Assembly: GCF_037971845.1 (NCBI RefSeq)
Contig: NZ_CP150227.1
Span: 1,860,001-1,924,000 of the forward strand
DNA length: 64,000 bases
Reading direction: 5' to 3'
Source of the DNA: Paenibacillus sp. FSL R5-0766
GTDB taxonomy: Bacteria; Bacillota; Bacilli; Paenibacillales; Paenibacillaceae
The translations under genes were made by a program, and so were the position numbers. The notes below the pieces were generated by a model. It was not told the origin of the DNA and did not search any database. It worked only from the letters and a program-made list of their open reading frames with translations. Shown piece by piece: positions 1-64,000 of the stretch. The first letter of the stretch is position 1; the number at the start of each line of letters is the position of its first letter.

Positions 1-2
1 TC

Positions 3-419
3 GAAATCGCCACGGTTGCAGTACCTTTCTTTCTATGGTGCATGGCCAACTGGGCGGTAACAACTTTGATGGAAGGGGAAGGCAAGTTCAAGGAAATCGT
101 TCTGGCGACAGGTTACTCGCTCATTCCGGTTATTCTGATCTATGCCCCAATGATCGTGATCAGCCGTTTTATGGTGCAGGAGGAGACTGCTTTTTATTAT
201 CTGTTCAATAGTATTGCGTTCTTCTGGTTTGTACTGCTTCTGTTCATTGGCATGATGACGGTACACCAGTACACGGTGATTAGAACAATCATTACGATGG
301 TGCTGACACTCATTGTGATGGGCATTATTGTATTCCTTGGCGCACTGGTCTTCAGCATGCTGCAACAGCTGTACGAATTCGGTTATAACATTTACCGTGA
401 GTTGATTTTTCGGACCTAA
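3..419 (+). CDS. Yip1-family integral membrane protein, 5' end cut off by the window
   Basis: The frame is already open at the left edge, so this is the C-terminal part (about 138 residues) of a longer protein; the ATG at 42 is internal. The visible part is mostly hydrophobic and holds about four membrane segments. The loop with ANWAVTTLMEGEGKFKE between the first two segments is typical of bacterial Yip1-domain proteins. No enzymatic function is established for bacterial members. It sits 14 bases before a DUF5696 gene and two sugar ABC permeases on the same strand, so it is probably part of that carbohydrate operon. The stop overlaps the next gene's ribosome binding site (AAAGGAGG), which fits co-transcription. 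The family call is fairly secure from the sequence pattern; the role is unknown. Confidence 0.7.
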   Translation, partial: EIATVAVPFFLWCMANWAVTTLMEGEGKFKEIVLATGYSLIPVILIYAPMIVISRFMVQEETAFYYLFNSIAFFWFVLLLFIGMMTVHQYTVIRTIITMVLTLIVMGIIVFLGALVFSMLQQLYEFGYNIYRELIFRT

Positions 420-433
420 AGGAGGCGGCATCC

Positions 434-3019
434 GTGAACAAAAGGCAACGATTATATACGGTGCTGGCTGGTGGTGCAGCTGTAATCATGATTGCAGCCG
501 GGCTGCTGTATATAAACAACAGGGGGGTTCCTGCCGTGGAAGCCGCGGCTTATCTGGATACAACAACCCAAGCCATGCCCGTCACGGAGGAACCGTTGCA
601 GTTCCTTGGCGACTCTTCGCAGGGGGTACCTGGTATGCAACTGGTCGCTGAAGATCAGGGATTGGCCCTGTACTACAACGAGGAGACAACAGAAATTGCA
701 GTACGTGACGGAAAAAGTGGAGAGATTTGGTATAGCAACCCGAAAGAACGGGATGGGGACAGTCTCGCTTCCGCATATGAAAAAGAAGTGCTGTCCTCCC
801 AGCTGAACGTGTCTTTCCGGGATGCGATGGGCACACTGGAGAACTTCCTGAATTTCAGTTCCAGCATCAGCAACAAGCAATTCACTGTGGGGCAGATCGA
901 TCAGGGCATTCGAGTGAACTATACGCTTGGTGATACGTCGCTTGGCATTGACGCGCTGCCCAAACTGATCAGCAAGCAGCGCCTGGAGGAGAAAGTGCTT
1001 TCCAAACTGGACGCTACTGTCGCAAGATACACATCTGCCCGTTATTATCCAACCAAGAACAATCCGGATATTCTGGAACGGCTGGATGGACAGATCTCGA
1101 AGCAGCTTGTGCTGAACAAGATGCTGGGTGCCTTTGAGACGGCGGGTTACACGGCGGACGATCTGGCTTTTGACAATCAGGAGAATGGAGTCGAAGGCGG
1201 AGGCGTATCGGATAAGCCCAGCTTCGTCATTTCTGTGGAATATCGACTTGAGCAGGGGGCACTCGTTGTGACTGTACCCCTGAGCCAAATAGAAGAAAGT
1301 GGGCAATACCGCATTCGGAACATTGATTTGCTCGCTTATTTTGGTGCTGCGGATACAAAGGGCGAGGGTTATATGCTCGTGCCTGACGGTTCCGGCAGCC
1401 TGATCCACCTGAACAACGGGAAAACCCAGGAAGAGCAGTATGTACAGCGCGTGTACGGCGCAGACCCAAATGATAACTCGCTCAGTCGTCCTCAGGTTAG
1501 TGAATCCGCGTATATGCCTGTGTTTGGTCTGAAGAACGGGGAGAATGCCTGGTTTGCAGTCATTGAAAAAGGGGACGGCATTGCCAGTATCTCTGCGGAT
1601 ATTGGAGGCAGGCAGAACAGTTACAACCACGTGCATGCGACCTTCTCCCTGCGCGGGGAGGATGAGCTGGAGATGTACACCTCGCAGAAAATGCAGGAGA
1701 TCCAGCTGCTTAGCGAAGAGCCTTACCGTGGAGATATTCAGGTCCGTTATCATTTCCTTCATGGAGAAGATGCCAGTTACTCGGGTATGGCCCGCCTGTA
1801 TCAGCAGCAGTTGATCGAACAGGATGTATTGAAGCCGCTCCCGGAACAGACGGAGTTGCCGTTCTATCTGGATGTACTTGGTGCAGTGGACAAAAAGGCT
1901 TCGTTCCTGAGTGTGCCCTATCGAACCACCTTAGCCATGACGACGTACGAACAGGCCACCGAAATGGCGGCGAAGTTGCAGCAGGAAGGTGTAAACCGCG
2001 TGCAAATGCGGTATCAGGGATGGTTCGGCGGTGGCATCAGCCATCATACGCCAACCCGGGTGAAGTTGGACAGTGAAGTAGGCAGTCGTTCCGAACTGCA
2101 AACGTTGTCCACCAAGCTGGAGCAGTCGGGTGGAGCTCTGTTCCCGGATGTGGCTTTCCAGCACATTTATCACGATGATATGCGCTTTGCTCCTTCCTCG
2201 GATGCAGCGCGTTTTGTCACAAAGGAGACAGCAGAATTGTATCCGTACAATCCTGCACTTAATCGCATGGATCAGAGTAGGGACAGCTATTATTTGCTCT
2301 CAGCGGCCAAGCTTCCTTATGTAGTGAGTGAGTTTGCTGACAAATACCATCAACTGGACCTCGGCGGGTTATCCCTTCGTGATCTTGGGCAGGTCCTGAC
2401 TTCCGATTATCGGGATAGTCGGGTGATTCATCGGGAGACGGCGAAAAACATTGTGAAGGAGCAGCTGGGACAGCTGGAACAGTCCTATCCGAACTTGATG
2501 ATATCTGCCGCAAATAGCTACGCTTGGGGAAGTGCACAACATGTTGTGAATGTACCCGCAGGATCGAGTCGGTTCAATATTACCGATGAAGAAGTTCCTT
2601 TTTATGGGATGGTCATTCATGGATACATGAACTATGCCGCATCTCCGATGAATACGTCGGGGGATCAGGATCTCCGCAAACAGTTGCTACGCAGTCTGGA
2701 ACTCGGGGCAGCTCCGTATTTTCAATGGACCTATGAACCATCATCCAGGCTAAAGCTGACGAATTATGATTCGGCATACGCAACCGAGTATGGCTATTGG
2801 GTGGATGATGCTGTTGCTTTGTATAAGCAGGCTAATGAAGTGCTGGGAGAACTGGAGAATGAGCAGATCCTGAAGCATGAACGCATTCAGGATGGCGTCG
2901 TCCGGATCACCTATACTGGGGGTACATCCATCCTTGTGAATTACAATGCGGATGCAGTAACCGTGGATGGGACAACGGTTGGCGGGACGGATTATGTGGT
3001 GGAAGGAGTGAACCGATGA
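434..3019 (+). CDS. DUF5696 protein, membrane-anchored, sugar-locus associated
   Basis: 861 residues starting at GTG 434, with AAAGGAGG upstream. One hydrophobic segment at residues about 8-28 would act as an uncleaved signal anchor and leave the large remainder outside the cell. Recognised as DUF5696 from general sequence pattern and neighbourhood; such proteins are commonly encoded beside ABC sugar permeases and glycoside hydrolases in Paenibacillus. The middle region (about 490-800) has barrel-like alternation and aromatic-rich segments such as RYQGWFGGG and YFQWTYEP, suggesting a glycan-handling domain, but no catalytic residues can be assigned. The stop overlaps the next permease start (ATGA), so the two are translationally coupled. 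It may bind or process an oligosaccharide at the cell surface before uptake; that is inference from context. Confidence 0.7.
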   Translation: MNKRQRLYTVLAGGAAVIMIAAGLLYINNRGVPAVEAAAYLDTTTQAMPVTEEPLQFLGDSSQGVPGMQLVAEDQGLALYYNEETTEIAVRDGKSGEIWYSNPKERDGDSLASAYEKEVLSSQLNVSFRDAMGTLENFLNFSSSISNKQFTVGQIDQGIRVNYTLGDTSLGIDALPKLISKQRLEEKVLSKLDATVARYTSARYYPTKNNPDILERLDGQISKQLVLNKMLGAFETAGYTADDLAFDNQENGVEGGGVSDKPSFVISVEYRLEQGALVVTVPLSQIEESGQYRIRNIDLLAYFGAADTKGEGYMLVPDGSGSLIHLNNGKTQEEQYVQRVYGADPNDNSLSRPQVSESAYMPVFGLKNGENAWFAVIEKGDGIASISADIGGRQNSYNHVHATFSLRGEDELEMYTSQKMQEIQLLSEEPYRGDIQVRYHFLHGEDASYSGMARLYQQQLIEQDVLKPLPEQTELPFYLDVLGAVDKKASFLSVPYRTTLAMTTYEQATEMAAKLQQEGVNRVQMRYQGWFGGGISHHTPTRVKLDSEVGSRSELQTLSTKLEQSGGALFPDVAFQHIYHDDMRFAPSSDAARFVTKETAELYPYNPALNRMDQSRDSYYLLSAAKLPYVVSEFADKYHQLDLGGLSLRDLGQVLTSDYRDSRVIHRETAKNIVKEQLGQLEQSYPNLMISAANSYAWGSAQHVVNVPAGSSRFNITDEEVPFYGMVIHGYMNYAASPMNTSGDQDLRKQLLRSLELGAAPYFQWTYEPSSRLKLTNYDSAYATEYGYWVDDAVALYKQANEVLGELENEQILKHERIQDGVVRITYTGGTSILVNYNADAVTVDGTTVGGTDYVVEGVNR

Positions 3020-3915
3020 GAACCATTCGATTATCGCTGAAGTCACGGAGAGCGCTGCTTGGACTTGCATTTATATCGCCGTGGCTGATCGGTTTCATCT
3101 TCCTCTTTGCCACGCCACTCCTGCAATCCATCCGGTTCAGTCTGAGTAATCTGTCCGTTGCTCCGGGCGGGTACGTTCTGGAATACGTTGGATTTAAAAA
3201 TTTCAAGGATGCGCTTCTGGTTGACGCGACGTTCAACCGGATTCTGGTCGACTCTGTTGGAGCGATGCTACTGAATGTGCCGATGATTTTGTTCTTCAGT
3301 CTGTTTACGGCGACACTGCTTAACCAGAAGTTCAGAGGCAGAACGATGGCACGTGCGATCTTTTTCCTGCCGGTTATTCTGGCTTCGAGTGCAGTCGCAG
3401 CAGCTGAGTCTGCGGGATTAATCAATCTGATGGGGGATGCGAGTGCGGTGGATGCATCAGCCGATGGCGGTGCTTCGTTCAACGTGGTATCCATTGTGCG
3501 GATGCTGGCGGATGTGGGATTACCGATGGCCTATGTGGATTACATTGTAGAAGCCATCATGCGGATCTATGAGATTATTAGTAGCTCTGGCGTTCAGATT
3601 CTGATCTTCCTCGCCGCGCTGCAATCGGTACCGGGATCCATGTACGAGGTTGCGAAGATCGAAGGGGCGACAGCCTACGAATCATTCTGGAAGATTACAT
3701 TTCCCATGGTCAGTCCGTTGATTCTGACAAATGTCATCTATACGATCATTGATTCATTTGCCGGGAGTCCAGTCACACAGGCCATCTACCAAACCGCATT
3801 CAAAACGCAGAACTTTGGCTTAAGCTCGGCGATGTCCTGGCTGTACACACTGGTGATTGGCCTTGTACTGATCGTAGTGGGCTGGGTATTGTCACGGCGG
3901 GTTCACTACAACTGA
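3016..3915 (+). CDS. Sugar ABC transporter permease, MalF/UgpA type
   Basis: 299 residues with about six membrane helices. The EAA loop that docks the ATPase lies near residues 211-230 (EVAKIEGATAYESFWKITFP), which marks binding-protein-dependent permeases of the CUT1 carbohydrate family. The ATG overlaps the stop of the DUF5696 gene by four bases. Together with the permease 28 bases downstream it forms the heterodimeric membrane channel of a sugar importer. No binding protein or ATPase is visible here; the binding protein may lie upstream of the window, and the ATPase is probably a shared MsmX-type protein encoded elsewhere. The segment near residues 135-155 is rich in Ala, Ser and Asp and is probably an extracellular loop. 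The GH26 neighbour suggests mannan-derived oligosaccharides as substrate, which is inference. Confidence 0.88.
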   Translation: MRTIRLSLKSRRALLGLAFISPWLIGFIFLFATPLLQSIRFSLSNLSVAPGGYVLEYVGFKNFKDALLVDATFNRILVDSVGAMLLNVPMILFFSLFTATLLNQKFRGRTMARAIFFLPVILASSAVAAAESAGLINLMGDASAVDASADGGASFNVVSIVRMLADVGLPMAYVDYIVEAIMRIYEIISSSGVQILIFLAALQSVPGSMYEVAKIEGATAYESFWKITFPMVSPLILTNVIYTIIDSFAGSPVTQAIYQTAFKTQNFGLSSAMSWLYTLVIGLVLIVVGWVLSRRVHYN

Positions 3916-3943
3916 CGGTTAACATTAAGGGAGGCTTCAGATT

Positions 3944-4954
3944 ATGGCTGCATCAGGAACAGATCGCATGGTGGTGGTACCAAAACAGAATTACCACATG
4001 CAGCGGGTACGAAACAAGACATCGGACCTTCTCTATTCCATTTTCAGATATGCACTGGTCATCGGCATTTCATTTATTATTTTGTATCCGTTATTTCTCA
4101 AAGTTTCAGTCGCGTTCAAGGATAAACAGGACATTTACAATCCAACGATTTATATGATTCCTCAGCATTTTACGCTGGATAATATCCGGCTAGCGGCGCA
4201 AGTGATGGATTTTCTTCCCTTGCTGGCGAACACGTTATTGTTCGTTACCATCACGACGCTTCTGACAGCGATATCCTGTGCACTTGCCGGATACGGCTTC
4301 GCCCGGTTTTCGTTTCCGGGTAGTAATGTACTCTTCATCCTTGTGATTCTGACGATTCTGGTGCCGACGAGCACACTTATGGTGCCAATGTATCTGCATT
4401 TCCGCAGCTTTGACTTTATGGGCATCATCCAGTTGTTCACGGGGAAAAACGGGATTAACCTGCTCAATACGTACTGGCCTTCAATGATTACGGCTGCTAC
4501 GGCAGGAGGGCTGAAGGCGGGGCTATTCATCTATATCTTCCGGCAGTTTTTCAAGGGGATGCCGAAGGAAATCGAGGAGGCCGCACTGATTGACGGCGCA
4601 GGTGGATTCAAAACGTTTGCCCGAATCATGTTGCCCAATGCGATCTCGCCACTGATTACGGTCATTTTGTTCTCCTTTGTATGGCAGTATAACGATACAT
4701 TCTATTCGGCATTATTCATGAGTGAAAGTCCACTGATCTCGCTGAAGGTGGCTTCCTTACCTGCTCAGGCGAACCAGTTGATTCCACAACTGATGGGCTT
4801 TGGCTCGAACTCGGGCATCAAGGCCGATCCGAACTATGTGGCCATGATCGTGGATACAGGCATTTTGCTGGCGATTGCACCGTTGATTATTTTGTACTTG
4901 TTCGTGCAGCGGTATTTCGTTGAGAGCATTGAACGTTCTGGTGTAGTGGGTTAA
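3944..4954 (+). CDS. Sugar ABC transporter permease, MalG/UgpE type
   Basis: 336 residues, preceded by GGGAGG. A cytoplasmic N-terminus of about 30 residues leads into six predicted helices. The EAA loop is near residues 211-231 (EEAALIDGAGGFKTFARIML), the standard ATPase-docking motif. It is the second half of the permease pair with the gene ending at 3915. The C-terminus is typical of the family (VQRYFVESIERSGVVG), so the protein is complete. The gene ends 28 bases before the likely start of the GH26 gene, in what reads as one operon. The substrate cannot be read from the permease itself. Confidence 0.9.
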   Translation: MAASGTDRMVVVPKQNYHMQRVRNKTSDLLYSIFRYALVIGISFIILYPLFLKVSVAFKDKQDIYNPTIYMIPQHFTLDNIRLAAQVMDFLPLLANTLLFVTITTLLTAISCALAGYGFARFSFPGSNVLFILVILTILVPTSTLMVPMYLHFRSFDFMGIIQLFTGKNGINLLNTYWPSMITAATAGGLKAGLFIYIFRQFFKGMPKEIEEAALIDGAGGFKTFARIMLPNAISPLITVILFSFVWQYNDTFYSALFMSESPLISLKVASLPAQANQLIPQLMGFGSNSGIKADPNYVAMIVDTGILLAIAPLIILYLFVQRYFVESIERSGVVG

Positions 4955-4982
4955 CATGGTAAATCCAATTGGAGGTGTAGAG

Positions 4983-5945
4983 ATGACAGTGCGTGAGATC
5001 AGCAGAGTTCCGGTGAATAAAACAGCGTCATCTGAAGCAAAAGAGCTGATGGCGTTCCTGGTCGAGCGTTATCGAAAAGGGATGTTGTCAGGCCAGCAGG
5101 ATTATAGCAATCTAAACTGGATTAATGAAAATACAGGCCGAAAGCCAGCTGTGATTGGCTTTGATCTCATGGAATATTCGCCATCAAGAACAGAGCGCGG
5201 TGCGGTCTCCCAAGAGATTCGGGATGTGATAGACTGGCACAAACAAGGCGGGATCGTGACACTATGCTGGCACTGGAACGCACCGACGGATCTGATCGAT
5301 GAACCGGGTAAAGAGTGGTGGCGGGGGTTCTATACGGACGCGACAACCTATGATCTTGCCTCCGCGCTTGCTGATACTGAATCAGAAGCATATCAGTTAT
5401 TGATTCGGGATATAGATGTTATTGCTACACATTTACAGGAGCTGAAGGATGCTGGTGTGCCTGTATTATTTCGACCACTTCATGAAGCGGAGGGTGGCTG
5501 GTTCTGGTGGGGAGCGAAAGGCCCCGAACCTGCCAAACAGTTATATTGTTTGTTGTATGATCGATTGGTTCAAGAACATCAGCTGCACAATCTTATCTGG
5601 GTCTGGAACTCGGAAAAACCGGAATGGTATCCAGGGGATGATATCGTGGATATTGTGAGTGTAGATGTATACCCGGAAGCGGGAGATCACAGCCCGCTGG
5701 CGGCACGTTACACCAACCTGCGAGAGCTTGTGAAGGATAGTAAAATCATTGCACTGGCCGAGAACGGCTCCATCCCTGACCCTAAGCAGATGAAGGAACA
5801 GGATGTACACTGGAGTTGGTTCTGTACCTGGACAGGTGGATTCCTGAGAGACGGGACGCATAATGAACTAACGTTTTTGAAGGAATTGTACCATAGCAAA
5901 GAGGTCATTACGCTCGATCAGTTACCGAAGTGGAGTTGGTTATAA
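4983..5945 (+). CDS. Glycoside hydrolase family 26 (beta-mannanase-like), cytoplasmic
   Basis: 320 residues from ATG 4983, chosen because GGAGGTG lies at the right distance; an upstream ATG at 4956 has no good site. The GH26 signature is clear: the acid/base glutamate in FRPLHEAEGG (E168), the substrate-binding WHWNAP, and the nucleophile glutamate in IALAENGS (E260). GH26 enzymes cleave beta-1,4-mannosidic bonds and related beta-glucans with retention of configuration. There is no signal peptide, so the enzyme is probably intracellular, acting on oligosaccharides brought in by the adjacent permeases. It is the last gene of the operon and is followed by a strong hairpin. The family is confident; mannan as the natural substrate is inferred. 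Confidence 0.88.
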   Translation: MTVREISRVPVNKTASSEAKELMAFLVERYRKGMLSGQQDYSNLNWINENTGRKPAVIGFDLMEYSPSRTERGAVSQEIRDVIDWHKQGGIVTLCWHWNAPTDLIDEPGKEWWRGFYTDATTYDLASALADTESEAYQLLIRDIDVIATHLQELKDAGVPVLFRPLHEAEGGWFWWGAKGPEPAKQLYCLLYDRLVQEHQLHNLIWVWNSEKPEWYPGDDIVDIVSVDVYPEAGDHSPLAARYTNLRELVKDSKIIALAENGSIPDPKQMKEQDVHWSWFCTWTGGFLRDGTHNELTFLKELYHSKEVITLDQLPKWSWL

Positions 5946-5974
5946 GAATCCCACGTCCAACTTGAATTGGAATC

Positions 5975-6027
5975 AATGAAGCGTTAGTATTCGCTGTAAG
6001 AATTCATGCGAATACTAACGCTTCATT
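5975..6027 (+). terminator. Terminator after the GH26 operon
   Basis: Perfect inverted repeat with 20-base arms (5975-5994 and 6008-6027) around a 13-base loop, followed by a moderately T-rich stretch. It lies between the GH26 gene and the opposite-strand SunI-like gene and probably stops transcription from both sides. Confidence 0.8.
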
Positions 6028-6096
6028 TGTTGGTAGCGCACTTTTGTTAATGGAACCCCTCTTCCCAAAACATGAAAATCCAGTTCGAACAACCAT

Positions 6097-6363
6097 TTAG
6101 TTTGACGGGTGTAACATAGCTTGGATATTGGTATGTAAAGTCACGCTGGAAGTGAATAAAATGTACGATTGATTAACCGTGCGGATCAGAATCCTCTCAC
6201 TTGTGCCATTGACTGGACCGAGCCGAATGGCAGATGGTTCGCTTCCACCGTACGTATCATCCAGGGTGACCGATGTGATATGTGCGATGGGAATTTCAAT
6301 TTTGGAAAACTGCCAGCGGATGACCAGTTGATCTTCTACTTTTTTCACGTTAACACCAAACAT
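6097..6363 (-). CDS. SunI/YnzG-like PH-domain protein
   Basis: 88 residues with a well-placed AGGAGG before ATG. The pattern (VKKVEDQLVIRWQFSKIEIP, then VTLDDTYGG and YILFTSS) matches the PH-like domain of the SunI/YnzG family; SunI gives Bacillus subtilis immunity to the glycopeptide sublancin. Unlike SunI there is no N-terminal membrane helix, so this is a soluble PH-like domain only. No bacteriocin gene is visible nearby, so an immunity role is not supported by context. It stands alone between the GH26 operon and an unknown gene. Family assignment is by recalled similarity; function is open. Confidence 0.65.
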   Translation of the reverse strand: MFGVNVKKVEDQLVIRWQFSKIEIPIAHITSVTLDDTYGGSEPSAIRLGPVNGTSERILIRTVNQSYILFTSSVTLHTNIQAMLHPSN

Positions 6364-6520
6364 ACGATGACCTCCTGTTGTGATTCAAATTATTGAAGTA
6401 ATCTCGTATGTCCAGTTTATCATATTTTGGATAAAATTACCTTATTAATAATAAAGAGTTACGATTTCTACAAACTGATTTCGAAAGTCCAAATCTATCC
6501 TGTGCAAAGGAGGACAATGT

Positions 6521-7063
6521 ATGAACAACTGGAATGCCTATCATTATTTTGAACAAAGCCTTGGTCCTTTCAGAAATCTCTCCAGCCTGTCTGCGGATGA
6601 AGCAGAAACAGTTACCCAGAAGATCCGTCTTCAGGGACGGAACTTTGCCAGTCGGCGACCCGCAGATTACATGACAATTCGCAGAACACTTGAACAAAGG
6701 GCTTATGAGCAGTTTGTTGCCAAAGGTGGGAAGCCGGTACAATCATATCCCCATTATCTGACGCTCGGTGCATGCGAATGGCTGTTGTCCTGGTATTCAG
6801 AACCCGATCATGTAATCATTCCATGGGGTGACCTTCCAGTTGAAGTTGTGAGTTTTACCTACGGGGACTTGTTTCCAACAATGAGGTTTGACGATGCTAA
6901 ACCTTATCGTAAGCAGATCTATACCAAGGATGAAATCATGGAAGTTATTCAGTTCTATGGGTGGCCTCAGGAATGGAACCGTAAAGGTGATAAGGGGCCG
7001 GAACAATATATTGAGGTACAGGTCTGGGACGAACGTATTATCCAATCGTGCACACGTGACTGA
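6521..7063 (+). CDS. Conserved hypothetical protein
   Basis: 180 residues, ATG start behind AAAGGAGG. I do not recognise the family. The protein is soluble, rich in Tyr and Trp, and has no signal peptide or membrane helix. Visible features are a central segment PHYLTLGACEWLLSWYSEPD and a C-terminal Glu/Asp-rich region with aromatic residues. The base composition and RBS look normal for the window and the opposite-strand frame is unremarkable, so it is very probably a real gene. It appears to be monocistronic: 157 bases separate it from the divergent gene upstream and 179 bases from the next gene. Confidence 0.75.
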   Translation: MNNWNAYHYFEQSLGPFRNLSSLSADEAETVTQKIRLQGRNFASRRPADYMTIRRTLEQRAYEQFVAKGGKPVQSYPHYLTLGACEWLLSWYSEPDHVIIPWGDLPVEVVSFTYGDLFPTMRFDDAKPYRKQIYTKDEIMEVIQFYGWPQEWNRKGDKGPEQYIEVQVWDERIIQSCTRD

Positions 7064-7242
7064 GACCGTTATGAAGAAATTTGATATTATCATCGATCCC
7101 AAGAAGTGATCATGCGGAGATATCAGTGTACGATATCGAGGGATGGGGACTTGATGTAAAACATACAGGATTAACCATGATATATATCGAATACAAATAG
7201 AGAAATTAGAGAACTTATACTCCAACACAAAGGGTGTGCCAC

Positions 7243-7851
7243 ATGACGAATCTATTCGAACATTGTTCAGGTCAAACATTATCCGCCAACCTGGGATGGC
7301 TGAACGAGCCAACAGATTGGTCCATTGAAGACGGCAAAGTAACGATAACCGTTTCGCCGATCAGTGACTTTTTCATTGATCCGGGAGGTGAGCCGGTGAA
7401 AGCTTCAGCTCCATTTTTACATACGATAGTCAAGGGAGATTTCAGCATCGTCACTCGAGTACAGGTGGACATGAAAGAACAGTATGACTCAGGCTGCCTG
7501 ATGGTGAGGGTGGACGATACGAATTGGGCTAAAGTCTGCTTTGAATATTTTGAAGAACAGCCGTCTATTCTTAGTGTTGTTACTCGTGGTAACTCGGATG
7601 ATTGTGTATCCGCACCTGTAGACGTTAATAAGCCTTATTTACGTGTAGCCCGGGCAGGCAACAGCTTTGCTTTCCATTATTCTCAGGATGGAGAGAAGTG
7701 GAAGCTGGTTCGTTATTTCGGACTCGACTGCGCGGAAGAGATCAAAGTTGGCATTGTGGCCCAATCCCCCATTGGGCAAGGGACCACGGTTACTTTTACA
7801 GACGTACAGCTTCAACATGGAGTGACCGGAAGTGTTCGCCGGGTAAAATAA
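7243..7851 (+). CDS. DUF1349 family protein (concanavalin-like beta-sandwich)
   Basis: 202 residues from ATG 7243; a GTG at 7234 in the same frame lies too close to the AAAGGG site. The succession LGWLNEPTDWS, ISDFFIDPGG, GCLMVRVDDTNWAKVCFEY and a repeated beta pattern are typical of DUF1349 proteins, which resemble the jelly-roll lectin fold and yeast regulator Ree1. There is no signal peptide, so it is cytoplasmic. Its biochemical role is not established; carbohydrate binding is a plausible guess from the fold. It is a single gene, and a copy of the window's dispersed repeat starts inside its stop codon region. Confidence 0.78.
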   Translation: MTNLFEHCSGQTLSANLGWLNEPTDWSIEDGKVTITVSPISDFFIDPGGEPVKASAPFLHTIVKGDFSIVTRVQVDMKEQYDSGCLMVRVDDTNWAKVCFEYFEEQPSILSVVTRGNSDDCVSAPVDVNKPYLRVARAGNSFAFHYSQDGEKWKLVRYFGLDCAEEIKVGIVAQSPIGQGTTVTFTDVQLQHGVTGSVRRVK

Positions 7852-7876
7852 CAGCGATCAGAAGGTTGTTTTGTCA
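7848..7876. repeat. Dispersed intergenic repeat, short copy
   Basis: About 30 bases (ATAACAGCGATCAGAAGG then TTGTTTTGTCAT) match the 3' part of the larger element at 15531-15560 with three mismatches. The left end overlaps the stop codon of the DUF1349 gene, so the fragment supplies that stop. It is a partial copy; the hairpin part of the long copy is absent here. Confidence 0.6.
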
Positions 7877-7877
7877 T

Positions 7878-8984
7878 TTATTTCACCCGAATTAACATTC
7901 CGAACAGACCGAGTATAGCAAAAGCCAGAAATGCCGTTGTATTAGAAAACACTTCGATCGTATAACCTGCCATAGAAGAGCCAAGGAATTGCCCAACACC
8001 CAGCGCGAGAAAGGCAAGGCTAATTCCGATGGACACATTTGGACTGAATAGTCTCGTCGCCCAAACAATAAATACACTGGTCAGGAAAATATACGTGCTG
8101 CCAAATATGATCGCAGAGATGAGACTGGCAGTCATGGATGGAAGAAGGATTACCCCCAGTGAGATCGCCAATAAAAGTATGCCCATTCGGTAGGACCACC
8201 CAATCTCGAACCGTTCAATAATGCGACCCGCGCATCCACCGAGTATCCCCATAACCCCCATCACAATCCAGAACAACACGGCTTCCGAATCGGAGGCCCC
8301 TTTCTCGTCTGTGAGGAAGTTGCGGGCAAAGGTCCAGTAGATTGCAGAACTGAAACCTGTCAACAGACAAGCCATGAGCAGAGCGGACCCTGGTCTGGTT
8401 GGTTTCATACATGCCCTGAGAGACTTGGTACAAGGCAGTGTCTTCGTAGGTGGAATAACACGTCTGTTCCACAGCAGAACAACAACACCGATTACAGCAA
8501 ACAGGATGTAGGTTAGACGCCAGTAATCCGTGAACAGCCAGTAGAGTGGACCTGATATTACAATTCCGAAGCTGGTCCCTGTGTTAATCCAGCTGTTGCC
8601 TCTTGCTTGCAAATCGGGTGCAAGCTCGGCATTAACCGTGTTACCGAGGGCTGGAGAGGCCCAGCCTGTACTCAAACCTGCTAGAAATATACTAAATGTA
8701 AGAACCCATGCATTCTGAGCCAGGGCAATGCCGGTTAATCCGAGCACTGCGCTGATCCCTGCCAATTGAATGACATAATGATGTCCCTTGCGATTAATCA
8801 ACAATGGTGCAGTTAGAAGGGACAGACAGTAGGCGATATACGTTCCTGAGTTAATCGCGCCAGAGGCTGCATCATTTAATTGTAAGGCTTCCGAAATTTC
8901 CGGCATAAACAATCCATAACTGAATCGCCCGAATGCATAACATACAGCGATAAGTGCAATGCCTGGAAAGATAATTTTTTTCAT
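7878..8984 (-). CDS. MFS transporter, YbfB/YjiJ-like
   Basis: 368 residues from ATG 8984, which has AAAGGCGGT at a proper distance; a GTG at 8993 lies inside that site. The protein is hydrophobic throughout with about 12 membrane helices. The first helix region (AVCYAFGRFSYGLFMPEI) resembles the CynX/NimT and YbfB/YjiJ groups of the major facilitator superfamily, most of which export small molecules. A copy of a 21-base sequence also found before the upstream tetR gene sits just ahead of the RBS, so expression is probably repressed by that TetR protein and released by a ligand. Substrate unknown. Confidence 0.85.
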   Translation of the reverse strand: MKKIIFPGIALIAVCYAFGRFSYGLFMPEISEALQLNDAASGAINSGTYIAYCLSLLTAPLLINRKGHHYVIQLAGISAVLGLTGIALAQNAWVLTFSIFLAGLSTGWASPALGNTVNAELAPDLQARGNSWINTGTSFGIVISGPLYWLFTDYWRLTYILFAVIGVVVLLWNRRVIPPTKTLPCTKSLRACMKPTRPGSALLMACLLTGFSSAIYWTFARNFLTDEKGASDSEAVLFWIVMGVMGILGGCAGRIIERFEIGWSYRMGILLLAISLGVILLPSMTASLISAIIFGSTYIFLTSVFIVWATRLFSPNVSIGISLAFLALGVGQFLGSSMAGYTIEVFSNTTAFLAFAILGLFGMLIRVK

Positions 8985-9001
8985 TAAATCCACCGCCTTT
9001 T

Positions 9002-9022
9002 AGATAGAACGATCATTATATT
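9002..9022 (-). promoter_or_regulatory. Putative TetR operator before the MFS gene
   Basis: The 21-mer AGATAGAACGATCATTATATT here is repeated exactly at 9631-9651 before the tetR gene. Its core AGAACGATCATT is a quasi-palindrome around GATC, as in many TetR operators. It lies directly 5' of the RBS of the transporter gene, so a bound repressor would block transcription. Confidence 0.7.
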
Positions 9023-9072
9023 TCTTATGAAATAAAAAAGTGAGTTGAAATATTAACTCACCCGGAATAGCT

Positions 9073-9603
9073 TTAATTGAAACTGGTTTGCGTCATATGG
9101 ATCAGTTCACGGCAGACGTCATTTACATTTTCTGTCTCAGCAAGTGCCGTGGAACCCTCCAGTAGCAGGGAGAATTGCAATAGATCTCGAACACTTGCAG
9201 CAGGCGCCAATGTTTGGATTAACGTTCGCATATGTCTTTTATGCGCATTCACTGTTTGGACGATGATATGATCTGTATGACCTCCGAATTCTTCTTTGGC
9301 GCGTAGAAATAAGCACCCTCTTGATTCGTGTTCCTTCAGCCAAGTTGCATGTCCTTCAGCCAGATTGAGGAACATGGGTTGTGCTTTATTGTCTGCATAT
9401 TGCCGGAGTTGTTCTAAATAACGCTGTTCGCGCCGCAGGAGCACCTGGACGATGAGATCATCCTTCGACTCAAAATGATTGTATAGCGTCATAATCGCAA
9501 TCCCGGCATCCGTGATAATCCGCTTTAAACCGATGGAATGGAAACCGTGAAGGTAGAACAATTCTTCAGCCACGTTTAAAAGCATTTCTTTTTTGCTGCT
9601 CAT
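9073..9603 (-). CDS. TetR/AcrR family transcriptional regulator
   Basis: 176 residues from ATG 9603; the frame extends upstream to 9645 but the operator-like sequence there makes the shorter form likely. The N-terminal helix-turn-helix (residues about 6-52: LLNVAEELFYLHGFHSIGLK, then IAIMTLYNHFESKDDLI) is standard TetR. The C-terminal ligand-binding part resembles TetR_C_11 type domains (CLFLRAKEEFGG). It lies directly upstream of the MFS gene on the same strand. The same 21-base element precedes both genes, so it probably regulates itself and the exporter. Inducer unknown. Confidence 0.88.
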   Translation of the reverse strand: MSSKKEMLLNVAEELFYLHGFHSIGLKRIITDAGIAIMTLYNHFESKDDLIVQVLLRREQRYLEQLRQYADNKAQPMFLNLAEGHATWLKEHESRGCLFLRAKEEFGGHTDHIIVQTVNAHKRHMRTLIQTLAPAASVRDLLQFSLLLEGSTALAETENVNDVCRELIHMTQTSFN

Positions 9604-9630
9604 GATCAGTGATACTCTCCCTTCAAAATA

Positions 9631-9651
9631 AGATAGAACGATCATTATATT
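9631..9651 (-). promoter_or_regulatory. Putative TetR operator before the tetR gene
   Basis: Exact second copy of the 21-base sequence at 9002-9022. It lies 28 bases upstream of the tetR ATG, within the likely promoter region, which suits autorepression. Exact conservation of a 21-mer in two promoter-proximal sites 630 bases apart is unlikely by chance. Confidence 0.7.
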
Positions 9652-9837
9652 CGTAGGCTATAATATATCGTTTACATTGTCAAATTTTGTGACTTCCTTG
9701 TCTTTGGTTAGTTCAAAGCCTGGGTAGGGCGTTATATGAACAACGTCTTTGCACATTAACCGGACATATGAAAGCACAACATGACAGGTTGTTGGGTGGT
9801 TTATCCGTTATATTAGACATCAAGGAGTGATTATTAC

Positions 9838-10683
9838 ATGAACTGGATCAACGCATTACAGGTCGCTATTCAATATATGGAAGACCACTTGCTCGAAAAT
9901 ATGACGATGGAGCAGATTGCAGCGCAGGCCCATATCTCTCCTTTTCACTTTCAACGTACCTTTGCCTTATTAACTGATGTTACTGTAGCTGAGTACATAA
10001 AACGCAGACGATTGACACTGGCGGCACATGAGCTTCTGCAAAGTGATCACAAAATCATTGATCTGGCGTTTAAATACGGTTACGACACACCGGAATCTTT
10101 CTCCAAAGCATTTCGCAGACAACATGGGATCGCACCCAGTGAGGCTCGAAAGAATAGTAACACTGTCCAATCGTATAATCGTCTGGTGATTCAAGTGAGT
10201 CTAAAAGGAGCAGAGCCGATGAAATATAAAATCGTTGAACATCCCGAATTTACGTTGGTCGGAGTAGAGCAAACTTTCTCCTATGCAGATCAAGAACATC
10301 TGCAAGGCATCGGGAAGATGTGGCGGGAAGCGTGGACGAGTGGTACAGAGGATCGTTTATTTGAACTGAACAATGGGGATATTCCAGGTTTACTCGGTGT
10401 CGTTGTGGATCAGAGCGAAATTCAGGAAAAACAGATGCAATACTGGATCGCTACAACTTACGATGGTGAAGTACCGGAAGGATTATCAAGCTTCACCATG
10501 CCTGCTTCCAAATGGAGTGTATTTGAAGTAGAAGGCCCGATGCCGGAGAGTATGCAGCTTCTATGGAAACAGATTATTTCGGAATGGTTTCCATCCAACC
10601 CTTATGAGCACGCATATATGCCGGAGCTGGAAGTATACCCGGGCCCCAATCAACCGCCACAAATTTGGATACCAATTAAATAA
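9838..10683 (+). CDS. AraC-family regulator with GyrI-like effector-binding domain
   Basis: 281 residues, ATG after CAAGGAGTG. Residues about 5-108 carry two helix-turn-helix motifs of the AraC type (MEQIAAQAHISPFHFQRTF and IDLAFKYGYDTPESFSKAF). Residues about 125-281 form a GyrI-like/BacR-type small-molecule binding domain (KYKIVEHPEFTLVGVE). Proteins of this layout (Rob, BltR-like) respond to toxic lipophilic compounds and activate efflux or detoxification genes. It is encoded away from the tetR gene on the opposite strand (192 bases apart), so shared control with the MFS exporter is possible but not shown. A hairpin follows it. Confidence 0.88.
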   Translation: MNWINALQVAIQYMEDHLLENMTMEQIAAQAHISPFHFQRTFALLTDVTVAEYIKRRRLTLAAHELLQSDHKIIDLAFKYGYDTPESFSKAFRRQHGIAPSEARKNSNTVQSYNRLVIQVSLKGAEPMKYKIVEHPEFTLVGVEQTFSYADQEHLQGIGKMWREAWTSGTEDRLFELNNGDIPGLLGVVVDQSEIQEKQMQYWIATTYDGEVPEGLSSFTMPASKWSVFEVEGPMPESMQLLWKQIISEWFPSNPYEHAYMPELEVYPGPNQPPQIWIPIK

Positions 10684-10714
10684 ATTTTAACCGTTTCAAA
10701 CTCGATCATTGTCG

Positions 10715-10750
10715 CCCATAAACATTCGGATAACCGAAGCTGTTTATGGG
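10715..10750 (+). terminator. Hairpin after the AraC-type regulator
   Basis: Two nested stems: CCCATAAACA with TGTTTATGGG (10715-10724 and 10741-10750), and TTCGG with CCGAA inside. The following TTATTTGG is only modestly T-rich, so termination strength is uncertain. Confidence 0.6.
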
Positions 10751-10897
10751 TTATTTGGTCGTGATTAGTCAGAGATTCGAAGGTGTACAGAGGAAGTTCA
10801 AGCGTTGTTCATTTTATTGCAGCCAGGTAAACATGATATATTGGAATGAAGGTTAGCAGCTATAAGAGGACAATGAGGTAAACCGCAGGAGGCAGAT

Positions 10898-11026
10898 ATG
10901 TTATATGAGAACCCATTCATTCAGACGATCATCAAACACGAGCAATTAATGCACGATCTGCGGAGAGTTCGTAGTCTCCATTTACCTCAAAGTTACATAG
11001 GTGCAGGATATATTCGTAATTATTGA
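10898..11026 (+). pseudogene. Truncated nucleotidyltransferase-family gene (N-terminal remnant)
   Basis: A 42-codon frame with an excellent RBS (CAGGAGG, 7 bases) and ATG. Its translation contains HDLRRVRSLHLPQSYIGAGY, IRN, which resembles the conserved N-terminus of the DUF925-type nucleotidyltransferases (usual pattern LR.VR.L.LP...IGAG..RN, followed by W and an aspartate-rich catalytic region). The reading frame stops directly after IRNY and I see no continuation in any frame downstream, so the catalytic part has been lost by deletion rather than by a simple frameshift. The family call rests on a short match and is my recollection. Confidence 0.55.
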
Positions 11027-11076
11027 ATAATAAGTGATTTGCGGAATAGCGGGTACAAGAAGGAGTGTCTACGGAT

Positions 11077-11811
11077 TTGATAAAAAAGTTCTTACACAAA
11101 AATGGACTGATCATTGATCTTGTCCTGTTGGCATGTTTTGTGGCGTTCCTGGCCTTCTGGGGCCAAAGATTCCCAGTCATGTTTTTCGGAATGATCACGG
11201 TGGCTTTTATCGTTCTAAGACGGATTGACTATCAGAAGCATGTTATTCTGAAACGGATTATCCTTACCGGATTTGGCGTGGTTGCCGTCTCTTTTGTCAT
11301 TATCGAAGCCCTTGTATTCACACAGCTTGGTGCGAATGATCCGGAACAAGCGGACTATGTCATTATTCTGGGTTCAGGCATCCGTGGAACGGAATTGTCA
11401 TTGACCCTAAAACAAAGGTTAGATGCAAGTTTGGACTACATTCGCAGCCACCCTCAGACACCGGTCATTGTATCAGGTGGGCAGGGACCTGGAGAATCAA
11501 TTCCCGAAGCGCTCGCCATGAAAAACTATCTGATTGAACAGGGGATCAACCCCGCCCAAGTCATTATGGAAGATCGCTCCACAAGTACACAGGAGAATTT
11601 GGCCTTTTCCAAAAAAATCATTCTTGAATCCGGGTTAGAGCACCCCGAGATCATGATTGTCACCAGTGACTATCATATGTTCCGCTCCAAGTATATCGCT
11701 GCCAAGAACGGTTATGCGGCAGAATATGGCATATCGGCCCCGTCACCGGGTTATCTGAAACCCGTCAACATGATCCGTGAATATTTTGCTACGATCAAAA
11801 CATTTATCTAA
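11077..11811 (+). CDS. YdcF/SanA-like DUF218 protein
   Basis: 244 residues from TTG 11077, chosen because AAGGAGTG ends nine bases before it; the in-frame GTG at 11065 overlaps that site. The first 90 residues hold three membrane helices. The DUF218 domain follows: ADYVIILGSGIRG, then TPVIVSGGQGPGE, EDRSTSTQENLAFS and VTSDYHMFRS. These segments line a nucleotide-like pocket in YdcF of Escherichia coli, and relatives such as SanA and ElyC affect envelope integrity. The exact reaction is not known. It is transcribed alone and ends in a strong bidirectional terminator. Confidence 0.85.
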   Translation: MIKKFLHKNGLIIDLVLLACFVAFLAFWGQRFPVMFFGMITVAFIVLRRIDYQKHVILKRIILTGFGVVAVSFVIIEALVFTQLGANDPEQADYVIILGSGIRGTELSLTLKQRLDASLDYIRSHPQTPVIVSGGQGPGESIPEALAMKNYLIEQGINPAQVIMEDRSTSTQENLAFSKKIILESGLEHPEIMIVTSDYHMFRSKYIAAKNGYAAEYGISAPSPGYLKPVNMIREYFATIKTFI

Positions 11812-11830
11812 TGCACATGACAGGAAACGA

Positions 11831-11869
11831 AAACAGGACGAAGCTGGAGATCTATGCTTCGTCCTGTTT
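11831..11869. terminator. Bidirectional terminator
   Basis: 14-base perfect arms AAACAGGACGAAGC (11831-11844) and GCTTCGTCCTGTTT (11856-11869). It lies between the convergent YdcF and BlaR1-like genes. T runs at one end and A runs at the other suit both directions. Confidence 0.85.
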
Positions 11870-11904
11870 GCATATAAGGATGTTATTGCTCCTTAATGTA
11901 TAGG

Positions 11905-13278
11905 TTATTTCTCTGAAGGAGCAGGTACAGTTACTGAAACCTTATCCCCAGGGTGAGCTACCATTTCGGGGGATTGGGTATTCGAAGGAACGGCAACGAT
12001 TTCAGGAGATTCACCCGTAAAAGGAACAGTGGCTGATTCTACAACTTTAGCCTCAGAAGGTTTAGTAGTAGAAGGTACAGTAGCAGACGGTACAGTAGCA
12101 GACGGAACTGGCACAGCTTCGGAAACTTCATCCTCAGGGAGAGCCACGATTTCAGGAGTTTCGGAAGTGGAAGGCGCAGTTACAGCTTCGGAAATTCGGG
12201 CCTTGTTGGGAGAAGCTACGATTTCAGAAGATCCATCAGTAGAAGGAACAGGCACAGTTTCAGAAGCCTCAGCCTCCACTTTAACCGTATGGTTTGATGC
12301 CCATACGGCGGTGGACGTACTTACGCCTGTAATAAGCAGGAGGGCTCCCATACTTATCATCCAATGTTTCTTTTTCAGTTTCTTTACATTAAACATAATC
12401 ATCAATCTCCTTTTTAATTGTTTGCCTTCACCCGATAGGGACGAACAAAATTGAGCAGGCATTTTCTTGGTTCCCGCCATCACATTTAAAATCGTCTCAC
12501 CATATCGTCTCCGCTCTTCATGGGACATCTCTTTCACGACATCTTCATCACAAGCCAACTCGCTCCAGGTATGAATGTCCCGGCGAATCATATGAATCAG
12601 GGGATTGAACCAGTGCAGGGCACTAACGCCCAAGGTCACAGCCTTGACCCACAGATCTTGATGTTTCAGATGTACCAACTCATGATGAATTACCATGCTG
12701 ATGTCCATTTTCACCGTATTTTCGGGTGGCAGATATATCGTTGGTTTAAACAAGCCAACCAGTATAGGGCTTCGTACTAGCGTGCTGTGAGCAAGAGTGA
12801 TATTGCGTTTGAGACCCAAAGCCTCTTTGATTAATGGTAGCTGTATAGCTGCCTCACTATGACAGAGGACTGGCGTACGTGTACGAGATAATTCATTCAG
12901 AAATCTCCGATAACAGTACACCTGCCATGCAGAAAAACTGATGACTCCAATGCCCCATACGCATAACAAGAACCAGGCTGTGGTTACCGAAATGGTTTGT
13001 TCCGGGATAAACGTTCCTGCAAGTGCGCCCGAAGCTGCTGCATTCTCCGTACCCGGTATAGTTGATGTCGTTTGGAATGCAATATCCAAAAGCCATGAAA
13101 GGCCAAGAGATACCGGGAACAGATAAAACAAGAGAGCCAGTTTACCGAGTCTGTAGAGCCACTTGGTCGGAAAAACAGATACGGGTATAAGTCGTAGTGC
13201 CAAAATACAAACAGAAACGATACTTCCCGCCACGGTCAGGCTGTACAGAATTTCAAAAAAGATGTTCATCATCTGCAC
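11905..13278 (-). CDS. BlaR1/MecR1-like M56 peptidase with a repetitive extracellular tail
   Basis: Up to 457 residues; GTG 13278 directly follows the blaI-like stop, and ATG codons at 13272 and 13269 are alternative starts. Four membrane helices and a zinc-protease motif HELVH (H199, E200, H203) with the downstream glutamate region LACDEDVV place it in peptidase family M56. In BlaR1 and MecR1 a penicillin-binding sensor domain follows the last helix (here about 308-330). That domain is missing: residues about 333-457 are instead a low-complexity tail of four to five imperfect repeats built on SEAVPVPS and PEIVAxP. It is coupled to the BlaI-type repressor gene upstream and probably cleaves it on a signal. 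The signal is unlikely to be a beta-lactam sensed in the usual way. Confidence 0.85.
   Translation of the reverse strand: MQMMNIFFEILYSLTVAGSIVSVCILALRLIPVSVFPTKWLYRLGKLALLFYLFPVSLGLSWLLDIAFQTTSTIPGTENAAASGALAGTFIPEQTISVTTAWFLLCVWGIGVISFSAWQVYCYRRFLNELSRTRTPVLCHSEAAIQLPLIKEALGLKRNITLAHSTLVRSPILVGLFKPTIYLPPENTVKMDISMVIHHELVHLKHQDLWVKAVTLGVSALHWFNPLIHMIRRDIHTWSELACDEDVVKEMSHEERRRYGETILNVMAGTKKMPAQFCSSLSGEGKQLKRRLMIMFNVKKLKKKHWMISMGALLLITGVSTSTAVWASNHTVKVEAEASETVPVPSTDGSSEIVASPNKARISEAVTAPSTSETPEIVALPEDEVSEAVPVPSATVPSATVPSTTKPSEAKVVESATVPFTGESPEIVAVPSNTQSPEMVAHPGDKVSVTVPAPSEK
11929..12270 (-). repeat. Imperfect Pro/Val/Ser-rich repeats in the BlaR1-like tail
   Basis: The tail coding region repeats units of about 22-34 codons. 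Units begin SEAVxxPS or ESATVPF and continue with PEIVAxP or PEMVAHP. A 12-base unit (GCAGACGGTACA and variants) is also duplicated in tandem near 12075-12105. Such regions expand and contract easily. Confidence 0.7.
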
Positions 13279-13653
13279 CTACTTTTCCGAAAGCCATTTT
13301 TTCAGTTCTGAAATGTCATCGTCTGAAAGCTTGTCACCGTCATACATGGCCGAAACCAAATTTTTAACTGAACCTTGGTAGAGTCCATCAAGAACATGTT
13401 GCGTTTCCTGTAGTTTGTAATCTTCGGGCTGTAGAAGAGGTACATAATCATTGGTCCGTCCACGTCTCGTAACGGTAAGAGCGCCTTTATCCACCAACCG
13501 TGACAGAAAGGTAGACATGGTCTGCGCTTTCCACGCTTTCCCCTTCTCAGCAAATATGTCTAATAGTTCTGTCGAAGTGACGGGTGGATCGCATGACCAT
13601 ATAACAACCATTAACTCCATTTCTGTTTCGGATAATTTTTGAATCTGGTTCAC
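13279..13653 (-). CDS. BlaI/MecI/CopY-family repressor
   Basis: 124 residues from GTG 13653, selected because AAGGAG lies eight bases upstream; a GTG at 13662 overlaps the spacing region. The N-terminal winged helix (about 1-75: LSETEMELMVVIWSCDPPVTS, with KAQTMSTFLSRLVDKG as recognition helix) and the C-terminal dimerisation region (VSAMYDGDKLSDDDISELKKWL) are typical of BlaI/MecI. It binds as a dimer to TACA-TGTA dyads and is inactivated by cleavage by its partner M56 protease, encoded immediately downstream. Two dyads in the upstream region fit autoregulation. Confidence 0.9.
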   Translation of the reverse strand: MNQIQKLSETEMELMVVIWSCDPPVTSTELLDIFAEKGKAWKAQTMSTFLSRLVDKGALTVTRRGRTNDYVPLLQPEDYKLQETQHVLDGLYQGSVKNLVSAMYDGDKLSDDDISELKKWLSEK

Positions 13654-13703
13654 AGTGAACACTCCTTAACATCGTTATGCGTCCATAACGATCGTATTAC
13701 TAC

Positions 13704-13739
13704 ACTACGTAGTATGTATAAACTACTACAACTTGTAGT
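13704..13739 (-). promoter_or_regulatory. Two BlaI-type operator dyads
   Basis: ACTACGTAGT (13704-13713) is a perfect palindrome and ACTACAACTTGTAGT (13725-13739) is a perfect dyad with seven-base arms. Both resemble the TACTACA/TGTAGTA operators of BlaI and MecI repressors. They lie 51-86 bases upstream of the repressor start. Confidence 0.7.
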
Positions 13740-13821
13740 GGATAGTCAAGTTATCCTGATAGATGCTTGCCAAACCATGTTATAATATAGGTCATTATAT
13801 AAAAGAACGATGTAGGAGTGA

Positions 13822-14343
13822 ATGATCATTACAGCATATCAATTACCTGCTCTCTATGAGCAGAAGCGAGTTTCAATGCACGAGATGGAAGAGATTGTAC
13901 GCCTGTTGGCTCAGGCACCTTTATTATACGATGATGGACAGAGCATTCAGGTTCAGGATTACATGGGAGGCTTGGAGGTCGAACTTGAGCATGAGGTACG
14001 TCGTGCAGTAACCGAGTTGTATGAACTGGCTGTTCAGGCCTGCCGCGTTTTCGCCGATCCATTGGCGTACGAGCAACTTCAGGATGCGCTTGGGTTACAG
14101 GCTGAGTTATGGCAGGAGGAAGTGCTTACTCTTGCAAATTGGATGAATTGGTTGAAGCAGATCAGTGAAGGAAAGAGAACACTGCCTGAGTACAACTTCA
14201 CAGCGATGCTAGGGAACTTGCCGGACGGATTCATGATCCATGATTTTTATGATGAGCTCCGATATCAGCTGGAACAAAACCCTGCAAACGCATGGGCTAT
14301 CGACGAGCGGGATCGCTTGTACGCCTCCCTGGGTGCGAAATAA
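13822..14343 (+). CDS. Conserved hypothetical protein
   Basis: 173 residues; ATG behind TAGGAGTG. Not recognised. It is acidic and largely alpha-helical (repeated Glu/Leu/Gln pattern through residues 30-110), with no signal peptide, membrane helix or metal-binding motif. The C-terminal part has FMIHDFYDELRYQLEQNP. It starts 160 bases from the divergent blaI-like gene and therefore might share its control region, although the operator dyads are placed for blaI. It is followed by a gene for an unrelated epimerase after 117 bases. Confidence 0.72.
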   Translation: MIITAYQLPALYEQKRVSMHEMEEIVRLLAQAPLLYDDGQSIQVQDYMGGLEVELEHEVRRAVTELYELAVQACRVFADPLAYEQLQDALGLQAELWQEEVLTLANWMNWLKQISEGKRTLPEYNFTAMLGNLPDGFMIHDFYDELRYQLEQNPANAWAIDERDRLYASLGAK

Positions 14344-14460
14344 ATCAAACTAACGGGTCACCGGCGGTGTTTAATCTAATATCTGCATTTTGCATGCATA
14401 GAAACATTCCAATCTATACCTTACGAATTCTTTACCCAGTATGGGAAATGAGGAGATACC

Positions 14461-15351
14461 GTGAAGAAGGTTGTATTAGCTGGTGGAACGGGATTTGTCG
14501 GACAGGATTTTGCCCAAAGGTTCAGAAAGCTGGGGTATGAGGTGTTAATTATCTCGCGTCAGCCCGGTCATATTGCCTGGGAGGATCGTGCAGGAATTAT
14601 AGGGGCACTGGAAGAAGCAGAAATGTTGATTAACCTGGCAGGTAAATCGGTGAACTGCCGTTATACAGAGGAGAATCGCAAAGTCATTCTGGAATCCAGA
14701 ACCCGTACAACGCGCATTCTCGGGGAAGCCGTCCTGGCTTGTAATCATCCTCCTGAACTATGGATTAATTCGAGTACAGCAACCATATACAGAGATGCTG
14801 AAGATCGTCCCATGACGGAAAAAGAGGGCGAGATTGGCTCTGGCTTCTCGGTCGACGTTGCCAAGGCATGGGAACAGGCTTTCTTTGAATTCAGTCTGCC
14901 GTCTACGCGACAGATTGCACTGCGGATCGCGATTGTGCTGGGCGAGGGTGGCGTGATAGTGCCAATGACAAATCTGGTTCGTTTTGGACTGGGAGGATCT
15001 CAAGGCGCAGGAACACAGCAGTTCAGCTGGATTCATATCGAGGATCTCTTCCGCATGGTAATTTATCTGCAAGAGCATCCACACTTGAATGGTGTGTTCA
15101 ATGCGTCCTCTCCGCATCCGGTGACGAATCGGGAGTTAATGGCGCGTCTGAGAGAACAGATGGGTGTTCGGATTGGACTGCCTTCTCCTCGCTGGATGCT
15201 TGAACTTGGCGCACGTTTTATTCAGACCGAGACGGAACTGGTTCTCAAAAGCCGTTGGGTCATTCCAGAGCGAATGGAGAGGGAAGGATTCACGTTCACA
15301 TACGGTACACTAGATGCCGCACTTGCCGAGATTTTGAATAAGAAGAAGTAA
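14461..15351 (+). CDS. TIGR01777-family NAD-dependent epimerase (YfhF/SDR39U1-like)
   Basis: 296 residues starting at GTG 14461. The N-terminal Rossmann motif GGTGFVG (8-14) and the segments LINLAGKSVNCRYTEENR, SSTATIY and SWIHIEDL mark the TIGR01777 family of atypical short-chain dehydrogenases. Residues near the C-terminus (PSPRWMLELGARFIQTETELVL, with KSRWVIPE) match the DUF1731 domain found in this family. Its substrate is not known; the Escherichia coli relative YfcH is also uncharacterised. It is a single gene ending in a terminator, and it is not part of the KAS III operon, from which it is separated by a repeat element. Confidence 0.9.
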   Translation: MKKVVLAGGTGFVGQDFAQRFRKLGYEVLIISRQPGHIAWEDRAGIIGALEEAEMLINLAGKSVNCRYTEENRKVILESRTRTTRILGEAVLACNHPPELWINSSTATIYRDAEDRPMTEKEGEIGSGFSVDVAKAWEQAFFEFSLPSTRQIALRIAIVLGEGGVIVPMTNLVRFGLGGSQGAGTQQFSWIHIEDLFRMVIYLQEHPHLNGVFNASSPHPVTNRELMARLREQMGVRIGLPSPRWMLELGARFIQTETELVLKSRWVIPERMEREGFTFTYGTLDAALAEILNKKK

Positions 15352-15383
15352 CAGCACAGTATAAATAATAAAACACAACAGGG

Positions 15384-15412
15384 AGGGCAGAGGCATCTGC
15401 CCTTTATTATAT
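15384..15412 (+). terminator. Terminator after the TIGR01777 gene
   Basis: AGGGCAGA (15384-15391) pairs with TCTGCCCT (15396-15403) over a four-base loop, followed by TTATTATAT. Confidence 0.75.
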
Positions 15413-15440
15413 ATGTTCAACTAAACATTTACACGATAAC

Positions 15441-15575
15441 GGAGAGGGCAGAAAAAACTTGAAGAAGCGAAGCGGTCGCCTTTATCCCCGGATTTTCCCT
15501 TTTTAAGAAGGGAATCAAAAAAATCTGGGGATAACAGCGATCGGAAAGTTGTTCTGTCATCGCAGTGTCTGTGTA
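15441..15575. repeat. Dispersed intergenic repeat, long copy with internal hairpin
   Basis: About 130 bases in the gap before the KAS III operon. It holds TGAAGAAGCGAAGCGGTCGCC, a long imperfect hairpin from TATCCCC (15483) to GGGGATA (15533), with an inner CCCTT/AAGGG stem, and AACAGCGATCGG then TTCTGTCATCGC. Parts recur at 7848-7876 and 26470-26545. It resembles a non-autonomous, structure-forming intergenic element of the kind found many times in Paenibacillus genomes. No gene lies in it. Confidence 0.65.
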
Positions 15576-15632
15576 AATACAATTAGCTGAACTTATATTA
15601 ATCAGTCAGATGAACAGAAAGAGGTTGGGGAA

Positions 15633-16634
15633 ATGCAACTTAGAAGAGTAAGGATCGCAGGAACAGGGAAGTACCTGCCTGAACAGGAAGTTACCGATGA
15701 GGAACTGGATCGCCGCTTGGACGTGCCTACGGGCTGGGTTAGCAAAGCTACAGGCGTAGGTGTACGTCATTATGCTTCGGGTGAAGAAACCTCCTCTTTC
15801 ATGGGCGCACGGGCTGCGGAAGCTGCACTGGCGGATGCAGGATTACAATTCAGTGATATCGACTGTCTGGTGTGTACCAGTGGCACGAAGGAACAACCGT
15901 TGCCAAGTACGGCGGTATTTATCCAGCAGGCCATGGGGCAGCAAGATTCAGGCGTACCTGCTTTTGATATGGATGCAACCTGCCTGAGTTTCCTGAACGG
16001 ACTCGATGTGATCTCCTATATGGTAGATGCTGGACGTTACCGGCGAGTACTGCTCGTAGCCACCGAGATTGCCTCAGCCGGACTGAATTGGTCAGATAAA
16101 GAGAGTGCGGCCCTGTTCGGAGATGGCGCGGCCGCTGTTATTATTGAACGTTCGCCTGAAGGATCATCGTCGCAGATTGTACATGCTTCCCTTCAAACCT
16201 ACAGCCGAGGTGCTCGCTTCTCGGAGATTGCAGGTGGAGGTACACGGCTGCATGCTTCGAATTATAAGGCAGATCAACCTGAGCCCTACCTATTTCATAT
16301 GGATGGACAGGCGATCTTCCGCATGGCTTCCAGACTTCTGCCTGGATTCATCAGCGAAATGCTGCAGGCAACCGGGAATCGAATGGCGGATTTCCAATTG
16401 GTCATTCCCCATCAGGGAAGTGCCATGGCGATGAGACTGATTCGCAAGAAGCTTGACATTGCTGAAGATCGGTTTATGGACATCACACGAAATCACGGCA
16501 ATACGATTGCGGCATCGATCCCGATGGGTCTGCATGAAGCGATTAGACAACAGCGTATTCAGCGTGGAGATCGGGTGTTGATGATTGGCACAGCTGCCGG
16601 ATTATCATTGGGAGGACTCATTTTTGACTACTAG
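15633..16634 (+). CDS. 3-oxoacyl-ACP synthase III family condensing enzyme
   Basis: 333 residues, FabH-like length. The catalytic triad is visible: C117 in DMDATCLSF, H260 in VIPHQGS and N290 in NHGNT. KAS III enzymes condense an acyl-CoA or acyl-ACP with malonyl-ACP; the OleA branch instead joins two acyl-CoA molecules head to head. The gene opens an operon with ATP-grasp, OleD-like, metallo-hydrolase and adenylating genes, so it is more likely a pathway enzyme than the housekeeping FabH. OleA uses a second-site glutamate in its dimer partner that I cannot check by eye. The last 11 bases overlap the next gene's TTG start. The thiolase fold is certain; the substrate is unknown. Confidence 0.92.
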   Translation: MQLRRVRIAGTGKYLPEQEVTDEELDRRLDVPTGWVSKATGVGVRHYASGEETSSFMGARAAEAALADAGLQFSDIDCLVCTSGTKEQPLPSTAVFIQQAMGQQDSGVPAFDMDATCLSFLNGLDVISYMVDAGRYRRVLLVATEIASAGLNWSDKESAALFGDGAAAVIIERSPEGSSSQIVHASLQTYSRGARFSEIAGGGTRLHASNYKADQPEPYLFHMDGQAIFRMASRLLPGFISEMLQATGNRMADFQLVIPHQGSAMAMRLIRKKLDIAEDRFMDITRNHGNTIAASIPMGLHEAIRQQRIQRGDRVLMIGTAAGLSLGGLIFDY

Positions 16635-17916
16635 ATCTGGGGAAACCAGACATCGTACAGCTGCTTCTCTCCGTGTGTTGCTTACAGGCGGAAGGGCTCC
16701 CGTAACGCTGGATCTGGCACGCATGCTTCATCGGGCAGGCCATCGGGTCTATGTCGCGGAGAGTGCCGTACGGCATCTGACCAGATCATCTCGTGCAGTG
16801 GAACAGTGCGCTGTGGTCCCATCGCCGCGTCATAACACACGTGCGTATCTGGCAGAGCTGGAAGGGTTGGCACAGGATTGGCAGATCGACCTGTTGATTC
16901 CGATGTGTGAAGAAGTCTTTTATGTTGCTCAAGGGGCAGACAGACTGCGTGTATATTGCCGTGTTCTGGTTACAACTCTGGAGCAGCTGTATGAGCTGCA
17001 TCATAAATATGATTTTATCCAGCTTGCAGGCTCACTCGGTCTTTCGGTTCCGGATACACGCCTGATCCACAGTCGGCAGGAATGGATGGAAGCTCAGTCT
17101 GTTCTGGGAAAACTAGGAGATTGGGTATGGAAGCCGGTGTATTCCCGCTTTGCAGCCAAAGTTCGCATGCCAATACTCATGACCGATGACGCTGGGGTAG
17201 GGACGGATCAGGAAGGAAACGTAAGCGAAAAGAAACGTCGACATTTTCGTAACGACCCTCCGGAAGAAGGGGAATTATCCGTTGCTTCACCTTGGGTTGC
17301 ACAGGCCTACATTCCTGGTCAGATGTTATGTACTTACAGCATAGCGCATGAAGGGCAACTGGTTGCACATGCCACTTACGACAGTCGCTATCGTACAGGA
17401 AGCGTGGGAGCCAGTGTTTTTTTTGAACAGGTGGAACATGAAGGTGCCCTTGCGTGGGTGAGACAATTTGTTGAGGCAACGGGTTTTAGTGGGCAGATTG
17501 GGTTTGATTTTATAGAAGGTCCGGATGGGCAGGTATACGCAATTGAGTGTAATCCGAGGGCAACGAGTGGGATTCATCTATTTCACCCCGGAGATGACTT
17601 GGTGCGTGCACTAACTGAACCGGAGACGTTGGTAAAAGAAAGAAAAATGATCACGCCCGCACGGGGCAGCAAAGCCATGCTCATGCTTCCCATGTTAGGA
17701 AGCGGAGTACAGCAGATCTTTGGCAAAGGGAAGCTCCGTGCATGGATAGCTGCGTGGCGTGGAACCAGGGATGTGGTCTATGTAGGGCAGGATATCCAGC
17801 CTGTATTTGAACAATTCGGAGTGGTGCTAGCCGCATGGCGTCTGGCAAAATCGCAGAAGTGCTCGCTGACTGAAGCTTTGACTCATGACATAGAATGGAA
17901 CGGTGAACAACAATGA
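16624..17916 (+). CDS. ATP-grasp domain ligase in the KAS III operon
   Basis: 430 residues from TTG 16624: GGAGG at 16611-16615 sits eight bases upstream, inside the KAS III coding sequence, so the genes are translationally coupled. A pre-ATP-grasp Rossmann region (RVLLTGGRAPVTLDLARML) is followed by the ATP-grasp fold with WVWKPVYSR (lysine binding ATP), AQAYIPGQ, and the metal-binding end GFDFIEG and AIECNPRATSGIHLF. Such enzymes activate a carboxylate as an acyl-phosphate and join it to an amine, thiol or hydroxyl. A probable role is joining an acid made by the cluster to a second molecule. Substrates cannot be read from the sequence. Confidence 0.88.
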   Translation: MTTRSGETRHRTAASLRVLLTGGRAPVTLDLARMLHRAGHRVYVAESAVRHLTRSSRAVEQCAVVPSPRHNTRAYLAELEGLAQDWQIDLLIPMCEEVFYVAQGADRLRVYCRVLVTTLEQLYELHHKYDFIQLAGSLGLSVPDTRLIHSRQEWMEAQSVLGKLGDWVWKPVYSRFAAKVRMPILMTDDAGVGTDQEGNVSEKKRRHFRNDPPEEGELSVASPWVAQAYIPGQMLCTYSIAHEGQLVAHATYDSRYRTGSVGASVFFEQVEHEGALAWVRQFVEATGFSGQIGFDFIEGPDGQVYAIECNPRATSGIHLFHPGDDLVRALTEPETLVKERKMITPARGSKAMLMLPMLGSGVQQIFGKGKLRAWIAAWRGTRDVVYVGQDIQPVFEQFGVVLAAWRLAKSQKCSLTEALTHDIEWNGEQQ

Positions 17917-18908
17917 ATAGAGCATTGGTTACAGGAGCTACGGGATGTCTGGGCAGGCATCTCGCGATACGGCTTGCCCAAGAGGGATGGGAAGTCACTG
18001 GCATGGGCCGACAGCCAAAGGTTGGTGCAGAACTTGAGTCGGCAGGAGTCCGATTCCTCAATGGAGATATACGGAATGAGGCAGTAGTAAACGAAGGGTG
18101 TGCGGGGCAGGATATGGTGTTTCACTGTGCGGCACTATCATCGCCATGGGGTAAATATCGTGACTTTTATAGCAGTAATGTAGAAGGCACACAAAACCTC
18201 ATTGATGTATGCCTGCATAATAAAGTACAGCGATTCATACATGTCTCGACTCCAAGTATATATTTTAACTACATACCACGATATAACGTACATGAGAATG
18301 ACCCGTTGCCATCCAAACCAGCCAATCATTATGCAGCCACGAAGCTTCTCGCTGAGCAGGTTGTAATGGAGGGGCATGCGAAGGGGCTTCCGTCGATCAT
18401 CATTCGACCGCGAGCCATCTTTGGTCCGTATGATCAGACGTTATTTCCCAGAATTGTCGCAGCAAACGCGAAATCGGGCGTGCCCATGATCGGTGATGGA
18501 CAGGCATTAATCGATCTGACCTGTGTGGATAATGTGGTGGATGCCTTATTATTGTGCCGCGATGCCTCTACAGAAGCACTTGGTAGAGCCTACAATATCT
18601 CCAATGGCGATCCAAGGGCGTTCAGTGAGTTGGTGAGCAGCCTGTTTGGCATGCTGGATATGCCCTTGCGTCGTCGAAACATTCCTTATCGGATGGCATA
18701 TGGTGTGGCAGCGTTGCTGGAGCGAGTTCATGGCTATATTCCTGCGTTGGGTGAACCTCCGTTGACACGGTATACAGTCGGATCCTTATCCATCCCACAG
18801 ACGTTGGATATTACGGATGCACGGGAGCAATTGGGATACATCCCTCGGGTGTCCATTGAAGAGGGATTGCAACAATTTGCAGACTGGTGGAGGGCTGAAT
18901 CATGCTGA
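17913..18908 (+). CDS. OleD-like NAD(P)-dependent 3-beta-HSD/epimerase family reductase
   Basis: 331 residues; ATG overlaps the previous stop (ATGA). The N-terminal TGATGCLG motif binds NAD(P), and the catalytic YAATK (tyrosine and lysine of an extended SDR) follows near residue 135-140, with serine in HVSTPSIYF. The pattern (FHCAALSSPWG, VEGTQNLID, RPRAIFGPYD) is that of the 3-beta-hydroxysteroid dehydrogenase subgroup. OleD, which reduces the 2-alkyl-3-ketoacid made by OleA in long-chain olefin synthesis, belongs there. Having a KAS III gene two genes upstream supports reduction of a beta-keto product. The assignment to OleD itself is by resemblance only. Confidence 0.85.
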   Translation: MNRALVTGATGCLGRHLAIRLAQEGWEVTGMGRQPKVGAELESAGVRFLNGDIRNEAVVNEGCAGQDMVFHCAALSSPWGKYRDFYSSNVEGTQNLIDVCLHNKVQRFIHVSTPSIYFNYIPRYNVHENDPLPSKPANHYAATKLLAEQVVMEGHAKGLPSIIIRPRAIFGPYDQTLFPRIVAANAKSGVPMIGDGQALIDLTCVDNVVDALLLCRDASTEALGRAYNISNGDPRAFSELVSSLFGMLDMPLRRRNIPYRMAYGVAALLERVHGYIPALGEPPLTRYTVGSLSIPQTLDITDAREQLGYIPRVSIEEGLQQFADWWRAESC

Positions 18909-19762
18909 CAACAACTCCGGTGGAACTATATTTGGGTGCGGCGGGTTACTGTACACATCCGGAGTTTCTGACGCTGCGTGGTGGTCGATTGAGTCCAGTA
19001 CCTTTCCCGGCAGGATTTGCCTGCATCATTCATCCCGTACATGGACCGATCCTGCTGGATACGGGATATAGTTCCCGCTTTTTCAAGGAAACGGCTCATT
19101 TGCCTAACGCACTGTATCGTCATATTACACCTGTGGTCTATCGCGAGGAGGATAGTGCCGTTCATTTTTTGGCTCGAATTGGACTGAAAGCTTCGGATAT
19201 TCGGTATATCATCCTCTCGCATTTTCACGGCGATCATATCGCGGGTGTACGAGATTTCCCGGAGGCACAATTTATCTATCTGCCAAGGGCCTATGATGCT
19301 GTGCGCTCACTTGGTCCGATTGCGGCTGTAAAAGCAGGCTTTCTTGCCGGGTTGTTGCCCGAGGATTTTATGGCCAGATCATGGCCTGTTACGTGTGAGC
19401 CTGAGCGATGGACGAGAGCGGGGGAAGCTTTCCCTTTTGATGAGGTCTATGACATCTTTGGTGATGGCAGTCTGCTGGGGGTGGATGTATCCGGTCATGC
19501 GGAAGGCATGATGGGACTTCTGTTGCGTACCGAAGAACATGACTATTTTCTCTGCGCGGACGCGGTGTGGTCGAGTCGGGCTTTTCGTGAACAACGCAGA
19601 CCTCATGCGCTTGCGGGTATTATTATGTCGAATCGACAGGAATACCACCGTAATTTTGACAAGCTGGTTCAGCTGTATCAGCAGTTTCCCCACATTCGAA
19701 TTGTGCCGAGCCATTGTCGAGATGTACTGGACGCTTGGGGCACAGGAGGGCAGAAACGATGA
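18902..19762 (+). CDS. Metallo-beta-lactamase-fold hydrolase in the KAS III operon
   Basis: 286 residues, start overlapping the previous gene by seven bases. The di-zinc site is complete: H107-x-H109-x-D111-H112 (HFHGDH), H199 (SGHAEG), D220 (CADAVW) and H271 (VPSHC). This arrangement is like that of N-acyl-homoserine lactonases and glyoxalase II, which open lactones or hydrolyse thioesters. No signal peptide is visible, so it is not a periplasm- or surface-type beta-lactamase. In the context of a condensing enzyme and an adenylating enzyme it may release a thioester product or open a lactone. Its substrate is unknown. Confidence 0.88.
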   Translation: MLTTTPVELYLGAAGYCTHPEFLTLRGGRLSPVPFPAGFACIIHPVHGPILLDTGYSSRFFKETAHLPNALYRHITPVVYREEDSAVHFLARIGLKASDIRYIILSHFHGDHIAGVRDFPEAQFIYLPRAYDAVRSLGPIAAVKAGFLAGLLPEDFMARSWPVTCEPERWTRAGEAFPFDEVYDIFGDGSLLGVDVSGHAEGMMGLLLRTEEHDYFLCADAVWSSRAFREQRRPHALAGIIMSNRQEYHRNFDKLVQLYQQFPHIRIVPSHCRDVLDAWGTGGQKR

Positions 19763-21087
19763 GTAATACCTTTCGCATTGTAGTTCATTATGCACTCGCA
19801 CGTGGGCTGCGAACATGGAAAACACGAGAACAACTTGAGCGCTGGCAAGAGCGCCGGATTATTCGGCATGTTCATCAGATCCGTGCCCGATCTCCGTTTT
19901 ACCGGAAGTGGTGGGGTGGCGTGGACGCAACCGACTGGAGAAGCTTTCCTTTGATTGACAAATCAATCATGATGGAACATTTCGATACACTGAACACGGT
20001 GGGCATTACCAAAGTTGAAGCGCTGGCTCTTGCAGGTGAAAGTGAAGAAACGCGTGATTTCAAACCTTCCATTCAAGGCGTGACCGTTGGATTGTCTTCG
20101 GGTACGTCAGGGAACCGGGGAATATTTCTGGTAAGTGATCGGGAGCAGGATGCGTGGACGGGCAAAGTGCTGGCTAAGTTGCTGCCCGGTGGACTGTGGA
20201 AACCTGCCAAGATTGCATTTTTCCTGCGAGCCAACAGTAATCTGTATGAATCGGTGCAGCGTGGCAAATTGCAATTTCAGTATTTTGATCTGCTGGAACG
20301 TGTGGAGACCTTGGTTAAGCGGCTGGAAACCTACCAACCTACCGTGTGGGTGGCTCCTCCATCCATGCTGCGTCTGTTGGCGGATGCCTATGTGGCAGGC
20401 TATCTGACTGCTGTACCGGATAAAATCATCTCTGTTGCCGAGGTGCTGGACCCCCTGGATCGCAAGGTGTTGGAGAAGATCTTCGGACAGACCGTTCATC
20501 AAGTATATCAGTGTACAGAAGGGTTCCTGGGTGCAACCTGTCGTTATGGCACACTGCATTTGAATGAAGATATCGTGCATATTGAAAAAGAGTTCATTGA
20601 TCCCGCCACCCGACGGTTCGTGCCCATTATTACGGACTTCTCCAGAACATCACAGCCGATAATCCGGTATCGGCTGAATGATATTCTGACCGAGGCCGCG
20701 CTGCCATGTGCCTGTGGTTCCCCGTTTACTGCCATTGAGCGGATTGAAGGCCGCTGTGATGACACGCTTTATTTTTCAAACATGCATACGGGTGAGGCGG
20801 TACCGGTCTTTCCGGATTTCGTTACCCGTTCGGTCATTGCGGCTTCGCCGGATATTGAACATTATCGTGTGGTGCAGCAAGGGGACGGAACAATGGAGGT
20901 ATCCCTTCGACTTGGGGGGAACGCAGTGATGGCTCAGGTTGAGACCAATGTACTGCTGGAACTGATGAAGCTGGGAGAGCGGCTTGAATGCACCTTACCT
21001 GAGATCAGATTTGTACCGTATACGTTTGAACCGGGACTTACGAAGCTGCGCAGGGTGGAGAGACGGCATAATGGAGTGGCGGATTAA
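19759..21087 (+). CDS. Putative adenylate-forming enzyme, F390 synthetase-related (PaaK-like)
   Basis: 442 residues from ATG 19759, overlapping the previous stop by four bases, with GGAGGG upstream. Features of the phenylacetate-CoA ligase-like adenylating family are visible: SSGTSGNRG (phosphate-binding loop), VAPPSMLRLLADA, VYQCTEGFLGATC and RYRLNDIL. The N-terminal part (YALARGLRTWKTREQLERWQ) matches the TIGR02304 putative adenylate-forming group, related to the coenzyme F390 synthetases of archaea. It would activate a carboxylic acid as acyl-AMP and transfer it to a thiol, alcohol or amine. The co-linear genes suggest it works on the product of the condensing enzyme. The acceptor is unknown and no carrier protein is encoded nearby. 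Confidence 0.85.
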   Translation: MSNTFRIVVHYALARGLRTWKTREQLERWQERRIIRHVHQIRARSPFYRKWWGGVDATDWRSFPLIDKSIMMEHFDTLNTVGITKVEALALAGESEETRDFKPSIQGVTVGLSSGTSGNRGIFLVSDREQDAWTGKVLAKLLPGGLWKPAKIAFFLRANSNLYESVQRGKLQFQYFDLLERVETLVKRLETYQPTVWVAPPSMLRLLADAYVAGYLTAVPDKIISVAEVLDPLDRKVLEKIFGQTVHQVYQCTEGFLGATCRYGTLHLNEDIVHIEKEFIDPATRRFVPIITDFSRTSQPIIRYRLNDILTEAALPCACGSPFTAIERIEGRCDDTLYFSNMHTGEAVPVFPDFVTRSVIAASPDIEHYRVVQQGDGTMEVSLRLGGNAVMAQVETNVLLELMKLGERLECTLPEIRFVPYTFEPGLTKLRRVERRHNGVAD

Positions 21088-21156
21088 GCAGTAGGTGCCG
21101 TGCGGTATAGGTAGGAACGGGAAGTAAGTAATTTACCGAGGAAAGAAGGACACACC

Positions 21157-22077
21157 GTGACAGTAGAGGAAAACTTAACAGAAGCCGGACAGGGACGGAT
21201 TAATGCAGGTTCTGATGTAGTGAAAAAGACGAAGGAAGGAATTAACGCTCCGGTGGCCTTAATTACAGGCACATCCAGCGGCTTCGGTATGCTCACCGCA
21301 ATCACCCTTGCCAAGCAGGGATATCTTGTTGTTGCTACAATGCGTGATCTGAGTCGAAGAAAAGAATTGGTGAAACTGGCTGAACAGGCGGGGATAACCG
21401 AACGTTTGCAATATGTGCAACTGGACGTGACTGATGCTGAATCAGTGCAGGAAGCTGTGGGGTCCGTACTTCTTCATAATGGCCGAATAGACATGCTGGT
21501 GAACAATGCAGGATTTGCGGTTGGCGGGTTCATTGAGGAAGTGTCGATGGAGGATTGGCGGCGCCAGATGGAAACGAATCTATTTGGATTAATCGCTGTG
21601 ACACGTGCGGTCCTGCCTGTGATGCGTGAACAGAAGCAGGGGTTAATTATAAATTTGTCCAGCGTCAGTGGGTTGTCCGGTTTCCCAGGATATGCGCCCT
21701 ATGCTGCCTCCAAATTCGCTGTGGAAGGATTCACGGAAAGTTTGCGGCATGAGATGTCTTCTTTTGGTGTTCGGGTGGTATTAGTTGAGCCTGGCTCTTA
21801 TCGCACACCGATCTGGAATAAAGGTTTGGGTGAGATTCACCGGAGCGAGGACTCTCCGTATAAGCATAAGCTGGACGCGGTTCTTCGTTATTCCAAACAT
21901 GCGAGCGAGACGGCACCTGATCCACAGGAGGTAGCTGATCTGATCGGCCGAATTGCACGGATGCGTGCACCAAGACTTCGATATGCGCTCGGAAAAGGTT
22001 CGCGTGTGCTCATCATAGGTAAAGCACTGCTACCCTGGAAGTGGCTGGAGTGGATCATCGCCCGTGGTTTAAAATAG
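21157..22077 (+). CDS. Short-chain dehydrogenase/reductase (SDR)
   Basis: 306 residues from GTG 21157 behind GAGGAAAGAAGGA. The first 28 residues are a non-conserved extension; then come TGTSSGFG (NAD(P) binding), NNAG, serine in NLSSVSG, and YAASK with the catalytic tyrosine and lysine. The sequence resembles the classical SDR group acting on retinol and steroids, such as YkvO or related 3-oxoacyl reductases. It lies 69 bases after the adenylating enzyme and may be the last gene of the operon, although the gap is larger than at the other junctions. The C-terminus (LLPWKWLEWIIARGLK) is amphipathic and could associate with membrane. Confidence 0.85.
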   Translation: MTVEENLTEAGQGRINAGSDVVKKTKEGINAPVALITGTSSGFGMLTAITLAKQGYLVVATMRDLSRRKELVKLAEQAGITERLQYVQLDVTDAESVQEAVGSVLLHNGRIDMLVNNAGFAVGGFIEEVSMEDWRRQMETNLFGLIAVTRAVLPVMREQKQGLIINLSSVSGLSGFPGYAPYAASKFAVEGFTESLRHEMSSFGVRVVLVEPGSYRTPIWNKGLGEIHRSEDSPYKHKLDAVLRYSKHASETAPDPQEVADLIGRIARMRAPRLRYALGKGSRVLIIGKALLPWKWLEWIIARGLK

Positions 22078-22097
22078 AGATTTGGTAGGAGCCAAAA

Positions 22098-22274
22098 TTG
22101 TACAGTTTGCGAATGGGAGGGTTAGCCATATTCGAATTCATCGTCATTATTTTACTTCTTGTGATTGTGGGTCTGCTCTTTCATATCAATAGCAAGCTGC
22201 CAGCGCGTGACCGGGTGAAGGAAGCAATGGAACGGGATCGGAATCAGAAACTTAATCAGGATGCTCCAAATTAA
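22098..22274 (+). CDS. Small single-span membrane protein
   Basis: 58 residues from TTG 22098, with TAGGAG six bases upstream. Residues about 10-28 are one strongly hydrophobic helix (IFEFIVIILLLVIVGLLFHI); a charged, Lys/Arg/Glu/Asp-rich tail of about 30 residues follows (NSKLPARDRVKEAMERDRNQ). I do not recognise a family, though it resembles the many small membrane proteins of Bacillales with one helix and a charged cytoplasmic tail. It starts 20 bases after the SDR gene and ends 16 bases before the DJ-1 gene start, so it is likely co-transcribed with them. The gene is short but its frame and codon use look coding. Confidence 0.6.
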   Translation: MYSLRMGGLAIFEFIVIILLLVIVGLLFHINSKLPARDRVKEAMERDRNQKLNQDAPN

Positions 22275-22290
22275 AACGCGGAGGTTACCA

Positions 22291-22872
22291 ATGAAAATTG
22301 CATTCGTTTTGTTTGATGGACTGACTTTTCTTGATTTTGCAGGGTTTTATGATGTGATCAATCGGTTGAATTTCTTTGAACCTACCAAAGGAACGACGTG
22401 GGAAACCTGTGCCATGACAGATCAGGTCACGGATGAGTCTGGTCTAACGTTGAAGGTGGATCGGGTGAAGCCTGACCTGTCGGAATATGATCTCGTGTTT
22501 ATCCCTGGGGGCATGGGAACGCGCAAGCTTCGATATGACGAGGCCTTTGTAGGTTGGCTGAAACAGGCTGAGTCTGTGCCTTTGAAGGTTTCGGTGTGCA
22601 CAGGCTCTCTGCTGCTGGGTGCAGCTGGTTTTTTATCTGGCAAAAAAGCAACAACACATCCCCGTGCATATAATTTGCTTGAGCCATATGTCACTGAGGT
22701 GATTCAGAAGCGGATTGTAAAAGATGGAAATGTAATTACTGCCGGTGGAGTAGCCACGTCCATTGATCTGGGGATTTATGTTGTTGGGTTGCTTGCAGGA
22801 CAGGAAGCGGCAGCGAATGTAAAACTTCAGATCGATTATCCTTATGAGATGCAGGGAGTGGTCGAAGAATGA
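22291..22872 (+). CDS. DJ-1/PfpI family protein
   Basis: 193 residues from ATG 22291 with GGAGG upstream. The class-I glutamine amidotransferase-like fold is visible: FVLFDGLTFLDFAG, VFIPGGMGTRKL, nucleophile Cys103 in VCTGSLLLG, and the dimer region ATTHPRAYN, then TAGGVATSIDLG. Relatives include DJ-1, PfpI, and the GATase1_PfpI domain of AraC regulators; proposed activities include isonitrile hydratase, glyoxalase and chaperone functions. The substrate is unknown. The stop overlaps the next start (ATGA), coupling it to a GNAT acetyltransferase. An in-frame ATG at 22261 is rejected because it lacks a good RBS. Confidence 0.88.
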   Translation: MKIAFVLFDGLTFLDFAGFYDVINRLNFFEPTKGTTWETCAMTDQVTDESGLTLKVDRVKPDLSEYDLVFIPGGMGTRKLRYDEAFVGWLKQAESVPLKVSVCTGSLLLGAAGFLSGKKATTHPRAYNLLEPYVTEVIQKRIVKDGNVITAGGVATSIDLGIYVVGLLAGQEAAANVKLQIDYPYEMQGVVEE

Positions 22873-23462
22873 ATGCAGGCCGAAAGCAAGAGACCTATGC
22901 CATTCGCAATATTCAGCGGGATGAAGCAGACATTTACTGGCCTTTGCGACTGGAAGCACTGAAAACACATCCTGAAGCCTTCGGGGCTTCGTTTGAGTTG
23001 TCCATTCAACTCCCCATGAGTGAAGTGCAGGAGCGCATACATAATGAACCGGATGATTATATTCTGGGAGCATACACAGAAGAAGGAACCTTGGCGGGAA
23101 TGATGGGTTTCAAAAGGGAACATGGCCTAAAGCTCAGGCACAAAGGTATGATCTGGGGCGTCTATGTAGCTCCGCCATATCGGGGAAGTGGGCTGGCTTC
23201 ACGTTTGCTCCGCGAGGTGCTGGATCGGGGAAGACATCTGGAAGGTATCAAGCAGATTAATCTGAGTGTAGTGACAACCAATGAATCAGCCCGAAGTTTA
23301 TACGAGAGATATGGATTTGAAGTTTATGGCATCGAGCGTAACGCATTGGAAGTCAACGGTCAGGGATATGATGAGGCGCATATGCATTACTTTTATACGG
23401 AGCATTCAACATTGAATGAAGATACCAGCACAGGAGGAGTCCGAGATGACAGATCAAGTTGA
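22869..23462 (+). CDS. GNAT family N-acetyltransferase
   Basis: 197 residues; ATG overlaps the DJ-1 stop by four bases. The acetyl-CoA binding region is clear: MIWGVYVAPPYRGSGLASRLL (motif A with the RGxGxA-like loop) followed by NLSVVTTNESARSLYERYGF (motif B). The N-terminal half carries FGASFELSIQLP, which is common in RimI-like family members of Bacillales. It probably acetylates a small amine or protein; the substrate is unknown. The final 17 bases overlap the following kinase-like gene start at 23446, another coupled junction. Confidence 0.88.
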   Translation: MNAGRKQETYAIRNIQRDEADIYWPLRLEALKTHPEAFGASFELSIQLPMSEVQERIHNEPDDYILGAYTEEGTLAGMMGFKREHGLKLRHKGMIWGVYVAPPYRGSGLASRLLREVLDRGRHLEGIKQINLSVVTTNESARSLYERYGFEVYGIERNALEVNGQGYDEAHMHYFYTEHSTLNEDTSTGGVRDDRSS

Positions 23463-24330
23463 ACTTGAGATCGATGGTATTTCCTTTGTTTTAAAAGAGT
23501 CTCATTCTTTCGATTGGTTACAGCCATTGGGTACGGTCTTTCGCGTATTCGATCAGCAGGATTCAGGGAATCTCTCCTTCGGTATTGTGCAAAAGGATGG
23601 AAAGCGATTGTTCATTAAATATGCGGGAGCGCATACGATTCATGCGAATCATACGGGAAGTTCCCCGGAAGCCATTCGTAATCTGAAATCATCTGTTTCC
23701 GTCTACGAGGATCTGGCACATGACACGTTGATTCGACTAACGGATCATTTTGCAACGGATGAGGGGTATGCCTGTGTATTCGATTGGGTGGATGGGGAGT
23801 GTCTGCACTCCCACTGGTATTTCCCGCCTCCTGCTAAATATGAAGATCCGCGTTCGCCATACCATCGGTTCAGACAGCTTTCGGTGCAGACACGCATTCG
23901 AGCGATGGAGCAGATTCTGAATTTTCATATCGAGGTGGAACGGAGAGGTTATGTGGCTGTTGATTTGTATGATGGCAGTCTGATCTATGATTTTGACAGA
24001 AACTTTATGAAAATTTGTGATATCGATTTGTATCGGAAGGGCTCTTTTACCAATACCATGGGGCGTATGTGGGGATCTTCCCGCTTTATGTCACCCGAAG
24101 AGTTTGAGCTAGGCGCACCCATAGATGCGGTTACCAATGTATTCAATATGGGGGCAACGGCGTTTGCGTTGCTTGGCGGGGAGAAAGATCGTTCCTATGC
24201 CAGATGGGATGCTGGAGAAGCGTTGTATCAGGTTGTGATACGTGCAGTGAGCGACGAGCGGTCCCAGCGGTACGCAACGATTGCGGAACTCGGTGAGGCA
24301 TGGAAAAAAACTGCTTTGCAAGGTCAATGA
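23446..24330 (+). CDS. Divergent kinase-fold protein (protein kinase or aminoglycoside kinase-like)
   Basis: 294 residues from ATG 23446 behind CAGGAGGAG. Kinase landmarks are a beta-strand lysine (K58 in LFIKYA), a hinge region, a catalytic-loop aspartate (D173 in YVAVDLYDGSLIYD), a metal-binding DFG replaced by D192-I-D194 (ICDIDLY), and MSPEEF near residue 210 resembling the APE motif. The normal asparagine five residues after the catalytic aspartate is a serine (S178), a departure from standard Ser/Thr kinases. The sequence could be an active atypical kinase or a pseudokinase. It lies in a cluster with two GNATs and the DJ-1 protein, so its partner is unknown. Confidence 0.72.
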   Translation: MTDQVELEIDGISFVLKESHSFDWLQPLGTVFRVFDQQDSGNLSFGIVQKDGKRLFIKYAGAHTIHANHTGSSPEAIRNLKSSVSVYEDLAHDTLIRLTDHFATDEGYACVFDWVDGECLHSHWYFPPPAKYEDPRSPYHRFRQLSVQTRIRAMEQILNFHIEVERRGYVAVDLYDGSLIYDFDRNFMKICDIDLYRKGSFTNTMGRMWGSSRFMSPEEFELGAPIDAVTNVFNMGATAFALLGGEKDRSYARWDAGEALYQVVIRAVSDERSQRYATIAELGEAWKKTALQGQ

Positions 24331-24419
24331 GTGAATGGGCGGAATTTTCGCAAATATGCAAAATCAAGTCGTATCCGCACTGAAAATCCCGTATAATGGA
24401 AATTAATGAGGAGGTGCAG

Positions 24420-24791
24420 ATGATGTGCAGATATGCCATGTCAGGACCATACAAGGACATCTATGCCTGTTTCAACTGTCGCAAATCATTTAAACAAGTT
24501 TCCAGACATGACCTGAGCCCTGAGGTGGTGGCACAACTTGAATATAAGTGCCCGCAATGTGCCACATCTATGGTTAGCATGGGACAGGATTTCCAGGCTC
24601 CGAAGCAAAATGATACCAAACAATGGACCAAAGTGATGATGCTGTATCGTCATGGCTTTACCTATCATAATTGCGGGTGCGGGGCTGGATATCGCCCGGC
24701 TGATTTACGTGAATTATCCGATTTTCTGGAGCAGCAGGAAGCTGGTAAAGCCAGTGAAGGCAAACGATTATTGCAAAGGTTAACTTCATAG
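24420..24791 (+). CDS. Small cysteine-rich protein, possible zinc ribbon
   Basis: 123 residues from ATG 24420 (GAGGAGGTG upstream). Two cysteine pairs lie at CFNC (about residues 16-19) and CPQC (about 44-47), with a further CGCG near 86-89. The CxxC spacing suggests a zinc-binding rubredoxin- or ribbon-like knuckle, while the third cysteine pair is atypical. The rest is polar, with no membrane helix. No family is recognised. A promoter-like TATAAT at 24392 precedes it. It is followed three bases later by a GNAT gene and may be co-transcribed with it. Confidence 0.7.
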   Translation: MMCRYAMSGPYKDIYACFNCRKSFKQVSRHDLSPEVVAQLEYKCPQCATSMVSMGQDFQAPKQNDTKQWTKVMMLYRHGFTYHNCGCGAGYRPADLRELSDFLEQQEAGKASEGKRLLQRLTS

Positions 24792-24793
24792 TT

Positions 24794-25510
24794 ATGGTTC
24801 CGAAATCGAACCTGTCGCCTATGGAAATGTTGAAAATACAAGCCAATACTTTATATACAATCAATGAGCAGCAGCGTCTATTAAGCATTAACGAGCAGGG
24901 TGGTGGGCAGGCTCCAGCCCTTTTTATCGGCATGACTTCTGCCGGTTCACTGATCTATTACCATGAGCAGTTACCGCCGGATCTAATGGATGAGTTGAGT
25001 AAGGATTGCGAGCTTCCATTGGATATTCCGAAACTGATTCGGAAGGTGGAAACCTTTGAGCCGGTTAACCGTGTGTGGATGGGACCCGCCTATGCTTTTC
25101 CTGAGATATCTCACGAGTGGAATCAGAAGGTTCAGTTGATTGGTCAGGAGCAGCGTTATTTGTTGGCAGAGCATTTCCCTGAACTAACAGATCACTTGCA
25201 TGAAAAAAGCCCTGTTGCCGCTTATGTTATTGGTGATTCTGCTGTGGCAGTGTGCTGCTCTGCAAGGGTTTCCCTTCATGGTGCAGAGGCGAGCCTGTAT
25301 ACGACACCCGGTTATAGAGGACATGGATATGCAGCGGAAACGGTAAAGTGCTGGCAGTATTATGTCAAGGAGCGTGGATGCATGCCAATCTACAGTACAT
25401 CTTGGGATAATCTCGCTTCACAGCATGTTGCCCGTAAACTCGGATTAATCCAGTTCGGTGTGGATTTCAGTATCACAACTGTGGATTTGAGGAAGGACTG
25501 TGATGTCTGA
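24794..25510 (+). CDS. GNAT family N-acetyltransferase
   Basis: 238 residues. The N-terminal 120 residues are a partly degenerate domain and the C-terminal half carries the acetyl-CoA fold: ASLYTTPGYRGHGYAAETVK (phosphopantetheine loop), then STSWDNLASQHVARKLGL. The length and arrangement resemble the two-lobed acetyltransferases often annotated as GNAT/FR47-like in Bacillales. It starts two bases after the cysteine-rich gene and ends overlapping the next GNAT start by one base (TGATG), so the three genes read as one transcript. Substrate unknown. Confidence 0.82.
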   Translation: MVPKSNLSPMEMLKIQANTLYTINEQQRLLSINEQGGGQAPALFIGMTSAGSLIYYHEQLPPDLMDELSKDCELPLDIPKLIRKVETFEPVNRVWMGPAYAFPEISHEWNQKVQLIGQEQRYLLAEHFPELTDHLHEKSPVAAYVIGDSAVAVCCSARVSLHGAEASLYTTPGYRGHGYAAETVKCWQYYVKERGCMPIYSTSWDNLASQHVARKLGLIQFGVDFSITTVDLRKDCDV

Positions 25511-25980
25511 TGATCCGCACTTTCGTACAAAAGGATCTGCAGTATGTCATTGAAGCACATATCCGAATCTATCGAAACGAGTATAATTATGATCATAGCT
25601 TTGCTGAATTTATCACCCATGCGGTGAATTCGTTTGGACTTAAAGGCAATCATTCGAGGGAGATGTTATGGATTGTTGAGTTAGATCAGACAGCTTCCAG
25701 CTCCATAGGACTTACTCAGGTGAATGAAAATACGGCTCAACTTCGCTGGTTTCTGATCGAACCGGAAGCACGTGGTGCAGGATGGGGCGTGAAGCTTATC
25801 GAACAGGCCATTCTTTTTGCAAAAGAAAAGGACTACACATCCGTGATCCTGTGGACCAATGAGTCTTTGATCGGCGCGCGTAGATTATATCAATCTGTGG
25901 GCTTTGAAGTGAAGGAAGTCCGCAAGCAGATGTTGTCAGGTCAGGAGCTTACCGAAGAACAATGGGAACTTGTTCTGTAG
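25510..25980 (+). CDS. GNAT family N-acetyltransferase
   Basis: 156 residues; start overlaps the preceding stop in TGATG. Motif A is RWFLIEPEARGAGWGVKLIEQA, and motif B is ILWTNESLIGARRLYQSVGF, both close to the family standard. Residues 1-25 resemble the N-terminal lobe of RimI-like enzymes. It is the last gene of the tight cluster before a 67-base gap and a lipoprotein gene. The presence of three GNATs within 3.1 kb (22869, 24794, 25510) suggests related detoxification or modification functions, but no substrate can be named. Confidence 0.87.
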   Translation: MIRTFVQKDLQYVIEAHIRIYRNEYNYDHSFAEFITHAVNSFGLKGNHSREMLWIVELDQTASSSIGLTQVNENTAQLRWFLIEPEARGAGWGVKLIEQAILFAKEKDYTSVILWTNESLIGARRLYQSVGFEVKEVRKQMLSGQELTEEQWELVL

Positions 25981-26047
25981 TTGGCCGGGGGCTTGAGCAT
26001 GAAAGCTGAATCTGTTGAGTTAACTCGTTGTTGAAAGGAGTGGTATA

Positions 26048-26434
26048 GTGAATCGCAGAAGACTGATTCTGGGTTTGTTATCCGTATGCACAGCATTGAC
26101 GGTAGCAGCATGTTCGACTTGGACAGAAGACCAAGCATTATCAGCAACCATTGAAAGCAAGTTGCAGCAGATGGTTAGCGACCCTGTCCTCCTGACCAGT
26201 AGCAATCCGAATGATTATATTGCTGGTAACCGGGAGGCTTACGACGACATCTTGAATACGGCGGAGGCAGGACTGCCTTTCCTGCTACAGCAGCTCGAAT
26301 CCAGTCCGGATAATGGTCTCAAGGAATGGATCATGGCTCAGGCAAGTACTGAAATGCTCGGAGAGCTTAACCCTGTAGAGGCGTGGCATAGTGGCAAGGA
26401 CTGGCTCAGACAGTATAAAATGAGCGTAGAATAA
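26048..26434 (+). CDS. Small lipoprotein of unknown function
   Basis: 128 residues from GTG 26048 after GAAAGGAGTGG. A signal peptide with a lipobox (TVAACS; cysteine at about residue 22) predicts cleavage by signal peptidase II and lipid attachment on the outer face of the membrane. The mature part is about 105 residues, acidic and helical, with LQQMVSDPVLLTSSNPNDYI and ending WLRQYKMSVE. No family is recognised. It appears to be transcribed alone or as the tail of the GNAT cluster. Confidence 0.75.
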   Translation: MNRRRLILGLLSVCTALTVAACSTWTEDQALSATIESKLQQMVSDPVLLTSSNPNDYIAGNREAYDDILNTAEAGLPFLLQQLESSPDNGLKEWIMAQASTEMLGELNPVEAWHSGKDWLRQYKMSVE

Positions 26435-26469
26435 TGGCTTATCTTCTCTATAGTACCTGACTTAGCGGA

Positions 26470-26545
26470 AGTAATGGAGGGGGCGGAATCGATTCTGAAG
26501 AAGCGATAGCGTTCGGCTTAGTCAGCGATCAGAAGAACGATCCGT
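26470..26545. repeat. Dispersed intergenic repeat, diverged copy
   Basis: The stretch GGAGGGGGCGGAATCG then TTCTGAAGAAGCGATAGCG, then TCAGCGATCAGAA parallels the long element at 15441-15575 (GGAGAGGGCAGAA, TTGAAGAAGCGAAGCG, ACAGCGATCGGAA). The central hairpin is missing here. It lies in the non-coding gap before murI. Confidence 0.55.
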
Positions 26546-26681
26546 AACCGGAATGGTTCCCGCAAGTCGTCAAGCACTGTAGTGTGTGATGAGCCGGATG
26601 TACAAACCTCACCTCCAGTCAGCATGAGCAGCATTGAGAGGTTCTTGGAACCCGAAAGAATACATTATAGAGGTGAAATCC

Positions 26682-27464
26682 TTGACTAAGAAAATTGCTT
26701 TTTTTGATTCAGGCATCGGTGGTTTAACCGTTTTGCATCAGGCATTACAACAGTTTCCGGAAGAAAAATTCTTGTATTATGCGGATACCTTGCATGTCCC
26801 TTATGGAACCAAATCTGCGGATGAGGTTAGAGGACATATTTTTGATTGTGTGGAAGCTATCGTTCAGGAGGATGTCCAGGCAATCGTGATTGCTTGTAAT
26901 ACAGCAACAAGTCTGGCTGTGAAGGATCTGCGCGCCAAGTACGATATCCCGATCATTGGCATGGAGCCTGCTGTGAAACCGGCCGTGGAGATGAATCGTG
27001 ATAGTGGAAAGAGAGTGCTTGTATTTGCTACGGCCCTCACCTTGAGCCAAACCAAGTATAACGAACTGGTATCACGTGTTGATGATCACCACAGTGTGGA
27101 TTCCATTGCGCTGCCGGAACTTGTGGAGTGGTGTGAACAGCTGGATTTTGATCCGGGCAAAATCGCTGATTATTTCCGGTTCAAGCTGGCAGATCTCGAT
27201 CTTCATGGGTATGGCACAGTGGTGCTTGGTTGCACGCATTATCCATTCTATACGTCCATTCTGCGCACGGTTCTGCCCGATCATATACAGATTATTGATG
27301 GCAGTACAGGTACGGTGAACCATCTGAAGCAGCGGCTTGGACTGGTGGCTCAACATGGAGACAGAACAGGGGAACAGGTCACTTTCCTCAGTTCATCAGG
27401 CCGACCGGAAGAGCAGGAGAAGATGTACAGTGCACTTCAATATCTTGAGATGAACACCAAGTAG
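26682..27464 (+). CDS. murI: Glutamate racemase
   Basis: 260 residues from TTG 26682, where GAGGTGAAATCC provides the RBS; the upstream in-frame start at 26634 has no suitable site. Glutamate racemase makes D-glutamate for peptidoglycan. The cofactor-independent family is shown by FFDSGIGGLTVL, the catalytic cysteine in VIACNTATS, and the second catalytic cysteine in VLGCTHYPFY. It is close to the Bacillus RacE group in length. It is followed after 24 bases by a histidine phosphatase gene. Confidence 0.94.
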   Translation: MTKKIAFFDSGIGGLTVLHQALQQFPEEKFLYYADTLHVPYGTKSADEVRGHIFDCVEAIVQEDVQAIVIACNTATSLAVKDLRAKYDIPIIGMEPAVKPAVEMNRDSGKRVLVFATALTLSQTKYNELVSRVDDHHSVDSIALPELVEWCEQLDFDPGKIADYFRFKLADLDLHGYGTVVLGCTHYPFYTSILRTVLPDHIQIIDGSTGTVNHLKQRLGLVAQHGDRTGEQVTFLSSSGRPEEQEKMYSALQYLEMNTK

Positions 27465-27488
27465 GTTACACCATAGGAGGTGATAGCT

Positions 27489-28040
27489 ATGCAGTCCATT
27501 TATCTTATCCGTCACGCCAAGGCCACAGGGCAGGAACCCCGTGCAGAGCTTACAGATGAAGGGATCAGGCAGGCTGAAAAACTTGCAGATATCTTGGCTC
27601 ATCATTCCATATCGTATATTGTCTCCAGTCCATGGAAAAGGGCCGTTCAGACGGCTATGCCACTGGGTATAGCAACGCTGCAACATATACATACGGATGA
27701 ACGTCTCCAGGAGAGGATACTTAGCTCTCTTGATCTGCCTAACTGGATGGATGTACTGAAACGTACATATGATGATGTGGATTGGGTGGAAGAAGGCGGG
27801 GAATCTTCTAGAAACGCGGCTGCAAGGGGGCTTGCACTACTGGAAGAGTTGTGGAGCAGACCAGAGCAGCACGGGGCCGCGGTTACACATGGGAACTTGT
27901 TATCACTGCTTATTCGTGAGTATGAACCATCCTTTGGTTATGAAGAGTGGACCAAACTGTCTAACCCGGATGTGTATGTGCTGGAGAGACAACGACCAGA
28001 TACAGGACTGCTCACCATTCGCAGAATATGGACTGATTGA
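27489..28040 (+). CDS. Histidine phosphatase (phosphoglycerate mutase-like) family protein
   Basis: 183 residues from ATG 27489 with AGGAGGTG upstream; GTG at 27480 overlaps that site. The catalytic RHA motif is YLIRHAKATGQ, the second catalytic arginine lies in SSPWKRAVQTA, and the second histidine is in AAVTHGNLLSLLI. This is the 2H-phosphatase branch seen in PhoE, CobC and SixA-type enzymes; the physiological phosphate ester is unknown. It follows murI in a likely operon and ends in a hairpin shared with the convergent DUF423 gene. Confidence 0.85.
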   Translation: MQSIYLIRHAKATGQEPRAELTDEGIRQAEKLADILAHHSISYIVSSPWKRAVQTAMPLGIATLQHIHTDERLQERILSSLDLPNWMDVLKRTYDDVDWVEEGGESSRNAAARGLALLEELWSRPEQHGAAVTHGNLLSLLIREYEPSFGYEEWTKLSNPDVYVLERQRPDTGLLTIRRIWTD

Positions 28041-28046
28041 ACAGGA

Positions 28047-28092
28047 AAAAGAGTGCTCCAGCGATTATTCATATCGGCCAGAACACTCTTTT
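28047..28092. terminator. Bidirectional terminator between phosphatase and DUF423
   Basis: AAAAGAGTG (28047-28055) pairs with CACTCTTTT (28084-28092) over a 28-base loop. It is placed at the end of the plus-strand gene and about 20 bases beyond the stop of the minus-strand gene. Confidence 0.6.
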
Positions 28093-28112
28093 CGTTTATC
28101 CGCGGGGCATAT

Positions 28113-28475
28113 TTACAATGCGGCAATCATGATCATAACCCATCCAGCCAAAAATGCGACTCCGCCAAGTGGGGTAACGGCTCCCAATTTGCGAACACCC
28201 GTTACACTTAAAACGTACAGGCTGCCAGAGAACAGGATGATTCCGGCGAACATCAGCCACCCGGCAAGCATGACGAGTGAAGAGGATTCAAGACCGTCTG
28301 CCAGCAGTCCGATCAGGATGATGCCAAGTCCGTGGATGAGGTGATATTGAACACCGGTTTCATAGATTTTGATCATGTCAGCGGATAGTTTACGCTTGAG
28401 CGCGTGTGCGCCAAAAGCACCCAAAGCAACAGCCAGGAACATCATAATACTGCCGAGTATAATCAGGGTTTGCAA
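28113..28475 (-). CDS. DUF423 family membrane protein (YwdK-like)
   Basis: 120 residues from a TTG start (AAGGAGAG upstream). About four membrane helices: GSIMMFLAVALGAFGAHALK, YHLIHGLGIILIGLLADG, MLAGWLMFAGIILFSGSLYVL, and the last GGVAFLAGWVMIMIAAL. The N-terminal AVALGAFGAHALKRKL and the YHLIHGL motif are hallmarks of DUF423, a conserved family of unknown function including YwdK of Bacillus subtilis. Complete length for the family. Confidence 0.9.
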   Translation of the reverse strand: MQTLIILGSIMMFLAVALGAFGAHALKRKLSADMIKIYETGVQYHLIHGLGIILIGLLADGLESSSLVMLAGWLMFAGIILFSGSLYVLSVTGVRKLGAVTPLGGVAFLAGWVMIMIAAL

Positions 28476-28539
28476 TGTGTTTTTCTCTCCTTTTAAGGGT
28501 AATTAGATATAACATCAAAGTGTACTGCACGAGTGTTGT

Positions 28540-29469
28540 CTACAGTTTGCGCAATTGAATCTGCCCAATGGAGTGATCGGCTTCCTTTTTCAGAATCAGT
28601 CTGGCACGCCCTTTGGTTGGCAAAATGTTTTCATGCAGGTTTTTGGCATTGATATCTTGCCAGATCTGGTTGGCCGTACGCACGGTTTCTTCTTCATCGA
28701 TATTGGCGAATCGTTGATGGAAAAAGGAATCCGTGTTCTGGAACGCTGTATTGCGGAGTAGCTTGAAACGCTCAACGTACCAGTGTCGTATATGCTCTTC
28801 TTCCGCATCAATGTAGATGGAAAAATCGAAGAAATCACTAACCAGCAAAGGCGTTTCCTTTTTGATCTGAAGTACATTGATACCTTCAATAATGAGAATA
28901 TCCGGTTGACAGATCTGCTTCTCTTCCCCTTGAATGACATCGTAGGCGAGGTGAGAGTAGACGGGTGCTTTCACTTCGGGCTTGCCTGATTTCACATCAC
29001 CCATGAACTGAATCAGGGATTTGATATCATAACTTTCCGGGAATCCCTTGCGGTTCATGATGCCCTTCTCTTGCAGCACCGCATTGGGATATAAGAAACC
29101 GTCGGTTGTGACAAGGTCAACCTTCGGGCTATTCTTACCTCTGGCGAGCAGTGCCTGTAGCAAGCGGGCTGCTGTACTTTTGCCCACGGCAACACTTCCC
29201 CCGATTCCAATGATGTAGGGGGTGGGGAGGGCTTCTTTTTTCATAAAGGAGGCCGTTAGTTGATTCAGCTCTCGTGAAACTCTTGCATATAGGTCAATAA
29301 AGTGGGTAAGAGGCAAATATATATCTTCGACTTCTTGAATCGATACCTCTTCATTCAATCCCTTTAACTGTTCTAATTCGGCTTCCGTCAGTGGAAGAGT
29401 GGTCTGATGTTCTTTAAGTTCAGCCCATTCCTTGCGGTTAAACTCGATGTAAGGAGAGTATAAATTCAT
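28540..29469 (-). CDS. coaA: Pantothenate kinase, type I
   Basis: 309 residues from ATG 29469, chosen to match family length; the frame extends to 29532 without a good start. CoaA phosphorylates pantothenate with ATP, the first step of coenzyme A synthesis. The P-loop is [12 protein letters not shown], with the downstream TTDGFLYPN and [11 protein letters not shown], and GINVLQ and the C-terminal [11 protein letters not shown], all typical of the prokaryotic type I enzyme, which is usually feedback-inhibited by CoA. It is divergent from the DUF3891 gene. Confidence 0.93.
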
Positions 29470-29661
29470 GAGATCCCGCTTTCTGTATGTAATATAATTG
29501 TGGACACAACCTAGTGTATCAAATTTCAGCAAACTGACAACACCTTTACATTGTGCACTTCATAATGCCTTTCGTCAAAATGGAGCGAAATACAACTTAT
29601 AGGAAAGTTTAACCCAATTTATGTTAAAGTCAACGTATACCATGCGGAAGGGTGACAGCAC

Positions 29662-30450
29662 ATGATCGTATATGAGAGAGAGCATGATTTTGTTTTGACC
29701 GCACAGCATGAGCATGGATTAGTAGCCGGAGAGATGGCTTCTCACTGGAAAAATGAATTATTAGCCGATGCTGCGCATCGGGATGAATTGATTCTAGCGG
29801 CCAAAGAACATGACCGTGGCTGGATTGAACTGGATTCATCTCCGTTCTGGAATGATTACAGTCAATCGCCGTATTCGTTTCGTGACTTTCCATTACGTCC
29901 GCGTTTTGTATTCTACCATAAAGGGATTGAAGAAGTTCGTCAGAAAAACCTCTACGCCGGATTATTGTGTAGCTTGATGTACACGGAGCTATTTCAGAAA
30001 AATCTGGGGGCCAATGCTCAGGATGATGATGACATTCGAGATTATCTGCAACAAGAACACGAACGTCAGCTGGATTGGGAGAAACAGCTTGGTGGTAATG
30101 CTGAAGCACTGAAACAGAGGCTGCAAAGTGATGTGGAGATTATGCTTTTCTGTGATCAGCTCAGTCTGTTTCTATGTATGGAGGAACCTGGAACACCTGC
30201 TGCGCGTTATGATTTTTTTGCAGAAGGGCTCAGTTGTACGTTTGATGCCTGTTCCAGACAGCCGATTCAGGCAGAGTGGTTATCTAATGAAAAGGTAGGT
30301 CTGTCTTTTTTTCCGTTTGATGAGGACTTTACGATCGTTTTACCATATAAATCGGTACCAAAGGCAAGTATCCGCAAATTTGGTATGCAACAGGCTTATC
30401 GCCGGGCTGAATGGAAGGAACGCCGGGTGTTGATTACGGAATTGAAATGA
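29662..30450 (+). CDS. DUF3891 family protein
   Basis: 262 residues, ATG after AGGGTGACAGC. The conserved start MIVYEREHDFVLTAQHEHG, the motif AAKEHDRGWIELD with histidine, and RRAEWKERR near the C-terminus match DUF3891. The His/Asp-rich segments (AQHEHG, AAKEHDRGW) resemble a metal-dependent HD-like site, so a hydrolase role is plausible, but it is not established. It is a single-gene unit ending in a hairpin at 30502-30541. Confidence 0.82.
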   Translation: MIVYEREHDFVLTAQHEHGLVAGEMASHWKNELLADAAHRDELILAAKEHDRGWIELDSSPFWNDYSQSPYSFRDFPLRPRFVFYHKGIEEVRQKNLYAGLLCSLMYTELFQKNLGANAQDDDDIRDYLQQEHERQLDWEKQLGGNAEALKQRLQSDVEIMLFCDQLSLFLCMEEPGTPAARYDFFAEGLSCTFDACSRQPIQAEWLSNEKVGLSFFPFDEDFTIVLPYKSVPKASIRKFGMQQAYRRAEWKERRVLITELK

Positions 30451-30501
30451 GAACTGGCAACTCCAGGCTTGAGGAAAGAGCAGCATAGAATATCACAAAA
30501 C

Positions 30502-30541
30502 AGGCGGGCTTCTGATGTACAGGTGTACAGGGCGTCCGCCT
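30502..30541 (+). terminator. Hairpin after DUF3891
   Basis: AGGCGG (30502-30507) pairs with CCGCCT (30536-30541), with the palindromic TGTACA present twice in the loop. The following TTTC is short. It may act as a modest terminator. Confidence 0.5.
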
Positions 30542-30688
30542 TTCGCATGCATATATATCATCATAGACTATACTGTGAGACCGGTGAAAATACGAATGAA
30601 TCAGAGTGGGAATAAAGAAGGAAAACACAGGTTATTCCCAGAAATGTTAGTGTACAGCAGAGAAGCGCATGTTAGCAGGAGGACGAAT

Positions 30689-31198
30689 ATGGATACTAGA
30701 ATAGAGATTTTAACGATGTGTATGGTATGGGACAAAATGAATGATCAGGTGTTGTTAATGAATCGGCCGGATCGCAAAGGATTTCCGGGATACATCGCTC
30801 CTGGGGGGAAGGTAGACTTTCCGGAGAGTATCGTGGATGGTGCCGTGCGGGAGGTTCTGGAGGAGACGGGGCTAGTAGTCAATGAGATTACGTATAAAGG
30901 GCTTGATGAGTTTTGTGATCCCGAACAAGGATTGCGGTACATGGTATTTAACTATTTGGCGACTTCATTCGAGGGTCAGTTATTGCAAGATCCGCCCGAA
31001 GGCGAACTGTTATGGGTGCCTATGAAGCGGGTTTTTGAGCTGCCTATGCAGGATTGGTTTGCTGAACGTTTCCCGCGTTTTTTTCAAAAAGGTACTTTTG
31101 AGCGGAGTGTGATCTGGGAGAAGTCATCCGGACGTACACTGCAAGAGACATTTATGATGTATAGCGATTCGGTACTTGAACAGAGTGGGACCAAATAA
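30689..31198 (+). CDS. Nudix hydrolase (8-oxo-dGTP diphosphatase/MutT-like)
   Basis: 169 residues from ATG 30689 with GCAGGAGGACGA upstream; earlier in-frame starts lack a site. The Nudix box is complete: GGKVDFPESIVDGAVREVLEE followed by TG. Nudix hydrolases cleave nucleoside-diphosphate-linked compounds, and this one resembles the MutT/YmaB group annotated as 8-oxo-dGTP diphosphatase. The N-terminus LTMCMVWDKMNDQVLLMNR is standard. It may sanitise oxidised nucleotides, but the true substrate needs biochemistry. A 29-codon reading frame lies 27 bases downstream. Confidence 0.88.
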   Translation: MDTRIEILTMCMVWDKMNDQVLLMNRPDRKGFPGYIAPGGKVDFPESIVDGAVREVLEETGLVVNEITYKGLDEFCDPEQGLRYMVFNYLATSFEGQLLQDPPEGELLWVPMKRVFELPMQDWFAERFPRFFQKGTFERSVIWEKSSGRTLQETFMMYSDSVLEQSGTK

Positions 31199-31225
31199 GT
31201 TAAACCGTCAGAAGGAGGAAAAATC

Positions 31226-31315
31226 ATGGGATACCAGCATGCCCTGGAAGAATACATTGCGGCGACGCTTGATGGGGAATGGAAATTAATCCATGAGCAT
31301 TTAAGCTTGGGTTAG
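31226..31315 (+). CDS. 29-codon open frame with strong RBS, possibly a remnant
   Basis: AAGGAGG seven bases before ATG gives an excellent translation start for MGYQHALEEYIAATLDGEWK and a few more residues ending in LSLG. No family is recognised. It could be a tiny protein or the surviving N-terminus of a degraded gene. It follows the Nudix gene by 27 bases. Confidence 0.35.
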   Translation: MGYQHALEEYIAATLDGEWKLIHEHLSLG

Positions 31316-31377
31316 GATAAAAAGAATGCCTCAAAATGTATCATCCATATCTATATATTTATATCCAAATATTATGA

Positions 31378-31383
31378 TATAAT
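31378..31383 (+). promoter_or_regulatory. Extended -10 promoter element before the GNAT gene
   Basis: TGATATAAT is an extended -10 sequence (TGn followed by TATAAT at 31378-31383) in an AT-rich gap. A -35 cannot be picked with confidence. It would drive the GNAT gene at 31558 with a leader of about 170 bases. Confidence 0.45.
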
Positions 31384-31557
31384 GAAGTTTACTATTTTTA
31401 TAGGAGATGACTAGTCTGTGGGTAATAGTGTGTGATTAATAGATTGAGTAAACTAGTTTGTTGAAATGAAGAATGATATATTTGTGGATTTGCCATACAT
31501 AGGCTTCTGCAAACAGAACGTAAATGAATATTGTACGATGAAAAGGTGGAGATTGGC

Positions 31558-32043
31558 ATGAAATTGTCGTTCCGGATTTTGGACTGGGAAGAAGAGAGAC
31601 CCTACGAACTTTTATTGATGGCTGATCCTTCAAAGGCAATTGTGGATGAGTACCTGAGTCGGGGTGTTTGTTTTATTGCCGAGTATGAAGGAGAGATGGT
31701 TGGGGAGTTCGTATTGTTGAAGACTCGTCCAGAGACTGCGGAGATTGTTAATATTGCCGTACAGGAAGAACTGCAGGGACAAGGCGTAGGCAAACACATG
31801 ATTAAGGAAGCGATGGAAGCTGCACGTAGATTGGGCTGCCGGATTCTCGAGATCGGGACGGGCAACTCCAGCTTTCATCAATTGAAGTTATACCAACGTT
31901 GCGGTTTTCGCATTATCGGGGTTGATCGTGACTTCTTTGTGAGGCATTATGAGGAAGAGATTATAGAGGACGGTATCCGCTGTGTGGATATGATCCGTAT
32001 GGCCATAGATCTGGATGCTGTTACAGAGGATGAAAAGAAATAG
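31558..32043 (+). CDS. GNAT family N-acetyltransferase
   Basis: 161 residues from ATG 31558 (AAGGTGGAG upstream). The acetyl-CoA site reads VNIAVQEELQGQGVGKHMI and continues to IGTGNSSFHQLKLYQRCGF. The central NSSFHQLKLYQ is common in the family near YvbK of Bacillus subtilis, a similar single-domain GNAT. The C-terminus VDMIRMAIDL is typical. Substrate unknown. It stands alone in an AT-rich neighbourhood. Confidence 0.87.
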   Translation: MKLSFRILDWEEERPYELLLMADPSKAIVDEYLSRGVCFIAEYEGEMVGEFVLLKTRPETAEIVNIAVQEELQGQGVGKHMIKEAMEAARRLGCRILEIGTGNSSFHQLKLYQRCGFRIIGVDRDFFVRHYEEEIIEDGIRCVDMIRMAIDLDAVTEDEKK

Positions 32044-32162
32044 GAAGTATTTGCTGAGGTGAAAATTGCTGAATCCAAAGAAGCGGCTCGGATAATTTAT
32101 GTCTGGGCCAGCTTTTTGCTGTGGGTCTCCTGAAGAAAACCCCAATTATTTGTTGAATGTGA

Positions 32163-32200
32163 CGTCAAATGGTTAATGTTTAACTTGACGGTTTGTTTTT
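32163..32200 (+). terminator. Terminator after the GNAT gene
   Basis: CGTCAA (32163-32168) pairs with TTGACG (32185-32190), extended by an inner GTTAA/TTAAC stem with a three-base loop. GTTTGTTTTT follows. Confidence 0.65.
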
Positions 32201-32236
32201 GCACATAATGGACCACAATTCAATTAAGGAGGTAAA

Positions 32237-32266
32237 ATGGGAGATCGTATGCCTATTTTGTTGTAA
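32237..32266 (+). other. Nine-codon frame with perfect Shine-Dalgarno
   Basis: AATTAAGGAGGTAAAATG is an ideal translation start, yet the frame codes only MGDRMPILL before TAA. It could be a leader peptide or the remnant of a lost gene. It precedes odhA by about 400 bases. Confidence 0.4.
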
Positions 32267-32667
32267 TTAAGCGTTCGTTGTTCTACCCAAATTGATCGAT
32301 TTATTCGATTCATCTAATTTATGCATCAATTGAACTAAAAATAGGAAATGCTCCTGAGCGTAAAAGTTTATAGAATAGATATTAGAACACGGACTTCACT
32401 TGAAGAAGTGGAGAAAGTGTAACCTTCGAACGGATCAGGACAGTATTCGACATCTGTGCGACGGTATATACAATCATTGTTTTACTTTGATTTTGAAAAC
32501 GCAGACAAACCTTGACGGGAGCGTCGGACTAACGTTACTACCACCAACAGCACGATTATTGGACTTCATGAAAAATTTCGCTTAAAATGTTGAACGAACG
32601 CAAATTACGGCTTAGTCAATGATTTCCGTCAAAAACTTATGACTAAATCAAGACGGAGGGAACGTCG

Positions 32668-35541
32668 ATGACGATCGTGGAAGGCAACAAGAAGCCCTGG
32701 GAAAGTTACTATGGCCCCAACATGGGATACGTACAGGAACAATATGAATTATTTACTCAAGACCCTGGTTCGGTTACACCGGCTTATCGTGAACTATTTG
32801 AACAATGGGGTGCACCGCCGATGTCTGGCAGGGATGCACGCACAACTTCGAATTCCGGCAACGCCCAATTGGCTTCCGGAAGCGTAGACATTCAATTATT
32901 ACAGAAAGCGGTTACAGCGGGTAAACTGGTATGGAACATCCGCACCTATGGTCATCTTGCTGCAGATATAGATCCGCTTGGAATCAGTGAAGATACAGAC
33001 ACATCTTTGCTGGAACCTCAGCATTTTGAATTAAACGAAGAAGATCTGAAAGCTTTGCCTGCTTCCCTGATCTGGGAAGGTGCAGATGGGCAGACAGCAA
33101 CCGGATGGGATGCAATCCAACGTTTGCGTCAGATATACACTGGACCCATGGCATACGAATTCAGTCATGTGCACGAAGTTCAAGAGCGTGAGTGGCTGAA
33201 TCGTCGTGCGGAATCCCGTACATCACCGGCTCCACTTACGCCGAAAGAACGTAAGGCTTTGCTGGAACGTTTGGTTGAAGTTGAGCAGTTTGAAGATTAT
33301 CTTCACAAAACATTTGTTGGGCAGAAACGTTTCTCCATCGAAGGTAACGATGTGCTTGTGCCGATGCTGGATGAAGCTGTTCGCATCATGGCGGAAGCCG
33401 GATCAAGCCACATCCTGATGGGTATGGCCCACCGTGGGCGGTTAAATGTACTGGCTCATGTTTTGGGCAAACCGTACAGCAAAATTTTCTCTGAATTTCA
33501 TCATGCTCCGAACAAAGATTTGGTTCCGTCGGAAGGTTCGACTGGAATCAACTACGGTTGGACGGGGGATGTCAAATATCATATGGGTGCGAACCGTTTT
33601 GTAAAAGACGGGGAAACTGTACAGGCACGCCTTACTCTGGCGAATAACCCGAGCCATCTGGAATACGTTAATCCGGTTGTACAAGGGTTTGCTCGTGCGG
33701 CTCAGGATGACCGTCGTGACCCTGGATATCCGAAGCAGGACGTGACGAAGGCAGCTACCATTTTGATGCATGGTGATGCAGCATTCCCTGGCGAAGGGAT
33801 CGTTGCCGAGACGCTTAACTTCAAAGCTCTGCCAGGATATCAGAATGGCGGAACCATCCATATTATCGTCAACAATCGTCTGGGTTTCACTACAGATAGC
33901 GGTGATTCCCGTTCAACGTATTACGCAAGTGACCTTGCTAAAGGGTACGAAATTCCGATTGTACACGTGAATGCGGACAATCCGGAAGCTTGTATTGCAG
34001 CCATTCGTATGGCAGCAGAGTATCGCAATCGTTTCAAAAAGGATTTCCTGATCGACTTGATCGGTTACCGTCGTTACGGCCATAATGAAACCGATGATCC
34101 CGAAACGACTCAACCTATCGTTTATGACAAGGTGAAAAACCATCCAACGGTAAGCCACTTGTATCAGGATCAGTTGAAACAGGAATCGGTTATCGATGAT
34201 GCGTCCATTACGAGCATTCGCGATGGAGTAACGAACAAATTAAAAGAAGCTTATGACCAGATGAAGAAAAATGAAGTACATGAATATTATCAACGGAAAA
34301 TCAGTGAGCCGGAAGCTGTTACGATTACGCCGACTGCGGTACCACTGGAGAATCTGCGTGGCATTAATGCCGATCTGCTGAAATGGCCTGAGAACTTCAA
34401 TGTGTATCCGAAGTTACAGCGGATTTTGCAACGCCGGAGCACTTCCCTGAACGAAGGGGAAAAAGTGGATTGGAGCCTTGCGGAGACACTCGCATTTGCA
34501 ACCATTCTGGCAGATGGCAAGCCAATTCGGATTAGTGGACAGGATGCCGAGCGTGCTACATTCGCTCATCGGAATCTGGTGTTGCATGATTCGGAGAATG
34601 GAGCAAAGTTCTGCCCATTACATCACTTGCCACAGGCAAGAGCATCCTTTGCAATCTATAACAGTCCGTTGTCTGAAGAATCCGTTGTTGGATTCGAATA
34701 CGGATATAACGTATATTCACCCGATACTCTGGTCATCTGGGAAGCTCAATTCGGTGACTTTGCCAACTGTGCACAAGTTATCTTTGATCAGTTTGTATCA
34801 GCGGGTCGTGCCAAATGGTCTCAGAAATCCAGTCTGGTCATGTTGCTTCCACATGCGAATGAGGGTCAGGGACCTGAGCATACAAGTGCTCGTCTGGAAC
34901 GCTTCCTGCAGCTTTGTGCAGAAGACAACATGACGGTTGCCAACTTGTCGAGTGCATCTCAGTACTTCCACTTGTTGCGTCGTCAAGCTTCGTTGACTGA
35001 AACGGAAGATGCTCGTCCACTTGTGATGATGTCACCAAAAAGTCTCATTCGTAACCCGCGTGTTGCATCACCGGCAGTCGAATTCAGTGAAGGCAAGTTT
35101 GAACTTGTACTGGAACAAGCTGGACTGGGGACACAGCCGGATCGTGTAGAGCGCATTATTTTGTGCAGTGGCAAGGTTGCCATTGACCTGGAAGATGCTA
35201 TTGAAAAAGATAAAGCAGATCGGTCATGGCTTCACATTATTCGTGTGGAACAGTTGTATCCGTTCCCGGCAGAAGAGATCAAACGTGTCCTCGCCCGTTT
35301 CAGTAATGTAAAAGAGTTGGTATGGGTACAGGAAGAGAACAAAAACATGGGTGCCTGGACATACATGGAGCCTCGTCTTCGTGAAGTCGCTCCGGAAGGC
35401 ACAACCGTTAGATACGAAGGTCGCCCGGAACACGCAAGTCCTTCCAGCGGTTATCAGCTTGTGCATAGTATGGAACAGCAACAGATTATTACATCTGCGT
35501 TGAAACAAACGACGAAGAATAATATTCCACTGGGGAGGTAA
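32668..35541 (+). CDS. odhA: 2-oxoglutarate dehydrogenase E1 component
   Basis: 957 residues, ATG behind GACGGAGGG. The E1 subunit decarboxylates 2-oxoglutarate with thiamine diphosphate and passes the succinyl group to the lipoyl domain of E2 in the TCA cycle. Family landmarks are the N-terminal [50 protein letters not shown], and the transketolase-like pyrimidine part with [20 protein letters not shown]. The length is usual for the Bacillus enzyme. It overlaps nothing and ends five bases before odhB. The whole reading frame is intact. Confidence 0.96.
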
Positions 35542-35546
35542 CAGCT

Positions 35547-36818
35547 GTGAGTGAAATTAAAGTACCTGCAATGGGTGAGTCAATAACTGAGGGAACTGTA
35601 TCCAGATGGATGGTTAAAGAAGGGGATACCGTTAATCAGGGTGATGTGCTTCTTGAACTGGAAACGGATAAAGTAAATATTGAGATTAGCGCAGAAGAAA
35701 GCGGCGTGCTGGAGAAGATCATTCGTCAGGAAGGAGAGACGGTAGAGATCGGTGAAACGATCGGTACACTCTCAGCTGGTTCTGGAGGAGGAAGCGGTGC
35801 ACCCGCTTCCGAACCGGCAGCTGAAGAGAAAAAGGCCGTTACTCCTGCACCTGAAGCTCCAACACCACCACCAGCAGCTGTTGCGGCAGCACCGGAGTCA
35901 TCCGATAGTGCCAAGACGGCTTCACCGTCTGCCCGTAAGCTTGCACGTGAACGTGGTATCGAACTGGATCAGGTTCAGAGCAAAGATCCGATTGGACGGG
36001 TATACCAGGATGATGTGAAGAGCCATAACAATCAGGCGCCTGCTCCTGCTGCTCCACCTGCGAGTAAAGCTCCAGCAGCACCAAGTGCTCCGGCAGCTGG
36101 AAGTTCCACCTATACCAAACCGGTGGAGCGTCAGCGGATGTCTCGCCGTCGTGCGACCATTGCCAAACGTCTGGTAGAGGCGCAGCAGACAGCAGCCATG
36201 TTGACTACATTTAATGAAGTTGATATGACTGCGATCATGGATGTACGTAAACGCCGTAAGGACAAGTTCAAAGAGAAACATGAGATCAACCTGGGCTTCA
36301 TGTCCTTCTTCACCAAAGCGGTTGTGGGGGCTCTGAAAAAATTCCCTACAATTAACGCAGAGATTGATGGCGAAGATGTTGTGCTCAAAAAGTATTATGA
36401 TATCGGCATCGCTGTATCTGCGAAGGAAGGACTGGTTGTACCGGTTGTGCGTGATGCCGATCGTCTGGGCTTTGCCGAGATCGAGAAGAGCATTGCGGAC
36501 CTGGCATCCAAAGCTCGCTCCAACACGCTGGCGTTATCTGATCTACAAGGTGGAACGTTCACCATCACCAATGGTGGAACATTTGGTTCCTTGTTGTCTA
36601 CGCCAATTCTGAATACACCTCAAGTGGGTATTCTGGGGATGCATAAGATCCAGCTTCGTCCAGTGGCGATTGATGCAGAGCGGATGGAGAACCGTCCAAT
36701 GATGTACATCGCGTTGTCCTACGATCACCGGATTATCGACGGTAGTGAAGCTGTTCGTTTCCTCGTAACCGTGAAAGAACTGCTTGAAGATCCGGAATCC
36801 CTGTTAATTGAAGGTTAA
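35547..36818 (+). CDS. odhB: 2-oxoglutarate dehydrogenase E2, dihydrolipoyllysine succinyltransferase
   Basis: 423 residues from GTG 35547 (GGGGAGG upstream). The lipoyl domain (about 1-75) carries the lipoylated lysine in [10 protein letters not shown] (K42). A flexible Ala/Pro-rich linker (about 78-120) precedes the peripheral subunit-binding domain (about 124-160, [16 protein letters not shown]), then a second Ala/Pro linker and the catalytic domain from about 195. The active-site histidine and aspartate lie in [13 protein letters not shown] (H394, D398). E2 transfers succinyl to CoA and forms the core of the complex with the E1 just upstream. E3 is not in the window. Confidence 0.96.
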
Positions 36819-36864
36819 TCCATAACGTTTGAACATGGCTATTATTCATATCGCTTAACAAGAG

Positions 36865-36920
36865 AACCCCTGAACTGGAGCGCAGCGTGAGCTGCACATC
36901 CGATTCAGGGGTTTCTTTTG
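36865..36920 (+). terminator. Terminator after odhAB
   Basis: AACCCCTGAA (36865-36874) pairs with TTCAGGGGTT (36904-36913), followed by TCTTTTGCT. It ends the odhAB transcript just before the convergent hydrolase. Confidence 0.85.
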
Positions 36921-36952
36921 CTGTTGCTCTTGGTATGTTGCCTCCGACTCTA

Positions 36953-37933
36953 TTATATAGAGTCAGCCGTCTCAGTAGGGTTCAACGGACTTTCGTTTGT
37001 ATTCGAGCCAGGGGTATTCCGCTCTAGCCAGTCTACAACGTGCTGAGCCACTTCTGTTCGGTTGATCTCATGCAGCATTTCATGACGTCCATCCGGATAC
37101 AGGCGATACTCAATATTCTCCAGCTGAAGCTTCTTATACTGGGAGACCAGATTAAGAACGCCTTTGCCATGAAGTCCGACAGGGTCCTTCTCACCTGAGA
37201 ACAGGTATACGGGTTTGTGTTTGGGGATGCGCTCCATATTGTGTGGAAGGTGTACTTCAAGCAGCAATTTGAAGAAGTCGCGGAAAAAGCCTGCTGTACA
37301 GACTGCTCCGCACAGGGGATCATCAATGAATCGCTGAACCTCTTGTGAGTCCCGGGACAACCAATCAAACGGTGTCGTTGCAGGGCGGAAAGAGCGATTA
37401 AATCCACCAAATACAATCGCGTTGAGCAGCATGCTGGGATGAGTAGCCCCCTGAATGCCGCATTGCAAAAAGGCGAGCTTCTCTCCAAATCGGAGCAGAC
37501 CACGTCTGCCGTTTGTCCCGGATAAAATAAAGGCATGGTACTGCTCATGACCAGCGTACATGAGATGTTGCACCAAGAATGAGCCCATGCTATGTCCCAT
37601 GAGAAACAGGGGCACCCCAGGGTTCTCCTTGGCGGCTACTTCGCCCAGATTGATCATATCACTCGCCATCCAGCGGAAGGCATCGACACCAGCATTACCA
37701 AGCAACTTGGCATTCTCCACGGTTTTGCCATGACCCCGATGGTCATTGGCATAAACCGCATAGCCATTTTGGGTAAGAAACTCGGCAAATTCGGCGTATC
37801 GGGCTGCCGTCTCGCCCATGCCATGTGCAATTTGCACGACACCTTTAACGTTGCATTCCGGATCGGGAAGCCAGCGGTACACATGAATACGGGTACCTTC
37901 ACTAGCGACCAAGGCAAAGGTAGATTCCTGCAT
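36953..37933 (-). CDS. Alpha/beta hydrolase, lysophospholipase/monoglyceride lipase-like
   Basis: 326 residues from ATG 37933, where AAGGAGG lies eleven bases upstream; a GTG at 37954 overlaps the site. The serine nucleophile is in LFLMGHSMGSFL, the oxyanion and loop motifs are VQIAHGMGE and YANDHRGHG, and the C-terminal acid and histidine lie in SGEKDPVGLHG and PDGRHEMLHEINR. These are the Hydrolase_4 (serine aminopeptidase S33) features of bacterial lysophospholipases and monoacylglycerol lipases. A cytoplasmic lipase role is likely. The 41 bases separating it from manA suggest one transcript. Confidence 0.9.
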   Translation of the reverse strand: MQESTFALVASEGTRIHVYRWLPDPECNVKGVVQIAHGMGETAARYAEFAEFLTQNGYAVYANDHRGHGKTVENAKLLGNAGVDAFRWMASDMINLGEVAAKENPGVPLFLMGHSMGSFLVQHLMYAGHEQYHAFILSGTNGRRGLLRFGEKLAFLQCGIQGATHPSMLLNAIVFGGFNRSFRPATTPFDWLSRDSQEVQRFIDDPLCGAVCTAGFFRDFFKLLLEVHLPHNMERIPKHKPVYLFSGEKDPVGLHGKGVLNLVSQYKKLQLENIEYRLYPDGRHEMLHEINRTEVAQHVVDWLERNTPGSNTNESPLNPTETADSI

Positions 37934-37974
37934 CTCGTGTAATTCCTCCTTCACAGGTTACATATAAGCTTGAT

Positions 37975-38952
37975 TTAGGGCAGATAAGAGCGAAGAACAG
38001 TGGTATTTCCATCTAATGTATAAGAACCCAGATTGGCTGGCAAGAGATAACATTGTCCAGCTTTCAATTCAATGCTGTCTGATTCAGCATGTGCCCACTC
38101 CAAAGTTCCTTCTCCTTCACAGACAACGAGAATTGTGAAGCTGTCAGGATTGGTGGAGAGTTCCCAACGTTTATTCACAATACCTTTTTCAACTACAAAA
38201 TAAGAGCATTCCGCAAGCTTGAGCCATTCACCAGGAGTAGCGTTATTTGTTTTCATCTTTGAGGCACCTGCGCCCTCATAGGCGGTGACATTTAATGAGT
38301 CTTCAACATGCAACTCACGTGGTTTGCCATCCAGCCCTGGACGATTATAATCGTATATCCGGTAGGTCGTATCCGAGTTTTGCTGAATCTCAGCGACAAC
38401 AACACCTGCACAGAGCGCATGCACTGTTCCAGCAGGGATAAAGAACGTATCACCAGCTTCTACAGGTACCTGACGAAGGGTATCCATCACCGTGCCGTTT
38501 TCCAATGCTTCTTTTAATGTTGCCCGATCAACGCCTTCATTCAAGCCATAGATGATGTGTGCGCCCGGTTTTGCGTCGAGTACATACCACATTTCTGTTT
38601 TGCCAAGCTCGCCAGGAGGAAGTGCCTCATACTCGTCAGTTGGATGAACCTGAACGGATAGGTCATCGTTGCAGTCAAGAAGTTTAATCAGAAGGGGGAA
38701 ACGGCCGCCTTTTTCAGAGACACCTTTGGTTCCAAGCCATTCGGTGCCAAGTTGTTCACGAACTTCATCCAGACCCTTGCCAGCCAGTGCTCCATTTAAT
38801 ACCTTGGTTGTACCGTTGGGATGATCTGCAATCATCCATCCTTCTCCGATATGTCCTTCAGGGGGCGTAAGGCCGAATTGCTCCAGCGCACGACCGCCCC
38901 ACACACGTTCTTTGAACTCAGGTTGGAATTGTAATGGGTATGGCGTAGACAT
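37975..38952 (-). CDS. manA: Mannose-6-phosphate isomerase, class I
   Basis: 325 residues; ATG with GAGGAGAG upstream. It interconverts mannose 6-phosphate and fructose 6-phosphate. The zinc ligands of type I enzymes are visible: glutamine and histidine in LSVQVHPTDEY, glutamate in KTEMWYVLD, and the histidine in IPAGTVHAL; ARG/LYS-type substrate contacts lie in RIYDYNRPG. The length (about 320) fits the short bacterial form. The role in mannose or glycan metabolism fits the GH26 locus 33 kb away only loosely. The hydrolase gene follows it on the same strand. Confidence 0.95.
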   Translation of the reverse strand: MSTPYPLQFQPEFKERVWGGRALEQFGLTPPEGHIGEGWMIADHPNGTTKVLNGALAGKGLDEVREQLGTEWLGTKGVSEKGGRFPLLIKLLDCNDDLSVQVHPTDEYEALPPGELGKTEMWYVLDAKPGAHIIYGLNEGVDRATLKEALENGTVMDTLRQVPVEAGDTFFIPAGTVHALCAGVVVAEIQQNSDTTYRIYDYNRPGLDGKPRELHVEDSLNVTAYEGAGASKMKTNNATPGEWLKLAECSYFVVEKGIVNKRWELSTNPDSFTILVVCEGEGTLEWAHAESDSIELKAGQCYLLPANLGSYTLDGNTTVLRSYLP

Positions 38953-39141
38953 CAGTAATCTCTCCTCTAGTATATGAAATGGTGGATCGCTTTAATCAGT
39001 CATGGGCATGTAGTCGCCATGAGCAAACAAGTGAATACGTTTGCATATGTAGATGTAGAACACAGATCGCAGTAAGAAAAAGCCGTTAATAGCTCGCCTT
39101 GCGATTGTGTCTAGTTTATTGTATTTGGTGAACAAAGGAAA

Positions 39142-39726
39142 TTATTTTTTCTCGATTCCGATCAGAAAAGGAGAAGTTTCTCGCTGCAATTGGCGATACA
39201 TCACAACCTGTGCCTGTTCCACCGGAAGGGCAGAGGACCAGTCTAATACAGCTTCTGCTTCCTGTGCCCCTCCGTCATGACCGGGGTAGAGCACAACCGT
39301 AATAATTCCGCGAGGGCGTAATAAAGCGAGTGCAGCCTCAAGTGCAGCGATCGTGCTGTCAGTCTCGGTGATGATGGAGGAATCTGCACTTTCTGAAGGC
39401 AGGTACCCCAGATTGAACATAACTGCACCAACCTCACCAAGCCATGACTCAGGCACTGCTTCTGCCATTCGATCATGGCTTAGTTGAAGCATGGAGATGG
39501 AGCCAAGCTTGGCTTCATCATTTTGTTTTCGAATCCGGGCCTGTGCCAGCGTGAGGGCTTCACTTTGAATATCGAATCCAATGACTTGACCACGTCTGCC
39601 TACTTGTTGTGCCAAAAATAGTGTGTCTGCTCCTGTACCCACCGTTGCATCTATCGCCAGATCACCTGGCTGCAGACGGGAAGCAATCCACTGATGCGCA
39701 CAGCTGAGAACCGAAAGAAAGCCCAT
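39142..39726 (-). CDS. mnmM: tRNA wobble-uridine methyltransferase MnmM (YtqB)
   Basis: 194 residues; ATG directly follows the mnmL stop (TAGATG). The SAM-binding motif is LAIDATVGTGADTLFLAQ, with the acidic residue of motif II in IGFDIQSEAL. MnmM/YtqB is the SAM-dependent enzyme that makes 5-methylaminomethyl(-2-thio)uridine at the wobble position of certain tRNAs in Gram-positive bacteria, in place of the C-terminal part of Escherichia coli MnmC. The segment VMFNLGYLP, with a conserved asparagine, and the C-terminal TSPFLIGIEK match the family. Its partner gene mnmL is adjacent, which strengthens the assignment. Confidence 0.88.
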   Translation of the reverse strand: MGFLSVLSCAHQWIASRLQPGDLAIDATVGTGADTLFLAQQVGRRGQVIGFDIQSEALTLAQARIRKQNDEAKLGSISMLQLSHDRMAEAVPESWLGEVGAVMFNLGYLPSESADSSIITETDSTIAALEAALALLRPRGIITVVLYPGHDGGAQEAEAVLDWSSALPVEQAQVVMYRQLQRETSPFLIGIEKK

Positions 39727-40680
39727 CTATGCTCGCCTCCAATACTTACCTTGCCATGAATCCCGCTCTCGCAGCTCACGATCAATGGAGTTTAACACTT
39801 CCCATTTGTTCATGGACCACATCGGTCCAATCAACAGATCACGTGGTGCATCGCCTGTAAGACGGTGTACGATCATTTCCGGTGGAAGCATCTCCAGTGT
39901 ATCTACGATCAGCTTGATATACTCGTCCTGATCCAGAAAACGTAAAAGACCAGCTTCGTATTGCTTCACCATTGGTGTTTTGCGCATCAGATGCAGCAGG
40001 TGAATCTTGATTCCCTGTACATCCATATTGGCAACTGCACGTCCAGTGTCCAGCATCATCTCATGTGTCTCTTGAGGCAGACCATATATGATATGTGTGC
40101 ACACACGTATATTCCGTTTGCGCAGTTTCTCAACCGCTTCTTCGTAACACTTCGTGTCGTGCGCGCGATTAATCAATGTTGATGTGGAATCATGGATCGT
40201 TTGAAGGCCCATCTCAACCCACAGATAGGTGCGTTCGTTCAGTTCAGCCAAATAATCAACAACGTCATCTGGGAAACAATCCGGGCGAGTGGCGATGGAC
40301 AAACCAACAACACCGGGTTGCTCAAGAATTTCTTCAAAATATTCGCGCAGCTCCTCAACCGGAGCATACGTATTCGTATAGGCTTGGAAGTAGCCAATAT
40401 AATGGGCTGTAGGCCACTTGAGGTGCTGTTTATCTCGAATTGTATTGAATTGGGTGACCAGATCTTCACGTCTGCTGCCAGCAAAATCGCCTGATCCACG
40501 CGCACTGCAGAAGGTGCAACCACCTTTGGCAATGGAACCGTCGCGGTTGGGACAGGTGAATCCAGCATCCAGCATCACTTTGAAAACCTTATTGTTAAAT
40601 TGATCTCGCATCTCATAATTCCAGGTATGGAATCGTTTATCTCCCCACAACAGAGGGGACTGTAATGCAGGTGCATTCAT
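39727..40680 (-). CDS. mnmL: Radical SAM tRNA-modification protein MnmL (YtqA, TIGR01212 family)
   Basis: 317 residues; ATG with AAAGGAG upstream. The iron-sulfur cluster cysteines are in FTCPNRDGSIAKGGCTFC, the C-x11-C-x2-C arrangement characteristic of TIGR01212 proteins such as YtqA and Escherichia coli YhcC. Other typical parts are VEMGLQTIHDSTSTLINRAH and HIIYGLPQETHEMMLDT. YtqA has been linked to conversion of the carboxymethylaminomethyl group on wobble uridine to aminomethyl, before methylation by the neighbouring MnmM. The gene is complete. The MnmL function is recalled from recent work and the symbol should be treated as tentative. Confidence 0.85.
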   Translation of the reverse strand: MNAPALQSPLLWGDKRFHTWNYEMRDQFNNKVFKVMLDAGFTCPNRDGSIAKGGCTFCSARGSGDFAGSRREDLVTQFNTIRDKQHLKWPTAHYIGYFQAYTNTYAPVEELREYFEEILEQPGVVGLSIATRPDCFPDDVVDYLAELNERTYLWVEMGLQTIHDSTSTLINRAHDTKCYEEAVEKLRKRNIRVCTHIIYGLPQETHEMMLDTGRAVANMDVQGIKIHLLHLMRKTPMVKQYEAGLLRFLDQDEYIKLIVDTLEMLPPEMIVHRLTGDAPRDLLIGPMWSMNKWEVLNSIDRELRERDSWQGKYWRRA

Positions 40681-40998
40681 CTTCAGGGTACTCCTTTGGC
40701 TGTCGAATTACCGTAATCATACGTGAACAAAAGAAGAAGCGCTATGCGATTTCCGTCATAGACGATGGATAGCGATTATAGGTGTCTTCATGAACTTTTA
40801 TCATTGTATCAAAAAACTAAAAAAAAAGGGAATCGAAACGCAAAAATAGGCCGTAAAATCAAGGTTTTCTCCTTGCTATAGTTTACACCTTATGTTATAT
40901 TTAAATCAGCGTCAGACACCATCTAATGGGTATTATTCATCATAGCATTTGAATCAACTTTGACGTCATGGACCATACTATACCGTGAGGTGATATGA
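40681..40998. other. Intergenic region between mnmL and the 66-residue gene
   Basis: 318 bases between divergent genes. It contains the mnmL RBS, an A-rich segment, and a likely promoter at 40873-40901 for the plus-strand gene. No other feature is apparent. Confidence 0.6.
40873..40901 (+). promoter_or_regulatory. Promoter before the 66-residue gene and trmB
   Basis: TTGCTA (-35, 40873-40878) is separated by 17 bases from TATATT (40896-40901), preceded by TG as in an extended -10. Transcription would start about 90 bases before the gene at 40999. Confidence 0.5.
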
Positions 40999-41199
40999 AT
41001 GAATTCCCAAGTTAAAAACAAAGAATTGAATCATGTGTCTGTTGAATTGACGGCAGAAGAAGCACTGGCTTTAACAGGTGTTCGTTTTAATGGAAATCCG
41101 AAAGTGAAAGCGGCTGCAAGACAAAAAGTTCGCGATGCTTTCGAAAAGACATTTGATTTTTCACACCAAGATAAGGTAGACTATGAACTACTAAAGTAG
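40999..41199 (+). CDS. Small conserved hypothetical protein
   Basis: 66 residues; ATG with GTGAGGTGATATGA upstream (a second ATG four bases earlier is in another frame). Soluble, basic in the second half (KVKAAARQKVRDAFEKTF), acidic in the first; predicted mainly helical. No recognised family. It lies upstream of trmB, separated by a hairpin terminator, and is probably a real gene because it has normal codon use and a promoter. Confidence 0.65.
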   Translation: MNSQVKNKELNHVSVELTAEEALALTGVRFNGNPKVKAAARQKVRDAFEKTFDFSHQDKVDYELLK

Positions 41200-41228
41200 T
41201 TGGACCCCAATTCCAAATAAATCGAAGA

Positions 41229-41277
41229 GGGAATCTTTGAGATTTGCCCAAAGTGGCAGATCCGAAGATTCCCTTTT
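41229..41277 (+). terminator. Terminator or attenuator before trmB
   Basis: GGGAATCTT (41229-41237) pairs with AAGATTCCC (41265-41273), with inner GATTTGCC/GGCAGATC complementarity, followed by TTTTC. It lies between the 66-residue gene and trmB and may allow partial read-through. Confidence 0.75.
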
Positions 41278-41351
41278 CATTGCTCTTTACAATTTGCCAG
41301 TTCTTCGGCAAAATAAGTCTGAGACAAGTATGGGACAAACGGAGGAATAAA

Positions 41352-42107
41352 ATGCGTTTACGTGGCAGAAAAGGGATAAGAGAAAATCTGGAGCAACAAG
41401 TTGATCTTGTTGTACTGGACCCCAAGCAACATAAAGGAAAATGGTCTGAACTGTTTGGCAATGATCACCCGATCTTCGTGGAATTTGGTATGGGTAAAGG
41501 CCAATTTATCAGCCAAATGAGTTATAAATATCCGGAATATAATTTCATCGGTATTGATATGTATGATGAACTGGTGCGTCGTGCCAGTGAGAAAGCTCGT
41601 AATGCGTGGAGTCAGGCTGATGTGGAGACACCTCCGAACCTGAAGCTTGCGCTGGCAAATATTGAACAGATCGAAGAAGTTTTTGAACCGGAAGAACTGG
41701 AGCGCATTTATTTGAACTTCAGTGACCCTTGGCCAAAAGCAAAACATGCACGTCGTCGTTTGACGCATCCGCGCTTCCTGAAGAAATACACGGAACTGCT
41801 TAATCCCAAAGGTCAGATTCATTTCAAAACCGATTCGGAGACACTGTTTGATTTCTCACTCAACGCCATTGCCGACTTCGGCCTGCAAATGACCAATATT
41901 TCTTTGAATCTGCATCGTGATGGTTTGAATGAAGAACATGTGATGACGGAGTACGAGCAGAAATTCATGGGTAAAGGTATGAACATTCACCGGGTTGAAG
42001 TGATTGTTGGTGAAGAGGCCTTGCGTGAGTATCAGCAGACACGTCTGGACAAGTATAAAGTTCGTGAAGCTTCTGATGAGTCCGGCGAAGATCAGGAACA
42101 GGAATAA
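41352..42107 (+). CDS. trmB: tRNA (guanine(46)-N7)-methyltransferase
   Basis: 251 residues from ATG 41352 (GGAGGAATAAA upstream); the frame extends to 41244 but the extension covers the terminator. TrmB methylates N7 of guanosine 46 in the variable loop of tRNA. Visible landmarks are VEFGMGKGQFISQM (SAM-binding), FIGIDMYDELV and IYLNFSDPWPKAKHARRRL, the family signature, and THPRFLKKY. The C-terminal Glu/Asp-rich tail is an ordinary extension. A terminator follows. Confidence 0.95.
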   Translation: MRLRGRKGIRENLEQQVDLVVLDPKQHKGKWSELFGNDHPIFVEFGMGKGQFISQMSYKYPEYNFIGIDMYDELVRRASEKARNAWSQADVETPPNLKLALANIEQIEEVFEPEELERIYLNFSDPWPKAKHARRRLTHPRFLKKYTELLNPKGQIHFKTDSETLFDFSLNAIADFGLQMTNISLNLHRDGLNEEHVMTEYEQKFMGKGMNIHRVEVIVGEEALREYQQTRLDKYKVREASDESGEDQEQE

Positions 42108-42136
42108 AATCAAAATCTAACTTAAACTTATTAAAG

Positions 42137-42188
42137 AAGAGCGACACATGAGGTGAATGGTTTCATTCTCATAGGTCGCTCTTTTTTT
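42137..42188. terminator. Terminator after trmB
   Basis: AAGAGCGAC (42137-42145) pairs with GTCGCTCTT (42175-42183), followed by TTTTTTC. It also lies just beyond the stop of the opposite-strand AraC gene. Confidence 0.85.
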
Positions 42189-42238
42189 TCATTAACAATC
42201 GATGTGCTATACTCCATAAACTCAAGTCTGGGATGATT

Positions 42239-44491
42239 TCAAAAGTTCTCTGAATGAAACTCTTTGCGGCGATAATCGTTTGGTGTAACACCATTGAACT
42301 TTTTGAACATGCGATAGAAGTATGAACTGTTGGTGAATCCCGTTCTCTCGGCAATATCGGCAACGGAGTTCTCTGTCTCTACCAGCAGATGCTGGGCCTT
42401 GGCTATGCGGGTTTCGTTAATCACGTCCGTGAGCCCTTTCAGTGTGAGCTGTTTGTAGAGCCTGCTCACATAGATGGGCGACATGCCCAGTTCATCTGCA
42501 ATGGAGGTTAGACAGAGATTGGGGTCCGCATAGTCCCGCTCAATTATGCCATTGATTTTACGAATCAACTCTTCGTGCTTCAGTGTACGTTTCTCCTCGA
42601 CTTTGGAACCAAGCTCATCAAACATCCGATAGAAGTGTTCATGTACTTCACTAATATCTTCCGCGTCTTTGACAGGCAGCATTAGACCATCCGAGACTGA
42701 ATCAAGCGTGAGTTGATTATTCTTCTTGAGGGTATTTCGTACATGGTTCAGTGTCATCGTCAGATGGGATAAGGCTAGCTGGAAGACGGTAAACGGATAT
42801 GCGGCTGTCTCGCCGACGATGTCTGTATAGACTTGTTTTGCTTCTCGCGTCTTACCTGTCATTAGATGATCGACAAGTTGTCTTTCCTTACCTGCTGGGA
42901 ATGCGTACTCCTTGGCGTGATACGCCATGATGTCAGAGGTATAGATCAGACAGCCTGGTCCCATGAACAAACGATGCAGTGAGGCTTCGGCTGATCTGGT
43001 ATAGGATGCAATACTGTCTTCCAATGAATCTTCTTCCGTGCCGATCGTACAGGAGATGGAGCATTTCAAATGGGTCATTACAGCTGCCTGCATCATACGT
43101 AGCAGCTCTTCGATCCGGTTATGAGCAGGTTGCCCAAGTTCATGGCTTTCGGCTTTTTCATTGAAGATGAGTGTGATCAGATCACCGCCCATGTCCACAG
43201 CTTCTGCATTGTAGTGGAGATCGGCTGTCTCGGTGCAGATGTTCATCATGGCGTATTTTACAAGCTGGGTCTCATCACGGTACGTTTCACAGAATTCGGT
43301 AAAATGGTCAATACGCAGCAATACCAATCTGGATGCACGCCGAACATCAATGGAGGAACCATAGAACTTCATCCGTTCTTCCAGCATACCTCCAGTTACT
43401 GTTTCGCGGCCCTGCAGGGCCCCTCGTAGAAAATCCTGCCGTAACAAATGAAGACTACCACGTCGCTCTGCTTCCATCACACGTAAACGAACAAGCACCT
43501 TATCAATAGGGTGATATAGTTTTCGGGACACAAGGTAAGAGAGCAGCAAGCCTGCGAAGAGAAGTCCAACACAAAACAAAATGGTATGTGTGCGCATACT
43601 CCGTATATCTGAGGTAATCAGATCATAAGGTGTTATTCTTACATAACGCCAACCCAGGTCATCGGGAGCGGTATAGGTGATGAGAGATTTTTCTCCGTCG
43701 ACTTTCTCGGTAAAGTAAGCTGATTGCCCCATATCCTGCATAATTGGCTTCATAAAAGCTTCGCTGGAGAGATTTTTCATCAATGCACGGTCGCCAAAGT
43801 CAGATAAAAGGTCTCCCTTCTCATTCACGATAAAGGTCTTGCCTGGTTGATCCACAGCATTCATATTTGGACTGAGCCAATCATCCTTGATATTAACGAT
43901 GACAGCATAGTTTAGCTTCGCGTTATCATTAATCGTGTCATAACAGAGATAGGTGTAGCTGTTAACCTCTGTTGCTTCGGTAGAGCCGACCTGATATGTA
44001 CGCGGGATAGGCACAAAAGGTTTATAGTCATGGAAGCGTTGGAGGATGCTTGTAATCCCCTGATCATCGATCTCCGAGATGGACTGCTGCCCATTGCGCA
44101 TGTTGGAACTGATAAAGAATTCTTTACTTTTGGAGTTATATACATAGATGGATTCGATAAAGGGAAGGGACATACGGTAGTTGTCTAGCTGCTCCATCGC
44201 CGATGTAATCTCATAGATATTTGGTTTGGAATAGAGCAGTAATGAAGAGATGGTGTAGTCCTGATAAATCTGATATGACAATGATTTCGCAGTCTCGGTC
44301 ATTTTGGCCACTTCACGGCTGGTTTGAGTAAGACTGTTCATATCTGTACGATACACCTGGCGAAGAGCAATTCGATTATAGTTGACGTACAAAATAGTAG
44401 AAGCCACAAGTAAGGTAGCGACGGTACTGATAATAATGCCGATCAGAATCCGTGTGAAGACCTTCTGACTGTCCTCTGAACGTTTACGCAT
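42239..44491 (-). CDS. Membrane-anchored AraC-family regulator of the sugar ABC locus
   Basis: 750 residues; ATG after GGGGG. Two membrane helices (about 15-37 and about 300-322) flank an extracellular sensor region, followed by a short linker and, at the C-terminus (about 645-750), two AraC helix-turn-helix motifs (LTSIADELGMSPIYVSRLYK and VADIAERTGFTNSSYFYRMF). The structure is the YtcP/LplR-type regulator of Paenibacillus, which senses an extracellular ligand and controls the adjacent transporter. The gene is divergent from the permease-permease-binding protein operon and its promoter region holds a cre-like site. The regulated sugar is unknown. Confidence 0.88.
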   Translation of the reverse strand: MRKRSEDSQKVFTRILIGIIISTVATLLVASTILYVNYNRIALRQVYRTDMNSLTQTSREVAKMTETAKSLSYQIYQDYTISSLLLYSKPNIYEITSAMEQLDNYRMSLPFIESIYVYNSKSKEFFISSNMRNGQQSISEIDDQGITSILQRFHDYKPFVPIPRTYQVGSTEATEVNSYTYLCYDTINDNAKLNYAVIVNIKDDWLSPNMNAVDQPGKTFIVNEKGDLLSDFGDRALMKNLSSEAFMKPIMQDMGQSAYFTEKVDGEKSLITYTAPDDLGWRYVRITPYDLITSDIRSMRTHTILFCVGLLFAGLLLSYLVSRKLYHPIDKVLVRLRVMEAERRGSLHLLRQDFLRGALQGRETVTGGMLEERMKFYGSSIDVRRASRLVLLRIDHFTEFCETYRDETQLVKYAMMNICTETADLHYNAEAVDMGGDLITLIFNEKAESHELGQPAHNRIEELLRMMQAAVMTHLKCSISCTIGTEEDSLEDSIASYTRSAEASLHRLFMGPGCLIYTSDIMAYHAKEYAFPAGKERQLVDHLMTGKTREAKQVYTDIVGETAAYPFTVFQLALSHLTMTLNHVRNTLKKNNQLTLDSVSDGLMLPVKDAEDISEVHEHFYRMFDELGSKVEEKRTLKHEELIRKINGIIERDYADPNLCLTSIADELGMSPIYVSRLYKQLTLKGLTDVINETRIAKAQHLLVETENSVADIAERTGFTNSSYFYRMFKKFNGVTPNDYRRKEFHSENF

Positions 44492-44899
44492 TCTGTTTCC
44501 CCCTCGAACCTCCTATTTTGGGTGAACCACATAGAATTTCATATACATAAGTGAGGCTTCATAGTTGGATGAGCAGAAGAGCAAGAGTAACTTGAATTAT
44601 ATATTATGTATGCGTTTACATCAATGCTGGACAGGCCATTTTGCCTGTTTTCTCTACATAAAGTTCAACTTTCGCTGGATTGTTCACTAGGTGTAGCCTA
44701 TACACGATATCAACATTTGTGAACGGATGTGCGTGGATGTCTGTTCATTTCATGGTTCGTTCATTTTGTTCACAGTTTATTTCGCAGAATCGTTCATTTT
44801 CTGAAGGGAAGCTTCAGTATCCGTGAGTGAATAGAGCATCTACAATAAAAAGATAGCTCCACCACGCAGCACCGCAAGAAATTCGGGAGGGATCGAGCC
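44492..44899. other. Divergent promoter region of the second sugar locus
   Basis: 408 bases between the AraC-type regulator and the permease genes. It contains a candidate catabolite-response element at 44607-44620 and, near 44839, a TACAAT that may be the permease operon's -10. No gene is seen. Confidence 0.6.
44607..44620. promoter_or_regulatory. Candidate cre (CcpA) site
   Basis: TGTATGCGTTTACA differs at one position from the TGWAANCGNTNWCA consensus for CcpA binding and is nearly palindromic. It lies 116 bases before the regulator start and about 280 bases before the permease start. Confidence 0.5.
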
Positions 44900-45805
44900 A
44901 TGCTCAAAGAATTGAACAAAAACAAAATCATGTTTCTGATGCTGTTGCCCACGCTGATCTTTTTTCTGATTAACTCGTATTTTCCGATGGTCGGCATCTA
45001 TTATGCGTTCACCCGGTATGATTTTGAAGGCGGATTATTTGGCAGTCCATTTGTCGGTCTGGAGAACTTTAAGTTCCTATGGCAATCCGGAATGCTGCTG
45101 AAGCTCACAACCAACACCGTGGGTTACAATCTCGCCTTCATTATATTAGGAAACGGTCTGGCGATCTTCTGTGCGATTATGCTTAGCGAGATCCGGGGCA
45201 GGTTATTCAAAAAAATTACGCAATCCGTCATGTTTTTGCCGTATTTCATCTCATTTGTACTATTAAGTGTAATCGCTTACAACATGTTTAACTACGAGTC
45301 GGGTTTTGTGAACACGGTGCTCAAACGTTTTGAGGCCGGCCCGGTCGACATCTATAACACACCCTGGATCTGGGTGTTCCTGATCATCATCTTTTACCTA
45401 TGGAAAAATCTTGGATACAGCATGGTCATCTATCTGGCTGCCATAACGGGTATCAGTGACGAGTATTATGAAGCTGCCCGAATCGACGGGGCCAATATTT
45501 TTCAGCGGATCTGGTACATTACGGTACCGATGCTGAAGCCAACCTTTGTCATCCTGTTGTTGTTCTCGCTTGGCAGCATTATGAAGGGGCAGTTTGACCT
45601 GTTCTATCAACTGATCGGTAATAACGGGGTACTGTACAACGCTACAGATATTATTGATACGTATGTGTATCGTTCACTGAAAGTAACGTTTGATATCGGG
45701 ATGGCAACGGCTGCGGGTCTGTATCAGTCCTTGTTTGGATTCATTTTGATCATGACCGTCAACTATATTATTCGCAAAGTAAATGAGGACTACGCCTTGT
45801 TCTAG
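44900..45805 (+). CDS. Sugar ABC transporter permease, LplB type
   Basis: 301 residues, ATG with GGGAGGG. Six membrane helices are expected; the EAA loop is at about residues 194-214 (EAARIDGANIFQRIWYITVP). The N-terminus NKIMFLMLLPTLIFFLINSYFPM and GIYYAFTRYDF are typical of LplB/YtcP-type permeases found with large binding lipoproteins. It is the first gene of a three-gene operon. It needs an ATPase from elsewhere, probably MsmX-type. Confidence 0.9.
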   Translation: MLKELNKNKIMFLMLLPTLIFFLINSYFPMVGIYYAFTRYDFEGGLFGSPFVGLENFKFLWQSGMLLKLTTNTVGYNLAFIILGNGLAIFCAIMLSEIRGRLFKKITQSVMFLPYFISFVLLSVIAYNMFNYESGFVNTVLKRFEAGPVDIYNTPWIWVFLIIIFYLWKNLGYSMVIYLAAITGISDEYYEAARIDGANIFQRIWYITVPMLKPTFVILLLFSLGSIMKGQFDLFYQLIGNNGVLYNATDIIDTYVYRSLKVTFDIGMATAAGLYQSLFGFILIMTVNYIIRKVNEDYALF

Positions 45806-45835
45806 AACGCCCGCAGGGCAGGAGGGAGAACGATC

Positions 45836-46765
45836 ATGAACACGCCAATGAGTACTCACACTCGTACGAATACTCGTCTCAGAGATTCGGAATTCACTTT
45901 CATGTTTCAACTGATTTCCTACAGCTTCATCATCATTTTATCGATCATGTGTCTGCTACCGTTTCTGCTGATTCTATCCGGTTCATTCAGCAGCAACGAG
46001 TCGATTGTGAGGGATGGTTATCACCTCTTTCCAACGGACTTTTCCCTGGAAGGTTACAAAATGGTGTTCAAATTCCCGACTCAGGTACTCAAGGCTTATG
46101 GGGTAACGGTCTTTACAACGGTGGTGGGGACTACGCTAGGGCTGTTCCTCATCACGATGGCCGGATTTGTGCTCCAGCGTAAGGATTTTAAATATCGGAA
46201 CACGTTCTCGTTTTTTATCTACTTCACAACCCTGTTTGGTGGGGGACTTGTGCCTTGGTACATTATGCTGGCGAACTACTTCAATCTCACAGATACGTAC
46301 ACCGTACTGATTTTCCCGGGGTTGATGACGCCATTTCTCATTATCCTGATGAAAAACTTCATTCGCTCGGCAGTGCCGGATGAATTGATTGAGTCCGCCA
46401 AAATTGATGGAGCAAATGACTTCCGCATCTATTTCAGCATTGTGTTGAAACTGGCGATGCCTGGTATCGCCACCGTAGGTCTGTTCCTGGCACTGGGTTA
46501 CTGGAATGACTGGTTTACCTCATCCCTCTTCATTAACAACCCGGATATGTACCAACTGCAATTTTATCTCTACAACACGATGAACACGATTACATTCATT
46601 GACCAGATGGCGATTGGCACGGGGATCACACTCAGTCAGGATGTGCCTACCGAATCAACCAAGATGGCAATGGCTATCGTTGTAACGGGACCGATTTTGT
46701 TCCTGTATCCGTTTGTACAACGTTATTTTGTCAAAGGACTCACCATTGGTGCAGTGAAAGGTTAG
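45836..46765 (+). CDS. Sugar ABC transporter permease, LplC/YtcP type
   Basis: 309 residues, ATG with GGAGGGAG. The EAA loop is at about residues 190-210 (ESAKIDGANDFRIYFSIVLK). Long N-terminus with SFSSNESI; the C-terminus VQRYFVKGLTIGAVKG is family-standard. It pairs with the preceding permease and lies 106 bases before the binding protein. Confidence 0.9.
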   Translation: MNTPMSTHTRTNTRLRDSEFTFMFQLISYSFIIILSIMCLLPFLLILSGSFSSNESIVRDGYHLFPTDFSLEGYKMVFKFPTQVLKAYGVTVFTTVVGTTLGLFLITMAGFVLQRKDFKYRNTFSFFIYFTTLFGGGLVPWYIMLANYFNLTDTYTVLIFPGLMTPFLIILMKNFIRSAVPDELIESAKIDGANDFRIYFSIVLKLAMPGIATVGLFLALGYWNDWFTSSLFINNPDMYQLQFYLYNTMNTITFIDQMAIGTGITLSQDVPTESTKMAMAIVVTGPILFLYPFVQRYFVKGLTIGAVKG

Positions 46766-46871
46766 AACGTGAACACGCTGTGGATGTCAGACCATTAACA
46801 TTATTTTCGGTCTGAAACATGACGAGTCTGCGCTAACATATAAAGGTTCACCACAAAAAGGGAGGATGCGT

Positions 46872-48419
46872 ATGCGTAACAAAACAATTCGGCACCTGTC
46901 TCTGGTACTTGCCCTGATGTTGTTCGCCGGGGTACTTGCCGCATGTAACAACGGTTCGGGGGGATCGACGCAAGGAAGTGAACAAGGAGGAACATCCGGG
47001 AACAAAGGCGAGAAAGTCACACTTCAATTTTACATGCTTGGGGATGCTCCCAAAGATCTGCCTGTTATTGAATCCGAGATCAATAAGCTGGCGGAGGCTG
47101 ATCTGAACGTCAATGTGAAATTCAACTACACCTCATGGACCGACTGGGATCAAAAATATAAACTGCTGCTGTCTTCCGGACAGCCGATCGATCTGATCTT
47201 CACAGCGGATTGGACATTCTACCAGTCCTATGCCAAGAAGGGCGCGTTCCTGCCACTGGATGAAATGTTGCCTACAGCAGCGCCAGCACTGAAAGCTCAT
47301 GTACCTGATGACATGTGGAATGCTGTCAAAATCAATGACAAAATCTATACTGTTCCATCAACTTGGATTGAGTATGTAACCGAGGGAATTGCGTACCGTG
47401 AGGACTTACGCGAGAAGTACAATCTTCCGAAACCGGAATCCTTGGAGACGCTTGAAGCGTATCTGGAGGGCATCAAAGCCAACGAACCCAATATGATTCC
47501 GATTGCGGATAGCAATGCCAACCACACCTATGGTATTCGTCAATTGACATCCAAGCTGGTTAATACAGCAGGTCAACTTCCATATGGACTGGATATTATG
47601 TATGACACACCATCAACCGTGACGTCCTATTGGGGGTCCGCGCAACACCTGGAAGACCTGAAAACATACAAACGTTGGATGGACAAAGGATTCTTCCCGA
47701 AAAACGTACTGAATGTAAAAGATACATCCAACTCGTTGTTGCAAAATGGAAAAGCGGCTGTTGTTTTGTCCGGGGAAAACCCTAACAAATTTAATGCAGA
47801 TGTAATCAAGGTGCAGTCTACGCATCCGGATTGGAAACTGGCTTATTTCCCTTACCCGAATGCAAAAGGGTTTGCACAACCGGTTCACCCGATCCATAAC
47901 GGATTTGCGATTCCGCGTAGCAGTAAAAACCCGGAAAAAGCATTGGCATTTTATGAGAAACTGGTGACAGACAAACGTTATAACTGGTTGACTGAATACG
48001 GCGTTGAAGGCAAAAACTTCGAGGTAGATAATGGATACTACAAAATGGTCGGAGATGCACAAACAAATGGCTTCCCACGTGAGGGCATGAATGGCTGGGC
48101 TTGGCGTAATCCGGAATTCATGCTCTATGATAAAACCTTTGATGATGTCCTGACCATGTTTGAAGATCTCGACAAAATCAAAAAGCCGGATATCTATACC
48201 GGATTTGCTGAAGACTGGACTCCGTACCAAGCCGAGAAGGCTGCATTGGAGCAAGTGGAAAAACAATATTTATATCCGCTTAATGTAGGTTTGGTGGCAG
48301 ACGTAGAGGCTGGATTGAACACATTTATGGAGAAGGCTAAACAAGCAGGATTGGAAAAAATTCAGGCAGAATACACCAAGCAGTGGCAGGAGTACTTGAA
48401 GTCAACAGGAATTCAATAG
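46872..48419 (+). CDS. Extracellular solute-binding lipoprotein of the sugar ABC transporter
   Basis: 515 residues from ATG 46872; the ATG six bases earlier abuts GGGAGG. The signal peptide ends in a lipobox (VLAACNN, cysteine at about residue 25), and a Gly/Ser/Thr-rich linker follows. The mature part is a large binding protein of the family with a DUF3502-like C-terminus (GLVADVEAGLNTFMEKAK). It contains TPAALKAHVPDDMW-type and NPNKFN segments and is typical of Paenibacillus systems for oligo- or polysaccharide-derived sugars. It is the last gene of the operon and ends in a strong terminator. Substrate unknown. Confidence 0.9.
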   Translation: MRNKTIRHLSLVLALMLFAGVLAACNNGSGGSTQGSEQGGTSGNKGEKVTLQFYMLGDAPKDLPVIESEINKLAEADLNVNVKFNYTSWTDWDQKYKLLLSSGQPIDLIFTADWTFYQSYAKKGAFLPLDEMLPTAAPALKAHVPDDMWNAVKINDKIYTVPSTWIEYVTEGIAYREDLREKYNLPKPESLETLEAYLEGIKANEPNMIPIADSNANHTYGIRQLTSKLVNTAGQLPYGLDIMYDTPSTVTSYWGSAQHLEDLKTYKRWMDKGFFPKNVLNVKDTSNSLLQNGKAAVVLSGENPNKFNADVIKVQSTHPDWKLAYFPYPNAKGFAQPVHPIHNGFAIPRSSKNPEKALAFYEKLVTDKRYNWLTEYGVEGKNFEVDNGYYKMVGDAQTNGFPREGMNGWAWRNPEFMLYDKTFDDVLTMFEDLDKIKKPDIYTGFAEDWTPYQAEKAALEQVEKQYLYPLNVGLVADVEAGLNTFMEKAKQAGLEKIQAEYTKQWQEYLKSTGIQ

Positions 48420-48440
48420 TTTGTACTTTCCTTCATAAAG

Positions 48441-48472
48441 AAAAGGTGCCTTCGGATTCGAAGGCACCTTTT
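48441..48472 (+). terminator. Terminator after the sugar-binding lipoprotein
   Basis: Perfect 14-base stem AAAAGGTGCCTTCG (48441-48454) with CGAAGGCACCTTTT (48459-48472), loop GATT. Strong intrinsic terminator. Confidence 0.9.
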
Positions 48473-48559
48473 CAATGTGGTTGCAGGCTTGTTTGAAGCC
48501 GTTGGTTAGAGGCATGATTGGACGAAGAATGCGGGAAGCGACATCCTAATGGGATAAAT

Positions 48560-49711
48560 TCATAAACGGGCCTCTTCTGCGGATGAAGGACGAACGTCCT
48601 CCAGCAGATCGATAATACTTTGAGCACTCTGCATCGGATGAACCTTGGCGATTTCCGCCAGATGACGTTTGCGTTTACGTACAACATCCGGGTAGTGATG
48701 CAACAGCTTGTTCATCCATTTAACCACTACGTCGGGCGAAGTTATGGGTTCTCCCAACCCTCTTGTCGTAAAATAATGGACGTTTTCTTCTTCCTGACCA
48801 GGTATAGGGTTGTGGAACAACATGGGAATTCCTTTCGCCAAGCCTTCACTGCATGTCATTCCCCCAGGTTTGGTGATCAGCAGGTCGGATACTTCCATCA
48901 ATTTGTCTACTTCGTTGGTGTACCCCATAATATGAATGTTTTCTTTGCGATACATGGGGTTCTGTTCCATGCTGATCCGTGCTTTATCATTGCGACCCAG
49001 ACAAAAAATGATCTGAATATCTTCATGCCAGCGTGTCAGCAGCGGATGGACCAGCTTGTCGCTGAGCATTCCCCAACCGCCACCCATCACCAGTACAGTA
49101 GGCATGTTCTTGAGGTTAAATCTGTTTCGGATCTCTTCTCGCCCGGGATGCTCCCAGAAATTTGGATGCACCGGAATGCCCGTGACTCGAATGTTTTCTG
49201 TAGGTACGCCTCGTAGCATTAGTTTGGACTTAACCTCATCTGAAGAAACCAGATAAAGGTCTACTTCACGGTTAATCCACGTCCCATGTGCATCATAGTC
49301 GGTAATGACTGTGCAAAGGGGAACCTGTACACCCAGACGTTTCAGTCTGGATATGACAGCACTTGGAATCGGATGTGTACAGACGATCGCATCGGGACGT
49401 AACTGGCGCACAACGCTGCGTGTATGTGTATAGAACAGTTTATGCAACGCCAGTGTGGTCAGCCTGTTCAATGATTTTTTATATTGGTGCCTGTATACGT
49501 ATCCGAAAAGTTTGGGTTGGTTGGTAACCGTTTTTTTGTATGCTGTTATAATCAGAGGTGCAACCTTTGGATTTAAGAAACTTCCCAGTTCAAGCACTTT
49601 TGTCTGCACGTCTGGCGAGAGCTTTCGCAAATTGCTGGACAGTGCATAGGCGGCTTGAGTATGACCCGTACCAAAGCCTTCAGATAATAGTAATACTCTT
49701 TTTTTCTCCAC
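48560..49711 (-). CDS. MGDG synthase/UgtP-like glycosyltransferase
   Basis: 383 residues from GTG 49711. N-terminal LLLSEGFGTGHTQAAYALSS resembles the MGDG synthase domain of diacylglycerol glucosyltransferases such as UgtP, and the C-terminal GT28 part has MGGGWGM and KPGGMTCSEGLAKGIPM. Such enzymes add glucose or galactose to diacylglycerol to make glycolipids and lipoteichoic-acid anchors. The region CTVITDYDAHGTW is typical. It follows the PAP2 phosphatase gene (50 bases), so the two may act together in membrane lipid turnover. The exact sugar donor and acceptor are not shown. Confidence 0.88.
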   Translation of the reverse strand: MEKKRVLLLSEGFGTGHTQAAYALSSNLRKLSPDVQTKVLELGSFLNPKVAPLIITAYKKTVTNQPKLFGYVYRHQYKKSLNRLTTLALHKLFYTHTRSVVRQLRPDAIVCTHPIPSAVISRLKRLGVQVPLCTVITDYDAHGTWINREVDLYLVSSDEVKSKLMLRGVPTENIRVTGIPVHPNFWEHPGREEIRNRFNLKNMPTVLVMGGGWGMLSDKLVHPLLTRWHEDIQIIFCLGRNDKARISMEQNPMYRKENIHIMGYTNEVDKLMEVSDLLITKPGGMTCSEGLAKGIPMLFHNPIPGQEEENVHYFTTRGLGEPITSPDVVVKWMNKLLHHYPDVVRKRKRHLAEIAKVHPMQSAQSIIDLLEDVRPSSAEEARL

Positions 49712-49761
49712 GCTTGCTTCACCTGTTCCTGCTAGGTTTTTCTGAGTCTAACATATCGGCT

Positions 49762-50289
49762 TTAAGACCAGAATGCAACTGTTGCAAGTGCGACTAAAGT
49801 ACCTATTGTGGCACCCGCCAGAACATCGGAAGGATAGTGTAACCCCAGATAAATTCGAGAGAATCCGACAACAAGGGCCACAGGCAACAATATTAGCAAT
49901 AAGATCGGATCAGTGGTCATAAAGGGAACTGTGACCGAAAAAATGGCAGTTGTGTGCCCTGAAGGAAACGAGTGATCCGTCAGGGGATTACGGAACGTAA
50001 TTGTATCCGGCAAGGCCAGATAAGGTCGAATGCGGGGATACAATTTTTTCGCGATGGCTACAGGAATGTGGCTGACCGCAAGAGCGATACAAGCCTGGAG
50101 TCCTGTTGTGCTCCATGGAGCTGGAGCAAGCAGCCAGATTAACAACGATATTGCAATAGAAGAAGTTGCTCCACCCAGATGGGTGAAATAATACAGCCAA
50201 AAATTCATAAAACGATTATGAAGTCGGCCGTTGATCCACATAAAAACATTTCGATCATAATCTTGAAACTTTAAGAATAAACGGCTCAT
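49762..50289 (-). CDS. PAP2 family phosphatase (lipid phosphatase)
   Basis: 175 residues; ATG with AGGAGG. The three-part phosphatase motif is KKLYPRIRP, FPSGH and SRIYLGLHYPSD. About five membrane helices. Membrane PAP2 proteins remove phosphate from phosphatidate, undecaprenyl diphosphate or related lipids. With the glycosyltransferase behind it, a role in diacylglycerol formation for glycolipids is plausible, but undecaprenyl recycling (BcrC-like) is an alternative. Confidence 0.88.
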   Translation of the reverse strand: MSRLFLKFQDYDRNVFMWINGRLHNRFMNFWLYYFTHLGGATSSIAISLLIWLLAPAPWSTTGLQACIALAVSHIPVAIAKKLYPRIRPYLALPDTITFRNPLTDHSFPSGHTTAIFSVTVPFMTTDPILLLILLPVALVVGFSRIYLGLHYPSDVLAGATIGTLVALATVAFWS

Positions 50290-50999
50290 ATTGGCCTCCT
50301 GCCAGTCAGGCCGCCCGTAATGGCGGCATTATTTCCGGTGATTTTCTGCATCCGGTTTCGTCCTGATTAGTATATAACCGTTTTTCATGAACTTGAGGTT
50401 ATTTCAGGTATATGTTTATCATATTTTTAAATGTTGTCCTTTTCAAGAAGAACCCATGTAAAGAAAGTGAAATTCATGTTAAAGAGTGGATATATACCCA
50501 TCTTAACTTTTTGACTTGGGTCAGCTAAAAAAGATACAATGATTCAACATGGCTGAAATGAGGTAAAAAAATGTGGGTTCTGTTTCAAACTTTTTGAGGT
50601 CTGTTTGCGTTATTTGTTATAGAGCCTCTGACGAAGAATAACATGCTGATGAAAAAAGCAGGGACTTTAGAAATAAAAATCAAGTAAACGGCTGAAAATA
50701 AGATATAACAGGCATGAATGCGAGGTTGTGGTATCACGAAGTGTCTATTCAGCGTTTAAAGATCACATTTCTGCTTCAGAAAGTGGAATTGGGGTTTTGA
50801 CAAATGACTGAAAAGGATACAGAATCGATAAAGCAGCCAACTGATAGCAACCAAGCTTTGAAACATTGCCTGATATAATCACGTAGTACACAAAAGAACA
50901 GGGTCATATTCTGCAGATCAAAAAAAAATAAATTGCAGAATCAGGAAGAGAAATGCTTGAGTAAACTGGGTTTTGAAAAAAAGGGGGTAACAGAGAACG
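50290..50999. other. 710-base non-coding region before the GT2 gene
   Basis: No gene is convincing in either strand. It contains a likely promoter at 50511-50540, an inverted repeat ATTCTGCA/TGCAGAAT (50908-50915 and 50934-50941) around an A-rich loop about 60 bases before the start codon, and an A-rich segment leading to the RBS. The promoter implies a leader of about 450 bases. No known riboswitch consensus was recognised. Confidence 0.6.
50511..50540 (+). promoter_or_regulatory. Candidate sigma-A promoter of the GT2 leader
   Basis: TTGACT (50511-50516), 18-base spacer, TACAAT (50535-50540). A transcript from here would have an untranslated leader of about 450 bases before the start at 51000. 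Confidence 0.5.
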
Positions 51000-52238
51000 A
51001 TGTTGGACGCTATATTCGTCACGATGCAGGTCATTCTGGCACTGCTAGCCGTGTACCAATTCACGTTTTCGCTGTTCGGTCTGATTAAGAAAAAGAAAAA
51101 GAAACATTATCCGGCGACAAAATCATTCGCTGTACTCGTCGCAGCACACAATGAGGAACAAGTCATTGGTGCCTTGATGGAGAACTTGAAACAACTTGAT
51201 TATCCGAAAGATCTGTACGATGTGTTTGTCATCTGTGACAACTGTACGGATGGAACGGCTCAAATTGTCAGAGAGCATGGATTAAACGCATGTGTACGTA
51301 CCAACGCCGATCTGAGAGGTAAAGGGTATGCCATCGAATGGATGCTTAAGTACCTGTGGAAATTGCCACGTCAGTATGACGCAGTTGTTATGTTTGACGC
51401 GGATAACCTGGTTGACCGTAACTTCTTGCTTGAGATGAATGATGACTTGAACAATGGTTCACGTGTTATCCAAGGATACATTGATACAAAAAATCCGGAG
51501 GATTCCTGGATTACTGCAGCTTACGGAGTATCTTACTGGTACATCAACCGTCTGTGGCAGTTGTCTCGTCATAACTTGAATATGGCGAATTTCCTCGGAG
51601 GAACCGGAATGTGCTTTGAGACCAACCTGTTGAAGGAAATTGGCTGGGGTGCAACAAGTCTGGTTGAGGATCTGGAGTTTACGATGCGCAGTGTGCAACG
51701 TAATGTGTATCCTGTTTTCAACTATGACGCCAAAGTATTTGATGAGAAGCCATTAACATTCAAAGCTTCAGCGAGACAACGTCTGCGCTGGATGCAAGGT
51801 CACTTTACAGTTGCGCGTAGATACTTCTTCCCGCTGCTCTGGCAGTCCATTAAGGAAAGAAGCCTGGTGAAATTTGACCTTGCTATCTATGGAGCCAATG
51901 TCTATGTGGTGTTGCTTACGTTCCTGATGACGGCTGTGATGTGGGTAGACATGGCTATATTCAGTGGTCCGCACATTGCTAATATTTATGGATACTTCCC
52001 GTTATGGGTTGGGTTCGTGGCTATTGGTTTGAACATTCTGACGTTCCTGTTGTCCATGGCGCTGGAGAAAGTTACCTTTGCCAAAGTTTATCTATATCTG
52101 ATTTTGTTCCCGATTTACCTGCTGTCTTGGTACCCGATTACGTTCTACGCTTTCTTTACGCAGAACAACAAACAGTGGAGCCACACTCAACATACACGTG
52201 TTGTACGGTTGGATGAGGTGCAAAGCAAACAAGGGTAA
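51000..52238 (+). CDS. Processive GT2 glycosyltransferase (cellulose/hyaluronan synthase-like)
   Basis: 412 residues; ATG after AAAGGGGG. An N-terminal helix leads into a GT-A domain with VLVAAHNEEQVIG, FDADN (metal and sugar nucleotide), GGTGMCF and the ED in LVEDLEF, then QRLRWMQGH, the QxxRW motif of processive beta-glycosyltransferases. C-terminal residues from about 290 form four or so membrane helices. The enzyme probably extrudes or assembles a beta-linked polysaccharide. Substrate and product are not identified. It is monocistronic with a long untranslated leader. Confidence 0.88.
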   Translation: MLDAIFVTMQVILALLAVYQFTFSLFGLIKKKKKKHYPATKSFAVLVAAHNEEQVIGALMENLKQLDYPKDLYDVFVICDNCTDGTAQIVREHGLNACVRTNADLRGKGYAIEWMLKYLWKLPRQYDAVVMFDADNLVDRNFLLEMNDDLNNGSRVIQGYIDTKNPEDSWITAAYGVSYWYINRLWQLSRHNLNMANFLGGTGMCFETNLLKEIGWGATSLVEDLEFTMRSVQRNVYPVFNYDAKVFDEKPLTFKASARQRLRWMQGHFTVARRYFFPLLWQSIKERSLVKFDLAIYGANVYVVLLTFLMTAVMWVDMAIFSGPHIANIYGYFPLWVGFVAIGLNILTFLLSMALEKVTFAKVYLYLILFPIYLLSWYPITFYAFFTQNNKQWSHTQHTRVVRLDEVQSKQG

Positions 52239-52313
52239 GGAACATGCACGCGATACTTTGTTGACATCTGATATCACAAATGTGTAATTCACGAAAAAAA
52301 GTTGTGAAGAATG

Positions 52314-52342
52314 TTGACAATGTATTTCATGGGTGATATAGT
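52314..52342 (+). promoter_or_regulatory. Promoter of the infC operon
   Basis: TTGACA (52314-52319), 17-base spacer, TATAGT (52337-52342). A near-consensus vegetative promoter, fitting a translation gene operon. Confidence 0.75.
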
Positions 52343-52344
52343 AT

Positions 52345-52515
52345 TCAAGTGCCTTAAAGCGAATAGCAATGGAATCACAAGCAGAAGTCCGACTTCTCAC
52401 CTGATCAACAAACATGTTGGCTGGTCAACGATCCCAATAATTTATGAAGTGTATACTCATGAAGAATTGTGTTGATTACAGGGATGTCGGTAGCTTGACC
52501 GGCATCCCTTTTATT
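52345..52515 (+). ncRNA. L20-type leader with attenuator of the infC operon
   Basis: The leader has CAGAAGTCCGACTTCTCACC and TGATCAACAAAC, which match the usual layout of the ribosomal protein L20 leader of Bacillota, and ends in an intrinsic terminator: GGGATGTCGG (52481-52490) with CCGGCATCCC (52499-52508), then TTTTATTTTT. In Bacillus subtilis, L20 binds such a leader and lowers infC-rpmI-rplT expression. Leader boundaries are approximate. Confidence 0.7.
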
Positions 52516-52558
52516 TTTGTGTAACTGGATATTCAAAATGACCTGGAGGTGGACGATT

Positions 52559-53068
52559 ATTAGTAAAGATCACATGATTAATGATGAGATTCGGGCGAAG
52601 GAAGTACGCCTTGTCGGAGCTGAAGGAGAACAAATTGGGATTACGCCCATTCGCGAAGCACTGCAAATGGCGATTGACCTGAATTTGGATCTGGTCAATG
52701 TGGCACCACAGGCTAAACCGCCGGTGTGTCGTATTATGGACTATGGCAAATTCCGCTATGAGCAACAAAAGAAAGATAAAGAAGCCCGTAAGAACCAGAA
52801 AATTGTTGATATTAAAGAAGTATGGTTCCGTTCCAATATTGAGGAGCACGATTATCAAACGAAGCTTCGTAATGTAGTTAAGTTTTTGAACGAAGGCGAC
52901 AAAGTGAAATGTTCTGTTCGTTATCGCGGACGTGAAATTGCACATGCCGCGATTGGTCAACGGATTTTGGAGCGCGTTAAGGTAGAAGTTGCAGAACTTT
53001 GTACTGTTGAACGTCAACCGAAATTGGAAGGCCGCAGTATGATCATGATCTTGGCTCCTAAAGCCTGA
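52559..53068 (+). CDS. infC: Translation initiation factor IF-3
   Basis: 169 residues with an ATT start at 52559, chosen because GGAGGTG (52545-52551) lies seven bases upstream and the protein then begins M-S-K-D-H, like Geobacillus IF-3, whose gene also starts at AUU. An ATT at 52556 is an alternative. IF-3 keeps the 30S subunit free and checks start codons. Landmarks: NDEIRAKEVRLVGAEGEQIG (N-domain), PPVCRIMDYGKFRYEQQKK (family signature), and VEVAELCTVERQPKLEGR. The rare start lets IF-3 restrict its own translation. rpmI and rplT follow. Confidence 0.93.
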   Translation: MSKDHMINDEIRAKEVRLVGAEGEQIGITPIREALQMAIDLNLDLVNVAPQAKPPVCRIMDYGKFRYEQQKKDKEARKNQKIVDIKEVWFRSNIEEHDYQTKLRNVVKFLNEGDKVKCSVRYRGREIAHAAIGQRILERVKVEVAELCTVERQPKLEGRSMIMILAPKA

Positions 53069-53092
53069 TAACATTGGAGGAGGAAACACAAA

Positions 53093-53296
53093 ATGCCTAA
53101 AATGAAAACACACAGCAGTTTGAAAGGACGCTTCAAAATTACCGGTTCCGGTAAGGTCCTTCGTTACAAAGCTCACAAAAACCACTTGCTTTCCCACAAA
53201 TCCAAACGTGCTAAGCGCGTTCTGAACGGTAACCCAGTTATGGCTGCCGGGGATGTTAGACGTTTGAAACAAGGCTTGGCTAACTTGAAAGGCTAA
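53093..53296 (+). CDS. rpmI: Ribosomal protein L35 (bL35)
   Basis: 67 residues, very basic, with MPKMKTHSSLKGRFKITGSG, and KRVLNGNPVMAAGDVRRLK, the standard bL35 sequence. AGGAGG upstream. The protein sits in the 50S subunit near the peptidyl-transferase region. It is the middle gene of the infC operon. Confidence 0.97.
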   Translation: MPKMKTHSSLKGRFKITGSGKVLRYKAHKNHLLSHKSKRAKRVLNGNPVMAAGDVRRLKQGLANLKG

Positions 53297-53384
53297 TTCT
53301 AATTAGTAGATTCCGTATGGGGGATCGGCTACGGCCGTACACATACCACGGATACATTTATATTTATTTGGGAGGTTCTTTAAT

Positions 53385-53744
53385 ATGGCAAGAGTAAAAG
53401 GCGGTTTTGTAGTACGTCGTCGTCATAAAAAGGTTTTGAAACTGGCAAGAGGTTATTTCGGTTCCAAACACCGTATTTTTAAAACAGCTAACGAGCAAGT
53501 AATGAAATCCCTGGTATACGCATACCGTGACCGTCGCAACACGAAACGTAACTTCCGCAGACTGTGGATCGTTCGTATCAATGCTGCAGCACGTATGAAT
53601 GGTTTGTCTTACAACAAACTGATCCATGGTTTGAAACTTGCTGGAGTAGACATGAACCGCAAAATGTTGGCTGATCTGGCCGTTAACGACATCAATGCGT
53701 TCAACTCTTTGGCTACTGTAGCTAAAGGCAAAATCAACGCTTAA
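53385..53744 (+). CDS. rplT: Ribosomal protein L20 (bL20)
   Basis: 119 residues, standard for bL20: [60 protein letters not shown]. Binds 23S rRNA early in 50S assembly and, in Bacillota, also the leader of this operon. GGGAGG upstream. Last gene, followed by a terminator. Confidence 0.97.
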
Positions 53745-54323
53745 ATTGTATGATACAAGCCGCCGTACCTATATGGCGGCTTTTTTTACGGCTTGGAAGA
53801 AATTCGGAGATGAATCTCTGAATGAGTAGAGCGAATAGGCTGTAGTCTGGAAGGGAACAATGAAACCAGATAACTGATGAATAACGGTCCATGAGAATAC
53901 ATAAAATACGAACGGTGAAATAATACAAATAAAAACAGGTAAATCCCACTCATCGCTAAAGTTCACGATATGTTTTTGTTATATAACATCACATCGTTGT
54001 AACGTTAGTGTGTTAAAACGCTAAATTATTAAGCGTTTTCAATAAAAAAAGAACAAAAATATGTGATATTTGGTGATGAAACATCTGGATTTTAACACTG
54101 GTTGATTGTATAATCACCTCTAGTAGGCTAGTCCTAGATTTTTCTCTCCATGTCATAATGTTCGGTTTTTCGACAGATGATAGGATGCTACAAGGGTGAG
54201 AATGCGCTTTTAATGTCGAAGAAACCATACATTCTGCATAAAAGTCATTCCTGCGATCTGTTAACCGTTCAATTGTAGGCTGGATTGGAATGAGGGATAT
54301 ATCATTAAGGGGGAAAAAGAGAA
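53745..54323. other. Intergenic region before the BMP gene
   Basis: 579 bases. It has the rplT terminator, a second hairpin AAAACGCT/AGCGTTTT (54015-54022 and 54032-54039), a TATAAT at 54109-54114 as a possible -10, and a partial hairpin CTAGTAGG/CCTAG near 54121. A purine riboswitch consensus was looked for and not found. No gene. Confidence 0.55.
53759..53788 (+). terminator. Terminator after rplT
   Basis: AGCCGCC (53759-53765) pairs with GGCGGCT (53776-53782), followed by seven Ts. Standard intrinsic terminator. Confidence 0.9.
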
Positions 54324-55364
54324 ATGAAAAAGATGCTCAGCTTGTCTTTGGTAATGTTGCTGGCGGTATCGGTTATGCTCGCAGGTTGCGGTAGCAAACC
54401 GAAAGAAGAAACAAATGCCGGAGGAGATACAGGTGGCACATCCACTGAAGCGAAATCCGACCTCAAAATCGGTATGGTTACTGACGTAGGTGGAGTTAAT
54501 GACAAATCCTTTAACCAATCCGCTTGGGAAGCTCTGCAAGCGACTGAAACAGAAACAGGTACTGCTGTTAAATATCTGCAAAGTAAATCCGATGAAGAGT
54601 ACATTCCTAACCTGAACGAATTCGTTAAAGGCGGATATGATCTGACTTGGGGTATCGGTTATCAATTGGAGAAAGCTATCAAAGCAGTAGCTGATCAGAA
54701 TCCAGACTCTAAGCTTGCGATTATTGACAGTGTAGTTGATGCTCCAAATGTTAAGTCCGTAACTTTTGCTGAAGAAGAGGGTTCCTTCCTCGTAGGTGTA
54801 GTTGCAGGATTGACTACAAAAACGAACAAAATTGGTTTTGTAGGTGGAGCTGAAAGTACTCTCATCAAGAAATTTGAAGTAGGTTTCAGAGAAGGCGTTA
54901 AGGCAGTTAATCCGAATGCTCAATTTATTCCAAACTACACAGGTGCTTTTGATAAGCCTGACCTGGGTAAAGCAGCAGCTGCTACAATGTACAACCAAGG
55001 TGTAGACATTATCTTCCACGCTTCCGGTGCTACAGGTAACGGTGTATTCAACGAAGCAATCGCTCGTAAGAAACAAGGTCAAGAAGTATGGGTTATCGGT
55101 GTGGACAAAGACCAATCTCTTGAGTTTGGTGATGAAGTAACATTGACTTCCATGATCAAAAAAGTTGACGAAGCGGTTAAACGCGTTAACAAAGAAGTAA
55201 TCGATGGAACATTCAAAGGTGGATCTGAGACTTTGACCTTGAAGGACAACGGTGTGGGTATTGCCGATACTTCTAAAGCTAATGTATCTGCTGAGACACT
55301 CGCTAAAGTAGAAGAGTACAAAGAAAAAATCATCAACGGCGAAATCAAAGTTCCTACGGAGTAA
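54324..55364 (+). CDS. BMP-family nucleoside-binding lipoprotein (BmpA/PnrA-like)
   Basis: 346 residues; ATG after GGGGGAAAAAG. The signal peptide ends in the lipobox LAGCG (cysteine about 22). The mature domain is a basic membrane protein family (PnrA/BmpA) fold: KIGMVTDVGGVNDKSFNQSA, FAEEEGSFLVGVVAGL, IGFVGGAEST, and DIIFHASGATGNGVF, typical of purine nucleoside receptors in Bacillota. It delivers nucleosides to the permeases downstream. The gap to the ATPase gene is about 300 bases, so expression may be uncoupled. Confidence 0.92.
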   Translation: MKKMLSLSLVMLLAVSVMLAGCGSKPKEETNAGGDTGGTSTEAKSDLKIGMVTDVGGVNDKSFNQSAWEALQATETETGTAVKYLQSKSDEEYIPNLNEFVKGGYDLTWGIGYQLEKAIKAVADQNPDSKLAIIDSVVDAPNVKSVTFAEEEGSFLVGVVAGLTTKTNKIGFVGGAESTLIKKFEVGFREGVKAVNPNAQFIPNYTGAFDKPDLGKAAAATMYNQGVDIIFHASGATGNGVFNEAIARKKQGQEVWVIGVDKDQSLEFGDEVTLTSMIKKVDEAVKRVNKEVIDGTFKGGSETLTLKDNGVGIADTSKANVSAETLAKVEEYKEKIINGEIKVPTE

Positions 55365-55397
55365 TTTTGATCTTAGTCGCAAATGAATAATCATTGG

Positions 55398-55415
55398 GGC
55401 CGGTCTTGACCGGCC
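55398..55415 (+). terminator. Hairpin after the BMP gene
   Basis: GGCCGGT/ACCGGCC stem (55398-55404, 55409-55415) with loop CTTG. It lacks a T run but is very stable. It may limit read-through from the receptor gene into the transporter genes. Confidence 0.55.
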
Positions 55416-55599
55416 TTATGATTGCAGGAACAGGAACATTTGATCAAGTCATCATAACAATTGTACAAGGTCACTGTGCACCAACGCTCCGGTAGGAGCT
55501 TTTCTTAAGATAATGGAATTGATATGTTCTTAATGAGCTGAACCATTCGATTATCGCAAGAAAAACTTCAGCTAAGCGCGGTCTGTCTTCTTTGAAAGT

Positions 55600-55620
55600 A
55601 CGTCGATAGACGTTTTTTTT
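55600..55620 (+). terminator. Small terminator-like hairpin before the ATPase gene
   Basis: ACGTC (55600-55604) pairs with GACGT (55609-55613) over GATA, followed by eight Ts. It lies 42 bases upstream of the start at 55663, so it may work as an attenuator. Confidence 0.5.
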
Positions 55621-55662
55621 ACGTTTGCGGAACCACACTATATCAGTTATAAGGGTGATTAC

Positions 55663-57201
55663 ATGGGTGCAACAACCCCCGTCGTTGAGTTAAAACAAAT
55701 TACGAAGCGTTTCCCAGGCATTGTTGCCAACGACGCCATCAGCCTTCAGCTTCGTAAAGGCGAGATCCATGCGCTACTGGGTGAAAACGGCGCTGGTAAG
55801 TCAACGTTGATGAATATTGTATTTGGTCTCTATCAGCCAGATGAAGGTTCCATTGAAGTGAATGGTAAGCCTGTCATCATCGACAGCCCTAACCGAGCGA
55901 TCGATCTTGGCATAGGCATGGTGCATCAGCATTTTAAACTTGTACAGCCATTCACGGTAACAGAGAACATTATTTTGGGATCTGAACCAACGAAGGGTCT
56001 CAATATTAACTATAAAAAAGCAGCCGCTGAAGTTCAGCGTCTTTCCGAACAGTATGGACTGAAGGTGAATCCTCATGCCAAAATTCATGATATATCTGTC
56101 GGAATGCAGCAACGTGTAGAGATTGTTAAAACGTTGTATCGCGGTGCAGACATTCTGATTTTTGACGAGCCTACAGCCGTATTGACTCCTCAAGAGATCA
56201 AAGAACTGATGATCATCATGAAGAAGCTTGTAGCTGAAGGAAAGTCCATTATTTTGATCACACACAAACTGAAAGAAATCATGGAAATCTCCGATACGGT
56301 AACGATTATCCGTCGGGGTAAAGTGATTGATTCGGTCAAAACTTCGGAAACGAATCCGAATGAGCTGGCAGAGAAAATGGTGGGGCGGAATGTCACATTC
56401 AAAGTGGACAAAAAAACGGCTACACCTGGAGCCAATGTGCTCGAAGTCAGTAAATTAACGGCCAAGAATAAAGAAGGTATTTCGGTTCTGAACCAACTTA
56501 ACCTGAACGTACGTGCAGGAGAGATTGTCGGAATCGCAGGCGTGGATGGTAATGGTCAAAGTGAACTGATCGAAGCTCTTACCGGACTTCGTAAAGTAGA
56601 GAGCGGTTCGATTCTTTTGGAGGGCAAGGAGCTGTCCAATCATTCTCCGCGCCATATCTCGGAATCGGGTGTAGCACACATTCCGGAAGATCGACATAAA
56701 CACGGCCTTGTACTTGATTTTTCAGTGAGTGAAAATATCGTTCTGGAATCGTATTATAAAGCACCATACACCCGTAAAGGGTTCCTTAACTTCGATGCCA
56801 TCAAACAGCAGGCGAAGCGGCTTGTTGAGGCATTTGACGTGCGTACACCAAGCATTGAGACCAAAGCTCGGTCCTTGTCCGGAGGAAACCAGCAAAAGGC
56901 CATTATCGCCCGTGAGGTAGATAAAAACCCTGAACTGCTTATCGCTGCGCAACCAACGCGTGGTTTGGATGTAGGGGCTATTGAGTTCGTTCAAAAGCAA
57001 CTGATTGCACAGCGCGATCAAGGAAAGGCTGTTCTGCTGATTTCATTTGAGCTTGATGAGATTATCAATGTATCTGACCGAATTGCAGTTATTTATGAAG
57101 GACAGATCGTTGGCGAGGTGCTGCCGGAAGAAACCAATGATAGGGAGCTCGGCTTGATGATGGCGGGCAGCACCCAAAAGAGAGGTACTGCGCATGAATA
57201 A
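55663..57201 (+). CDS. ABC transporter ATPase of the nucleoside type (NupO-like)
   Basis: 512 residues, double ATPase. The first domain (about 8-240) has GENGAGKST and SVGMQQRVEIVKTLYRGADILIF. The second (about 260-500) has GVDGNGQSEL and LSGGNQQKAIIAREVDKNPELLI. The second Walker A is degenerate (GVDGNGQS lacks the usual lysine), as is normal in this family. It energises nucleoside or riboside uptake with the two permeases following. Eight bases overlap the next gene, so the genes are coupled. Confidence 0.92.
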   Translation: MGATTPVVELKQITKRFPGIVANDAISLQLRKGEIHALLGENGAGKSTLMNIVFGLYQPDEGSIEVNGKPVIIDSPNRAIDLGIGMVHQHFKLVQPFTVTENIILGSEPTKGLNINYKKAAAEVQRLSEQYGLKVNPHAKIHDISVGMQQRVEIVKTLYRGADILIFDEPTAVLTPQEIKELMIIMKKLVAEGKSIILITHKLKEIMEISDTVTIIRRGKVIDSVKTSETNPNELAEKMVGRNVTFKVDKKTATPGANVLEVSKLTAKNKEGISVLNQLNLNVRAGEIVGIAGVDGNGQSELIEALTGLRKVESGSILLEGKELSNHSPRHISESGVAHIPEDRHKHGLVLDFSVSENIVLESYYKAPYTRKGFLNFDAIKQQAKRLVEAFDVRTPSIETKARSLSGGNQQKAIIAREVDKNPELLIAAQPTRGLDVGAIEFVQKQLIAQRDQGKAVLLISFELDEIINVSDRIAVIYEGQIVGEVLPEETNDRELGLMMAGSTQKRGTAHE

Positions 57202-58273
57202 CGTATTGAAATGGTTTACCCGAGATTCATTTATATTGCCTGTAGTAGCTATTATTATGGGTCTTATTCTCGGTGGAGTTGTCATGCTGATTGGTGGCTA
57301 CAATCCAATTGAAGCCTATGGTGCATTGTTCACCAAGGTATTTGGCGACATGTACAACTTTGGTGAAGCAGTACGGGAAATGACACCATTAATTATGACT
57401 GGACTTGCATTTGCATTTGCATCACGTGCAGGGTTGTTTAACATCGGGGGAGAAGGTCAATTTCTCGTCGGTATGACCGCTGCAACATTTGTTGGTGTTA
57501 AATTTGCAGGTTTGCCGATCTACCTTCATGCGCCACTGGCTTTGATTGCGGGTGCATTGTTTGGTGGTCTGTGGGCCGCTATTGCTGGTTATCTAAAGGC
57601 GGCACGTGGGGTCAATGAAGTTATCAGTAGTATCATGTTGAATTGGATTGGTCTGTACTTGGCAAATCTGATCGTTCGTCAATTTCTCTTACTTCCAGGT
57701 GAGAATCGTTCGGCAGACATTAGTGAGACAGCTTCTATAAGCTTGACTTGGCTTTCTGAGTTAATGGGGAACTCACGTGTACATCTTGGGACATTAATCG
57801 CTTTAGTTATAGCGGTGCTCTTTTACATTTACATGTGGAAGACAAAACAAGGATACGAAATTCGAGCTGTCGGTCTTAATCCTAACGCGGCTGAATATGC
57901 GGGTATGCATGTGAATCGTAATATTGTAAAAGCTATGTTTATTAGTGGTATGCTTGCAGGACTTGGTGGAGCCTTTCAGGTATTGGGGGTATTCCAGTAT
58001 CAAACATTGATGACAGGTTCACCAGGAACCGGGTTTGATGGTATTGCCGTAGCTCTCATCGGTCTAAATCATCCATTCGGCGTTCTTTTAGGAGCAGTTT
58101 TGTTTGGTACCCTCACGTATGGATCTGCAGGAATGAGTTTTGCTGCGGATGTTCCGCCTGAGATTATTCGGATTGTGATCGGTTCGATTATCTTCTTCAT
58201 TGCGGCACAAGGCATCGTGCGCTGGATACTCAAACCGTTCTATTCGAAGCGTAAGAAAGAGAAGGTGTTGTAG
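57194..58273 (+). CDS. ABC transporter permease, nucleoside type (NupP-like)
   Basis: 359 residues; start overlaps the ATPase stop by eight bases. About nine membrane helices; typical family segments are FNIGGEGQFLVGMTAATFVG, GVNEVISSIMLNWIGLYLAN, and the EAA-like loop IRAVGLNPNAAEYAGMHV. This is the branched-chain-amino-acid/ribose-type (BPD_transp_2) permease. It forms the channel with the next permease. The stop is immediately followed by the next ATG (TAGATG). Confidence 0.92.
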   Translation: MNNVLKWFTRDSFILPVVAIIMGLILGGVVMLIGGYNPIEAYGALFTKVFGDMYNFGEAVREMTPLIMTGLAFAFASRAGLFNIGGEGQFLVGMTAATFVGVKFAGLPIYLHAPLALIAGALFGGLWAAIAGYLKAARGVNEVISSIMLNWIGLYLANLIVRQFLLLPGENRSADISETASISLTWLSELMGNSRVHLGTLIALVIAVLFYIYMWKTKQGYEIRAVGLNPNAAEYAGMHVNRNIVKAMFISGMLAGLGGAFQVLGVFQYQTLMTGSPGTGFDGIAVALIGLNHPFGVLLGAVLFGTLTYGSAGMSFAADVPPEIIRIVIGSIIFFIAAQGIVRWILKPFYSKRKKEKVL

Positions 58274-59236
58274 ATGGACTTGTTGACAATTGGGCAAATT
58301 ATCAATACGACGCTTGTCTTTGCTACGGCATTGATTTTTGCATCACTCGGCGGAATTTTTTCGGAAAAATCAGGTGTGACAAATCTTGGACTTGAAGGGT
58401 TCATGGTCTTTGGAGCCTTTGCTGCTGGAATAGGAGCGCATTATGCGCAAGAAGCGGGCATGGGTGGAACAACATCAGCTTGGATGGGTGTTGTGCTAGC
58501 GATTATATTGGGCGTACTGGTATCACTCATCCATGCTGTTGCGTCAATTACATTTAAAGCAGATCAGATTATAAGTGGTATCGTGATTAACTTTTTGGCA
58601 GCGGGAAGTACGCTTTACTTAGTTAAGTTACTGTTTGAAGGGGCAGGAGATTCTCCTTTGGTACAAGGATTTAATAAGTTTAATGTACCGTTCTTGGAGA
58701 ATATACCTTTATTAGGGGAGGCCTTCTTCAAAAATGTATATCCAACAACATATCTTGCGATCCTTTTTGTGTTTCTGACATATTTTATTTTGTTCAAAAC
58801 ACCATTTGGTCTTCGTCTTCGTTCAGTGGGTGAACACCCAAGTGCAGCAGATACAGTTGGCGTCAAAGTCCTTCGTTATCGTTATATTGGAGTTATGATC
58901 AGTGGTGCGCTTGCGGCCATTGGTGGAGCTGCGATTACATTGACAACCACGGGTACATTTTCACACAATACGGTTTCCGGCCAAGGTTATATTGCCATTG
59001 CAGCAATGATTTTTGGTAAATGGAATCCAATCGGTGCATTCGGTGCAGCTGTATTTTTCGGTTTCTCACAAGCGATTAGAAACTATGTACAGATGTTTGA
59101 ATGGACCCAAAGTATTCCCCAGGAAATTATCTATATGCTGCCCTATATGTTAACACTTATCGTTCTTGTAGCAGCTGTAGGACGTTCTTCGGCCCCGTCT
59201 GCACTTGGCGAAGCTTATGATCCAGGTAAAAGGTAG
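58274..59236 (+). CDS. ABC transporter permease, nucleoside type (NupQ-like)
   Basis: 320 residues, starting at the base after the previous stop. BPD_transp_2 permease: GVTNLGLEGFMVFGAFAAG, FKADQIISGIVINFLAAGST and LRSVGEHPSAADTVGVKV. Together with the 359-residue permease it makes the membrane part of a nucleoside importer related to the nupNOPQ system of Bacillus subtilis. The C-terminal tail is short and polar. A strong terminator follows. Confidence 0.92.
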   Translation: MDLLTIGQIINTTLVFATALIFASLGGIFSEKSGVTNLGLEGFMVFGAFAAGIGAHYAQEAGMGGTTSAWMGVVLAIILGVLVSLIHAVASITFKADQIISGIVINFLAAGSTLYLVKLLFEGAGDSPLVQGFNKFNVPFLENIPLLGEAFFKNVYPTTYLAILFVFLTYFILFKTPFGLRLRSVGEHPSAADTVGVKVLRYRYIGVMISGALAAIGGAAITLTTTGTFSHNTVSGQGYIAIAAMIFGKWNPIGAFGAAVFFGFSQAIRNYVQMFEWTQSIPQEIIYMLPYMLTLIVLVAAVGRSSAPSALGEAYDPGKR

Positions 59237-59353
59237 TTAATTTTTTTGAATTAACCAAAAGCCTCACATTATTCATATTATTGAGGTAGTCATTCGTAAA
59301 GCGTATTATTTAATCTAAGCCTAACTTAGTCGGGATACAAAAATCTAATTTAT

Positions 59354-59390
59354 AAACTGGCGCCGGTACTCTACCGGCGCCAGTTTATTT
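59354..59390 (+). terminator. Terminator after the nucleoside transporter operon
   Basis: Perfect 14-base stem AAACTGGCGCCGGT (59354-59367) with ACCGGCGCCAGTTT (59373-59386), loop ACTCT, then ATTT. Very stable. Confidence 0.9.
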
Positions 59391-59437
59391 GTAATCTGCA
59401 CGTATAGCTGTTTTATTGTAGTTAAGAAGGTATTCGC

Positions 59438-59472
59438 TTTTTTTTTTTTTTTGGTATATTTTTCTTTATAAT
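59438..59472 (+). promoter_or_regulatory. 15-T tract and adjacent -10 before the secreted AT-rich gene
   Basis: Positions 59438-59452 are an uninterrupted run of 15 Ts. A TATAAT follows at 59467-59472, and the expected -35 position (about 59444-59449) falls within the T run. No other -35 is visible. The gene starts at 59531. Confidence 0.5.
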
Positions 59473-59530
59473 CAATAAAAGTTATGTTAATATATTTTTA
59501 TACCATAAAAGAAAGAGAGATGAAATTAAT

Positions 59531-60202
59531 TTGAAACTTAAAAAAATATTTGTGAGTAGCTTAACTGCAACACTTCTAGCTGGTGTTAGTATTCCTGCAT
59601 ATGCCTCAGAAAATAGCTTAGTTGAGTCTCAAGCTATGAATTCTCAAAGCTTAGATTTAAATGAATCTAATGATATGGAAATGAGCGAAGTGTTAACATT
59701 TGATGAATTAGTCTCAGTAATTGCTGAAGATACTGGTAAGTCAGTAGAAGAGACAAAGGAAAAAATTTTAAACAACTATAGTAAAGAAAATCATAGATCC
59801 ATAACTCCTTCCTCTGTTACAATTCAAGCTGCTAAGTTTAGAACATTCAAGAAACAGGTAACTACTAATCGTTATGGAATTTATAAACCTACAATTAACT
59901 TTTATTGCCAAACTAATGAGAGTGGAAGCTTTAGAGGAATTGAAAAGATCTTAGAAGTATCAATGAATAGAGCAGATAACCACCGAGCTTACATTTTTGA
60001 AGGTTATATATATACTCATCTTGAACACGCGAATAAAATTCATTTTATTGTGAACGGTGATTTTTATAAAGATGGAAGTGTTTCTTGGGAGGTAGGCGCT
60101 GAGATTGGTATTGGAAAATATGCTACTTTAAATGCTAAGGTTAGCGGCAATACTGGGAAAAAGTATGATCTTATTTATGCTGCGGATGATGTTATCTTTT
60201 AA
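59531..60202 (+). CDS. AT-rich secreted protein of unknown function
   Basis: 223 residues from TTG 59531 with a weak GAGAGAG site. An N-terminal signal peptide (MKLKKIFVSSLTATLLAGV, cut near AYAS) predicts export without lipid attachment. The mature protein has an acidic region (about 25-75, Glu/Asn-rich) followed by a beta-rich C-terminal half with many Tyr, Lys and aromatic residues, such as RYGIYKPTINFY. Third-codon positions are strikingly A/T compared with neighbours, as in recently acquired genes. No family recognised. The two flanking gaps also are AT-rich. A terminator follows. Confidence 0.72.
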   Translation: MKLKKIFVSSLTATLLAGVSIPAYASENSLVESQAMNSQSLDLNESNDMEMSEVLTFDELVSVIAEDTGKSVEETKEKILNNYSKENHRSITPSSVTIQAAKFRTFKKQVTTNRYGIYKPTINFYCQTNESGSFRGIEKILEVSMNRADNHRAYIFEGYIYTHLEHANKIHFIVNGDFYKDGSVSWEVGAEIGIGKYATLNAKVSGNTGKKYDLIYAADDVIF

Positions 60203-60275
60203 TCATACTGATAATCTTTGCAATAGAGTTTAGTTTTTTTGATAATACTACGTCTATTAAATTTACTTAAATAGT

Positions 60276-60318
60276 ACGAGCCACGGAGTGATAATCGTGG
60301 CTCGTTTTCATTTTTTTA
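60276..60318 (+). terminator. Terminator after the secreted protein
   Basis: ACGAGCCACG (60276-60285) pairs with CGTGGCTCGT (60296-60305), loop about 10 bases, followed by TTTCATTTTTTT. Confidence 0.85.
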
Positions 60319-60467
60319 ATGAAGTTTAATTTATTTTACTCAAAATTAATGTGTTTTTTAAATATGTATTAATAGGAAATTCATTATTTAAATAGGGACA
60401 AAGAAACAGGCGAATTCAGTGATGGACGAATACACTGTTTTGAACGATCCGAGGAGGAGGGGAAAGT

Positions 60468-60857
60468 ATGAAACAACAAGTTACGCGTGATGAAGCGATG
60501 AAATTAATAGGCAAAAATATTGTTGCAATCAAAAAAGACGGCACTCGGGTTACGGGAAAGCTGTTGAAAGTATCGGGCAACAAACTGGTACTGAAGCGTC
60601 TGAATGGCAAAAAAGTACGTACAAAAGCGATACTGCCACTGGTATTGTTTGATCTGCTTGCTATTGCCACACTTCCTTATGCTTATGGAGGTGGTCCCGG
60701 CTTCGGTCCCGGATATGGACCTGGACCAAAACCAGGCCCTGGATATGGTCCAGGCTACGGACCGGGATATGGACCTGGAGGACCTGGTGGCGGATATGGA
60801 CCTGGTCCTGGATTCGGCCCTTATGGTCCAGGTCCACGTCCACCAGGATTTTTCTAG
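60468..60857 (+). CDS. Gly/Pro/Tyr-rich protein with a small Sm-like N-domain
   Basis: 129 residues; ATG behind GAGGAGGAGGGG. Residues about 1-55 are basic with a beta pattern (IGKNIVAIKKDGTRVTGKLL, KVSGNKLVLKRLNGKK), like an Sm/KOW-style barrel. A hydrophobic stretch follows (56-72), then about 55 residues made almost only of Gly, Pro, Tyr and Phe in repeats such as GPGYGPG and GPGFGP. Such tails occur in Bacillales spore-coat and exosporium-like proteins, but no specific family is recognised. The tail DNA is repetitive (GGxCCxGGATATGG units). Function unknown. Confidence 0.72.
   Translation: MKQQVTRDEAMKLIGKNIVAIKKDGTRVTGKLLKVSGNKLVLKRLNGKKVRTKAILPLVLFDLLAIATLPYAYGGGPGFGPGYGPGPKPGPGYGPGYGPGYGPGGPGGGYGPGPGFGPYGPGPRPPGFF
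60700..60850 (+). repeat. Gly-Pro-Tyr coding repeats
   Basis: Tandem degenerate units of nine to twelve bases coding GPG, GYGPG or GFGPG. Found only in the 3' part of the gene at 60468. Repeat-length variation is possible. Confidence 0.7.
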
Positions 60858-60863
60858 GACATT

Positions 60864-61310
60864 CTATAATGTTTTTTCCAATTCGTAGCAGCGGCTTATC
60901 ATGATGTATCGAATCGCGCTGTATCCATTTTTTTGATAAAACTGAAGCCCTTTGGTATTGCCTTCATCTACCATAACTTTAGACCTTCGACAACCCCGGG
61001 ATGCCGCAAAGCTCTCTGCTTTGAGCAACAAAGTTTGCCCATAACGTTTGCGTTGTTCTTTCGGACTAACGGCCATCATATCGACATAGAGCAATTCCCC
61101 ATGCATGAGAAAATGGATGAATGCCACAGCAGCTTTGTCTGGCTCCGGCGAGACAACAAAGGTCATGCCCCTGTTCATTCGCAGGGGTATTTCTTTGCGG
61201 ATTTTATTGATTTCCTTTTCGCTCATATGGGATAAAGGAACAAGTTGAGTGTCAATCAGCTTCATGATGGCGCCATCATCCAGCCTGGATGTGCGTTGCC
61301 GAATCACCAT
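60864..61310 (-). CDS. GNAT family N-acetyltransferase
   Basis: 148 residues; ATG with AGGAGGCTCCGC. The acetyl-CoA motif is YVDMMAVSPKEQRKRYGQTLLLKA, followed by VMVDEGNTKGLQFYQKNGYS. It is convergent with the Gly/Pro-rich gene. Substrate unknown; the N-terminal third (LDDGAIMKLIDTQLVPLSH) looks adapted to it. Confidence 0.88.
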   Translation of the reverse strand: MVIRQRTSRLDDGAIMKLIDTQLVPLSHMSEKEINKIRKEIPLRMNRGMTFVVSPEPDKAAVAFIHFLMHGELLYVDMMAVSPKEQRKRYGQTLLLKAESFAASRGCRRSKVMVDEGNTKGLQFYQKNGYSAIRYIMISRCYELEKTL

Positions 61311-61463
61311 GCGGAGCCTCCTTTCAGGACCAGTCGTGCTGCTCGTATATCCTATGCCCGAAGCAAGATAAAAGGTGACTGAATGAAGCGCTGGGATTAG
61401 GGCAACCTTATAGGCTGAAGAGGGGGGAAGGAAGGTTCTCTGAATTTTTATGCAAAACAGGTA

Positions 61464-61493
61464 TTGACTTATCGGTTGGAGGAATCATATAAT
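61464..61493 (+). promoter_or_regulatory. Promoter of the ilvB T-box transcript
   Basis: TTGACT (61464-61469), 18 bases, TATAAT (61488-61493). Transcription from about 61500 runs straight into the T-box leader. Confidence 0.75.
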
Positions 61494-61499
61494 GTTCCT

Positions 61500-61866
61500 A
61501 ACATTTAACGAGAATATTTCATCGGCTATGAAGAGGACGAAGTTTTAAGGGCTCTTTTGCTCAGAGAGTGGCTGGAATTGCTGAAACCACCACCATTATC
61601 CCTTATATACGAGCTCACCTCGGAGCTGTTTTCCTGAAAAGCACTGGATGTCACTCCTTTCGCGTATTAGGGAAAATCGTATGTCTGCGTTACAGACAAC
61701 AGGTATGGGAAACGACTATGTTCGTTTGAGCTATTCGTTTTGTTGTACCTGGTAAGGTCCGTTATTGCGAAATTTCGGACAAAGTTGGGTGGTACCACGG
61801 AAGCGATAACCTTTCGTCCCTCGCAAGCATGAACTTGTTTGCAGGGGATGGAAGGTTTTTTTTGTA
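61500..61866 (+). ncRNA. T-box leader of ilvB, leucine-type
   Basis: Conserved T-box element GGGTGGTACCACGG lies at 61787-61800. It is followed by an intrinsic terminator: AACCTTTCGTCCC (from 61808) pairs with GGGATGGAAGGTT (to 61857), then a T run. Upstream is stem I with CAGAGAGTGGCTGG and AATTGCTGAAACCAC (AG-bulge and distal loop). In the specifier-like stretch GAGCTCACCTCGGAGC, CTC (61614-61616) is a leucine codon. T-boxes bind uncharged tRNA and prevent termination, so leucine starvation would raise ilvB expression. The specifier reading is by pattern. Confidence 0.85.
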
Positions 61867-61911
61867 ACTTTAAATGTCAGAATGGTGTAAATTCCGAGAG
61901 GAGGATGACTA

Positions 61912-63663
61912 ATGGGAGCTCAAATTCCAGAAGTACGATCGACAGATGAATTACGTGAAAAATGGATGAAGCCGGAGGTCATTAGCGGTTCCGAGATTCT
62001 GCTGAGAAGTTTGTTGCTTGAAGGTGTGGATTGCGTATTTGGTTACCCGGGTGGCGCAGTGTTGTACATTTACGATGCAATGTATGGTTTCGAGGATTTC
62101 AAACACGTCTTAACCCGTCACGAACAAGGTGCAATTCATGCAGCTGACGGATATGCACGTGCAAGCGGCAAAGTTGGTGTTTGTATCGCTACCTCCGGGC
62201 CGGGAGCAACCAATCTGGTTACTGGAATAGCCACGGCATATATGGATTCTGTGCCGCTGGTTGTCATTACGGGAAATGTTAATTCCAGCCTGATCGGCTC
62301 GGATGCTTTCCAGGAAGCGGATATTACCGGGATTACAATGCCGATCACCAAACACAGCTATCTGGTAAAAGATGTTAAGGATTTGTCGAGTATCATTCAT
62401 GAGGCATTCCATATTGCCAACACCGGCCGTAAAGGTCCTGTACTGATCGACATTCCAAAAGATGTCTCAGCCAACAAAACCTTATTTGAACCGAGTACTG
62501 AACCTGTTACATTAAGAGGGTACAATCCACGGACAGTACCAAACAAACTGCAGGTTGACCGTTTGGCTCAGGCCATTCAGGAAGCAGAACGTCCAATGAT
62601 TCTGGCCGGTGGCGGTGTGGTATACTCGGGAGGACATGAAGAACTGTTCGAGTTTGTTGAGAAGACAGGCATTCCGATTACGACAACCCTTCTGGGGCTT
62701 GGTGCATTCCCAAGTGGGCATGAACTATGGACAGGGATGCCAGGAATGCACGGAACATACACATCCAACCTGGCCATCCAACAGTCGGATCTGCTGATTA
62801 ATATCGGCGCTCGATTCGATGATCGGGTAACAGGTAAGCTGGACGGATTCGCTCCACATGCCAAAATCGTCCATATCGATATTGATCCGGCTGAGATTGG
62901 TAAAAACATTGCAACCGATATTCCAATCGTTGGTGATGTGAAGACCGTACTTGAAATAGCCAACAAAGAAGTTGGACGTGCAGAGCGTGCAGATGCATGG
63001 AGAGACCAGATCAAACAGTGGAAACAAGAGAAGCCTTACAGCTATACGGATTCAGACGAAGTGCTGAAACCGCAGTGGGTTGTTGAAATGTTGAATGATA
63101 CAACCAAAGGTGAAGCAATTGTAACTACGGATGTGGGACAACATCAGATGTGGGCAGCACAGTATTACAAGTTTAATCAACCACGTTCATGGGTAACTTC
63201 GGGTGGTCTCGGAACGATGGGCTTTGGATTCCCTTCTGCAATTGGTGCTCAGATGGCCAATCCGGACAGACTTGTTATCTCCATTAACGGTGACGGCGGA
63301 ATGCAGATGTGTTCCCAAGAACTCGCAATCTGTGCAATTAACAATATACCGGTAAAAATTGTGATCATTAACAATCAGGTACTTGGAATGGTTCGCCAAT
63401 GGCAGGAACTCATCTATGAGAACCGTTACAGCCACATTGATCTGGCAGGAAGTCCGGACTTTGTAAAACTGGCTGAAGCATATGGCGTGAAAGGATTGCG
63501 TGCAACGAATAAAGAAGAAGCAGCGCGTGCTTGGCAGGAAGCTTTGGATACACCAGGACCAGTCGTTGTAGAATTCGTAGTACGCAAGGATGAAAATGTG
63601 TATCCAATGGTTCCGCAGGGAGCAACAATTGATCAAATGCTGATGGGGGATGCTGACGAATGA
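61912..63663 (+). CDS. ilvB: Acetolactate synthase large (catalytic) subunit
   Basis: 583 residues; ATG after GAGAGGAGG. The thiamine-diphosphate enzyme makes acetolactate or acetohydroxybutyrate in valine, leucine and isoleucine synthesis. Landmarks: HEQGAIHAADGYARASGKVG with the catalytic glutamate, ATSGPGATNLVTGIATA, PVLIDIPKDV, and the ThDP motif with GDGGMQMCSQELAICAINN. The 583 residues fit the family. It is transcribed through the T-box leader and its stop overlaps ilvN (ATGA). Confidence 0.96.
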   Translation: MGAQIPEVRSTDELREKWMKPEVISGSEILLRSLLLEGVDCVFGYPGGAVLYIYDAMYGFEDFKHVLTRHEQGAIHAADGYARASGKVGVCIATSGPGATNLVTGIATAYMDSVPLVVITGNVNSSLIGSDAFQEADITGITMPITKHSYLVKDVKDLSSIIHEAFHIANTGRKGPVLIDIPKDVSANKTLFEPSTEPVTLRGYNPRTVPNKLQVDRLAQAIQEAERPMILAGGGVVYSGGHEELFEFVEKTGIPITTTLLGLGAFPSGHELWTGMPGMHGTYTSNLAIQQSDLLINIGARFDDRVTGKLDGFAPHAKIVHIDIDPAEIGKNIATDIPIVGDVKTVLEIANKEVGRAERADAWRDQIKQWKQEKPYSYTDSDEVLKPQWVVEMLNDTTKGEAIVTTDVGQHQMWAAQYYKFNQPRSWVTSGGLGTMGFGFPSAIGAQMANPDRLVISINGDGGMQMCSQELAICAINNIPVKIVIINNQVLGMVRQWQELIYENRYSHIDLAGSPDFVKLAEAYGVKGLRATNKEEAARAWQEALDTPGPVVVEFVVRKDENVYPMVPQGATIDQMLMGDADE

Positions 63664-64000
63664 TTAGACATACGATTTCAATATTGGTAAACGATCAGCC
63701 AGGCGTCCTTCAGCGGGTATCAGGGTTGTTCGGTCGACGCGGATTTAACATTGAGAGTATTACAGTAGGTCAATCGGAAGAACCTGGACTCTCCCGGATG
63801 GTTATTGTTACCATTGGTGACGATAAAACACTAGAACAGATTGAGAAACAATTGTACAAAATCATCGATGTTATTAAAGTGGTAGATTTCAGCCTGAAAC
63901 CGATGGTAGCCCGTGAACTCGCCCTGATCAAAGTGAAAGCAGAGCCTTCCGAGCGACCTGAAATTCTGGGTGTGGTAGAAACATTCCGCGCATCCGTTGT
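63660..64000 (+). CDS. ilvN: Acetolactate synthase small (regulatory) subunit, cut by the window end
   Basis: Frame open to the right edge; 113 complete codons are visible. ATG overlaps the ilvB stop by four bases. The ACT domain is at the N-terminus (ISILVNDQPGVLQRVSGLFG, RRGFNIESITVG), and the C-terminal part beginning ARELALIKVKAE is the subunit-specific domain. The small subunit activates the large subunit and gives valine feedback sensitivity. ilvC usually follows, beyond the window. Confidence 0.95.
   Translation, partial: MIRHTISILVNDQPGVLQRVSGLFGRRGFNIESITVGQSEEPGLSRMVIVTIGDDKTLEQIEKQLYKIIDVIKVVDFSLKPMVARELALIKVKAEPSERPEILGVVETFRASV

Follow-up and report, generated by a model that had tools for sequence, protein, structure and literature searches.

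Six adjacent genes of Paenibacillus sp. FSL R5-0766, lying within a 64,000-nucleotide stretch of contig NZ_CP150227.1 (the window), raise the question of what a beta-ketoacyl synthase III (KAS III), an ATP-grasp ligase, an OleD-like reductase, a metallo-beta-lactamase-fold (MBL) hydrolase, an adenylate-forming enzyme and an SDR oxidoreductase make together. A preliminary description of the locus had proposed that these genes form one coupled unit, and an ORF check of the window bears this out. The six ORFs are intact and all lie on the + strand across 15633-22077; the first five overlap successively by 11, 4, 7 and 4 bases (with starts chosen to fit homologue length), and a gap of 69 bases separates the adenylating enzyme gene from the SDR gene (Table 1). 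The chosen TTG start of the ATP-grasp gene lies downstream of GGGAGG, the mechanical ORF beginning at 16585, and the mechanical ORF of the adenylating enzyme begins at 19714. A promoter and terminator scan returned 8 promoter-like sites against 7.7 expected, and no Rfam families were found in positions 13000-25000.

Table 1. Genes of the operon, with positions counted from the first base of the window.
Feature	Position	Strand	Basis
Operon KAS III (PRK07204-type beta-ketoacyl synthase III)	15633..16634	+	NF005541 over cut-off, clade, residues
ATP-grasp ligase, 430 aa	16624..17916	+	TTG start 16624, fits homologue length
OleD-like extended SDR reductase	17913..18908	+	Best NCBIfam model NF042422, motif residues
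Metallo-beta-lactamase-fold (MBL) hydrolase, complete di-metal site	18902..19762	+	PF00753, ligand residues
F390-synthetase-related adenylate-forming enzyme (TIGR02304), PaaK fold, 442 aa	19759..21087	+	ATG start 19759, fits homologue length
Classical SDR oxidoreductase, accessory	21157..22077	+	NF005372 over cut-off

Placement of the condensing enzyme

The KAS III has the intact C-H-N triad first noted for it (C117, H260 and N290), which is retained in all 24 cluster KAS of the comparison (that of the window among them), and it shares both triad and fold with FabH. In contrast to FabH proper, it scored 248.8 against TIGR00747 (fabH), below the cut-off of 292.1, whereas two FabHs encoded elsewhere in its own genome exceed that cut-off (452 and 362.4). 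It passes NF005541 (PRK07204) at 450.7 bits against a cut-off of 402; this was also the best model for five distant cluster KAS that we scanned, yet they fell below its cut-off (292-350.5). In a tree of ORFs picked with a KAS profile, which has long branches (L165, L121, op_PsFeN and L145), the 24 operon KAS formed one clade with support of 99/99, apart from 6 other KAS III and 16 FabHs, the latter all from Bacillota genomes and not one clean group themselves. Placement relative to FabH had been suggested as a check on the locus, and by both tree and profile the enzyme lies outside. Because the operon KAS falls outside the FabH clade and a FabH above the cut-off is encoded elsewhere (in all eight genomes searched), we rule out housekeeping fatty-acid synthesis.

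An OleA-like condensation, at which the preliminary description had hinted, fared less well. The KAS III reached 122.7 against a cut-off of 285 for NF006720 (PRK09258), which we take to be the OleA-type model. Its closest solved chains are 4v2p (listed as 'ketosynthase' and presumably MxnB; 247.9 bits) and CorB 4yuc (229.5 bits). In OleA and PpyS, a catalytic Glu base is supplied by the neighbouring monomer (E117 and E105, respectively; PMC4578411). At this position, located through a published statement on V94 (PMC4578411) and 4v2p/CorB alignments in a comparison with no OleA sequence, the operon enzyme has Leu90 and all 24 cluster KAS have Leu or Ile. As the KAS III thus lacks the catalytic Glu of OleA and PpyS, true OleA-type condensation is not supported, and we have lowered its standing accordingly. 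MxnB and CorB likewise have no Glu base, with V94 at the position (PMC4578411), and so resemble the operon enzyme in this residue as well as in being its nearest solved sequences; however, two papers describe them as ketosynthases that form the alpha-pyrones of myxopyronin and corallopyronin (PMC5724707; PMC4578411), and the operon here contains no PKS.

Partner enzymes

The family assignments made earlier for the remaining enzymes hold, with two refinements. The reductase is nearest to OleD, its best NCBIfam model (NF042422) matching over the full length, yet its 258.9 bits are far below the cut-off of 580. Its Ser-Tyr-x3-Lys residues (S112, Y140 and K144) are kept in all 24 clusters, and a GxxGxxG motif is present, in which G11 is Ser in 2 of the 24. 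The closest solved chain is 6jkg, a sterol-4-alpha-carboxylate 3-dehydrogenase, an enzyme whose substrate is a 3-hydroxy carboxylate. The second refinement concerns the adenylating enzyme, previously called PaaK-like, which passes TIGR02304 ('F390 synthetase-related protein') at 507.7 against a cut-off of 251.9. PaaK-family adenylate-forming enzymes (PaaK, 2-hydroxyisobutyryl-CoA ligase, NatL2 and AjiA1) are among the closest known systems, but the operon enzyme belongs to a distinct curated family, the name of which gives no function. Structures were compared with Foldseek or VIA-align, and structures outside the matches listed, such as OleC in the case of the adenylating enzyme, may also be relatives.

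The MBL was described at the outset as a complete di-zinc hydrolase; none of its seven metal-ligand positions is missing (H107, H109, D111, H112, H199, D220 and H271), and all 24 clusters retain them. AHL lactonases of the AttM/AiiA type are its nearest solved relatives and share the full di-metal site, but at 82.4 bits it is far under the cut-off of 390 of the curated AttM model. The ATP-grasp ligase has the fold and Mg-site residues of its type, with a fold close to amino-acid ligases and PylC among the matches listed, and scored 374.5 against NF005315 (PRK06849), below the cut-off of 406. The SDR exceeds the NF005372 cut-off (383.2 over 320). Both the MBL and the SDR fold serve too many kinds of chemistry for one reaction to be assigned.

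Co-occurrence and a four-gene core

Across 99 genomes (the window's own and 98 relatives), the adenylating enzyme and the KAS occur together in 43, and neither was found in 56 at the thresholds used (the TIGR02304 cut-off and 1e-80, respectively). In all 43 genomes the two genes share contig and strand and lie within 5 kb in one constant order; gene order, which the preliminary description had proposed to compare, is conserved. Since the same 43 of 99 genomes carry both genes, adjacent and ordered alike, the grouping is not chance; as the genomes are related, these counts and the distance correlations given below overstate independence. A GNAT-like acyltransferase gene, which in the window's own genome lies 3.2 Mb from the operon (G000:C1:5081337-5082482), is present in 39 of the 43 operon-bearing genomes versus 0 of the 56 operon-less ones, and probably belongs to the operon's system; in 29 of the 39 it is not adjacent to the operon. 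Four operon-bearing relatives lack the acyltransferase and one genome (G093, locus L090) has no MBL between the OleD-like and adenylating genes, so not every step is obligatory.

The KAS III, OleD-like reductase, MBL and adenylating enzyme form a core that is found again across Bacillota, Fusobacteriota and Pseudomonadota; among complete E. coli genomes, 671 of 5426 carry it (about one in eight). We examined 15 of 30 plasmid records and one E. coli chromosome, together with a further 18 regions hand-picked from search matches. The core lies in one run in 13 of the 15 plasmid-collection loci, with an ATP-grasp gene inside the run in two, and two large Pseudomonas plasmids carry merely scattered parts of it. 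Pairwise distances of the four core proteins correlate at 0.84-0.89 over 24 clusters, and for none of the six pairs did any of 2000 permutations reach the observed value. These clusters, which also served for the residue tests, include the window's and were picked for diversity and for all four core genes; L056, L087, L088, L101, L103, L110 and L090 (no MBL) were left out as not having the four, and L032-L051, L053, L055, L095-L100 and L117 as close relatives or near-duplicates.

The SDR gene lies downstream of the core in 22 of 25 loci (in L052 the acyltransferase gene intervenes), and both ATP-grasp and SDR are lineage-specific additions outside the core. The interpretation first given is incomplete in this respect, two of the enzymes being accessory and the unlinked acyltransferase probably belonging to the system. 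Genes annotated piecemeal, as 'F390 synthetase-related protein' or 'MBL fold hydrolase', are one conserved module in at least three phyla.

Our search of the open-licence literature, which did not extend to subscription papers or preprints, brought up no described pathway built from this set of genes and no report of an assay of any member enzyme; the preliminary description likewise knew of no characterised product for the combination. A ladderane paper describes an F390 synthetase in FASII gene clusters (PMC2649909), and F390/CoF synthetase genes are listed, in passages that mention no cluster, for a P. aeruginosa strain (PMC5467263) and as a transposon mutant of P. syringae pv. actinidiae (PMC9823363). 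Thus none of the three observations that the preliminary description had set against its own reading was made: the condensing enzyme groups outside the FabH clade, co-occurrence is not rare, and no same-set pathway came to light in the open-licence literature.

A proposed pathway and its rivals

We give about even credence to the view that a conserved core of four enzymes serves an uncharacterised, fatty-acyl-derived pathway, of which the operon is the form seen in Paenibacillus. In this pathway a beta-hydroxy acyl product would be made, activated and then tailored in a lineage-specific manner. Gene set, residues, clade and co-occurrence were read directly, and from these we infer every substrate, the step order and the product. 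The KAS III would load an acyl thioester on C117 and condense it with a malonyl- or beta-ketoacyl-thioester, nucleophiles for which a base of the OleA type is not required. The result would be a beta-keto acyl product whose keto group the OleD-like enzyme would reduce to the alcohol. The MBL could then hydrolyse an ester, thioester or lactone intermediate, and the adenylating enzyme would activate the free carboxylate, as acyl-AMP or as a CoA ester, so that it can be transferred. Tailoring in this organism would fall to the ATP-grasp ligase, the SDR and the unlinked GNAT-like acyltransferase, with the last joining the acyl unit to an amine; the double ATP activation and joining to an amine suggested earlier would be compatible with these enzyme families. 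If the module does yield a lipid or lipid-like metabolite, bacteria that have been studied well contain a product that has escaped notice.

Three other readings use much of the same evidence. The roles match OleA, OleD, OleC and OleB one-for-one, in that a thiolase-fold condensing enzyme, an OleD-family reductase, an ATP-dependent adenylating enzyme and a hydrolase are clustered in both systems, and the full-length OleD match, the sterol-4-alpha-carboxylate 3-dehydrogenase as nearest solved reductase and the lactonases nearest to the MBL agree with this. An OleABCD-like pathway is nonetheless unlikely, because the Glu base is replaced by Leu or Ile in all 24 cluster KAS, KAS III and reductase both lie under the cut-offs of their Ole models, and the long-chain olefin (beta-lactone) pathway has an alpha/beta hydrolase as OleB and an ANL-type OleC where the operon has an MBL and a PaaK-type enzyme. 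The similarity to MxnB and CorB, which extends to the missing base, raises the idea that the KAS III fuses two chains into a diffusible signal resembling a pyrone, butenolide or quinolone, which the MBL, with AHL lactonases as its nearest solved relatives, processes or degrades; however, the operon has no receptor or LuxR-type regulator, and a pyrone needs neither core reductase, adenylating enzyme nor tailoring enzymes, which makes such a signal decidedly improbable.

It is also conceivable, but doubtful, that the core supplies only a 3-hydroxy fatty acyl unit through FabH-like decarboxylative condensation and that ATP-grasp and GNAT-like chemistry define the complete system as a lipoamino-acid (N-acyl) pathway. 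The FabH triad without the OleA base, the nearness of the ATP-grasp fold to amino-acid ligases and PylC, and the co-occurring acyltransferase all fit, yet neither an ATP-grasp nor an acyltransferase gene was found beside the core in the stretch read in E. coli, Fusobacterium and three Rhodobacterales loci.

Against the preferred reading, in which the core makes and activates a beta-hydroxy acyl unit, it counts that nothing in the core, be it an acyl carrier protein, a transporter or a resistance gene, marks the product. In its favour are the accessory genes, which vary by lineage. They comprise GT21 in Fusobacterium, a GT28-type gene in a Bacilli genome, a sulfotransferase in three Rhodobacterales, DUF3419 in one Rhizobium, and PAP2 with a fatty-acid hydroxylase and a fatty-acid desaturase in E. 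coli, families of the kinds that tailor lipids or alcohols. We tentatively suggest, at well below even confidence, that the core is an undescribed, horizontally mobile route by which bacteria make a hydroxylated lipid, perhaps one with two chains and no glycerol, which would receive glycosyl (Fusobacterium), sulfate (Rhodobacterales), 3-amino-3-carboxypropyl (the Rhizobium) or aminoacyl/N-acyl (Paenibacillus) head groups, or undergo chain desaturation and hydroxylation (E. coli).

An intact operon and its recurrence in related genomes

The preliminary description treated the six genes as one coupled operon, and the ORF listing bears this out: all six are genuine and intact, and successive genes overlap by 11, 4, 7 and 4 bases when read from the likely starts of the ATP-grasp and adenylating enzyme genes. 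The SDR gene follows 69 bases downstream of the adenylating enzyme gene.

Upstream of the KAS gene lies a dispersed palindromic element of ~190 bp, with a predicted fold of -72.7 kcal/mol (z -9.1) and no match in Rfam. At least 41 matches, itself included, occur in its own genome, at 84-90% identity except for one at 71%; because only 40 of 249 first-look candidates were scored, the true copy number may be much higher. In some relatives, L032 among them, the flanking genes stand closer together, so a MITE-like insertion is likely.

Coordinates of the features discussed
Feature	Sequence	Position	Strand	Remark
Palindromic element	window	15405-15600		upstream of KAS gene
ATP-grasp gene, likely start	window	TTG 16624	+	GGGAGG ahead; 430 aa, matching nearest homologues
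Adenylating enzyme gene, likely start	window	ATG 19759	+	442 aa, matching nearest homologues
Solitary GNAT-like acyltransferase	own genome	G000:C1:5081337-5082482 (L169:9335-10558)	minus (L169)	unrelated genes either side
Divergent TIGR02304	L087	9854-12452		membrane-protein gene adjoins, replacing core genes
Divergent TIGR02304	L088	9852-12471		membrane-protein gene adjoins, replacing core genes
Seven-gene stretch	E. coli NRG 857C, L117	5001-11882		core + PAP2, FA hydroxylase, FA desaturase

Among 99 genomes (the window's own and 98 relatives), TIGR02304, the family of the adenylating enzyme, scored over cut-off in 43, and the operon KAS was present at 1e-80 in exactly those 43. In every one of the 43, the two genes share a contig and a strand, keep the same order and lie within 5 kb. 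The ATP-grasp gene was found in 41 genomes at 1e-40 and by profile in the remaining two of the 43 (G071 and G098), and weak TIGR02304 matches under the cut-off occurred in eleven further genomes (54 of 99 at E 0.001). The order KAS, ATP-grasp, OleD-like, MBL, adenylating enzyme was seen in 24 of 25 named-genome loci, with an SDR additionally in 22; the one locus that departs from it, L056, carries just the adenylating enzyme. Several genes appear split in two in L034, as does the ATP-grasp gene in L055. In the operon copies of genomes G059 and G057, genes appear split or interrupted by an in-frame stop, which may reflect either decay or sequencing error.

In a phylum-wide sample, TIGR02304 was over cut-off in 9 of 398 genomes, four of them from the window's own family; the enzyme is thus uncommon across Bacillota as a whole and found mainly in this genus and order. 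Weak sub-cut-off matches were likewise obtained in most of the wider sample. Three of the nine genomes carry a member of a divergent branch (282-290 bits), and the core was absent from the two surroundings read (L087 and L088). The neighbouring membrane protein in L088 barely attains Pfam HGSNAT_cat, and that in L087 is similar by eye.

A four-gene core and its lineage-specific partners

Beyond Bacillota, the core comprises four genes: KAS, OleD-like, MBL and adenylating enzyme. They stand in one run in 13 of 15 plasmid-collection loci opened, from E. coli, Ketogulonicigenium, Burkholderia, Fusobacterium (KAS last), P. urinalis, Pontibacillus, Pseudomonas FeN3W, two Paracoccus, Paraburkholderia, two Rhizobium and Shinella; in P. 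urinalis and Pontibacillus, ATP-grasp takes second place. The exceptions are large Pseudomonas plasmids with the parts scattered (L103 and L110; pMPPla107 and pBASL58). Each carries an ATP-grasp relative as well as the adenylating enzyme, not in one operon, and L110 additionally has scattered MBL and OleD-like genes.

Paraburkholderia, one Rhizobium and Shinella again have ATP-grasp, accompanied by a GNAT-like acyltransferase and, in some loci, by a Rieske protein. The other Rhizobium has a protein of DUF3419, the BtaA-type family. Fusobacterium has a glycosyltransferase of GT21, which includes ceramide glucosyltransferases; the Bacilli genome G389 has one of GT28 type; and Ketogulonicigenium and both Paracoccus have a divergently read sulfotransferase gene. 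The E. coli seven-gene stretch has a match in 672 of 5426 complete genomes, 671 at >=80% of its length, and is flanked in one chromosome shown by narI and two tRNA-Tyr genes; no description of its function was found in the open-licence literature searched.

Pairwise distances of the four core proteins correlate at 0.84-0.89 across 24 clusters, with none of 2000 permutations as high, which shows co-inheritance, not function. The Fusobacterium and G389 clusters have a common gene order and their KAS proteins pair with 100/100 support, pointing to joint transfer.

The condensing enzyme and a proposed chemistry

That the operon KAS is the housekeeping enzyme can be rejected. Of ten KAS III-type matches in its own genome, nine over cut-off, two are FabH (452 and 362.4 bits), and each of eight genomes searched encodes a FabH over cut-off elsewhere. 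In a tree of 46 sequences, the 24 operon KAS all fall into a single group outside FabH (99/99; 100% of 200 bootstrap trees). PMC4578411 describes a catalytic Glu in OleA and PpyS, with V94 at that position in MxnB/CorB. At this position, fixed through solved-chain (MxnB/CorB) alignments rather than an OleA sequence, the residue is Leu90 in the KAS of the window, Leu or Ile in each of the 24 operon KAS, and Phe in the two FabHs of the window's genome.

Each of the 24 clusters retains the C-H-N triad, the seven MBL ligands, the S-Y-K triad and the adenylation motifs with K444, which makes it probable that all four steps are catalytic there. The most economical order would begin with condensation and reduction, followed by hydrolytic release and finally ATP activation and transfer; the KAS could use a malonyl nucleophile like FabH or a beta-ketoacyl chain like MxnB/CorB. 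Where the activity of such tailoring enzymes is known, their substrates are mostly alcohols or lipids, which would fit a hydroxylated acyl product. In agreement with the preliminary description, the open-licence literature searched describes no pathway with the same gene set, and individual members have database names only. The operon unites known enzyme families, with Ole-like logic, in an uncharacterised combination.

An acyltransferase encoded apart from the operon

The GNAT-like acyltransferase gene lies inside the cluster in the more distant Bacillota loci that were read (e.g. L052, L054, L086, L089, L092 and L107), and likewise in Paraburkholderia, both Rhizobium and Shinella; it was absent from the stretches read in Pontibacillus, G389, E. 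coli, Fusobacterium and Rhodobacterales. Three of six proteins scanned attain PF13480, an NCBIfam scan of three members gave no match, and an alignment of 15 members has many invariant positions in common.

In the window's genome the gene is not in the operon but 3.2 Mb distant. Over the 99 genomes it occurs in 39 of 43 operon genomes versus 0 of the 56 others (31 of 35 versus 0 of 25 within the genus), counts whose p-values are too small because the genomes share ancestry. It adjoins the operon in 10 of the 39; of the other 29 genes, 15 are on the same contig, 2.8-4.0 Mb away, and 14 on another. Its retention despite separation from the operon favours a shared function.
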